DNA of 34,394 nt, taken from IMG/VR virus record IMGVR_UViG_3300009175_000043, positions 1 through 34,394 of that record; one strand, 5' to 3'. The stretch is from a virus. The notes beneath the pieces are model-generated. The model made no database searches. It was not told the DNA's origin and saw nothing but the letters and a program-made list of their open reading frames with translations. Shown in pieces: positions 1-34,394 of this stretch (positions are counted from its first letter, which is position 1; the number at the start of each line of letters is the position of its first letter). The translations under genes were made by a program, and so were the position numbers.

Positions 1-72
1 AATCAGAACTTTTCCAGATTCATCTCTGGCAATAATTTCATTGTGCGGGGAATTATCAATGGTGATCTTCAT
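1..72 (-). CDS. Partial hypothetical protein (N-terminal 24 codons)
   Basis: An open frame starts with ATG at 72 and runs off the window edge; the visible residues begin MKITIDNSPHNEII. An AAAGGA element lies about 12 nt upstream, the same ribosome-binding layout used by neighbouring leftward genes. It is the next gene after the methyltransferase fragment in the same transcript direction. Too little is visible to assign a family. Confidence 0.55.
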   Translation of the reverse strand, partial: MKITIDNSPHNEIIARDESGKVLI

Positions 73-100
73 TATGTTTTGTGTCCTTTTGTTTTGATGT

Positions 101-505
101 TTAGATGCACTGCAATAGGCTGGCGCAATGGGCGTCAGCCAAACCGACGCAGACCGCATTACCGATCTGCTTAACTCGTTCCTCTCTGCTGCCTGTGAAC
201 TGGTAGTCGCTAGGGAATGGCATACCTCCCCGGGCGATAGAGTGATGCGTGCATTCAGGTGAGGCGAACAACAGGTCGAGGTTGTCACAGCCGCACTTGA
301 GCGGATCCAGACTGTTGAGGTCGGCGCACAGATGCCGCACTGATGGATGGTTTAACTCATGAGTCTTGACAGCGGTCGGCCAGTGATTGACCGCCAGCAT
401 ATCGAATCCGAGTTGAGCCCGATTGATGGCTTGGAGTGCCCCAGTTGAAGTGCCGCCCGCCCCAGCAAATAAGTCGGCGAGGCGGATGGTTTTAGGTGAT
501 GTCAT
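101..505 (-). CDS. Shortened DNA cytosine-5 methyltransferase (motifs I-IV joined to motif X)
   Basis: The 134-residue product carries a clear C5-methyltransferase motif I (DLFAGAGG, residues 10-17, SAM binding) and a motif IV with the candidate catalytic Cys (ASPECTHHS, about residues 81-89). Soon after comes the family's C-terminal motif X (QIGNAV, about residues 112-117). Normal family members are about 300-450 residues. The ENV motif VI, the QxRxR motif VIII and the whole target-recognition domain are absent, which looks like an in-frame internal deletion. The start ATG at 505 follows AAAGGA. What is seen is a fold remnant. Whether it still binds SAM or DNA, or is a decaying gene, is not decidable here; independent methylation activity is unlikely. 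Confidence 0.8.
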   Translation of the reverse strand: MTSPKTIRLADLFAGAGGTSTGALQAINRAQLGFDMLAVNHWPTAVKTHELNHPSVRHLCADLNSLDPLKCGCDNLDLLFASPECTHHSIARGGMPFPSDYQFTGSREERVKQIGNAVCVGLADAHCASLLQCI

Positions 506-517
506 AATTTCCTTTCG

Positions 518-889
518 TTAGATGAGTGCTAACAGTTCGTCTGTGGATATTTCTGCGATTTCTGGAGTGTTGGTTTGGACACTTTTTTGCGAGTTGGCTG
601 GCGCGTTGCCCTTGCCGCCGCCCTTGCCTTTGAACTTTGTGGGCCTGTCGCAGTGATGGGCCCAGTGCGCCACCCTGCCCGATGGCAGCTTGTGGCCCTT
701 GGGGGCGAACCTGAACCCGATGCCTTCACGTCCAAGGGACTTGCGCAGGTCGGCATGTTGCTCGCTGCTGAAGTCCCCGCAGAGCCACAGCCAGGCTCGG
801 TCTTGCTCTAAGGCGTTGGACTCGATCAGATGAGGGTGATGCGCCGCCACCTCGGCAATGACTTGGTGGATTGACTTCAGTGTGCTCAC
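518..889 (-). CDS. Hypothetical phage protein with WLW...GxxF...H core
   Basis: A 123-residue protein beginning at a GTG that overlaps the stop of the upstream gene (GTGA). A near-perfect AGGAGGTG ribosome binding site lies inside that gene's last codons, implying translational coupling. The central part (RAWLWLCGDFS, then GIGFRFAPKGH and WAHHCD) resembles a small domain of plasmid and phage proteins of pattern W-hydrophobic-W-x-x-G followed about 25 residues later by G-F-R-F/W-x-P-K. The tail is Gly/Lys-rich (KGKGGGKG), which suggests nucleic-acid contact. No enzymatic motif is visible. Confidence 0.7.
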   Translation of the reverse strand: MSTLKSIHQVIAEVAAHHPHLIESNALEQDRAWLWLCGDFSSEQHADLRKSLGREGIGFRFAPKGHKLPSGRVAHWAHHCDRPTKFKGKGGGKGNAPANSQKSVQTNTPEIAEISTDELLALI

Positions 890-1182
890 TCTCCACCTCC
901 TGTGGTTTCGTGCAGGTGGTGAACTCGGGCCAACTCCATCAGGAACTCGAAGTCATATTGACGCGAGTCGCTGAGGTGCATCAGGTCAGTGAACATGTCA
1001 ACGATCAGGTCCTTAAACACTGCGTCATTGTCGCCATCTTCGCCCGTCAACTTGGCGTAGTGCGCCATTGCGTTGCGTGCCCTGTCTGCCTTGGCTTGAT
1101 TGGTGCTGATCAGTTGGATCGGGACCTCGACGGGATCACTGAACTCAATGCGTATCATTCGGGTGGGTAACTCTTTGCTCAT
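886..1182 (-). CDS. Hypothetical acidic phage protein
   Basis: A 98-residue acidic protein. The ATG at 1182 is preceded by AAAGGA. The C-terminal half (LMHLSDSRQYDFEFLMELA) looks like a conserved phage segment of helical character found in small uncharacterised proteins. Its stop overlaps the GTG of the next gene. No catalytic motif is seen; the function is unknown. Confidence 0.75.
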   Translation of the reverse strand: MSKELPTRMIRIEFSDPVEVPIQLISTNQAKADRARNAMAHYAKLTGEDGDNDAVFKDLIVDMFTDLMHLSDSRQYDFEFLMELARVHHLHETTGGGE

Positions 1183-1203
1183 GTGTATCCTTTGTGTTGT
1201 GGG

Positions 1204-1713
1204 TTAGTATTGTTTGGCATCTGCAATGACATCCTTGTCGATGTTCAGCTCGGCGGCTCTCTGGTCAAGCCATTCATGCCATTGTGATTGAGCTTCCCTG
1301 ATTTGTTTGTGCAGGTGTTCAGGCATACAGAATTCACTCAAGCATGAGTCCCAAGTGCTTTCCATTCGCATACTTCTAATGATGTTGTCTTGGTTGACCG
1401 GCTTGGTTGTTGCCCCGCTGCCTGCCTCTTGCTCTCCTATGGCTAGGTTTGTGAAGCGAGTCTCCCAGTTACCGACGTCTTCATACAGGGATGCTACCCA
1501 CTGCTTTTGATTATTTGTTAACCACTTGCCGTCAACTCCGTCTACGTCCGTAACACACCAGAACGTTCCAGTCTCACCCGTTTCAAGCTCAATCATTGCA
1601 GGCGTGCCTTGACCTGGATCGCTGGGATATATTTCCGATGCGTCCAGGATCAGCTTGATGCCGTCGGGACCTTGGATGGTTTGTTTGCTATGGGTTATAT
1701 CAATGTCATTCAT
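1204..1713 (-). CDS. Hypothetical protein, 169 aa
   Basis: The N-terminal half reads like a small beta domain (GPDGIKLILDASEIYP...MIELETGETGTFWCV). The C-terminal half is helical and charged and ends AELNIDKDVIADAKQY. The ATG lies inside the last codons of the upstream microprotein gene, and an AAAGGA site sits 5-6 nt before it, so the two are translationally coupled. I recognise no family. Confidence 0.7.
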   Translation of the reverse strand: MNDIDITHSKQTIQGPDGIKLILDASEIYPSDPGQGTPAMIELETGETGTFWCVTDVDGVDGKWLTNNQKQWVASLYEDVGNWETRFTNLAIGEQEAGSGATTKPVNQDNIIRSMRMESTWDSCLSEFCMPEHLHKQIREAQSQWHEWLDQRAAELNIDKDVIADAKQY

Positions 1714-1861
1714 TTTTATCCTTTCTTTCGTTGTTGATTGTTTGTTCCATTCGATCGTCTGCCCTGGCCGCCGCGTGACAGCAGCACAGGACCATTCCAG
1801 TTGCCAAGCTCAGCACCAACGTGACCAGCGCCACGAGTGCGTATTGTTTTTCTGCATCCAT
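1706..1861 (-). CDS. Small single-span membrane protein (51 aa)
   Basis: An open frame from ATG at 1861 to TGA at 1706 has one hydrophobic segment at about residues 8-30 (core LVALVTLVLSLATGMVL) followed by a Cys-rich CCC-H stretch and a charged tail ending NERKDKNE. Its last codons contain the ribosome binding site of the next gene and overlap that gene's ATG by 8 nt, which is typical of a real coupled phage microprotein. Its own ribosome binding site is weak. It could be an accessory membrane or superinfection protein; the function is inferred only from topology. Confidence 0.55.
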   Translation of the reverse strand: MDAEKQYALVALVTLVLSLATGMVLCCCHAAARADDRMEQTINNERKDKNE

Positions 1862-1874
1862 AAGTTGTGTGTGT

Positions 1875-1897
1875 GGCAGGGTATGAACCGCCCTGCC
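1875..1897. other. Intergenic hairpin between leftward genes
   Basis: Perfect 7-bp arms (GGCAGGG / CCCTGCC) enclose a 9-nt loop, just past the stop of the gene ending at 1912. No T-run follows on either strand, so it is more likely an mRNA processing or stability stem, or a weak terminator. Confidence 0.45.
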
Positions 1898-1911
1898 AGC
1901 GGGGTTGATTG

Positions 1912-2778
1912 TTAGACTGTCGCTACATTACCTTCCATGTAACGCGATACCATTGCATCGACGAACGCTTTGCAATTGTCCTCGGTGATGTTGTTGCCAA
2001 ACCCATACTGCAGGGCATCGACCTCGATGACGTCGTCACCATCGACCTTGACGTTCATTGGGGTGCCGTAGCTGCAACCGTAATAGCGATTGAACTCAGC
2101 TTGATCTCGCTTCTCGAAGAACCGGAAGAACAGCCGGCGCAGGACCGATGCGTTGCACAGCATGTAGGCTAGTCGATCCATCTCGACGGGCTGGCTCGCT
2201 TGCTTGATGACGACTGTCGTCGATGACCCAGCTTCACCATCCCTACATGTCCCGCAGGCCAGCACAACCTCGCAGCGCAGGCCGGATTGTTCGATCAGAT
2301 CCACCAGCATGACAGCCGCCGCACCCCTCATGAACATCTGCTCGGTGGATATGGCGCTAGATGCTGCCATGTTGAACACAACCTTGACCACACGACCAGC
2401 AGCGGGGACTTGTTGAACCTCCCAGTCGATCATGTGCTCAGACTCGCCGGTCATGTAACGACCGATGTCAACCTCGTCGCCTGCTTCAGAGTAGCGGCAG
2501 AAGTGGCGGTCAGCCTTGTCGCCGTGCAACTGCTTGAGTGTGCCGGTCAGTGCCTTGATCCTTGCCAAGCCAGTCTCCCAGCCCCTTTCAGCCAAGGCAA
2601 TCGCATCCTCAAAGCATCCAGTGCCAAACCAGTTAGCCTTGCCAACGACGTCACTCCGGTTGGTAATCCCTTCCGCCAGTGCGCCAGGCCGCTTGATGTC
2701 ATCCATGAATGCCTCAAGCGAATCGAAGCTCGTTGTCAGGCAGCGGTCAGTGGACAGGCTCAGGTAGTCAGTGCTCAC
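1912..2778 (-). CDS. Partner protein of the MoxR-like ATPase (phage DUF7192-like, tentative)
   Basis: A 288-residue protein. The GTG start overlaps the TGA of the upstream AAA+ gene (GTGA), with AAGGAGG as ribosome binding site, so the two are made together. The N-terminus has the pattern S-hydrophobic-F-D, a W-F-G-T step, A-x-x-L-A-x-x-G-W-x-x-G, and a central segment (MRGAAAVMLVDLIEQSG) that fits a Rossmann-like or von Willebrand A-like core. MoxR/CobS-type ATPases are usually encoded beside such VWA-like partners, and phages carry a comparable pair. No complete MIDAS motif is evident, so the assignment rests on context. Confidence 0.65.
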   Translation of the reverse strand: MSTDYLSLSTDRCLTTSFDSLEAFMDDIKRPGALAEGITNRSDVVGKANWFGTGCFEDAIALAERGWETGLARIKALTGTLKQLHGDKADRHFCRYSEAGDEVDIGRYMTGESEHMIDWEVQQVPAAGRVVKVVFNMAASSAISTEQMFMRGAAAVMLVDLIEQSGLRCEVVLACGTCRDGEAGSSTTVVIKQASQPVEMDRLAYMLCNASVLRRLFFRFFEKRDQAEFNRYYGCSYGTPMNVKVDGDDVIEVDALQYGFGNNITEDNCKAFVDAMVSRYMEGNVATV

Positions 2779-4202
2779 AGGGCCTCCTTGATCTTATTGA
2801 CCGTGGCAACATCCAAGCCTTTCCAAAGCACCATTTGCTCCACATGAACCCTGCCTACACCGGCAGCGAAGAGTTTGCAGCCATAGATCGTGGCTCGAGG
2901 ACTCACCACATGCCGGATGGCCAACCTCTCGCAAGCTTCCCTGACCTTGAGGACATGGGAGATCCATGCCTCGTTGGTCATTGTCCCTCCCTCGCCCAGC
3001 TCCAGCCTGGGACTGTCCATGGTCACCCCGACCAAACTGGCCTCAAATCCCCGGTCGTAATCCCAGTCAATGACCACGAACCGGTCCAAGGTGGCACCAT
3101 CAAGTTGATTACGACCCACGTATACCCGATTAGCGCCCATTCCGTAGGTGTTCATACCTGCAATCATCACGAAGTCCTTGTGCTTGGTTTTCATGCCGTC
3201 CGGTGTCCCGAACACCCCGTTCGCAAGGATTGCATTGGTGTAGGTCAACACGCCAGGGTTGGCTGCGTCCATTTCATCCAGCAGCATCACGCCGCCTTCG
3301 GTCGCACACCTGACTACCTCGGTGCTGCGGTAACGACCCTCGGCATCCATGTATCCAAGGATGTCTGACTTGGAAGTCATCGGGCCCACGCTCATCGCCC
3401 CGAACTGGAGCTTCAACGCCTCAGCAGCGACATGCGCCGCCGACGTCTTGCCGGACCCTGCCGGACCCACTATGGCCACATGCAGCCCTTGAGACAAGCA
3501 AGCCAGCAGCAAGGCGAACTTGTAATGCTGTCTCGCAACCTCACGGGCAGGCTCATTGACCTTGCGTATCTCAACCACGTCGCGGGGTGGTATCTTCGCA
3601 AGGTAGTCGTTGACGATGTTGTCAACCCGTTGACCGGTCTTGACCTGCCAGTTGATTAGGTCAGTCTGCAAGTCGTTGCGCATCACCTTGCCCTCACTCT
3701 CCATGATGCCCCTTGCAATCTTCGCCACCTCATCAGGGTCAACCGTCGCCTTAGTGCCACCGCCGATGATCGCCAGCAGCGACTCAACCGCCTTCGCCCT
3801 GTCCATGTCAGGGGTGAATGTCCGAGGCTGAACAACCTCGACCGGCTTCTCGACCGCCCTCGGCTCATCCTGCTTGGGCTCCTCGACCGTTACGTTAACC
3901 GTCTCAGGTGCCGCAGCCTGCCCACTTGGCACGGCACCCAGCAGCTTGGTGTAGTCGCCGTCTCTAACGGCTGTCGCAAGCTCGTTGTAGAGCTCGCACT
4001 TCTCGACCGCGCTCGCCCCATTGTTATGGTAGTGAACGATGTTGGTATGCTTACCGCCAGTCTTCGCCCGGATATGGGAGTTGACCCGCATCATGGCCTG
4101 GCTATCGGTGCTGCGCTTGATCGCCGCTTGCAACACGCTAAGCATTGTCTCAGGGTTGCTCTTTGCCTTGGCAAGTGCCGCAGCTTTCTCTGTATCTGTC
4201 AT
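2775..4202 (-). CDS. MoxR/CobS-like AAA+ ATPase
   Basis: From ATG at 4202 the product is 475 residues. It has a Walker A (GPAGSGKTSAAH), a Walker B (GVMLLDEMDAAN), and a downstream LDRFVVIDWDYD segment typical of dynein-related AAA_5/MoxR ATPases. The N-terminal ~200 residues hold a Pro/Glu-rich linker (EEPKQDEPRAVEKPVEVVQP). The frame is open further upstream to 4427, but ATG 4202 has a GAAAGG site and the extra segment lies over the intergenic DNA. MoxR proteins remodel partner proteins or complexes; the coupled downstream gene is the probable partner. Its phage role is unknown. Confidence 0.85.
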   Translation of the reverse strand: MTDTEKAAALAKAKSNPETMLSVLQAAIKRSTDSQAMMRVNSHIRAKTGGKHTNIVHYHNNGASAVEKCELYNELATAVRDGDYTKLLGAVPSGQAAAPETVNVTVEEPKQDEPRAVEKPVEVVQPRTFTPDMDRAKAVESLLAIIGGGTKATVDPDEVAKIARGIMESEGKVMRNDLQTDLINWQVKTGQRVDNIVNDYLAKIPPRDVVEIRKVNEPAREVARQHYKFALLLACLSQGLHVAIVGPAGSGKTSAAHVAAEALKLQFGAMSVGPMTSKSDILGYMDAEGRYRSTEVVRCATEGGVMLLDEMDAANPGVLTYTNAILANGVFGTPDGMKTKHKDFVMIAGMNTYGMGANRVYVGRNQLDGATLDRFVVIDWDYDRGFEASLVGVTMDSPRLELGEGGTMTNEAWISHVLKVREACERLAIRHVVSPRATIYGCKLFAAGVGRVHVEQMVLWKGLDVATVNKIKEAL

Positions 4203-4302
4203 AGGTGTGTATACCTTTCTTGTCCGGAGCTTGGACGGGTTGGTTGATGCTCCACACGCCTTGCAAATCAATGACTTGCAAAGCGGTTGGAACGGACAGC
4301 CT

Positions 4303-4437
4303 TTACTTTGTGTGATCCTTCCACCAAGAGGTGGCGTTGTCCCACTTGACCAGCATCTCTCGTTGACCCTTGGTCCGACCCACCAGGTGCCCAGCGCGGA
4401 AGCAAACCGCGCAGGCCATGAGCGCAAGCAACAACAT
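4303..4437 (-). CDS. Small membrane protein (44 aa), TGATG-coupled
   Basis: The product begins with a hydrophobic stretch (MLLLALMACAVCF, then AGHLVG), followed by a basic and aromatic tail (KWDNATSWWKDHTK). Its ATG overlaps the TGA of the upstream gene as TGATG, strongly suggesting reinitiation. One short transmembrane helix with the C-terminus in the cytoplasm is the likely topology. A holin- or spanin-like role cannot be claimed because the length and context (early region) do not fit well. Confidence 0.55.
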   Translation of the reverse strand: MLLLALMACAVCFRAGHLVGRTKGQREMLVKWDNATSWWKDHTK

Positions 4438-4577
4438 CAGTCGTGCCTCCGATGCAGCTTCTTCATGGGCTGAAGCTTGGTTGACCACTCACTAATCTCA
4501 GTCACGGGCTCACTCAGCAGTGCCCGCACAAAACGACGCGCTTGACGCCGTTCATATCTCTTCACATGTGAATTCAT
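4437..4577 (-). CDS. Small basic protein (46 aa)
   Basis: ATG at 4577 follows a GAAAGG site 8 nt upstream. The product is very basic at the N-terminus (MNSHVKRYERRQARRFVRAL) and again at the end (KKLHRRHD), and ends in the TGATG junction with the membrane microprotein. The charge suggests nucleic-acid or membrane-surface contact. No family is recognised. Confidence 0.5.
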   Translation of the reverse strand: MNSHVKRYERRQARRFVRALLSEPVTEISEWSTKLQPMKKLHRRHD

Positions 4578-4647
4578 TCTCTATGCCTTTCATTTGGGGG
4601 GAGTTAAGACCGGAGATACCGGCCAGACTATCGGTTGACAGTCCATC

Positions 4648-4678
4648 CAACCTTGAGACCGCTTGCGCCTCAAGGTTG
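4648..4678 (-). terminator. Strong hairpin after the 4708-5130 gene
   Basis: Ten perfectly complementary bases (CAACCTTGAG / CTCAAGGTTG) flank an 11-nt loop. It lies directly 3' of the leftward gene ending at 4708 and before the next ribosome binding site. There is no T-tract, so it may be a pause or processing hairpin, not a full Rho-independent terminator. A smaller CCGG-AGATA-CCGG stem follows at 4610-4622. Confidence 0.5.
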
Positions 4679-4707
4679 ACGGGACGGGACAACGGGCTAG
4701 GGAAAGC

Positions 4708-5130
4708 TTAGGCTGTGGGCTGTTGCGCGGGCTTCTTAGGCTGCTTCGCTTCCAACAAGGCGAGCAACTCAGTCTCGGACAGCGTGGCCGCCGCCTCCAT
4801 CGGCGTAGGTTGCTTCACCACACCCAGCATGGACGCAGGCACAAACTTAACCTTGAACCCGCCGTCCTTCGTGGTGGATACCGATTGCGCCAGGATGTCC
4901 CCGTTCGCAATCTTCGCGGAGATGTTCGCATTGGCCGCAAAGCCAAGCTCGATGCGATAAGCGGTATGCGCCCTACGCGCCGCCGCCCCTTTAACCTTGT
5001 GCGCCACGGAATACTGCTTAAGGCTCAAGTATCCCGCAGTGGTATTCCCAGACGTCAAGAGCTTGCTCGTAATTTCAAGACTGGTTTTCCCGTCCTTGGC
5101 TGTAAACAGTGTAAGAGATGATGCCGACAT
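4708..5130 (-). CDS. Hypothetical protein, 140 aa, monocistronic-looking
   Basis: ATG at 5130 follows AAGGAAAGG. The product has a beta-rich Ser/Thr start (SLTLFTAKDGKTSLEITSK), a basic middle (KVKGAAARRAHTAYRIELG) and a C-terminus of short helix plus Pro/Gln/Lys tail (LLALLEAKQPKKPAQQPTA). It is flanked by a hairpin downstream and by the long structured region with a consensus -10 upstream, so it may be separately and highly expressed. No family is recognised. Confidence 0.7.
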   Translation of the reverse strand: MSASSLTLFTAKDGKTSLEITSKLLTSGNTTAGYLSLKQYSVAHKVKGAAARRAHTAYRIELGFAANANISAKIANGDILAQSVSTTKDGGFKVKFVPASMLGVVKQPTPMEAAATLSETELLALLEAKQPKKPAQQPTA

Positions 5131-5188
5131 GATATGTACCTTTCCTTTATGCTAACGTTTATTGGTTGAATGAACCCATAACCCATCG

Positions 5189-5194
5189 ATTATA
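5189..5194 (-). promoter_or_regulatory. Leftward -10 element upstream of the 5130 gene
   Basis: Read on the minus strand this is a perfect TATAAT, about 60 nt before the start codon at 5130. No good -35 is present at 17 nt. That position falls in the proximal arm of the inverted repeat at 5207-5216, which suggests activator- or repressor-dependent initiation. Confidence 0.45.
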
Positions 5195-5206
5195 GGCTCA
5201 TTACAA

Positions 5207-5277
5207 CCAACAATTCGAGACCGTCATAAGACAGTCGTTTAGAACGTCATAGGACATTCTGGATTGTGAATTGTTGG
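5207..5277. repeat. Inverted repeat enclosing two 12-bp direct repeats
   Basis: CCAACAATTC at 5207-5216 and its exact complement GAATTGTTGG at 5268-5277 flank two copies of CGTCATARGACA (5222-5233 and 5245-5256, one difference, 23 nt apart, about two helical turns). The arrangement is that of a multi-site protein-binding element, an operator or iteron pair. Confidence 0.6.
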
Positions 5278-5855
5278 ACGTAATTGGTTGATTGTTATCG
5301 GGACATTTCGAGCCCTACGCTCATGCAATCCCTTTCGCATAGGCAACTTGCTATCGTTTGCCATCGCAGCTTGTCTAATAAGTCTCCATCGATGCCATAC
5401 TCCCTTACTCTACCAATTCTACCAAACAGCTAAACCGTTATAGCTCACTAGCTTACATAAGGATATGCTTTGCGCTCGGAGGTGATTAGCAATCCGACTT
5501 TTTGCTATGCTGAAAATTTCGTCGGTTTTAGGAGTGTCTTTCCAGATAGGCAACTTTTGCCTACCTCATCCCACCCTTTCGCTGGTCAAAAACTCCTGTT
5601 TTCAGCCTTAATCCCAGCATGACTGGGCATTTCGCACTTGCGAATATTGGAAAGAACTGTCTTACACCTTGTGGGAAAGTAGGTTACGTAAAGCCGTTAC
5701 ATTAACCAGATAATGAAACTGAATGAGCCTTCCCGACGGTAGCCCAACTTTGGAGCCAGGCGGGGGGTGGTTCGGGGTTTGGACTTTGCTCTCCTGAGCT
5801 CGCCTATCCCCCCTTTCTAAACTTTCGCATTATTCTTGAAATGTTTTTGGGGTGG

Positions 5856-5880
5856 CTTAATGAGACTGAGTCTTAATAAG
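5856..5880. repeat. 25-bp imperfect palindrome
   Basis: CTTAATGAGACT and AGTCTTAATAAG are arms around a single central G, with 10 of 12 positions complementary and a perfect 11-bp core AGACTGAGTCT. It lies just downstream of the 5917 gene end and is a candidate dimeric-protein operator. Confidence 0.5.
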
Positions 5881-5916
5881 GTTTGGAGGGGTGGTGTTGG
5901 GTGCGTTTGGAATGGG

Positions 5917-6102
5917 CTATGGATGGCTGGTTAAACGTTGCTGCTGGGCTTTGAGGCGACGTTTGAGGACTTTGAGGATCCTTGAGTCAATTTCGATGAA
6001 AGCGTGCGGTGGAGGGCCTGGTGGGGTGAAGTAGCGTTGGTTTATGGTGTCCCATAGGCCATCGAGGATGAGGTCTTGGACGCAGGCGTGGATGATTGGC
6101 AT
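5917..6102 (-). CDS. Hypothetical small protein (61 aa)
   Basis: The product begins MPIIHACVQDLILDGLWDTI and ends with a basic amphipathic helix (RILKVLKRRLKAQQQRL). A central Pro-rich turn (FTPPGPPPHAF) separates two helices. An AGGGAAAA-like ribosome binding site precedes ATG 6102. The residue pattern looks like a real protein, but I recognise no family. Confidence 0.5.
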   Translation of the reverse strand: MPIIHACVQDLILDGLWDTINQRYFTPPGPPPHAFIEIDSRILKVLKRRLKAQQQRLTSHP

Positions 6103-6249
6103 AGAAATTTTTCCCTGTGAAAGTGTCGGTTTTCTCGCTCGTGATTCTTGAATTATAAGGGGTTTTTGAAGATTTTGGGTTTCGAGGGTGGTTGAAGGTG
6201 GTTCATGACGTAACGAGAATGGTGGGTTTTTTAATTTTCCCGGGGTGAT

Positions 6250-6387
6250 TTAGAGGATGACATTGAAGCAAACGATGATGGCTTTGGGATCGATCATGTA
6301 TTCGGCGGTGGGTTCTGTGGGTTTGTCATAATGGAAAGTGTTCTTGGATAATGGAATTGAGAGGGTGATGTGTCCCTACTTTCCCAT
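6250..6387 (-). pseudogene. Small ORF interrupted by TAG at codon 4
   Basis: ATG 6387 reads Met-Gly-Lys-TAG and then continues open for 41 codons to TAA at 6250, with protein-like composition (GHITLSIPLSKNTFHYDKP, later EYMIDPKAIIVCFNVIL). There is no ATG, GTG or TTG start between the TAG and an internal Met about two-thirds of the way along. Either a short gene has been broken by a nonsense change, or the amber codon is read through, or the frame is fortuitous. I see nothing else gene-like in the rest of 6103-6416. Confidence 0.3.
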
Positions 6388-6416
6388 GGGTGGGATTTCG
6401 GGGTTGGTGGTAAGGA

Positions 6417-6854
6417 TTACTTGTTACGTTCTTTGAGCATGGCGTCGGCAATTGCGTAAGCTTCTTTGGCTACCCATTGACGCCAGTGGATATCGGAGAC
6501 GAAGTCTTCTTCTTTGATCCTGAGTGAGCTGCACACATGTCCGACCCCTACGTCATCTTTAATTAATTGTCCGATTGCCTGGAGTGCAAACATGTCCCTG
6601 GTGGGGCTTGCGCTGGAGTCCGCGGTGGGTTCATGCTTGATGGTGATGGCCTGGCGCTCGCGCATATCCAGAGTTTCGACTGGGTTGAAGTTCCACCATT
6701 CAGGCCAATTGCTGAATGTTTGAATAAGCTGTCTTGTGATAATGGAGGTTTTGGCGGAAATGGTGGCCGCTTCGCAATCGAATGGTGCTGAGGCGATGAC
6801 TCCGCTGGCGATCTGTCCGATGAGGTTGAGTCGTTGGTCGTTGGTAAGTTTCAT
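6417..6854 (-). CDS. Hypothetical protein sharing a C-terminal domain with the 6876 gene product
   Basis: A 145-residue protein. Its last ~60 residues (RDMFALQAIGQLI ... HWRQWVAKEAYAIADAMLKERNK) align by eye with the last ~60 of the upstream neighbour (RDTYITSAITGLA ... HWPQFVARMAVRITNAILKEESK): shared RD, H-W-x-Q-x-V-A, I-x-x-A-x-L-K-E and final K. An upstream segment around NWPEWWNFNP looks like a second, more diverged copy. The domain is helical and otherwise unknown to me. The gene follows its paralogue by 21 nt. Confidence 0.65.
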   Translation of the reverse strand: MKLTNDQRLNLIGQIASGVIASAPFDCEAATISAKTSIITRQLIQTFSNWPEWWNFNPVETLDMRERQAITIKHEPTADSSASPTRDMFALQAIGQLIKDDVGVGHVCSSLRIKEEDFVSDIHWRQWVAKEAYAIADAMLKERNK

Positions 6855-6875
6855 GTGTTTTGAGTGTTGTTTGAA

Positions 6876-7793
6876 TTATTTGGATTCTTCTTTAAGGATT
6901 GCGTTGGTGATCCGGACCGCCATCCTGGCTACGAACTGGGGCCAGTGGGTTGCCGTGTCATAGTTCTCGACCGAGATCCCAAGCAACTTGCAGATGTCCT
7001 GCTTCAGCCAGATGGTGGTGGATGCGAGGCCGGTGATGGCTGAGGTGATGTAAGTGTCCCGAATGGTCATGGACAAGATGTCGGGCTGGGTATTGAGCTT
7101 CAGTTGTGTTTCTGATACCTTGGGTAATGGTTTGGATTCTGAAACGGTTGGGGCCTGCGAGCCTCGGTGAATGGGGGTCGGTCCTACGACGTGAGGGGCG
7201 GCGGCTGACGATCTGGCAGCGTGTGCAGCTTCTGCTAACCGTGCTGCGTGCAGGAGGTCGACTTGGGGGTGTGACGGAGGCGGAATGGGTGCGGCGGATG
7301 GCAGTGTGCCAGTCATGTCCTCTGCTTGACCCAGGTCTGAAAAGGTGTCGTCCTTACGATGGAGCGGATCTGGGATGTGGGTGCTACGTGCCGTATCTGG
7401 CGCTGGTGAAGGATCCTTACCCACCGGGGACGGGGTGCTGGGGGGACAAGCGTCTGCCGGGGACAGGGGTAGGTTGGGAGTCTGCGAAGCTGAAGCAAGA
7501 AGCTTCCTCACCTCCTTCTGGATGACCTTGTTGGCGGCTGAGATCTTCTTTTTAAACAGATATTCATCGAGCTTCCTGATGCCGTCGAGAACGCTGCCGG
7601 TGCTTTGGTAACCAAAGTAGTTGGCAACCTGGCGGGTGTCCAAGTTAAGGTGTTTCATCAACAGATCGGCGAGGATGGCCTTGGCGGCGACGAACTTACG
7701 CTGCTGCTTGCCGGCCAGCATTTCTTCCACTGTCATGCCGAACGCATTGGCTACTATGGTGCTGAGTGATAATACTGAGGGGATTTCTATCAT
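6876..7793 (-). CDS. DnaA domain IV-like DNA-binding protein with C-terminal phage domain
   Basis: A 305-residue protein in three parts. Residues ~8-80 match the DnaA C-terminal DNA-binding fold: a helical VANAFGMTVEEMLAGKQQRK, then AKAILADLLMK, then the FGYQSTGSVLDGIRKLD helix that corresponds to the FG.RDHSTV signature. A long Pro/Ser/Ala linker follows. The C-terminal ~65 residues are shared with the next gene. No AAA+ ATPase domain is present, so it can bind DNA but not form a DnaA filament. A second such domain is at 8843-9160. It probably recognises a phage or host DnaA-box-like site. Confidence 0.7.
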   Translation of the reverse strand: MIEIPSVLSLSTIVANAFGMTVEEMLAGKQQRKFVAAKAILADLLMKHLNLDTRQVANYFGYQSTGSVLDGIRKLDEYLFKKKISAANKVIQKEVRKLLASASQTPNLPLSPADACPPSTPSPVGKDPSPAPDTARSTHIPDPLHRKDDTFSDLGQAEDMTGTLPSAAPIPPPSHPQVDLLHAARLAEAAHAARSSAAAPHVVGPTPIHRGSQAPTVSESKPLPKVSETQLKLNTQPDILSMTIRDTYITSAITGLASTTIWLKQDICKLLGISVENYDTATHWPQFVARMAVRITNAILKEESK

Positions 7794-8404
7794 GTGTCCT
7801 TTGGTGTGTTTGTTTGTGGAGGTGTAAAAACTGCATCGACGACCTGCTTATCCATCACCATCAGAAATTCCCAAGCCTTCTTGTTCCACCTGGCGTCATC
7901 CAGGGCGTTGTGAATAGCATCCGGATACTTGGGGAGCGTGGGGTTTCCAAGGGAGTCGCAAAGTTGCTTGATGTCGCGGCAATACATTGGGAAACCTTTT
8001 GGCAGGTTGGTCATGGTTCCGAAGAGTTGAGCGAACGCCACCCAGTCATAGTCGGCGTAGTAACCCCAGATCTCCGGCTTGCCATACTTATCAACGTCCA
8101 TGAACTTCTTGACCTCATCACGGATGTCGTAGTGATTTCGCCAGGGACAGTCAGAGTTGTAACAATCGGCCCAAAAAGGGTCTCCATTGCATCTCATTTT
8201 CGGTTGGCATTTACGGACGCCTGACATGTCAAAGTGCTTCAGGTGCGGGTAGACGTTGCGCCAAACCCAGTCGCTTCCTTTTTTGAAGTCGCATTTGTCA
8301 TTCTGGGCATAATATTCCCGGCCATCTTCACAGACGATGCCAATGGAAATGAGGTCGATGGTTGAGCCATTCTCAATGAATTCGGTGTCGAGGAAGTATT
8401 TCAT
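7790..8404 (-). CDS. DEDDh 3'-5' exoribonuclease (Rv2179c-like)
   Basis: From ATG 8404 the product is 204 residues starting MKYFLDTEFIENG. The acidic pair DxE (D6, E8) is exonuclease motif I, YYADYDW supplies the motif II Asp, and HNALDDA supplies the motif III His and Asp, giving a complete DEDDh set. This matches small RNase T-superfamily exoribonucleases common in phages and some bacteria. It likely trims 3' ends of RNA. The frame is open further upstream, but that part overlaps the real HAD gene. It overlaps the next gene by an ATGA. Confidence 0.8.
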   Translation of the reverse strand: MKYFLDTEFIENGSTIDLISIGIVCEDGREYYAQNDKCDFKKGSDWVWRNVYPHLKHFDMSGVRKCQPKMRCNGDPFWADCYNSDCPWRNHYDIRDEVKKFMDVDKYGKPEIWGYYADYDWVAFAQLFGTMTNLPKGFPMYCRDIKQLCDSLGNPTLPKYPDAIHNALDDARWNKKAWEFLMVMDKQVVDAVFTPPQTNTPKDT

Positions 8405-8414
8405 TTTTGTTTTG

Positions 8415-8846
8415 TTATTGATTTGTTGCGCAGGGTGATTGGTTTTTAGGGTCATGCCGATATCCGCGGTTGACGTATGCCATGGCGTCGGACCAACCGG
8501 CATCGTAGGCCCGCTTTCCGGTGTTGGGTTCAACCTGGATGCACCGATCATCCCAAAGCTCCACCATTTCAAAATCTTTGACGTTGGTGGCATCCAGGAC
8601 GACGCCGACATGCTTCCTGCACCATTCTTGGATCGGGGTAATGACATCGACGGGTTTGCTGTCGGTGAAATCGATGACGTTGTGAGCATGGAGCCTGGCG
8701 GTAAAGATCTTCACGCATTTACCTTCAGCTATCCATTGCTTTACCCGGGTAAGCATTTCCGGAACCGGTTCTCCGATGTGGTCAACGCCTCTCCATCCGT
8801 CGTAGTGCGCGAGGGTTCCGTCGAGGTCAACTCCTATCCAGCTCAT
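8415..8846 (-). CDS. HAD-like hydrolase (phage phosphatase)
   Basis: The 143-residue product starts MSWIGVDLDGTLAHYDGW: DLDGTLA is HAD motif I with both nucleophile and acid/base Asp. KIFTARLHA supplies a motif II-like Thr, and NVKDFEMVELWDDRCIQVE supplies the acidic motif IV with DD. This is the short, cap-poor form frequent in phages, possibly acting on nucleotides or polynucleotide ends. It overlaps the upstream gene by an ATGA. Confidence 0.8.
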   Translation of the reverse strand: MSWIGVDLDGTLAHYDGWRGVDHIGEPVPEMLTRVKQWIAEGKCVKIFTARLHAHNVIDFTDSKPVDVITPIQEWCRKHVGVVLDATNVKDFEMVELWDDRCIQVEPNTGKRAYDAGWSDAMAYVNRGYRHDPKNQSPCATNQ

Positions 8847-9160
8847 GTGTTTATTCTTTCTTTTTGTTGTTTTAATTTTTCCAGCTCGTTCAAAATATCC
8901 GTGTAAGCCTCCCCGAGCGCCGGGTAGACCTGTATGGTTGATTGCAATCCGCGCAGACCCAGCATGACGCTACCATGGCTCTTGCGGTTCAAAAACCTGC
9001 CGGCCGCCAGCTTTGACCAGCCTGCGTAGACCATTATATGTTCGCAAGCAACCCAGCGGGCCGTGCAGATGTGGCGCATCCGGCTTTTCCCGCGCATGTC
9101 CTTAGGGGTTATATGAAACCTCTTGGCGACGATCTCTACGATTTTTTCAGGGGTGATCAT
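8843..9160 (-). CDS. Stand-alone DnaA domain IV-like protein
   Basis: Residues ~4-75 of this 105-residue protein read as a DnaA C-terminal domain: EKIVEIVAKRFHITPKDMRG, ARWVACEHIMVYAGWS, then AAGRFLNRKSHGSVMLGLRGL, where RKSHGSV stands for the RDHSTV box-recognition motif. The rest is a short charged helix. It may compete for, or redirect, host DnaA at origins, or mark the phage origin. It is coupled to both neighbours by ATGA overlaps. Confidence 0.75.
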   Translation of the reverse strand: MITPEKIVEIVAKRFHITPKDMRGKSRMRHICTARWVACEHIMVYAGWSKLAAGRFLNRKSHGSVMLGLRGLQSTIQVYPALGEAYTDILNELEKLKQQKERINT

Positions 9161-9435
9161 GATTCAATTTTCTTCCAGCAGTAACAGGCCGGCGACTTGC
9201 AAAGGATATCAGTCCCCGGGCCGTGTGTGGGCTTTACCAACCCGCACTTGTTGTAAACTTTGCCGTGATAATGATGGCGGGTCCGATGAAAGCATGTCCG
9301 GCATGTTTCGTCATAGGGACCAGTGCCCGGGGATGCGGCATAACCGTTGGCCTTGTAACGGCGCTTAGGCTTGCCTCCTTTTGTCAGGGCTGGCATCTGT
9401 GCGTCTACCACTTCATTTCCAAATAGATCTTTCAC
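9157..9435 (-). CDS. Cysteine-rich small phage protein
   Basis: The 92-residue product starts MKDLFGNEV and has a C-terminal Cys/His cluster: CRTCFHRTRHHYHGKVYNKC, a following CKSPACYCW, and the phrase GPGTDI between them. This is a recognisable phage small-protein type with a predicted zinc site. A nucleic-acid or protein-binding role is inferred from the zinc-ribbon character only. Confidence 0.7.
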   Translation of the reverse strand: MKDLFGNEVVDAQMPALTKGGKPKRRYKANGYAASPGTGPYDETCRTCFHRTRHHYHGKVYNKCGLVKPTHGPGTDILCKSPACYCWKKIES

Positions 9436-9438
9436 GGC

Positions 9439-9636
9439 TTAAAATGATTTGCGATATTCAGCATCAATGGCGAACAACAGACCCTGCTTTTCTTCTTGAG
9501 CCTTGCAACGGTCGTGATAATCCCGGGCGCATTGCTTAGCCTGGGCGGCCTGCTCTGGCGTTGGAGCCTGGTCTCCGCAGATCACGCCAAGCGCCTCTTG
9601 ATACATGTATTCCCCGTTGGTCATGTGATTCCGCAT
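9439..9636 (-). CDS. Hypothetical small protein (65 aa)
   Basis: A charged helical product (MRNHMTNGEYMYQEALGVIC ... PTPEQAAQAKQCARDYHDRCKAQEEK). Its ATG overlaps the stop of the membrane protein gene by one base, and it ends 3 nt before the next gene. No family recognised. Confidence 0.6.
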   Translation of the reverse strand: MRNHMTNGEYMYQEALGVICGDQAPTPEQAAQAKQCARDYHDRCKAQEEKQGLLFAIDAEYRKSF

Positions 9637-10868
9637 TATGGATTTGGAAGTGTTGCGGTTGAGCCTATCGGCCTGATGTTAAGTTTGTATTCAGTGTTTT
9701 TCCTCCATTCTTTAACCTCTGATTCCCATGAAGGTCCAAAAAAGAAAGGTGCACGATAATACAAATGATTTTCAACGCAGTTGAATGCCCCAATTAACAT
9801 AAACAGAGATAACCACATGGCGGCCAAGAATTTGAATTTCCCTACCTTGGTTATTTCGATAAGCGCGAAAAACATAAGAACGTGTGGTATGTATTCCATC
9901 CTGTAACCCCTGGATAAATCAAATCCATCGGCGATTCTGTGACCGATAAACGACATCAGAAACATCCAGATTGATATTGATGTTAGAAGAATGGCGGTTT
10001 CGCTTGATTGCCACGATACCCAAAACAGACACGAAGTGATAATTATTGCAACCAAAACAGGGGCAATTGGTTTCTGTCCTGAAGTGAATATGTTGTGAAT
10101 ATGTTTTATAATAGAGCTTTCAACGAAGTTTTTTTGAGGCGCAATTGGACAGGCGTAAAGCTTGGCTGTGGCGCATGATCCGATGTAGCTTAGAGAGGTT
10201 ATTGGCCTTCTTTCAAATCCCTGTTCTTTTATTGGAGCTTTAATAGCCGCAAATTGAACGACGCAACATGTTACAAGTATGGCGCATTGAATAGCACTAT
10301 TGTAATTTCGTTCCTTTACAATCCATTTATACAAGAAAAACGGTGTTAAAAATATTGTGGTAGGAACTGTTAATCCGCCAATCAACAACAACAACCTTTT
10401 GCCGAATCTGAATTTGTTTGAGTCCAGCAATAGGAGTAATGCCGCTGATATGCACAAAAAATAGTGAACATTGCACACGTCCAGATGAAGCTCGTAATAT
10501 GCCGGGGTGAATATCAGCGTCAACAGGGCTACAATTTTTGATGTGAACGATGCCAGAAATGGAATATCAGAAAAGACAATCATTGAAGCTGGAATCATGA
10601 TGAATACGAAGTTCGTCATGTTTGCTACGTGTGCAGCATATTCAATCGGAAATTGAACTGCTATGAGGCTGAACACGTTTTCAACCAAATGATAATAATA
10701 CTGATGAGAAGCGGTTAACGTTTCCAATGCTGAATGGTTCATTGCATAGGCCAAATAAAGGAAAGCATCTTCAGCAAACATTGGCGGGCTCATTAATAAC
10801 CAAGGCGCTTGCATTGCCCAAATTAGAACAAACAAAAATAATATTAAAAACTTGTCGATTCTTTTCAT
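9636..10868 (-). CDS. Multi-spanning membrane protein (GtrC / GT-C glycosyltransferase-like)
   Basis: A 410-residue protein with about ten hydrophobic segments (first ones FLILFLFVLIWAMQAP; later LLLLIGGLTVPTTIFLTPFF and IAPVLVAIIITSCLFW). It has a conserved-looking acidic loop after TM1 (PPMFAEDAFLYLAYAMN), as seen in GT-C-fold glycosyltransferases and phage serotype-conversion proteins. The stretch is visibly more A+T-rich than its neighbours and ends with a soluble tail. With the radical SAM gene directly upstream it looks like an acquired lysogenic-conversion (moron) pair. A transporter cannot be excluded. Confidence 0.65.
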   Translation of the reverse strand: MKRIDKFLILFLFVLIWAMQAPWLLMSPPMFAEDAFLYLAYAMNHSALETLTASHQYYYHLVENVFSLIAVQFPIEYAAHVANMTNFVFIMIPASMIVFSDIPFLASFTSKIVALLTLIFTPAYYELHLDVCNVHYFLCISAALLLLLDSNKFRFGKRLLLLIGGLTVPTTIFLTPFFLYKWIVKERNYNSAIQCAILVTCCVVQFAAIKAPIKEQGFERRPITSLSYIGSCATAKLYACPIAPQKNFVESSIIKHIHNIFTSGQKPIAPVLVAIIITSCLFWVSWQSSETAILLTSISIWMFLMSFIGHRIADGFDLSRGYRMEYIPHVLMFFALIEITKVGKFKFLAAMWLSLFMLIGAFNCVENHLYYRAPFFFGPSWESEVKEWRKNTEYKLNIRPIGSTATLPNP

Positions 10869-10885
10869 AGGTTCGTGAATATCGC

Positions 10886-11704
10886 CTATACTGCTCTCCC
10901 TGCTGTGCAGCCATTACACATGGCATAGGGTTTTTGCCTGTTGCGAAGTGCTTTCCGAACGGCGACAAATTTAGGCGAATACCAGATGTCGAAAATGTTT
11001 TGATCGTTTACGTTGCCGAAGTTTACTTTTCGCTCCCAGTCAGAGCAGCAAACGGTGATGCTGCCGTCGTAGCGGATAGGCAGCGCAATAGTTGGCGACA
11101 CGCAAGGGCCGATATCTTCCGGCTTGGTCTCAACCCCTTCAATGCTTCCAGCTATGTTGAAAGGTTTTTCAATGATGTTGTGCCGGAACACGTTTGGGTA
11201 GCGATTGACAATAGCGTTGATTCGCTCATCCCACTTGGCATTGAATGGTGGATGACGGGTTACTGTGCAGCGCGTCAGCCCGGCTTCTATAAGTTTTTGA
11301 GCGACTTCCATTGTTAGATAATCGCCATTGGTGAACAGCAACGGGACAGCTCTTGGTGCTCGTATCTTTGCTGCATGTATAAGGTCAAAGATACGCTTGT
11401 CTTTCAACGGTTCAGCGAGTAGATGGAAACCAAGAATGCCGCGCCATCCGTAATCGTTTATATCATCCAAGACCTTGACATAAGTCTCGCGAGTCATCTG
11501 TGCGGAGACGTCGGTTTTAAACTTTGTAGGACAATACCAGCAAGCACGATTGCAATCGGTGTTGATCTCGCAGAATATTTGATGGGGTAAATGAGGGTCG
11601 CTGTGCCGTATAAGGTTGTAAAACGAAAGTCCCTTCTGCATGACTCGAAGCTTAAGTTTGTTTGGCATATGTTTTGCAAACGTTTGAAGTAGTAGAGTTT
11701 TCAT
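10886..11704 (-). CDS. Radical SAM / SPASM-domain enzyme
   Basis: A 272-residue protein with the radical SAM 4Fe-4S motif CxxxCxxC (CNRACWYC, about residues 51-58), a GFHLLAEPL segment replacing the usual GGEP strand, and a C-terminal SPASM-like region with Cys residues (GPCVSP, ITVCCSDW, NFGNVNDQNIFDIWYS, CNGC). Such enzymes modify peptides, sugars or other substrates through a 5'-deoxyadenosyl radical. It lies 17 nt upstream of the membrane protein gene, so a joint cell-envelope modification is an attractive but unproven idea. The substrate cannot be read from the sequence. Confidence 0.85.
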   Translation of the reverse strand: MKTLLLQTFAKHMPNKLKLRVMQKGLSFYNLIRHSDPHLPHQIFCEINTDCNRACWYCPTKFKTDVSAQMTRETYVKVLDDINDYGWRGILGFHLLAEPLKDKRIFDLIHAAKIRAPRAVPLLFTNGDYLTMEVAQKLIEAGLTRCTVTRHPPFNAKWDERINAIVNRYPNVFRHNIIEKPFNIAGSIEGVETKPEDIGPCVSPTIALPIRYDGSITVCCSDWERKVNFGNVNDQNIFDIWYSPKFVAVRKALRNRQKPYAMCNGCTAGRAV

Positions 11705-11706
11705 AT

Positions 11707-11823
11707 TTAGTCTTCTTTCCTTGGTGCGTTGTCCATTATCGCGATAAGCAATATGCTTAGCCCGACGGTGCTGATGCGGCCAGCCACAAAGCCAGCAGCA
11801 AAGATTAATAGTTCATGTATCAT
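11707..11823 (-). CDS. Small membrane protein (38 aa)
   Basis: The frame runs from ATG 11823 to TAA 11707, with two weakly separated hydrophobic stretches (LLIFAAGFVAGRI and VGLSILLIAIM) and a charged end (DNAPRKED). The end of the gene contains the GGAAAGAAG ribosome binding site of the radical SAM gene, whose ATG follows the stop by two bases. This supports coupled expression. Confidence 0.45.
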   Translation of the reverse strand: MIHELLIFAAGFVAGRISTVGLSILLIAIMDNAPRKED

Positions 11824-11858
11824 TGGTTAGTAAATATTGCTACGTTGCTTGGTGGTGG

Positions 11859-11954
11859 TCATTGTTTTTTCCCCCACAGAAAAAGTATTGCCATTCCCAC
11901 GCCAGCTATCGCTATGCACAACTGGCTGATATTATCTGGTGAGGGAATGGCCAT
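11859..11954 (-). CDS. Small membrane protein (31 aa)
   Basis: The frame MAIPSPDNISQLCIAIAGVG and following hydrophobic residues ends LFLWGKKQ: one transmembrane helix with a positive C-terminus. A GAGAGGA ribosome binding site sits 5-6 nt before ATG 11954, inside the end of the upstream gene. This supports the short start over the longer frame that would overlap the neighbour almost completely. Confidence 0.45.
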   Translation of the reverse strand: MAIPSPDNISQLCIAIAGVGMAILFLWGKKQ

Positions 11955-11955
11955 C

Positions 11956-12156
11956 TCAATCCTCTCCTCCAGCCCAACCTCTAGAGAGGTGGGAAACTCT
12001 TTTCTTGCTATGATGACAACCGCACAAATGGCATGAAATAAAGTCCTTGCTGTAATCAAATGAATTGTAAACGTGGAACGCCTTATGGAACAGTTTACAC
12101 CGCGCAACCATGAGTTTCATCTGTAGCTTTCTCCATCTAAATAAAATGCGTTTCAT
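11956..12156 (-). CDS. Small basic protein with Cys/His knuckle (66 aa)
   Basis: ATG 12156 overlaps the TGA of the upstream zinc-ribbon gene and follows a strong AAGGAG site. The product is very basic (MKRILFRWRKLQMKLMVARCK) and carries CHLCGCHH near the end, a possible metal-binding knuckle. A nucleic-acid binding role is likely; the family is unknown. Confidence 0.55.
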   Translation of the reverse strand: MKRILFRWRKLQMKLMVARCKLFHKAFHVYNSFDYSKDFISCHLCGCHHSKKRVSHLSRGWAGGED

Positions 12157-12359
12157 TTCGTTTCTCCTTTCACTTCGGGATTTTCGTAACGCTTGTTGCA
12201 TTCGGCGCATCGCATTGTCTTTGGCTCGTCTTGGCGAGCGTCGTCCAGATCGGTATGGCAGGCTTCGCATCTATCATTGGTGTATTCAACCAATCGCCTC
12301 CATGTCCCTGCGACTCGGAAATGTTTGTAAAACATATTACTGCCACATTCGCATTTCAT
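12153..12359 (-). CDS. Small zinc-ribbon-like protein (68 aa)
   Basis: The product starts MKCECGSNMFY and has further Cys pairs (CEACH, CAEC), giving three pairs and thus one or two zinc sites. It ends PEVKGETK; the GAAGTGAAAGGAGAA encoding EVKGE is also the ribosome binding site of the next gene. The same arrangement occurs at its own start, see the gene at 12356. Function unknown. Confidence 0.65.
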   Translation of the reverse strand: MKCECGSNMFYKHFRVAGTWRRLVEYTNDRCEACHTDLDDARQDEPKTMRCAECNKRYENPEVKGETK

Positions 12360-12637
12360 GCTTCTCCTTTCACTTCGGGCGGGAGGGAGTCGTAAACATC
12401 AAAAACATGATTGGAAATATGAAGTTGCTTCACAGTCACACGCATATCCTTCGCCACCTCCTGAAGTTGTTTGAGGTGTTGTTGGGTGGTGGTTAGCTCG
12501 CGTTCGAGTTGGCGAGCAAACTCTTTCCAACTAGTCGGCATTGGAGTTATTGCGCCTTTAGCAAGCCAGCTAAAATGTATAACTGCTTCAGCATCCGTCC
12601 TCGGCGTATCACTCATAGGTTTGTTTGGTTCGGTCAT
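12356..12637 (-). CDS. Conserved phage small protein (93 aa)
   Basis: Contains the phrase MSDTPRTDAEA followed by FARQLERELTTTQQHLKQL, a widespread pattern of small phage proteins of unknown function, with a coiled-coil helix at about residues 40-70. The true start may be the second Met (MSDTPRT). It ends PEVKGEA, whose codons form the ribosome binding site of the next gene. Confidence 0.7.
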   Translation of the reverse strand: MTEPNKPMSDTPRTDAEAVIHFSWLAKGAITPMPTSWKEFARQLERELTTTQQHLKQLQEVAKDMRVTVKQLHISNHVFDVYDSLPPEVKGEA

Positions 12638-13227
12638 AGCGTTACCTCCACGCGGCGGCGGTAAACGAGGCTGGAGTTGCCTACTTTATTTCCCCAGAGT
12701 CCGATTTCAGCGACTATCCAGACGTCACTATAAGTAACTCGATATTGGTCTCCCTCTTTAATTATGTCATCAGGCTCAAGACATCTCCATATTGCCGTCT
12801 TGGGTTTGTCTTGGAGCATCTGATTAACTTGTGATGGCGTTCGATACTGCCCCGCCACGAAGAACGATTTTTCGCCATTAATGATTGGCGCGTGTGACAC
12901 ATCTGAAACTTCTTTGCGCAACCCCTCAATAATCTTCTCAGCCTCGCGATAGGATTCATCCACCTTGTCCCCTCGCTTCTTCTCCTCGTCAATCTGGCGC
13001 ATGAGGTTTTCTTTGACGCATTTGAAGTTCATGTTCCTCATGCGTTCGTACCTCAGATCATCCTGAAGTGTTTTAACGAAGTTATTGATTTCAGGTAGGG
13101 TTAAGTAGGTGCCGTCAACCAGGAATTCCCCAGCGGGGTCTTGCGGGTCGGTTGTGATGTCCACGCTCAAGCTTGGGTTAAGTTGACATTTGAAGTCCAT
13201 TTCGGAGACCAGCATTGATCCAAGCAA
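12634..13227 (-). CDS. Hypothetical protein, 5' part interrupted by in-frame TGA
   Basis: The open part begins at a TTG (13227) or ATG (13215) and gives about 193-197 residues with a central coiled coil (RYERMRNMNFKCVKENLMRQ ... EAEKIIEGLRKEV) and a C-terminal beta domain (WIVAEIGLWGNKVGNSSLVY). In the same frame an ATG at 13269, overlapping the stop of the upstream gene and preceded by AAAGGA, reads MKINYTLDK-TGA-EAETLLGSM. The natural start thus seems to be 13269, with a stop at codon 10. Translation presumably reinitiates downstream, or the stop is a mutation, a recoding event or a sequence error. Confidence 0.6.
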   Translation of the reverse strand: MLGSMLVSEMDFKCQLNPSLSVDITTDPQDPAGEFLVDGTYLTLPEINNFVKTLQDDLRYERMRNMNFKCVKENLMRQIDEEKKRGDKVDESYREAEKIIEGLRKEVSDVSHAPIINGEKSFFVAGQYRTPSQVNQMLQDKPKTAIWRCLEPDDIIKEGDQYRVTYSDVWIVAEIGLWGNKVGNSSLVYRRRVEVTL

Positions 13228-13265
13228 TGTCTCGGCCTCTCATTTATCTAGCGTGTAATTGATTT

Positions 13266-13535
13266 TCATGGCTGGCGCAGTCCTTTCAATTCGTTTTTGA
13301 TGTCACGCAGGATATCAAGCTGAACTTCTCCAGTGACGTTTCGCTCGCGGAGGAGTCGGTTGGATTCTTCCACATTTTGGTGAACTTCTTTAGAGGTGAT
13401 CGTCGCAATCATTTTAATGAATGCCAATCCCACCAAGAAAACACCCAGTCCGAAACCAAGTGCAACCGCCGTTATTAATTCTATTGTTTTCATTTTGTTT
13501 TGTTGTTTACTGCTTAAATTGGAGGGGTTGGCCAT
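13266..13535 (-). CDS. Single-span membrane protein with cytoplasmic helix (up to 89 aa)
   Basis: One transmembrane segment (ITAVALGFGLGVFLVGLAFI) is followed by a charged helix (EESNRLLRERNVTGEVQLDI). ATG 13535 has an AGGAG site; ATG 13493 (MKTIELITAV) gives a typical short N-terminus but lacks a good site. The longer start overlaps the structured element at 13524-13607. The gene ends at an ATGA overlapping the interrupted downstream gene. Confidence 0.55.
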   Translation of the reverse strand: MANPSNLSSKQQNKMKTIELITAVALGFGLGVFLVGLAFIKMIATITSKEVHQNVEESNRLLRERNVTGEVQLDILRDIKNELKGLRQP

Positions 13536-13607
13536 TTGCTATTGACTCCTGCACGGTCGCATCCGGCTCTAGGCCGGAACCTTGCTGTGCGCTTACACCA
13601 CAACCCC
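13524..13607. other. Closed stem-loop structure with tRNA-like outline
   Basis: Seven perfect outer pairs (GGGGTTG at 13524-13530, CAACCCC at 13601-13607) close an 84-nt element with a central 5-bp stem and 7-nt loop (TCCGG-CTCTAGG-CCGGA on the plus strand) and an intermediate imperfect GCAC/GTGC stem. The outline resembles a class II tRNA, but there is no T-loop consensus and no valid D-arm on either strand. A structured leader or decayed tRNA is possible. Nothing else is seen in 13608-13711. Confidence 0.35.
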
Positions 13608-13711
13608 ATAAATTGAATTCCCCGCCGACCCCAACAAGGGATCGAAGCCTGGCACCACACTCGGAACGGTGTAGACCGAAATCAGGCCAGCATTACGCTC
13701 AGGGAAAGTGA

Positions 13712-14068
13712 TCATGCTTTGTGCTGCCCTTCGACGCCACGAGCTAAGCGCTTACGAGTGCGCTCCTCCAGCCACATTAGAGCCTCATCCATTTTGGTGA
13801 TGGCTAGTGAGTTCTCCCGGCACGGAAACTTGCCATTGATCACGCCCATGCGGTGGATGAGAACCTTGAGGACTTCCTCGTTGGTAGTGCCGTTCATGAC
13901 TGTCACCAGCTTCGTGGGGTCGTCCGTTGCAGGAACCTTCTCGATGAACCGAATGGTTTGGTATTGGTCGTTCAAGTTGACCTCAAAGTTTTCAAGTTCG
14001 TACAAGTGTCCTGGTGATACGACCCGCTGCTCTTTGTCATCAGGCCCCAGTGAATTTAGTTGTCTCAT
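13712..14068 (-). CDS. Acb2/Tad1-like hairpin-domain protein (candidate anti-CBASS/anti-Thoeris sponge)
   Basis: From ATG 14068 the product is 118 residues. The C-terminal half (NGTTNEEVLKVLIHRMG, KFPCRENSLAITKMDEALMW, then LEERTRKRLARGVEGQHK) matches by memory the phage family now linked to the Acb2/Tad1 helical hairpin. Its members bind cyclic oligonucleotides or glycocyclic-ADP-ribose signals and blunt CBASS or Thoeris defence. The N-terminus (PGHLYELENFE ... QTIRFIEK) is a short beta segment common in the longer versions. The frame is open further upstream, but that part lies over the neighbouring gene. The family call is moderately sure; the ligand is unknown. Confidence 0.65.
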   Translation of the reverse strand: MRQLNSLGPDDKEQRVVSPGHLYELENFEVNLNDQYQTIRFIEKVPATDDPTKLVTVMNGTTNEEVLKVLIHRMGVINGKFPCRENSLAITKMDEALMWLEERTRKRLARGVEGQHKA

Positions 14069-14096
14069 ATTTTGTGTTTCTTTCTTTTGTTGTTGG

Positions 14097-14549
14097 TTAG
14101 TAGTCGGATTGATCGTTCTGCCAATCCAGCTTGGCGTCTTTCCATTTGGAATCTCCGCCAAGATTGTCCAATGCTGCCCGGGCCTGCTTGGCGCGATCCT
14201 CGTAATAAGTGCGCTTGAGAAGGTTTTCTTGGTAGCACTTCTGGCAACGAGCAATGTATTCCAATGCGGTGCCTTCGTAGTGTCCATGACGTTGGCGGAA
14301 AGCATCCTCGCCGTTCTTGATAAGCTCCTGAATCATCTCGTCAACCCGGCGCTTCTCGCGCTCAAGCTCCCCTTCCGTTGAGACGCAAGCTTTGCTCTCA
14401 GGCTTCAGCGCTTCCATGATTTGCTCCAGCCGAATCAATGCTTTTTCCGCTGAATCTTTGGCCTCAAGGTCGACTGTGATCTCATAACGAACATGCTCAT
14501 AAGAGCCCAGGTTGAAAAGTCTTGCGATGGTGATCTTCGATGTTTTCAC
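14097..14549 (-). CDS. Conserved phage hypothetical with coiled coil (150 aa)
   Basis: The start KITIARLFNLGSYEHVRYEI is a recognisable conserved phage opening. The middle is a charged helix (GELEREKRRVDEMIQELIKN) and a CxxC follows (ARCQKCYQEN). It overlaps the preceding gene's stop and lies directly upstream of the Acb2/Tad1-like gene. No biochemical role is known to me. Confidence 0.7.
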   Translation of the reverse strand: MKTSKITIARLFNLGSYEHVRYEITVDLEAKDSAEKALIRLEQIMEALKPESKACVSTEGELEREKRRVDEMIQELIKNGEDAFRQRHGHYEGTALEYIARCQKCYQENLLKRTYYEDRAKQARAALDNLGGDSKWKDAKLDWQNDQSDY

Positions 14550-14884
14550 AGCGCCTTCTGTTTATTGTTCCTGCTAAAATCGTAGTCATCGATACCGTTG
14601 GCCTTGGCGACCTTCACGGCGGTCTTCCAGTCGCGACCGTAGCCGAACAGTCGAAAGAATGTGTGGTGACCTTGATGGCCGTCGAAGTTTACATGGCCGC
14701 TCAACGTTCGCTGGGGCGGTGCGTTGACCCTCCGAACCTCGTTCACTCCGAGTTGGCAGCGCATCCATTCATAGCGCGAATCAATGAACATGAAGTGCCT
14801 GGACTCGCACTGGGTCTGCTTCTTGGCGTCCTCCTCCGTTATGACGGTTGGCGTGGCGGTCTGCAATACTAGCTCTACATTCAT
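14546..14884 (-). CDS. Hypothetical protein, 112 aa
   Basis: First gene of the transcript that starts in the 14885-15263 gap. ATG 14884 follows AAAGGAACAGA. It has Arg/His-rich segments (RHFMFIDSRYEWMRCQLG, then GHQGHHTFFRLFGYGRDW). No family recognised. It is coupled to the next gene by an ATGA-type overlap. Confidence 0.65.
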   Translation of the reverse strand: MNVELVLQTATPTVITEEDAKKQTQCESRHFMFIDSRYEWMRCQLGVNEVRRVNAPPQRTLSGHVNFDGHQGHHTFFRLFGYGRDWKTAVKVAKANGIDDYDFSRNNKQKAL

Positions 14885-15263
14885 TCTGTTCCTTTCGTTT
14901 GTTTGTTTGTTTCTGTGGGGTCGCTCGGGCGGCTATCAATGCCGTGAACAACTTCGCAAATGCTGTAAGTGATCTCGCACGATCTATTGCAAAACATGTT
15001 TCCATCCTCATTCGTCACCGCGTCAGAAATCTTCACGGGTTTGGCGCGGTAAACCGCATGGCGTCGTGGGGTTGTTTAACGGTGATTCAGTGAAGTGGTG
15101 GGTTGTTGACATGTTGTGTATTCAATGTCGTGAAAGTATTCGACCTCTAATATGTTTGCAATACTTTTTTAATAAAAATCAAAAATAATTTTGGCGAGTG
15201 TTTCATTGGGCCTCATCATGCCCCGTCTCCGGATCTCCCGGATCACCATGCCCGCCAAATTGT
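14885..15263. other. 379-nt intergenic gap with leftward promoter
   Basis: No convincing gene is seen; a frame that would start at 15011 overlaps the next gene heavily. The gap contains an A+T-rich patch (15160-15195), the promoter at 15133-15161, and a GATCCGG direct repeat near 15230-15245. Confidence 0.45.
15133..15161 (-). promoter_or_regulatory. Leftward promoter with ATATTAGAGG spacer motif
   Basis: On the minus strand: TTGCAA (15156-15161), 17-nt spacer, TACTTT (15133-15138). The spacer contains ATATTAGAGG (15144-15153), identical to the 10 bases in the spacer of the leftward promoter at 22767-22794, so both may answer to one regulator. It would drive the 14884 gene and the Acb2/Tad1-like gene. 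Confidence 0.5.
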
Positions 15264-15647
15264 TCAGTCCTTCTGCTTGAACGCAGACGGATGGTTCGCC
15301 TTAGTGACGACGTAAATAGTTGGGACCTTGCCCTTGAACTGATCTTTTAGGTTACTGGATGGCCGGAATCGAAGTGGATACGAGTCTGGCTCGACGCGCA
15401 CGGTTTCCGACATGCCCATATTCCCCGGGTTCTTGACTGTGCGGCCAGCGCGCTTCTTGTGGTAGAACTGCCCCAGTCCATCAAGACTGAGACCTCGCCC
15501 TTCCATGAGTGTGTCGTCAATCGCTTTCATCACTGTTGCCAGCATGAGCCTGGCTGTCTTCAGGTCGATTCCGTTCTCCTGAATCTTGTGGACCAGGTAG
15601 CGCCGGCCTGGGGCTACGTTTAGATCGGGTGTGTATTTTGTCGTCAT
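15264..15647 (-). CDS. HU/IHF-family DNA-binding protein
   Basis: A 127-residue protein. The helical N-terminus (KTARLMLATVMKAIDDTL) is followed by the HU beta-arm region: LDGLGQFYHKKRAGRTVKNP, then PLRFRPSSNLKD, matching the G-x-F...R-x-x-R-NP...F-x-P-S-x-x-L-K signature. Extra tail residues extend beyond the usual 90. It probably bends phage DNA for replication, recombination or integration. Its 5' end overlaps the 3' end of the RusA-like gene by 131 nt in another frame. Confidence 0.75.
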   Translation of the reverse strand: MTTKYTPDLNVAPGRRYLVHKIQENGIDLKTARLMLATVMKAIDDTLMEGRGLSLDGLGQFYHKKRAGRTVKNPGNMGMSETVRVEPDSYPLRFRPSSNLKDQFKGKVPTIYVVTKANHPSAFKQKD

Positions 15648-16041
15648 AGGTTGGATCGTCTTCGATTTCGATTTCGGTTCTTACTTCCCAAGCGTTATGG
15701 ACTTTGACTTGATGGTTTTCGACTCGTGCCCACTCCACCGAGTCCGCAACGATAAGTCCGCTCGTTGCGATGCTGTCAGTAAAATGTTTCGTAAAGAGGT
15801 TGTCTCCGTCGATAAGCCTGCGGCGGTAGCTCGTAATGCGTACAATACGGCGCACTTTGTTAATTTCTTCTCGTTCATCCGGTCCCAGAGCTTCGCCGCC
15901 AGGATCTTGTTCAGGCTCGGCACCGGGTGATATACCACCAGCTTTATTGGTGGATTTTTTGGGCGCGGTGAGGTTTCCATCTTTGTCTTGGGTCCAACCA
16001 AGTTTGAGGAGTTTGTCGACGAGGGCTCTGTTGTCATTCAC
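15517..16041 (-). CDS. RusA-like Holliday junction resolvase (tentative)
   Basis: From a GTG at 16041 (GTGA overlap with the HNH gene) the product is 174 residues. The core RRRLIDGDNLFTKHFTDSIA, then LIVADSVEW and RTEIEIEDD, matches the RusA pattern of an Asp-x-Asp-Asn pair, a conserved Asp in the helix and a later D-x-x-x-W, as metal ligands. The N-terminal ~70 residues, with a Pro/Gly/Glu linker, are unlike typical RusA. The last ~43 residues overlap the HU-like gene and are Arg/Pro-rich, so the true end may have been extended by a shifted or lost stop. Confidence 0.6.
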   Translation of the reverse strand: MNDNRALVDKLLKLGWTQDKDGNLTAPKKSTNKAGGISPGAEPEQDPGGEALGPDEREEINKVRRIVRITSYRRRLIDGDNLFTKHFTDSIATSGLIVADSVEWARVENHQVKVHNAWEVRTEIEIEDDPTYDDKIHTRSKRSPRPALPGPQDSGERNRPEDSQAHAGNSDESD

Positions 16042-16388
16042 TTTAGGTATCCGTGGGATTTGGCCCATGCGGGCTCATTGTGTATTTTCATGTGGCAATT
16101 GCGGCAGACGTACATGAAACCGTCCGGGTTGAATAGGTTGTAACCTTCACGCCCGTAGACGTGGTGGAGATCGCAAGAGACGTGGGTGTCAGATGCGTGG
16201 CAGACCTCGCAGACAAACTTATTTTCCATCCAAAGATCCCGGATGGCTCGATAAACATCAGCCCTGAGCGCCCCCGGGCTCGACCTGGCTTTGACTCCGC
16301 CAGCTTTTGAGTTCTCTGGCCTCAATGACTTGGCTTGGTCTGGGAATGCCTGCATCCATGGTGCCTTGGGTTTCTTGGTGCGTTTCAT
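16038..16388 (-). CDS. HNH-type zinc-finger endonuclease-like protein
   Basis: The 116-residue product has CEVCHASDTHVSCDLHHVYG, then CRNCHMKIHN: two CxxC zinc pairs around a D-L-H-H core and a final HxxxH, the beta-beta-alpha metal fold. It lies between SSB and the RusA-like gene in the replication block, suggesting DNA processing rather than homing. Confidence 0.75.
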   Translation of the reverse strand: MKRTKKPKAPWMQAFPDQAKSLRPENSKAGGVKARSSPGALRADVYRAIRDLWMENKFVCEVCHASDTHVSCDLHHVYGREGYNLFNPDGFMYVCRNCHMKIHNEPAWAKSHGYLK

Positions 16389-16391
16389 AAA

Positions 16392-16832
16392 TCAGAAAGG
16401 GACGTCATCGTCATCTTGAGGTGTGGCCGCTGGCGCTGCGGTGGTGGCTGGTTTTGCTGCTGGACGTTCGGACTCTTCTGCCGGCTGATCACCTTCCCCG
16501 TCAGATCGGCTGACAAACTGAAAGCCTTCAAGGACTACCCCCATCTTGGACCGTTTCTGACCGGTGGCCTTGTCGTCCCATGTTTCAAGTCGAAGTCGTC
16601 CCTCAATGTAAATGGTCTTGCCCTTTTTTAGGGTTCGAGCCAAGAGTTCGGCTGTCTTCCCAAAGGCGTCCACGTCAACGAATGTGGTCTCCTCCTTCCA
16701 TGAGTCATCCTTGGCCTTGTAGCGGCGTGATGTGGCAATACCCAGTTTTAGGCAGGCCATGCCGCCAGGGGTGAATCGAATTTCAGGATCTTTCGTGAGT
16801 CGACCAGCTATAGTTACTTTATTGATGTTCAT
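16392..16832 (-). CDS. ssb: Single-stranded DNA-binding protein
   Basis: From ATG 16832 the product is 146 residues: OB-fold start MNINKVTIAGRLTKDPEIRF, then ACLKLGIATSRRY, FVDVDAFGKTAELLARTLKK and IYIEGRLRLETW, an acidic/Pro linker, and the acidic tip DDDDVPF that recruits partners. Length and order are as in bacterial SSB. ATG 16832 overlaps the upstream stop (ATGA). It coats ssDNA in phage replication and recombination. Confidence 0.95.
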   Translation of the reverse strand: MNINKVTIAGRLTKDPEIRFTPGGMACLKLGIATSRRYKAKDDSWKEETTFVDVDAFGKTAELLARTLKKGKTIYIEGRLRLETWDDKATGQKRSKMGVVLEGFQFVSRSDGEGDQPAEESERPAAKPATTAAPAATPQDDDDVPF

Positions 16833-17134
16833 GTTGGTTGGTTGTGATCGGACCATTGTTTACGGATGCCTTGAATCACCTTGTTAATCAGGTAATCTTT
16901 GGCGGCTCGGATGTGAAGGCATTGATGACGGTCTTCCGGTTGATACCCAAAAGGTTTGAAACTAGATTGGGAGATGTGCTGTTCAAGGACAGGGCGGATC
17001 TGTCGCTTAAAAAAGAAACAGTCGCACTCCCCGCTACCTTCATATTTGGCAAGGTCAACCGTACGCTGCTCTTCAGTTTTGGTGCTGGACTGGACCAAGA
17101 ACACCAACCTGCCCGTTTCAGTTACCTTTGACAT
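16829..17134 (-). CDS. SWIM zinc-finger-like protein (101 aa)
   Basis: Starting at ATG 17134 the protein has CDCFFFKRQ, then after a spacer HQCLHIRAAKDYL, the C-x-C...C-x-H pattern of SWIM fingers. SWIM domains bind DNA or proteins and are found in recombination-associated proteins. The longer frame upstream lies over the neighbouring gene, which it overlaps by 17 nt here too. Confidence 0.65.
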   Translation of the reverse strand: MSKVTETGRLVFLVQSSTKTEEQRTVDLAKYEGSGECDCFFFKRQIRPVLEQHISQSSFKPFGYQPEDRHQCLHIRAAKDYLINKVIQGIRKQWSDHNQPT

Positions 17135-17312
17135 TTGGGTCCACGGTGGGTGGTTTACTGGCCTCTTCCAGAATGCGGTAAACGTGCGATAGCATCCATC
17201 CACCCGCTTGTTTTTCGATCACGGTAGGATCGCTGAACTTGCTTTCCGTTGATGTAACTGTGATTTCCGGCTTTCCGTCTTTTTCTTCGATTTCAATGGT
17301 TATTGTTGTCAT
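17118..17312 (-). CDS. Small acidic protein (64 aa)
   Basis: ATG 17312 overlaps the helicase-loader stop (ATGA). The product begins with a beta strand pair (MTTITIEIEEKDGKPEITVT) and has a helix (WMLSHVYRILEEASK). No family recognised; it is perhaps an accessory of the loader or the SWIM protein by context. Confidence 0.6.
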   Translation of the reverse strand: MTTITIEIEEKDGKPEITVTSTESKFSDPTVIEKQAGGWMLSHVYRILEEASKPPTVDPNVKGN

Positions 17313-18088
17313 GATTTGTTTACTACGATTGTGCTGCAAAAGTCGCGCAGACGTCCGATGACGGCAGCGGCTCGGTTTACGTCCATCTTCTGGGACAATG
17401 CTGCCCCTGTGAAGTTAGTCGTGATGATAAAAGGCCGGTTATCCCGGGTGCGTGTGTCTACAAGATCAAACCACATTCCCTCTGTGGCGTCAGACCATGG
17501 GGTTTTCCCAAGGTCGTCAAAAAACAAGACATCGACGGTTGCGAGTTTGTTAAACCATTTGGTTAAGGTAAACCCTCCGCCAGCGTCTCGGCACTGGCGT
17601 TCAAACTCGCCGTTGGTGATGAAAACAATCGACTTATTGTCATTGAACAGCTTGCGCATGAGCCTCCAGACTGCCCTGGTCTTACCTGTGCGGTTTTCGC
17701 CTCGCACAATCAGCCCTGTGCTTCCGTATTGCCATGCCAGAATGTCCGGCAGCTGCTTACACGACAGCTCCAGTCGCGCTATCTCCGTCTTGCCGCCTTC
17801 GGTGGTCGTCCGGAACTCCACCGGGCAGATCTGCTCCCAAAGTGATTCCTTGGCCTTGTTGCGCTGCTGGATCAAGTCTTCCCGCATCTTCGCCTCACTC
17901 TCGGCGCGGCGGAGGTCCTCAACCTCGACACAATCAGGGCAGATAGACGATTTGATGGTCATCTTGATGTCGGCGGCCCTAAACTCCATTGTTCGACTGG
18001 TAAACGGATACCTGCACTTGGCGCAAGGGACTTCGGACTCCTCGAGGATAACCCCCTCTGGACATGGGTCTGGCGGTGTCAGGTTCAT
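17309..18088 (-). CDS. DnaC-like helicase loader ATPase
   Basis: From ATG 18088 (TGATG overlap, GGAGGG site) the product is 259 residues. An N-terminal Cys-rich region (CAKCRYPF ... CPDC) can bind zinc. Then come Walker A (GENRTGKT), Walker B (VDVLFFDDLGK) and a sensor 1 region (RPFIITTNFTG), with an arginine-rich end (VIGRLRDFC). This is the DnaC/IstB-type AAA+ arrangement. With the upstream initiator-like gene it probably loads the host replicative helicase on the phage origin. Confidence 0.85.
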   Translation of the reverse strand: MNLTPPDPCPEGVILEESEVPCAKCRYPFTSRTMEFRAADIKMTIKSSICPDCVEVEDLRRAESEAKMREDLIQQRNKAKESLWEQICPVEFRTTTEGGKTEIARLELSCKQLPDILAWQYGSTGLIVRGENRTGKTRAVWRLMRKLFNDNKSIVFITNGEFERQCRDAGGGFTLTKWFNKLATVDVLFFDDLGKTPWSDATEGMWFDLVDTRTRDNRPFIITTNFTGAALSQKMDVNRAAAVIGRLRDFCSTIVVNKS

Positions 18089-18819
18089 CAAAATCCCTCC
18101 ATGGTTGCGGTTTCGGGGATCAGGTAGCCGTTGCGCCACATGGCTTGGTCATCATCCCAGCTCTCGGCGTTGAACCATGTCGCTGGGTGCTTGATGTATT
18201 TCGTTTCCTTGCCGACCATGGCCTCGGCGTAATCCTTCACCCTCTGCAGAAGAATCTCAGGCTCAACCTTTTTATTCTTCAGAGCTGAGATGATGGCCCT
18301 CAGGCCGGCTGCCTTGGCGACCTTCTTGGGGTATGCCTCGTAAATCTCAACAGCCACCTGCTCGACCGTCTTGACTGCCCCGCCAGCTACCGCGACTGGT
18401 TCGTCATCTGCCTGCGATTTGCTCGCGATCTGTCCGCTATCGGCTGGTTGCTTGGTGGTTGTTTGGTGGTTAGTTGATGGTTGGATGCTGGTTGTTTGCT
18501 GGTTGTTCATGTTATTAATTGTGTCGAAAAGCCTTGTGTCTGAAAGCTTTGCGATGGTTCCCTTGTTGGTTGTTCTAAACGTTGCAAAGCCCCATTTGCT
18601 GAGTTGTGCTACAGCAGTGCGATATTGCTGCCTGGTCATGCCGCACTTGGCGTGATCACCTATCATCGCCTCTCCAGGTTGAAGTCCATTGACTGAGAAT
18701 GATTCCCCTTGCTTGGCTCTGATCGCTATAATGTAAGCCAGCACGAGAGCCATGGTGGAGTTGGCAACCAACTCATTGGCTTCATCCGACCTCATGGCTT
18801 TGAACCAGCTTGTTTCCAT
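18088..18819 (-). CDS. Phage replication initiator-like protein (O/DnaD-type)
   Basis: The 243-residue product starts with a winged-helix region (ANELVANSTMALVLAYIIAI, then GMTRQQYRTAVAQLSKWGFA, where new elements are read). A Gln/Thr-rich linker follows, and the C-terminal domain of the form AYPKKVAKAAGLRAIISALK ... YIKHPATWFNAESWDDD is common in phage replication proteins just upstream of DnaC-like loaders. It presumably binds the phage origin and recruits the loader. Confidence 0.75.
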   Translation of the reverse strand: METSWFKAMRSDEANELVANSTMALVLAYIIAIRAKQGESFSVNGLQPGEAMIGDHAKCGMTRQQYRTAVAQLSKWGFATFRTTNKGTIAKLSDTRLFDTINNMNNQQTTSIQPSTNHQTTTKQPADSGQIASKSQADDEPVAVAGGAVKTVEQVAVEIYEAYPKKVAKAAGLRAIISALKNKKVEPEILLQRVKDYAEAMVGKETKYIKHPATWFNAESWDDDQAMWRNGYLIPETATMEGF

Positions 18820-18833
18820 AATGATGTTTAAGG

Positions 18834-18862
18834 GCCGCCCCCACCAAAGCAGGGGCAGCGGC
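18834..18862. other. G+C-rich hairpin between early genes
   Basis: GCCGC-CCCC pairs with GGGG-CA-GCGGC (two-base bulge) around a 9-nt loop, in the 53-nt gap between the SbcC-like and initiator-like genes. No T-run follows, so it is probably a processing or mRNA stability stem. Confidence 0.4.
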
Positions 18863-18872
18863 TGCGGGTTGT

Positions 18873-20156
18873 TTAAGATTCCTTAATGGACCCGTCCTCA
18901 AGAACCACGGAGGCGTTATCCGAAACCAATTCGATCCAGACCTGTGCGTCGAGGTCCTCGGCTGTCTTGGCGAGCAGCTTCATGGAGTCGTCGTCCAGCA
19001 GTGAACCGTTCCGGATGAGGATGACTCGCAGTTTGGGGTTGAGCGCGAGACCGATTGCCACAGATGCGCGAATCATCTCAGCTTGGCTGGCCTGATTGAA
19101 TGGCACGCCGTTGAGCAGGATGCCGCTTTCGTTGAATCCGAGACCGGGTAGCGGGAACTTGGCATCACGAAGAAGCTTTTCCTTCTGTTCTTCGATGGCG
19201 GTGATCCGGTTGGTGAGGCTGGTCGACTCAGCTTGGTGCGTCTGAATGGCCTTTACCAGATCTCCGCGGCTCTTGTTCTCGCGCACCTTGGCGTTGGTGT
19301 CGTCAGCGGCGGTGATCTCGGCCTCAATGGTTGTGGTGTCAAAATCCTCCAGGGCTGCGATGGCCTTCTCAGACTCACCCAGCGAGACCTTCATCTTCTC
19401 CAACTCCTGGACGGCAGCGTTGTAAACCTGCTGGGCCTTTTCGACGGCTTGACGGGCCCGATCAATCTCGTTCGATTGAAGTTCGATTGTGTTTCTAATA
19501 CTCTGGGCGCCGTTTCTGATGTTCGCGTTGAACGTGTTTTTCACGTTCGCTTCCTTGAGTCGGACCATGAGGCCGGCGACGGAAACCTCTTCCTCTGGAG
19601 CGCCTTCGTGGGTGGGCCGGGTGGCCAGCAGTGCCTTGTTCTCGTCCAGCTTGCGGTTGATCTGGGTGCGGCGGTCGTAAACATTCTTGCGCTCCACCTC
19701 CAGCTTGTCGATGGTGTCCCCAACGCCCGCCAGTGTCTTCAGGATCTCCAACTGCTTCTTGGGCTCCATCTCGATCCATTGAAGCGGGTCGAAGCTGATC
19801 TTGTTACACAGCTGGTCGAGAATGGTCTGAGGGGAGGATACCGGCGACCCGTCCTTGTTCTGAACGCGAAGCTGAGGCGCCTTGGATACTGTAAACGTCT
19901 TGGTGATAATCAAGTCATCCAGATCCACGACAACCTCGGCTTTGGTCTGGCCATGGCGGATGGGTGCCTCACAGACGACTCCGTTGCCGGCAAGGGCATA
20001 CATGATGGCATCCAGCACACTGGACTTGCCGTTGCCATTCTTGCCTCCAATGGTGACCATGTTGCCGTCGGGAAGAATCTCAACGGCTTTGAGTTTCTTG
20101 ACGTTCGAGGCTTGGAGTTTGACGATGCGATATGTTTTTTCAGTGGGTGCGGTCAT
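18873..20156 (-). CDS. SbcC/RecF-like ATPase (AAA_23)
   Basis: A 427-residue protein. The N-terminus has a RecF/SMC-type Walker A (GGKNGNGKSSVLDAIMYAL). A long central coiled coil follows (for example LQSNEIDRARQAVEKAQQVY), and the C-terminal head has a degenerate signature (NQASQAEMIRASVAIGLAL) followed by LRVILIRNGSLLDDDSMKLL in place of a standard Walker B. There is no CxxC zinc hook. Such phage ATPases act with the neighbouring RecB/Cas4-like nuclease in end processing or recombination. It overlaps that gene's end by an ATGA. Confidence 0.85.
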   Translation of the reverse strand: MTAPTEKTYRIVKLQASNVKKLKAVEILPDGNMVTIGGKNGNGKSSVLDAIMYALAGNGVVCEAPIRHGQTKAEVVVDLDDLIITKTFTVSKAPQLRVQNKDGSPVSSPQTILDQLCNKISFDPLQWIEMEPKKQLEILKTLAGVGDTIDKLEVERKNVYDRRTQINRKLDENKALLATRPTHEGAPEEEVSVAGLMVRLKEANVKNTFNANIRNGAQSIRNTIELQSNEIDRARQAVEKAQQVYNAAVQELEKMKVSLGESEKAIAALEDFDTTTIEAEITAADDTNAKVRENKSRGDLVKAIQTHQAESTSLTNRITAIEEQKEKLLRDAKFPLPGLGFNESGILLNGVPFNQASQAEMIRASVAIGLALNPKLRVILIRNGSLLDDDSMKLLAKTAEDLDAQVWIELVSDNASVVLEDGSIKES

Positions 20157-21310
20157 ACGAGTTCAATAAGGGACGGTTTATTTTGGGTGGTTTCAATGTT
20201 TCCGGCAAGAATTTCTTCGACTTGGGCGTCGGCGGCCTTCTGTGAGATGCCTAACGACGATGCTAAAAGTTTGGTCACTTTCCCGAGGGGCATGGACACA
20301 AGTTCCAATAGCTGGGGAAGTTTGACGTGGGCGCTGAGGGCGTTGATAGCCATTGGGATGTCCTTGATGCTCCGACTAGTGGAACCGGGTTTCAGATCCA
20401 GTCCGATGGCGTTTAAATCTTCGACAGGCATGGCCTTGAGGCGATCTTCGATTGCTTCAAAAATCATGTAAGCCAGCTTTGATCGACGGTAAACAATCGA
20501 CACCTGAAGCGGGGTAAGCCGGTTGACGGCCTCCAGAACCGACAACTTGTTGGGCTTGGATGGTGGATACTCAGCCAATGTGACCATGGCATAGCTCGCA
20601 GCCTGCGGGCAAAAACTTTTTGCGCGGCAGTATTGGCAGGCATTGGCGGACGGCACACGAGGGGCGTCTGCAGCATCTGCGGCCTGTATATGTCGGATCA
20701 ACAGGCGCTTGGCGTCCAAAATGGTCGGAATGTCATATTCGGCGAGGTCCAGCGAACTGGAGAGGCGTGAGGCGGCGATACCTACCCGAATGTTCAAAAT
20801 TCCCGGAAATTCATTGAACAAAGCAATGGTTTGAGTGCGAAGCTGCCAGTTGGACTCCGACGGAGCAACCTTCTTAAAACCCGACTTGAAGTCCAACAAC
20901 AGTGCGCTGCTGCTCTCATTATCAATGTAGAACACATCCAGCTTGGCGGACGCTACCAGGTTGAGACTTTGGTCGCGTATCCAGAGTCGTTCCTCTGCAT
21001 GGCGTTCCGGAGTGAACTCGATCCCATTGTCGCGCATCCAGTCATTGAGTGCGGTCATCTCGAGCCCCTTGAGGCGTGCGGCGATCTGCTCTTGGGTTTC
21101 GGTAAGCGCCTCAGTTTCACCGGTTTCAAGGGCGTTGTGGATGGCGTCTCCGTCGGCGGTGACCGCTTTGTCTGCCAGTTGAGGCAGTCCTCGCTCGGCA
21201 TTGCGTGAGCCCGGGCAGGCTATGATGCGTTGTATTCCAGACGCGCTGGGGTAATCTCCGCGCTCCGGATCGATGGTTTGAACAGGTAGTTCCATAAATT
21301 TGATAGGCAT
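20153..21310 (-). CDS. Cas4/RecB-like PD-(D/E)XK nuclease
   Basis: From ATG 21310 the product is 385 residues. The nuclease core shows ASAKLDVFYID, then ALLLDFKSGFKK (the D-x-K pair), and a Cys cluster (ACQYCRAKSFCPQ) which, with the early CPGS Cys, can form a 4Fe-4S cluster as in AddB/Cas4-type enzymes (phage DUF2800 group). The longer frame upstream overlaps its neighbour. Together with the SbcC-like ATPase it would provide strand resection for phage recombination. Confidence 0.8.
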   Translation of the reverse strand: MPIKFMELPVQTIDPERGDYPSASGIQRIIACPGSRNAERGLPQLADKAVTADGDAIHNALETGETEALTETQEQIAARLKGLEMTALNDWMRDNGIEFTPERHAEERLWIRDQSLNLVASAKLDVFYIDNESSSALLLDFKSGFKKVAPSESNWQLRTQTIALFNEFPGILNIRVGIAASRLSSSLDLAEYDIPTILDAKRLLIRHIQAADAADAPRVPSANACQYCRAKSFCPQAASYAMVTLAEYPPSKPNKLSVLEAVNRLTPLQVSIVYRRSKLAYMIFEAIEDRLKAMPVEDLNAIGLDLKPGSTSRSIKDIPMAINALSAHVKLPQLLELVSMPLGKVTKLLASSLGISQKAADAQVEEILAGNIETTQNKPSLIELV

Positions 21311-21315
21311 ATTGG

Positions 21316-22341
21316 TTATTGGTCGGCCATCTTGCGAATGTGGGGGAGGATGTTCTTCCAAACCAACAACAGGTCGTTGATCTTGGAGACCGCGAGTTGA
21401 CCGATTTCGGTATGCTTCTTCGGGTCGGCCATCTTGCGATCCACGCAATAGTTGAAGATCTGCACAAAGTTCACCCCATCCGTGCCGCAACGGCGTTCCA
21501 CTTCCTTCAAGGCTTCTGCCATGTCGGTGTAACCCGCGTCGGCTGGTGCTGTCGCAGTGGTTGATGCGGTCTGCTGCTGGACGTTCGGATCCGCCGCTAT
21601 TGTTGCCTTTTTCACAGACGGAAACGCCTCATCGATGGATATTTCCTTCTCATTGATGGCTGTGTACAGACCGAACATGGTTTCAAGATTCTCAACCGAA
21701 AGCTCGTCAACCCGTTTTAGGTTGAACTTCTGCAAGACACGATCCTGAGTTACCCCCATGGCCGCAAACTTGGATAGCGCCTTGGTAACCCTCTCAGCCA
21801 GCGTTTTAATATCCCCCACGGCAGCCTTGACGGCCTCCTCGTAGATTGTGTTAACCATGGCCCTCGGCACCACACTGAAAACGGCATTCCGCAGCGCAAT
21901 AGATGCGTTTGCGTTCTTGGTTAGGATGATCACATCCTCATTGAACTTTTTGCCATCTTTGTTGGCGATCTTGCGCTCCACCTCCTTGGCGATGAAAACA
22001 TTATTCTCAGTGTCGTGACAGAAGCCTTGAGAAACCACGGTGGTATCGGTCTCCGCGATTGTCCTACTACCGGCGCGGATGTTACCCCACGTCGATGCCA
22101 CAATCTCAGCCAGACGGACCGATGGCCCTTGGATGACTTTTCCGCCGCGCTCGTACTTGAAAAAACATTCGGCGGCTGTTTCAGGGTCCAGCGTGGCAAG
22201 CGCCAACGCCGCCCTCTTGGATTTGTTGATGTCTCGGGGATACTTCTTGGCGGTCGACACCAGCATGTCAACGTTGGCTCGCTCCATGGCCTCCAGTGCG
22301 GAAGGCGCTACTACTTCAAGATCAATTGCTTCATTGCTCAT
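21316..22341 (-). CDS. Conserved phage recombination-region protein
   Basis: A 341-residue protein with a conserved-looking central part: GPSVRLAEIVASTWGNIRAG, then VEVRRK-type VERKIANKDGKKF and ASIALRNAVFSVVPRAMVNT. I have seen this pattern in uncharacterised phage proteins beside Cas4/RecB-like nucleases. The position suggests a strand-annealing or mediator role, but no motif proves it. A low-complexity Ala/Thr linker (QQQTASTTATAPADAG) precedes a C-terminal helical domain. Confidence 0.65.
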   Translation of the reverse strand: MSNEAIDLEVVAPSALEAMERANVDMLVSTAKKYPRDINKSKRAALALATLDPETAAECFFKYERGGKVIQGPSVRLAEIVASTWGNIRAGSRTIAETDTTVVSQGFCHDTENNVFIAKEVERKIANKDGKKFNEDVIILTKNANASIALRNAVFSVVPRAMVNTIYEEAVKAAVGDIKTLAERVTKALSKFAAMGVTQDRVLQKFNLKRVDELSVENLETMFGLYTAINEKEISIDEAFPSVKKATIAADPNVQQQTASTTATAPADAGYTDMAEALKEVERRCGTDGVNFVQIFNYCVDRKMADPKKHTEIGQLAVSKINDLLLVWKNILPHIRKMADQ

Positions 22342-22371
22342 TTAATTCTTTCGTTTTTGTTTGGTTGGAAT

Positions 22372-22566
22372 TTATTGCAGGTTTCGTGAGACCCACTCTT
22401 GCAGGTCCACTGGACGAATGCCTACGGTTCGATGTCCGAGCCTCACAACTTGCAACCGCTGGTGCGCTGGCGTCTTCTTGCTGGCTTTCAGGCGTAGAGT
22501 CCTGACAGAGCACTTCAAGGGACGTAGGGCTTCCACAGCTTGCTTATATGTGAGAAGACCGATCAT
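22372..22566 (-). CDS. HTH protein (excisionase/AlpA-like)
   Basis: ATG 22566 overlaps the TGA of the RHH gene (TGATG). The 64-residue product begins with a MerR/excisionase-type helix-turn-helix (LLTYKQAVEALRPLKCSVRT) and continues RLKASKKT...VGIRPVDLQEWV, the usual wing-like end of phage Xis or AlpA proteins. It heads the leftward operon within 1.2 kb of attP and int, so an excision directionality or regulatory role is plausible. Confidence 0.7.
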   Translation of the reverse strand: MIGLLTYKQAVEALRPLKCSVRTLRLKASKKTPAHQRLQVVRLGHRTVGIRPVDLQEWVSRNLQ

Positions 22567-22739
22567 CAAATCAGGTTGGCTTGTTTTTGGAGGTCGTTGT
22601 GAATGATTACCCGGAGGTATGCCGACACGCTCAAGCCTAGCGACTTGGCTCGTGCTTTGACCTTCTTTTGAAGTTGTGGCTGGAAGTGGACGGATACTAC
22701 GGATTCATTTTTGAGTGGAGTTATTTTTTTGGTTTTCAT
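22566..22739 (-). CDS. Ribbon-helix-helix regulator (57 aa), leftward
   Basis: ATG 22739 gives MKTKKITPLKNESVVSVHFQ with strand VVSVHFQP, helix LQKKVKARAKSLGLS and helix SAYLRVIIHNDLQKQ, i.e. the RHH (Arc/CopG) fold. It is the first gene of the long leftward early transcript, about 28 nt from the -10 at 22767-22772. The divergent gene at 23001 encodes another RHH protein, so they form a candidate regulatory switch. Confidence 0.65.
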   Translation of the reverse strand: MKTKKITPLKNESVVSVHFQPQLQKKVKARAKSLGLSVSAYLRVIIHNDLQKQANLI

Positions 22740-22766
22740 GTGTTCTTATCGCGTGGCGATGGTGTG

Positions 22767-22794
22767 AATATAGTGCCTCTAATATACAGGACAA
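22767..22794 (-). promoter_or_regulatory. Early leftward promoter with operator-like palindrome
   Basis: Minus strand: TTGTCC (22789-22794), 16-nt spacer, TATATT (22767-22772). The spacer holds an imperfect palindrome (CCTCTAATATACAGG on the plus strand) containing the same ATATTAGAGG as the promoter at 15133-15161. It would drive the RHH, HTH and recombination genes. Confidence 0.6.
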
Positions 22795-22883
22795 GAAAAA
22801 AAATAAAAAAAGATATACGTAATTCACCCCACAAAAAAAAGATTGAACAAAATACGATTACCCCAAATAGTATTAGGTGTTAC

Positions 22884-22912
22884 TTGACAATCTATTAGAT
22901 TGCGGGTAGTAG
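22884..22912 (+). promoter_or_regulatory. Rightward promoter with perfect 15-bp operator
   Basis: TTGACA (22884-22889), 17-nt spacer, TAGTAG (22907-22912). A perfect palindrome CAATCTATTAGATTG (22888-22902) overlaps the -35 and spacer. It lies 90 nt before the rightward RHH gene, so autorepression or repression by the divergent RHH protein is expected. Confidence 0.6.
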
Positions 22913-23000
22913 TGACATCGAACTGGCGTTGGATTCGTATGGGGGACGGAAAACGCTTGTGGCTATGAAAAACATTAAACTAAACAAAAAAGGCAAAAAC

Positions 23001-23225
23001 ATGATGACGAACCAAACATTAACCGCGCCGCATATAGGGCCTGGAAAAAAAATCACCACCCTTTACACAGACGCAGAGCTTCACGCCGCCATCAAAGAGC
23101 GATCCGACGACCTTGGCCTGTCAATGTCCCAATACATCGTCAACCTCGCCTTGGCCGACCTTCAGAACGACGGCAAATCTTTTTCGATCTCTTCCCGCAA
23201 GGTCGCGACGCGCAAGCCGGAGTAA
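23001..23225 (+). CDS. Ribbon-helix-helix regulator (74 aa), rightward
   Basis: ATG 23001 is chosen because AAAAGG lies 7 nt upstream; the frame is open to 22929. After a short arm the product shows ITTLYTDAELHAAIKERSDD and LGLSMSQYIVNLALADL: the beta strand and two helices of an Arc/CopG RHH domain, followed by a basic tail. It is transcribed towards attP and int from the promoter at 22884-22912, and is the best candidate for the lysogeny-side regulator. No CI-like repressor is visible in the window. Confidence 0.75.
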   Translation: MMTNQTLTAPHIGPGKKITTLYTDAELHAAIKERSDDLGLSMSQYIVNLALADLQNDGKSFSISSRKVATRKPE

Positions 23226-23432
23226 ATATTGTTGTGTGTTGAGGTTTAAAGATGCCGCCCGCGATGCAACCTTCCCCTCAGCTTCCCCAGTAAGCATGAC
23301 CCGTATAAACTTCATGCGATCACATTATACGACGGGGTAGGTCAAAAACAGTCCTATCCTATTTCGTAGCGACTTCATAACGACGTGTTTTAAAAGTGTG
23401 AATTTGCTGGGGTTTTCGCGGTGGTCTTCACT

Positions 23433-23477
23433 CTCATAACCTGAAGGCCGTAGGTTCAAATCCTACCCCCGCAACCA
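23433..23477 (+). other. attP core: 3' part of an initiator-type tRNA gene
   Basis: 45 bp read CTCATAA (anticodon loop, CAU), CCTGA (3' anticodon stem), variable loop, T-arm GTAGG-TTCAAAT-CCTAC, acceptor strand CCCCGCA, discriminator A and CCA. The 5' stem that should pair with CCTGA is lost immediately upstream (TCACT), so tRNA identity begins at the anticodon loop, a usual crossover site for tyrosine integrases. The acceptor end CCCCGCAACCA matches bacterial fMet tRNAs. Phage genes lie on both sides, so this is attP, not attL/R. Confidence 0.75.
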
Positions 23478-23568
23478 ATCCAAATCCCCCCAAAACACCC
23501 ACAAAAGCCCACAAATCGAAGGTTTTGCATAGAATTTGAATAAATTGCGACCGTTTTTACAACCTGAC

Positions 23569-23598
23569 CATAGCGGCACATAGTGGCCCATAGTTGCA
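23569..23598 (+). repeat. Three tandem 10-bp repeats beside attP
   Basis: CATAGCGGCA, CATAGTGGCC and CATAGTTGCA are consecutive (consensus CATAGYKGCM), one helical turn apart, between the att core and int. This periodicity suits integrase arm sites or Xis binding. Confidence 0.55.
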
Positions 23599-23612
23599 GA
23601 AACACCCCCCCT

Positions 23613-23640
23613 TTCATAACGACGAAACAACGACGAAACA
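23613..23640 (+). repeat. Arm-type repeats TTCATAACGACG / ACGACGAAACA
   Basis: TTCATAACGACG (23613-23624) also occurs at 23374-23385 on the other side of the core. In addition ACGACGAAACA is repeated in tandem at 23619-23629 and 23630-23640. Same-orientation copies on both sides of the core are the usual layout of integrase arm-binding sites. Confidence 0.55.
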
Positions 23641-23661
23641 ATATCAACCCCATAGAATCTC

Positions 23662-24765
23662 ATGAGAAAACAGAAAGTTACCAAGGTTGTGGTTCACGGG
23701 ATCGAGCGTTGGCTGGTCCATTGCCCAAAAGAATTAAGGGAGATGCACGGCCAATCCCGGTATTATTTTGCGCGAAAAGAAACTGCTGAGGCTAAGCTCG
23801 CACAGTTCCAGCGGGATCACGACCGGATTGCCGCGAGGTTCCACGGTCTTTCCGAGAAAGATCAGGGCCGCATACTTTGGTTGCTTGAGAAGTTTGGAGG
23901 CAACCTGGATCTCATGGAGTCCGTTTACATGGGGTATTTCAACAAGATCAAGGCCACCAAGGTAGCGATACCTTTAAAATCGACGATTGAGACATTCATC
24001 AAGGCCAAGGAGGCCGCAAACTTGCGCCCCAGATCGATAAAGGCGCTCACGAGTGTTCTCGGCAAGCTTTGCATCTGCCTGGGCGACAACGCCGACGTCA
24101 CCAAGGTTACTGATGATCAGATCGAGAAGTGGTTATCTGGGAACGCATGGGAGCCGGCCACACGGAAAGGATACCTCACCGACGTGAGAACATTCTTCAG
24201 TTGGTGTCTCGGCAAAGGGTTCATCGACAAAAACCCAGCCATGTCCATCCAGAAGCCAAAAATCGATGAAAAAAGGGCTGACATTCACACCCCGGAGGTT
24301 GCCGCGCTGATGATGAATACGGCCATGAAGCACGACAAAGGTCTCGTTGGCTACCTGGCTCTATGCTATTTCGGGTTCGTGCGACCCTCTGAAGCTCTGA
24401 TATTTACGAAGAATCAGATCAAGGATACCGTTCTGGACCTCGAGGCCGGCAAGACCAAGACCCGGGCGACTCGCTACGTGGAGATCAATCCAACCTTAAA
24501 AGCGTGGCTTGATGTCAAAGGATTAAAATTTCCGGTCACAAATTTTAAACGACGCTTCGATGCTTTAAGGGATCTCGAAGAATTGAAAGATGTCAAATGG
24601 GGTCATGACGTCCTGCGTCACTCCTGTTCATCCTACGGGCTGATCAAGTTTGGCGGACAGAAGGCTTCAAACTGGGCCGGCCACAGTGAGGCCGTGCTGT
24701 TCAAGCATTACCGCGAGCGTGTGACAGCAGATGATGCGGAAAAGTTTTGGTCGATACGACCTTGA
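23662..24765 (+). CDS. int: Tyrosine recombinase (phage integrase)
   Basis: A 367-residue protein: N-terminal arm-binding part, SAM-like core-binding domain (about 105-190; SIKALTSVLGKLC ... DVRTFFSWCLGKGFIDKNPA) and catalytic domain. Visible active-site residues are Arg in FGFVRPSEAL, the HxxR box in HDVLRHSCSS, a late Gly/His segment (NWAGHSE) and the Tyr nucleophile in FKHYRERV. Length and order are typical. attP lies 185 nt upstream. It converges with the small membrane gene, with 2 nt between the stops. Confidence 0.93.
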   Translation: MRKQKVTKVVVHGIERWLVHCPKELREMHGQSRYYFARKETAEAKLAQFQRDHDRIAARFHGLSEKDQGRILWLLEKFGGNLDLMESVYMGYFNKIKATKVAIPLKSTIETFIKAKEAANLRPRSIKALTSVLGKLCICLGDNADVTKVTDDQIEKWLSGNAWEPATRKGYLTDVRTFFSWCLGKGFIDKNPAMSIQKPKIDEKRADIHTPEVAALMMNTAMKHDKGLVGYLALCYFGFVRPSEALIFTKNQIKDTVLDLEAGKTKTRATRYVEINPTLKAWLDVKGLKFPVTNFKRRFDALRDLEELKDVKWGHDVLRHSCSSYGLIKFGGQKASNWAGHSEAVLFKHYRERVTADDAEKFWSIRP

Positions 24766-24767
24766 GT

Positions 24768-24908
24768 TCAATTCCTGCCATTGCGACCAATAAACTCGTA
24801 GTCATCTGTGGATCTGCTGCAACCTTTGACCATTCCCATGAGCATTCCAAAGAGGCCAAGGCAGATAAAGGTCACGAGCAAAAAGTTCATAATCTTGGAT
24901 GAATTCAT
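24768..24908 (-). CDS. Small membrane protein (46 aa), possibly leaderless
   Basis: ATG 24908 reads MNSSKIMNFLLVTFICLGLF and on to GMLMGMVKGCSRS: one hydrophobic helix (~8-28) and a polar tail. A promoter (24916-24945) ends 7 nt before the ATG, so the message could start at the start codon; there is no spaced ribosome binding site. It lies downstream (leftward) of the candidate regulatory RNA locus at 25137-25242 and antiparallel to int. A toxin-like peptide controlled by that RNA is conceivable. Confidence 0.5.
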   Translation of the reverse strand: MNSSKIMNFLLVTFICLGLFGMLMGMVKGCSRSTDDYEFIGRNGRN

Positions 24909-24915
24909 GCCTCAC

Positions 24916-24945
24916 ATACTACCGCACATTCCCAATCGAAGTCAA
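24916..24945 (-). promoter_or_regulatory. Leftward promoter of the 24908 gene
   Basis: Minus strand TTGACT (24940-24945), 18-nt spacer, TAGTAT (24916-24921). The expected start falls at or within a base or two of ATG 24908, implying a leaderless transcript. Confidence 0.45.
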
Positions 24946-25105
24946 ACCTCTGCATACCCCCCTAGCCCCCCTTAACACCTTTCGGCATTAAGAAGGTTCC
25001 AAGGGGTACCCCGCACGGCCATTATTTGAATTCCAGGCAACGCCAGTCAACTTTGACTGCCTCTGTTTACTCAGTAGGAATATCCGACTGGAGCATTTTA
25101 TACTG

Positions 25106-25232
25106 TTGCTACCAATGAACAGAGTTGGATGTGCGGAAAAAGAAAACCCGCCATTGGTAGCACAATGAGCGGGTTTGGGAGGGTGGTGTGCTGATCACAC
25201 CGAAATTCTTAACTCGAGCTTGTGCTACCAAG
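25106..25232. repeat. Three complementary GCTACCAA repeats (A, B, C)
   Basis: In leftward transcript order: A at 25219-25232 (CTTGGTAGCACAAG), B at 25152-25167 (CATTGTGCTACCAATG) and C at 25106-25117 (CATTGGTAGCAA). B is complementary to A over 12 nt and to C over 11 nt. This is the same order and logic as seqA/seqB/seqC of satellite phage P4 immunity. Confidence 0.6.
25137..25176 (-). terminator. Rho-independent terminator of the candidate RNA
   Basis: AAACCCGC (25144-25151) pairs with GCGGGTTT (25169-25176), with inner CATTG/CAATG pairs and a 6-nt loop. On the minus strand it is followed by TTTTCTTTTT-type sequence (to 25137). The hairpin is long and G+C-rich at the base, as in an efficient terminator. 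Confidence 0.7.
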
Positions 25233-25242
25233 ACATCGAACT
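25137..25242 (-). ncRNA. Candidate ~106-nt regulatory RNA
   Basis: A leftward promoter at 25249-25277 predicts a start near 25242, and a Rho-independent terminator ends near 25137. The RNA would fold into hairpin A (CUUG-GUAGCA-CAAG), a middle stem (25185-25201, GGTGTG/CACACC) and the terminator hairpin whose apex is CAUUG-UGCUAC-CAAUG. The six-base loops of the first and last hairpins are perfect complements, allowing a kissing interaction or an antiterminator fold. No open frame is evident in it. I infer an immunity, attenuation or antisense RNA. Confidence 0.55.
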
Positions 25243-25248
25243 GTTGAG

Positions 25249-25277
25249 AACATATTGTGTGAATATTAGAAGGTCAA
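25249..25277 (-). promoter_or_regulatory. Leftward promoter of the candidate RNA
   Basis: Minus strand TTGACC (25272-25277), 17-nt spacer, TATGTT (25249-25254). The spacer starts with TTCTAATATTC, again containing the TCTAATA/TATTAGA core seen at 15144, 22776 and 22893. This suggests co-control with the early promoters. Confidence 0.55.
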
Positions 25278-25357
25278 CAGGAAAAAATCACAAAACTTCA
25301 AAACAATTGTAGGTGTATACGCACAAGCGCCGACGGTTTGTAACGCGCAAATTGATA

Positions 25358-25393
25358 TTGACCTGTCACAAAAACGTATACATATTTGTGACA
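25358..25393 (+). promoter_or_regulatory. Rightward promoter overlapped by a 30-bp operator
   Basis: TTGACC (25358-25363), 17-nt spacer, CATATT (25381-25386). A perfect inverted repeat TGTCACAAA (25364-25372) / TTTGTGACA (25385-25393) with a 12-nt spacer centred on GTATAC covers the spacer and -10. An ATG at 25396 begins a 41-codon frame (to 25521) of uncertain reality, antisense to the next gene; otherwise no rightward gene follows soon. Divergent to the RNA promoter at 25249. Confidence 0.5.
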
Positions 25394-25448
25394 ACATGCC
25401 TCCGACGCCTCTTCACAATGCGCACCAGCGGGGGTCTTTTATTGTTCG

Positions 25449-25622
25449 CTATTTGCGAATATTAAATAGCACCTCTTGTTTTTTAGTCGATAAATCCAAA
25501 CACCATTTGCACATTTGCTGACCGTCCAGCGGTTCAAACAGCCTGCCACATGAAAGACATTGGCGCTCAGGCCGACGACAGATTTCCTTAAGACGCTTGG
25601 CCTTCTCCTCTTTTGAAGTCAT
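25449..25622 (-). CDS. Small zinc-finger-like protein (57 aa)
   Basis: ATG 25622 gives a basic start (MTSKEEKAKRLKEICRRPER) and two Cys pairs, CLSCG and CKWC, enough for one zinc ribbon. The ribosome binding site is weak, and the gene sits 23 nt after the metallophosphoesterase. A small hairpin (TTCGC/GCGAA) overlaps its stop. Function unknown. Confidence 0.55.
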   Translation of the reverse strand: MTSKEEKAKRLKEICRRPERQCLSCGRLFEPLDGQQMCKWCLDLSTKKQEVLFNIRK

Positions 25623-25645
25623 TAATAATCAACTTGTTAAGAAAT

Positions 25646-26449
25646 TTATGCTTCTGCGATGTCGATCTGTGGTGGGAGAAATGATTTTTCGTAAACCTGA
25701 GGCAGTTCGCCCGGGCCCTTGTGTCGCCAGTCAAGGATCAGGGCTGTTGGGGCAGGGATTGAGTCTGTGACAACCTTGTGGCCGTGGGTGGTAAGGAACT
25801 GCCAGGCCCCGGTTACACCAAAGAAACCCCTGCCGTCGCTGTAGAAGCCGCCACAATGCCTGTGGCCTCGAAGAAACACCTTAGGGACCTCTTGACCGCT
25901 TCTCGCGTAATTGAGGCGAGCGTTACCCATTGCTATCGACATCTGAGACGCTTCCAAGTAAGCCCTTGATGTTGTGCCCATATGATGCGCGGCATCGATC
26001 AGCATTCCGTTGATTCTTATCAGCCACTTGTGCTTGGCCTCGCCGCCCTCCGCCCCGATCCTCTTGGCAAGCTCAGACTCAATGTTGCGGACGTGGCACT
26101 CGGTTCCTTTGACGACGTAAATCTTTGGTTTCATGGCGAGGTAGGGCTCGAGGCGGTCTTCGCACATGGAACAGTGGGTTTCTATCAGCGCGGCCAGGAT
26201 CTCAGCTTCGTTGCGGTGGTGGACGCCTTCAGTCGCATCCCCGTTGAGGATTAAAGCGAATGGATCTGTGCCGATAATTGATTTTGCCCAGGCCGCTTTT
26301 GCAATCCAGTTCTGCCACAACCAGGCTTGGTGAAGATTTTTTCCGAAGCTGATGACGTTTCCGGAACTTGTTTCTGTTTCAGGGGGTGCCAGTCCAACGA
26401 CAGATCCGCAATGAAGGTCTGAAAGCACAAGGACAGTTTTGATATTCAT
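25646..26449 (-). CDS. Calcineurin-like metallophosphoesterase
   Basis: From ATG 26449 the product is 267 residues starting MNIKTVLVLSDLHCGS. The five metal-site blocks are visible: SDLHCG, LNGDATEG, VKGTECHVR (in place of GNHE), AAHHMG and LRGHRHCGG. Phages carry such enzymes as phosphodiesterases or DNA/RNA end-processing factors; SbcD-like nuclease activity is possible, but the partner SbcC-like gene is 6 kb away. The frame is open upstream, but no ribosome site supports it. Confidence 0.8.
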   Translation of the reverse strand: MNIKTVLVLSDLHCGSVVGLAPPETETSSGNVISFGKNLHQAWLWQNWIAKAAWAKSIIGTDPFALILNGDATEGVHHRNEAEILAALIETHCSMCEDRLEPYLAMKPKIYVVKGTECHVRNIESELAKRIGAEGGEAKHKWLIRINGMLIDAAHHMGTTSRAYLEASQMSIAMGNARLNYARSGQEVPKVFLRGHRHCGGFYSDGRGFFGVTGAWQFLTTHGHKVVTDSIPAPTALILDWRHKGPGELPQVYEKSFLPPQIDIAEA

Positions 26450-26687
26450 ATTAAATAAAGGTTTCTCGTATCCTCCCTTATGCGAGTTGTTGACCGATTT
26501 TATGAACACCACCTAGCACTGTAGACGACAGTGCAAAAAGAAAAATGAAGCCGCCGTTGCGTCGTTTGCGAGCTGTTAACGAACTGGTTCGATGGCACTC
26601 GCTTTGACTCCCCAAACAAAAAAGGAGCAACAACACTTTCACCGGTCCGGCGGCTGACCGTTTGCATACGCCACCTAAAACTAAAAT

Positions 26688-26764
26688 TGGTTGCAGAGGT
26701 CGGATTTGAACCGACGACCCCCTGGTTATGAGCCAAGTGAGCGACCAAACTGCTCTTCTCTGCG
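26688..26764 (-). tRNA. Initiator-type tRNA (CAU anticodon, C1:A72)
   Basis: 77 nt with encoded CCA. Acceptor CGCAGAG / CTCTGCA gives the unpaired C1:A72 that is the hallmark of bacterial fMet tRNA. The D stem GAGC/GCTC contains A11:U24, also initiator-specific. The anticodon arm is CTTGG-CTCATAA-CCAGG and the T arm GTCGG-TTCAAAT-CCGAC. The three G:C pairs typical of initiators are only two here (U29:A41 replaces the third). The sequence differs from the attP core, so it is not an att duplicate. Confidence 0.9.
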
Positions 26765-26770
26765 CCCACA

Positions 26771-26799
26771 TAGCTACACCATCGATATAGCATCGTCAA
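26771..26799 (-). promoter_or_regulatory. Promoter of the initiator tRNA
   Basis: Minus strand TTGACG (26794-26799), 17-nt spacer, TAGCTA (26771-26776); the tRNA 5' end is 7 nt on. It is divergent to the late promoter at 26802-26830. Confidence 0.55.
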
Positions 26800-26801
26800 C
26801 A

Positions 26802-26830
26802 TTGACTTTCTTATATTTACACGATATTCA
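26802..26830 (+). promoter_or_regulatory. Promoter of the terminase operon, leaderless layout
   Basis: TTGACT (26802-26807), 17-nt spacer, TATTCA (26825-26830). The predicted start (~26837) coincides with the GTG at 26838, so the first late message may have no 5' leader. Confidence 0.5.
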
Positions 26831-26837
26831 TTGATTC

Positions 26838-27500
26838 GTGCTTACCGCAGAACAACGCGCCAAAATCAATCAGGCGCTGACCACTTGCAACGGCGACCGG
26901 AAACTCGCGTGTGAGATGTTGAATGTCACAGGCAGGCAGCTCCGGGATCTCATCTACAACAACCCAGACCTTAAGTCCTCATGGAGCACCCCTAAAGCTC
27001 GGGCGTCTGAAGTCGAGTTGATGGACGGCCCCAGGATCGTCGCGGAGATTGAGAATCCGGTTGTCAACGAAGCTACCCAGGCAAAATTTGCCGAGTTGAT
27101 GAAGGCTACGGGGGCGACAGAGGATGATTTGAAGGTGGCCATGTCGCTGCAGGAGGCTTACGGCAAGCACACATCCAAGTGCGTTGACATGGTCGGCGGC
27201 GGTCTCGTGAAGCGTGCTATCAGCCTTGGCGTGCTGCTGGACAAGATGGAGAAGCAACTGGATGAAGGGTTCCACGGAGAGGATGCAGGGGAGCAGTTTG
27301 CCACATGGAACGAGACCTATGCTGAGGCCAACAAGAACATGATTCGCATCATGGAGGTCCTAACCGCATCAGAAGTAGCCCGGGCGAAAGTTAAGTTATT
27401 CGCCAGTCAGGCCAGTGGAGGCAAGGGTAACAACCGCAACCGGCCATCGTTCGGTCCAAAGACCGCAATTATTGCCCAAAACGTAACGGTGGAAAAATGA
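26838..27500 (+). CDS. Probable terminase small subunit
   Basis: A 220-residue product beginning at GTG 26838, with no ribosome binding site. The N-terminus has a Fis-like helix-turn-helix (RKLACEMLNVTGRQLRDLIY) suited to recognising the packaging site. The rest is helical with a basic C-terminus (SGGKGNNRNRPS). Position two genes before the large terminase supports the role. No ATPase motif is present, as expected. Confidence 0.65.
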   Translation: MLTAEQRAKINQALTTCNGDRKLACEMLNVTGRQLRDLIYNNPDLKSSWSTPKARASEVELMDGPRIVAEIENPVVNEATQAKFAELMKATGATEDDLKVAMSLQEAYGKHTSKCVDMVGGGLVKRAISLGVLLDKMEKQLDEGFHGEDAGEQFATWNETYAEANKNMIRIMEVLTASEVARAKVKLFASQASGGKGNNRNRPSFGPKTAIIAQNVTVEK

Positions 27501-27772
27501 GCCAAGAATCTGAAAACAAAGCAAGGGGTGAAGCGCTTGAGAAAGCCTCACAAATACTCGGCGAGCATTTCGAGTGCGGCCAGATACTGCTGACCTTTCA
27601 GGAGGGGGTAGACACTTACCGGGTCTACAAGGGGTTTGGCAATTGGTATGCGCGTCAAGGCATGGCCATGGAGTTCCTTCATGACGATGAGGCGCGGGCC
27701 ATAGCCAATGAAATTTCAAAGAAAATTGATTTCCAATCAGAAGATGACGACGGCAACGACGAGAAGGTATAA
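27497..27772 (+). CDS. Hypothetical protein, 91 aa
   Basis: ATG 27497 overlaps the preceding stop (ATGA). A helix, then a beta region (ILLTFQEGVDTYRVYKGFGN) and an acidic tail (QSEDDDGNDEKV). Its layout (helix, strand pair, helix) is like that of the gene at 27925. Function unknown. Confidence 0.65.
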   Translation: MSQESENKARGEALEKASQILGEHFECGQILLTFQEGVDTYRVYKGFGNWYARQGMAMEFLHDDEARAIANEISKKIDFQSEDDDGNDEKV

Positions 27773-27796
27773 AAAGGGCGACCCCGAAGGATCGCC
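27771..27796 (-). terminator. Minus-strand terminator with UUCG tetraloop
   Basis: On the minus strand GGCGATCC-TTCG-GGGTCGCC (one mismatch) is followed by CTTTTT. It lies immediately past the 27772 stop and points leftwards, against the late genes. On the plus strand it lacks a T-run and could only act as a pause or stability stem. Confidence 0.55.
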
Positions 27797-27827
27797 GTGA
27801 GTTGACTTAAGCGGCCAACGCGCATTC

Positions 27828-27863
27828 TTGATTTTGGTATTTGCCATTTACAGGTAAAATCAA
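27828..27863. repeat. Inverted repeat in the 27773-27924 gap
   Basis: TTGATTTT (27828-27835) and AAAATCAA (27856-27863) are perfect arms around 20 nt. Possible operator or weak terminator before the gene at 27925. Confidence 0.4.
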
Positions 27864-27924
27864 AAGCAATAAGAACTAGCAGAATTACGATACTTTTACA
27901 ATCGACTAAGTCAAACTAAAACCT

Positions 27925-28152
27925 ATGTCAAAGATGACCCCAGAGCAGCATCAAGAATTCGTCCGTAAGGTTGGGAACCGGCTTGTCGAGTATTTTGATG
28001 GTTTTGCCCTGGTTGGTTATCACGCAACCAACGGGGATCGCATCATCATCAGTCACGCCAAAGACCTGAAGACCTTGGATGCGCTACGGACTGCCATGGT
28101 TACAGCAGCGCAACCCGTCGCAATTGACAACGGAGAGACCGGGAAAGTATGA
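27925..28152 (+). CDS. Hypothetical protein, 75 aa
   Basis: The product starts MSKMTPEQHQEFVRKVGNRL, has a central strand pair (FALVGYHATNGDRIIISHA) and a helix. It ends at an ATGA overlap with the large terminase gene. Similar small genes often lie between the terminase subunits; the role is unknown. Confidence 0.65.
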   Translation: MSKMTPEQHQEFVRKVGNRLVEYFDGFALVGYHATNGDRIIISHAKDLKTLDALRTAMVTAAQPVAIDNGETGKV

Positions 28153-31049
28153 GCGCCATCGATCTTGATACACCGCCGCCGCTACCAGGACCGCGGAAAA
28201 CAGCCAAGAAGTCCAAAGAATGGGCTCCAGCGCTCAACCCAACGCAACAGCTTGCATTTGACTCGGTTGCAAAGTTCGTTTTGCTGTACGGTGAAAAAGG
28301 GTGTAGGTCGGGCAATTCATTAATTTACACCAATGATGGCCTTGTGCGCCTTATCGACCTTAAACCTTGGATTGCTGAGGAAGGAAGTTTCATCCCTATA
28401 AATCAAAAGGTTATTGCATTTGATGGCCAGAAATTGGTTGAAGATAAAGCAGTTGGATTTTGGGTCGAGCCTAGCTATGAAGCAATCAAGGTTGAGCTTT
28501 CAAATGGGGCAGAAATAACAGGATCCCATCGGCATCCGCTTTGGGTATGTTGGCAAAAACGTGACGGATCTCACGACTTTGGGTATGTCAAGTTTAGCGA
28601 AATGAAAACAGGATTGGCTCAAGGAACCCGCTACTGGACCCCGTTTCTGGGGCATCCACAATGGCTGGGGGATAGTCCGACTTTTGCCGCTGGGGTTCAA
28701 ATCACCAAGGAACTGGCCTATACTATCGGGGCTTTAGTGGGAGACGGGTCTTTAAATATTTTCACAGGCGACGGCAGAAGCGCTGGGTTTTCCAATATCG
28801 ACGAAGAATGTCTTAATGAAGTTAAAGCGGGGCTTGGCCAGATAGGCTGTAAGCTTTCGGGCTCAGCAGCAAGCAAATGTGATTATAATATTATCGGAAA
28901 CCAAAAGTTTTTCAGGCGTTTCATTAAAGACCTGAACATAGGCCAATTGTCGTACCACAAGACGATCCCATCACAAATTATAAGTGGATCGAAAGAAATC
29001 GTAAGGTCATTTTTGCAAGGCTTGTTTGATACTGACGGAACGGTTGAAAAAAACGGGTTAGTGTCTTTTTGCACTACAAGCATTAAACTTTCAAAAGACG
29101 TTCAAGACGTTCTCGCAGCATTCGGAATATTATGCGTTAGACGTCCAAAGAAAAGCGCCAGCGGAAAACCTACATGGACGCTATCAATAATGGGCAAACA
29201 TGCCTTTAATTATGGAAATTTGATCGGTTTCAAAATCGCAAGAAAGCAAGCAAGAATCATAAAACCAAAAGTATCCGCATTATGCCCAAATGGATTCAAT
29301 CATAATCATTACGGGTTTCCGGATCCAATCCGGATGGTAATGAAAGGCGTTGCCCTTGGGTCAAGAACAGGAAACAGAAATAGGGCTTGGCATGACTTTC
29401 ATAGGCATTTGCATTCTTTCAAAAGTATACCGGCCCCCGAAAAAGTTGACGCATTCTGCAATTTGTATGAGTGCCATTCAAAAGTTGCCCAGTTTAGAAC
29501 CAGCAACCATTGGCTGGAAATATTGTCATGCGAGGATGTTAAATGCCAACTTTACGACCTGAACGTCAAAAATAACCACAGTTTCTTGGCGTCTGGAACA
29601 ATTAACCACAATTCCGGAAAAACGGTCGGCGTAGCTCATGCTTGCGTCCGCCATGCTTACGAGAATAGGGATGCCTTCTGCATGTTGATCGCCTTGACGA
29701 TACGCACAGGCAAAGAAGGTATCTTCCACGACCTTGAAAGCCTTGTGCTGCCGGCATGGCGGGATGGCAACAAGGAGCCTGAATACGTCAACGGCGAAAA
29801 AAACCCCCGGGCTGGTGAATTATTGGATGAAGGCATGGGGCTCGAGTATACAGCCAGTCAGCAGGACCCTGACACCAAGGACCGCGTTATATGGGTGCGC
29901 AACATGCACAACACCTGGTCAAAGATACTTCTGGTATCTATTCCCTACGCCGAGGCGGTTGATACCCGTATCCGCGGCCCTGCCCCATCGTTTGTGGGTG
30001 TCGAAGAAATTACACTGGCTTCCAGCGACGAGTATTTCAAATATCCAGCAGCCCAGCTTGGCCGCCGTCGTCACATCACCGGACCTCAACAGTTCTACGC
30101 ATCCTGCAACCCGGAAGGCCCGAGCCACTGGGTTTACAAGACATGGTGGGTTGATTGCATCGATGATAAGACCGGCAAGCGTGATTCCGACTATGCTGTT
30201 TTTCACGTCAAAGCCACGGAAAACATCGACAGGCTGCCAAAGGGTTACATTGAAAACCTCGCCAAGATCCTCAAGGACCCTATCGAGCGCCGACGGCTGA
30301 TCAACGGCGAGTGGGTGGACAGGCCCAGCGGTCAGTCAATTTTCAAGAATTACTTCATGCCGAACATTCATGTCATCGGCGATGGACTCCGGAACATTGG
30401 GTGGAAGCCTCTTAAGGGGTTTCCGCTAATTGTGGGATACGACCCCGGCCCAGCAAACTTTAGCATCTCAATGCTTCAGCATGTCCCCACCAAAGAGAAA
30501 AACCTCTGGATCGTGTTCGATGAGTTGAACTTTGTCGGTCAGCATACCCCTTACCACGTCGTTGTGCCCAGGTTGCTGAGGCGGATGGACATGTGGAAGG
30601 ACGAGATCGACGCCCCGGTCACGTGGGTTCATATCGGCCCGGATGATGCTTTCAGTCACATGCGCCACGATGGATCCTTCGATGCTTCAGAGATTGAGCG
30701 ACTGTCCAAAGGCAGGATCAAGATGAGAGGCACACCTCAGGCTGGTGGAAGCGTTGCGCAGCGGGTTACCATGTTGATAGGACATCTTTTGGAGGAAACG
30801 ATCTACTTTTCAGCTACAGCGCCCAAGACAATCGACATGATGAGGATGCTTGCGTCGACAAAGGCCGACCCCAAGAAATACGATCCAGATGCCGGCTTGA
30901 AGCCAATGAGATCGGTCTACCTTCACTCGTTTGACTCACTAACTTACCCATTGTTCTACTATCAACTAAACTCCGGAAGCTTACCGTCCAGCGCCGCCCG
31001 CGACATCCCTGCCAGGGTCTACGAAGCTGGGGTTGGCCTTTTAGGTTGA
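28149..31049 (+). CDS. terL: Terminase large subunit interrupted by an intein
   Basis: The 966-residue precursor splits into N-extein (1-51), intein (52-488) and C-extein. Joined, the extein is 529 residues and carries the Walker A GEKG|SGKT at the splice site, a Walker B-like FVGVEE, an ATP-coupling region (FYASCNPEGP), and nuclease acidic residues in VGYDPGPAN and IGPDDAF. It powers DNA packaging into proheads and cuts the concatemer. The intein must be removed before the ATPase can work. ATGA coupling with the preceding gene supports this start. Confidence 0.92.
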   Translation: MSAIDLDTPPPLPGPRKTAKKSKEWAPALNPTQQLAFDSVAKFVLLYGEKGCRSGNSLIYTNDGLVRLIDLKPWIAEEGSFIPINQKVIAFDGQKLVEDKAVGFWVEPSYEAIKVELSNGAEITGSHRHPLWVCWQKRDGSHDFGYVKFSEMKTGLAQGTRYWTPFLGHPQWLGDSPTFAAGVQITKELAYTIGALVGDGSLNIFTGDGRSAGFSNIDEECLNEVKAGLGQIGCKLSGSAASKCDYNIIGNQKFFRRFIKDLNIGQLSYHKTIPSQIISGSKEIVRSFLQGLFDTDGTVEKNGLVSFCTTSIKLSKDVQDVLAAFGILCVRRPKKSASGKPTWTLSIMGKHAFNYGNLIGFKIARKQARIIKPKVSALCPNGFNHNHYGFPDPIRMVMKGVALGSRTGNRNRAWHDFHRHLHSFKSIPAPEKVDAFCNLYECHSKVAQFRTSNHWLEILSCEDVKCQLYDLNVKNNHSFLASGTINHNSGKTVGVAHACVRHAYENRDAFCMLIALTIRTGKEGIFHDLESLVLPAWRDGNKEPEYVNGEKNPRAGELLDEGMGLEYTASQQDPDTKDRVIWVRNMHNTWSKILLVSIPYAEAVDTRIRGPAPSFVGVEEITLASSDEYFKYPAAQLGRRRHITGPQQFYASCNPEGPSHWVYKTWWVDCIDDKTGKRDSDYAVFHVKATENIDRLPKGYIENLAKILKDPIERRRLINGEWVDRPSGQSIFKNYFMPNIHVIGDGLRNIGWKPLKGFPLIVGYDPGPANFSISMLQHVPTKEKNLWIVFDELNFVGQHTPYHVVVPRLLRRMDMWKDEIDAPVTWVHIGPDDAFSHMRHDGSFDASEIERLSKGRIKMRGTPQAGGSVAQRVTMLIGHLLEETIYFSATAPKTIDMMRMLASTKADPKKYDPDAGLKPMRSVYLHSFDSLTYPLFYYQLNSGSLPSSAARDIPARVYEAGVGLLG
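28302..29612 (+). mobile_element. LAGLIDADG intein in the terminase P-loop (437 aa)
   Basis: The first residue is Cys (CRSGNSLIYTNDG, block A); block B is ITGSHRHPL. Two LAGLIDADG-type motifs (IGALVGDGSL and LQGLFDTDGTV) mark the homing endonuclease; the end is ASGTINHN followed by Ser (block G, +1 Ser). Insertion between the Gly and Ser of GEKG/SGKT places it at the most conserved point of the ATPase, typical for inteins. It is more A+T-rich than the flanking extein, suggesting a separate history. Confidence 0.93.
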
Positions 31050-31073
31050 CAGTTGTTACATTGCTTTTACTGT
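31046..31073 (+). promoter_or_regulatory. Promoter at the end of terL, leaderless layout
   Basis: TTGACA (31046-31051, overlapping the terL stop), 16-nt spacer, TACTGT (31068-31073). The expected start is at or within 1-2 nt of ATG 31082, which has no ribosome binding site. Confidence 0.45.
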
Positions 31074-31081
31074 AAACGTAT

Positions 31082-31384
31082 ATGACAAATCAGGACGTTT
31101 ATTTAGATTTCACAAACAACCCCACCCTCGCGGACGCACTCAGCGACGCCAACGTCGGGGAAAAGGTCAAAGTTGAAATGGTCCTTTTGGTCAAATCCAA
31201 AGACGACAAAGGGCTTTCTGCAGCCATCGACCCCGGCAGTGTGGTGCCCGAAGGCTACGAACCGGTTGAGGGTGGCGATGACAATGACGGCGATGAGCCT
31301 GCTGCCCCGCCGCAACCAGCCGCTGGATCCATGCAGGCCCAGCCTGTTGAGGTGATGCAGCGAATCAAAAAGAAAGGCTCTTGA
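31082..31384 (+). CDS. Hypothetical acidic protein, 100 aa
   Basis: The product has a folded N-terminal half (MTNQDVYLDFTNNPTLADAL) and an acidic, Pro/Ala/Gln-rich C-terminal tail (GGDDNDGDEPAAPPQPAAG). It may be a minor virion or assembly factor by position, between terminase and portal. No family recognised. Confidence 0.6.
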   Translation: MTNQDVYLDFTNNPTLADALSDANVGEKVKVEMVLLVKSKDDKGLSAAIDPGSVVPEGYEPVEGGDDNDGDEPAAPPQPAAGSMQAQPVEVMQRIKKKGS

Positions 31385-31704
31385 ACCCGAAGTGGAAAAC
31401 CCGGGAACGGAGCGCCGCTGAAATCCTCATCGAGGCGCACTACAAAACTGTTAAAGCCGATGAGCCGATGCCTTGGGAGGAATACGAAAAAGTATGCGCT
31501 TACATGAGTCTTACACCCTTCGAGCTTGCAGCTCTGGTGCTGGTGACACCAGCTATGGTGAGGCGTTTCAAAAGAGGAGGAGCGATGCCTGCGCACGTAG
31601 CGCTTCACTTCCGTATCATGCACGGCTGGTATCGTCAACAAAGGACCGGAATTCAAACTGTTCCACTCATTCCGGTAGGGTTGGCATTTCCTCAAGGGGT
31701 ATAA
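31381..31704 (+). CDS. Putative HTH protein, 107 aa
   Basis: A TTG start overlaps the previous TGA (TTGA). Residues about 43-70 (SLTPFELAALVLVTPAMVRR) look like a helix-turn-helix of XRE type followed by a short wing. A regulator or DNA-binding morphogenesis factor is possible; there is no firm family. Confidence 0.55.
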   Translation: MNPKWKTRERSAAEILIEAHYKTVKADEPMPWEEYEKVCAYMSLTPFELAALVLVTPAMVRRFKRGGAMPAHVALHFRIMHGWYRQQRTGIQTVPLIPVGLAFPQGV

Positions 31705-31708
31705 AATT

Positions 31709-33358
31709 ATGATTAATTTGGATATTTTAAATCGGTTTGGGACGACAAATAAGCGGCTTCGCGAGCTTTACACCGCCAACGCCACCAACATTCCCAAGAT
31801 CGAGCGAGGCGATACCGCTGAGGAAAAGGCTGAGAAGAACAAGATCGCATTGCGCATCAAGCAGGACATTGAATTTCGACAGAATACCGAGCGCCGCATC
31901 CGCGTCCGGGTTGATGAAGGCATCACCAGATCGTTGAGAAATTACAAGAAGTATGCCGCTGCAGACCTGGCTTGGGACACCAGTTGCGTCACTGAGGCCA
32001 CAATACCATTGATCATGTATGCCCAGGGCAAGATCAACATTGAGTCCGCAGCTACAGCTCTGCAGGGGCTTAGGGGTGGGTCTGACTGCATTAAAAAAAA
32101 TGCTGAAGGTGCCGCAATAGCGATTGATCTCCCCCGTTTCCTCGAGTGCAACATCAATCTTGTTCGGTCCTACATTAGCCGGCGTGTGGCTGCCCAGTCC
32201 AACATTTTTTCAAAGCTGTATCCATACTACAATTACGAGTCTCGCTCCACCGGCCCTGTGGGTAAGCTGCGGGCCGACGTCCTATCCCAGCGGGTAGAGA
32301 TCATGTCTGACCAGTTCGACTACCGACACCATGACGTGCAGTGCATCCGAGACGGCTTTCTGTATGGGCATTGCCTTGATTTTCCAGCATCCGCATGGGA
32401 GGTCGAAAAGCAATGGACGTTCAAGGATTACTCGGATGAGATGAAATCATCCCAGCCACCTGAGGATAATTCTGATCTTGAGGCTGAGATCGTTAAGGAA
32501 GGCATCTCATGGATTAACCCGCACCCCAGCAGGGTGTTTTGGGACAACGCATCACCTCTTTCCAGCATCAACACGGACACCGGCTGCAAGTTCTTGGGGT
32601 ATTGGGACATCCAGCGCTACCGGGACGTCATGAACAACCCTGCGTTTTTCAATCTGGATACCATTGGTTGGTCTACCCGATTCTGGGGTCCCGGTGGGCT
32701 TTATTACAACTATAAGGCGTATTTTGATCAATACACCACGGCAATCAAACCACCCGCTTTCCCCCAGGGCACAAACATTGACCCAGCCAGCGAGAACGAC
32801 CGATCAGCGAACATCGGCACCTACAATGTGCAGTTGGATGACGCATCGATATTCGTCACCAACTATTTTGAGCAACTGGTCCCGAGTGAAAACGGCATTG
32901 GTGAATACCCATTCCCGGTGTGGATCCGCTACATTGTGGCCTCTGACGCCACGGTTGTTTACGCTGAAATCTACCCATCCACCCCAGCCGCATACCTCGG
33001 TATCAACGAGAACGACTCACGGCAGGTCAACATTTCCATGGCTCACGAGCTGATGGCCTATCAAGATCAGCTCACCAATTTATTCCGCCAGATGCTAACC
33101 ATCGCATCCGGGGAAGTTTTCAAAGCCATCGGGATCAACACGGACGCCCTTGAGCGTGCGCAGGTCGACAAGATCTTTTTAAAGCTCAGCGGTCAAGACT
33201 GGTCTGGAGACCCGTTGATCTATGAATTTTCGCTAAAGAAGCTGCAAGAGCTGCAAATCAAACCCGACCAGGTTGTTACAGTCACAGAAACCCGCATTGG
33301 CCAATCTCTCACCGCCATCTTCGAATCAATGGCGAAGTTGATTGCAATGGCGGACTAG
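31709..33358 (+). CDS. Portal-like protein
   Basis: A 549-residue protein directly after the terminase block. It has a long basic N-terminus, a mixed central domain and features seen in tailed-phage portals: FLECNINLVRSYISRRVAAQ, a wing-like region with many aromatics (FWGPGGLYYNYKAYFDQYTT) and a C-terminal helical part (HELMAYQDQLTNLFRQMLTI ... KPDQVVTVTETRIGQSLTAI). It would form the dodecameric DNA entry ring. The stop is TAG, followed by CTT and the ATG of the next gene in the same frame. Confidence 0.7.
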   Translation: MINLDILNRFGTTNKRLRELYTANATNIPKIERGDTAEEKAEKNKIALRIKQDIEFRQNTERRIRVRVDEGITRSLRNYKKYAAADLAWDTSCVTEATIPLIMYAQGKINIESAATALQGLRGGSDCIKKNAEGAAIAIDLPRFLECNINLVRSYISRRVAAQSNIFSKLYPYYNYESRSTGPVGKLRADVLSQRVEIMSDQFDYRHHDVQCIRDGFLYGHCLDFPASAWEVEKQWTFKDYSDEMKSSQPPEDNSDLEAEIVKEGISWINPHPSRVFWDNASPLSSINTDTGCKFLGYWDIQRYRDVMNNPAFFNLDTIGWSTRFWGPGGLYYNYKAYFDQYTTAIKPPAFPQGTNIDPASENDRSANIGTYNVQLDDASIFVTNYFEQLVPSENGIGEYPFPVWIRYIVASDATVVYAEIYPSTPAAYLGINENDSRQVNISMAHELMAYQDQLTNLFRQMLTIASGEVFKAIGINTDALERAQVDKIFLKLSGQDWSGDPLIYEFSLKKLQELQIKPDQVVTVTETRIGQSLTAIFESMAKLIAMAD

Positions 33359-33361
33359 CTT

Positions 33362-34243
33362 ATGGCCATGAGCCCCGAAGAGCAGGGTCAGCCGGCACCC
33401 CGGGAAATTTCAGCAACTGAGGTGACTGAGATTGCATCGACCACCAGCAGCGTTTACTCATTCATCACCCAAGGGATCAACGAATTCCGGTCTGCCAAGA
33501 AACGCATAATTTACGAGTCTTTGGTGACCTGCTCAGAAGGTGAGATCCGGTGCCCTGTTCTGGACCGCTACACTCCAACCATCATCAAAAAGGCAGGATT
33601 TGAAGCCATTGATGGCACCGCGGAAGGGTTTGTGTCCGCCGCTGGGGTTGACCGCCACACCGTTGTTGGATCCGTCCGCAAGCTGGTCTATGACTACGTG
33701 TTTACCTCCCGGGACGGCGAGGAGCGTGCGGTTAAGACTCAGGCCGCGAATACCCTTGTCCAGCTACTTGGCCAGGCGCTCAACGTGCCGGCAGTGCTGT
33801 CTGCCATGGGTAAAGAGAAGGTCTTTGAGATATTCAACGAAATCTTCCGACTCAGCGGGGCTGGGGTGGATCTCAACCTCGAGCTGAAGCCAGGCGAAGA
33901 CAACACCATTGGACCCGATGAAGTCAAACAATTCCAACAGGCCCTCCAGCAGTTACAACAGGCGCTACAACAGCTTGCAACGCACGTCCAGAGCGACGCT
34001 CAGCAAATCCAACAGCAGCAGCAAATTAATGCCTCGAACGACGCGCATTTCAAAGCCTTAACCGCCATTGCTAAGCAGGTCGAGCGGTTGACGCACTCCA
34101 ATGCCAAGGAAAGCGTTTCCATTAATTACAAGGACGCGCCCGCATCCATTCAACGCCAGATAGAGGCAGCAGCAGGTTTCAGCCCAGCCCCAGACGCCGA
34201 ACGCCCCGGGGTCTCCGCAGTCAATCCAACACCCACTCAGTAA
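33362..34243 (+). CDS. Portal C-terminal-like or scaffold-like virion protein
   Basis: 293 residues. The N-terminal two thirds (DRYTPTIIKKAGFEAIDGTA ... QAANTLVQLLGQALNVPAVL ... IFNEIFRLSGAGVDLNLE) resemble the C-terminal barrel and crown region of phage portals. A Gln-rich coiled coil (FQQALQQLQQALQQL, then QQIQQQQQ) and a Pro-rich tail follow. It starts 3 nt after the portal stop and in the same frame, so the portal may be split in two here. A scaffold role is the main alternative. Confidence 0.55.
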   Translation: MAMSPEEQGQPAPREISATEVTEIASTTSSVYSFITQGINEFRSAKKRIIYESLVTCSEGEIRCPVLDRYTPTIIKKAGFEAIDGTAEGFVSAAGVDRHTVVGSVRKLVYDYVFTSRDGEERAVKTQAANTLVQLLGQALNVPAVLSAMGKEKVFEIFNEIFRLSGAGVDLNLELKPGEDNTIGPDEVKQFQQALQQLQQALQQLATHVQSDAQQIQQQQQINASNDAHFKALTAIAKQVERLTHSNAKESVSINYKDAPASIQRQIEAAAGFSPAPDAERPGVSAVNPTPTQ

Positions 34244-34249
34244 AACACC

Positions 34250-34394
34250 ATGTCACAGACCCCAGCACCCACCACTCCGCCCTCAACACCACCACCCACA
34301 ACCCCGGATCCCCATGATCGAATTGTTGAGCAAATGCGCAAGAATGTTCAGAAACTTCTTTCGCCGGATGGAATCGACCCCAACACTCCTGACC
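34250..34394 (+). CDS. Partial virion or assembly gene (5' end)
   Basis: ATG 34250 opens a frame to the window edge. The start is Pro/Thr-rich (MSQTPAPTTPPSTPPPTTP) followed by a helix (HDRIVEQMRKNVQKLL). Possibly scaffold or protease by position; too short to decide. Confidence 0.45.
   Translation, partial: MSQTPAPTTPPSTPPPTTPDPHDRIVEQMRKNVQKLLSPDGIDPNTPD

Follow-up and report, generated by a model that had tools for sequence, protein, structure and literature searches.

We analysed a 34,394-base IMG/VR virus record, IMGVR_UViG_3300009175_000043, whose entire length we refer to as the window. The window encodes a large terminase (28149–31049) with an intein, inside which lies a LAGLIDADG-like endonuclease domain, and a portal-like gene (31709–33358) that is named by its adjacency to the terminase and has no family match. 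A leftward DNA-metabolism (early) operon runs on the minus strand from 22739 down to 101 and has its own promoter candidate at 22794–22767. At the head of this operon lie two divergent genes for small ribbon-helix-helix-like proteins (22566–22739, minus strand, and 22929–23225, plus strand), and this is the likelier site of a lysis–lysogeny switch. The tyrosine integrase gene int (23662–24765, plus strand) adjoins a 3′ half of initiator tRNA-Met (23433–23477, plus strand) that resembles an attP site and is probably the attP core, and the phage also carries a full tRNA-Met at 26688–26764 on the minus strand. Integrase matches among phage records come only from Akkermansia phages, at about 25% identity, so the host is perhaps a member of the Verrucomicrobiota; the attP core also suits many Proteobacteria, and a search with a degenerate query, whose first base is not in the window, identified the site as the 3′ half of initiator tRNA-Met without fixing the host.

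Between int and a metallophosphoesterase-like gene, the latter assigned by motif reading and without a family match, lies a predicted small RNA unit on the minus strand. As the initial annotation of this DNA had proposed, a leftward promoter-like site (TTGACC-17-TATGTT, 25249–25277, 9 of 12 consensus matches) and a Rho-independent terminator bracket a short RNA. That annotation put its length at about 106 nt; we place it at 25137–25243, about 107 nt between the promoter and the end of the U-tract, and both its fold and a covariance-model homologue support it. In order from the promoter, the unit comprises a 5′ hairpin, UUG-GUAGCA-CAA, here termed A (25220–25231, loop 25223–25228); a middle hairpin, GGUGUG-AUCAG-CACACC (25185–25201); a C/U-rich single-stranded linker, ACCCUCCC (25177–25184), which could pair with Shine–Dalgarno sites; and a terminator hairpin of 8 bp, a 1-nt bulge, 5 bp and a 6-nt loop, followed by the U-tract (25144–25176). 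The terminator loop, UGCUAC, termed B (25157–25162), is the complement of the A loop. A simple terminator scan missed this bulged hairpin, and folding recovered it: the predicted energy of the 107-nt RNA is −34.8 kcal/mol, compared with −23.6 ± 3.4 kcal/mol for shuffled sequences (z = −3.3), and none of 200 shuffles is as good. Leftwards from the RNA are a putative 46-aa hydrophobic ORF (24768–24908, minus strand) and the strand antisense to int, tail to tail, both positioned as first described. An early suggestion of a type I toxin is not supported, as the RNA lies upstream of the ORF on the same strand rather than antisense to it, and a search among phage records found no homologue of the ORF.

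Complementarity between A and B extends beyond the loops. The B segment TTGGTAGCACAA (25154–25165) is complementary to the A segment TTGTGCTACCAA (25220–25231) at 12 of 12 positions with a spacing of 54 nt, and a third copy, C (CAUUGGUAGCA, 25107–25117, minus strand), about 20 nt beyond the U-tract, is complementary to positions 25152–25162 of B at 11 of 11, bearing out the three repeats reported initially. A and B form the sole perfect 12-nt inverted repeat with a 20–120-nt spacer in the whole window. We estimate that about 0.25 such repeats would be expected there by chance, and therefore neither the A/B pair nor the anatomy is decisive alone. A match to B of at least 8 nt within 60 nt downstream has a chance of 0.5% by shuffling, so copy C, too, is unlikely to be accidental.

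A search with the portal-like protein led to a related phage, at 62% identity, that is represented by two records (L021 and L022); only the contig of L022 (IMGVR_UViG_3300044680_000100) covers the relevant region. A covariance model built from the window RNA alone, R1, matched this contig at 14700–14806 (L185:701–807) with an E value of 8e-4 in 404 kb and of 4.4e-5 within the relative's record. The relative's RNA reproduces the anatomy seen in the window, with a 5′ hairpin, a middle hairpin, a similar linker and a terminator, and its promoter (TTGACA-18-TAGAGT) has the same placement relative to the RNA. Global alignment of the two RNAs gives a Z score of 6.3, and of 3.3 when the terminator is omitted; a gapless alignment joins the terminators, each with 8 bp, a single bulged base, 5 bp and a 6-nt loop. 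Compared in loop register, the A and B loops change from GUAGCA/UGCUAC in the window to GGUAAG/CUUACC in the relative, such that both members of five of the six pairs differ and pairing is retained at all six. Double changes also affect all five pairs of the upper terminator stem and two of the six pairs of the middle hairpin. By count, the distance from the start of the A loop to the terminator is 52 nt in the window and 54 nt in the relative; in a MAFFT alignment the relative's A loop is offset by two columns. The A hairpin of the relative is weaker, with a 12-nt loop.

Loop complementarity of this kind is rare among comparable hairpins. In 2.1 Mb of other sequence, only 5 of 311 terminator-like hairpins (1.6%) have a 6-nt complement of the loop region 46–60 nt upstream, and an exact loop complement at a fixed offset (±3) would occur in an estimated 0.2%. 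Because the unit is conserved in a second phage, it is more than a chance arrangement in the window. With two members, the covariation amounts to one comparison; together, the conserved unit, fold and complementarity make a good case for a functional RNA with A–B pairing, and the RNA itself is very likely real. The covariation in related phages that the initial annotation had offered as a check of its three-part design thus appears in part: the A and B loops are compensated, and C is absent, as complements of B do not exceed 7 nt within the 400 nt downstream of the relative's RNA. The genomic settings also differ, the relative's RNA lying inside the early leftward operon and that of the window beside int.

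On balance we lean, modestly, towards a self-contained phage non-coding RNA gene that acts in trans. In this model, a moron-type gene with its own promoter and terminator would produce an RNA of about 105 nt in which the loop of the 5′ hairpin kisses the loop of the RNA's own terminator hairpin. The closed kissing-loop fold would leave the middle hairpin and the C/U-rich linker exposed, and the RNA would act on another RNA or on a protein rather than as the leader of the next gene. In the window only, copy C could capture B in read-through transcripts, which would make it a local addition outside the conserved design. Comparison of the two sequences shows the unit, the conserved fold and the retained A–B complementarity, from which we infer transcription, kissing in the cell and action in trans. 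Kissing-loop hairpin pairs such as ColE1 RNAI/RNAII and TAR/TAR* are among the closest known counterparts of A/B, which in the window likewise form a pair of hairpins whose 6-nt loops are fully complementary. Unlike in those systems, both loops in the window are part of one RNA, one of them belongs to an intrinsic terminator, and the context is not that of plasmid-type replication. The unit also resembles autonomous small RNAs that phages carry as morons, in that it has its own promoter and terminator and occupies differing positions in two related phages; the RNA described here differs in matching no sequence family and in conserving an internal loop–loop complementarity. Most known phage small RNAs belong to phages that infect a small number of well-studied bacteria. 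The kissing-loop RNA was found in a phage lineage that is uncultured, and it falls into no RNA family; its terminator loop serves as a pairing partner that compensatory change has preserved, and the compensated pairing offers a clear and cheap mutational test.

The initial annotation had likened the locus to the seqA/seqB/seqC immunity region of satellite phage P4, and a P4/C4-like immunity RNA is a rather unlikely account of the unit. Here the B loop of the mature RNA would act in trans, pairing with the A and C copies on newly made transcripts from the same promoter and causing early termination and thereby blocking a superinfecting or induced phage. In the window, A, B and C do surround the terminator in P4-like order, and the P4 CI RNA itself brings about termination by pairing with an upstream sequence, seqA, and a downstream one, seqC (PMC4825925). 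The RNA resembles P4 CI and P1 C4 in that termination is involved and that it is complementary to an upstream copy and, in the window only, to one downstream as well. Rfam models recover the P4 immunity region, used as a control, with C4 (RF01695) at 74.9 bits, isrK (RF01394) at 60.8 bits and c4-a1b1 (RF03163) at 44.1 bits, the last just below its cut-off, whereas the window region matches none of the three even at E ≤ 10. The seqA-like and CI RNA matches in P4 are about 150 nt apart, whereas A and B of the window lie in one RNA of about 107 nt, with the B hairpin forming an intrinsic terminator. Nor does the unit lie at the head of an early operon: directly downstream are the 46-aa ORF and the antisense strand of int, with the early operon another 2.4 kb away and behind its separate promoter candidate. 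Membership of the P4 family is therefore not supported, since there is no Rfam match, C is absent from the relative, the location differs and no controlled operon is evident downstream; what stands of the likeness is the layout in the window.

Attenuation in cis, in which an A–B antiterminator competes with the terminator hairpin to set read-through into the 46-aa ORF and antisense int, appears unlikely. Predicted energies leave room for such a switch. The terminator and A–B folds are nearly equal in both phages (−34.8 versus −32.9 kcal/mol for the 107-nt window RNA, and −36.7 versus −36.0 kcal/mol for the relative), and a 143-nt window RNA favours the 12-bp A–B duplex with loss of the terminator, at −43.5 kcal/mol against −39.1 kcal/mol when the terminator is forced to form, as a cis switch would require. 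Against this, the two RNAs occupy different genomic places and therefore have no common downstream gene, making a shared cis target unlikely. The A–B core of the relative is also just 6 bp, or 8 bp counting two wobbles, and the unit has no recognised ligand-binding or leader-peptide feature.

A second candidate RNA gene lies about 160 nt away on the opposite strand. An abiF-like RNA (RF03085; 25399–25435, plus strand) scores 35.6 bits against a cut-off of 37 and diverges from the kissing-loop RNA. Ahead of it is a plus-strand promoter-like site (25358–25386), overlapped by a 15-nt inverted repeat, TGTCACAAAAACGTA/TACATATTTGTGACA (25364–25393), that is possibly a repressor operator. Among 195 Verrucomicrobiota genomes, nine contain an abiF RNA above the cut-off, and in five of six such genomes checked an Abi_2 gene match starts about 110–140 nt downstream of it. 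No Abi_2 gene was found in the window record. Phage MW202647 presents a similar picture: its abiF RNA (MW202647.1, 45725–45761; L242, L244) exceeds the cut-off at 40 bits, no Abi_2 gene was found across the complete 47.6-kb record, and the phage also encodes a distant relative, at 35% identity, of the window's neighbouring gene. The window sequence at 25399–25435 is likely an abiF antitoxin RNA that stands as an orphan, with no AbiF gene beside it in the record. An abiF RNA of Clostridioides difficile neutralises AbiF in trans (PMC12373285), and an orphan phage copy could serve as a decoy against host AbiF defence. Such a decoy, if confirmed, would target a protein family that has been linked to Cas13 ancestry.

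Extending this idea to the whole of 25137–25435, as a counter-defence RNA cassette pairing an orphan abiF antitoxin against AbiF with a kissing-loop RNA against a second RNA-dependent defence, seems improbable. That the kissing-loop RNA itself is a decoy or antitoxin against such a host defence, forming one cassette with its neighbour, is more doubtful still. The divergent abiF-like RNA in a record without an Abi_2 gene and the known trans action of abiF RNA favour this reading. Searches with R1 and R2 in 388 Verrucomicrobiota genomes returned only ordinary gene terminators without a loop complement; no convincing relative of the kissing-loop RNA was found there and hence no defence locus for it to mimic, and the relative's record has no abiF RNA. 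That the unit is an ordinary terminator with fortuitous repeats is most improbable: a 12-nt inverted repeat alone is not rare in 34 kb and the R1 and R2 matches in bacterial genomes are ordinary terminators, but the homologous unit of the second phage has altered yet complementary loops.

The kissing-loop RNA appears to form a family of its own, matching no RNA family and having two members so far. Searches with R1 were negative in 17 other phrog_3657 relatives, in the record of L017, in phage MW202647 and in 40 portal relatives at 34–40% identity. A genome scan with the phrog_3657 alignment gave no match, and integrase and ATPase scans gave no relatives. Absence elsewhere is weak evidence, because viral records are often fragmentary and strict filters were applied in the genome search. 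A pattern search for the terminator and linker returned the same relative only (IMGVR_UViG_3300044680_000100). Exact A...B DNA patterns gave 15 IMG/VR matches, all of them either coding-like sequence or inverted repeats unrelated to this one; when the RNA was compared with phages by blastn, the matches were all short and weak and lay mostly in terminators; and a Trp_leader match (18.8 bits, E = 0.54) was merely a terminator. Separately, the early operon of the relative carries a long tandem repeat of GGTCGTGGTCGC-like units (L022, about 1935–2120, minus strand). A family of viral contigs (L002, L003, L005, L006, L008 and L012) contains a perfect TTGGTAGCAC...GTGCTACCAA inverted repeat flanking a conserved interval of about 55 nt, and the likeness of its letters to A and B is probably a coincidence.
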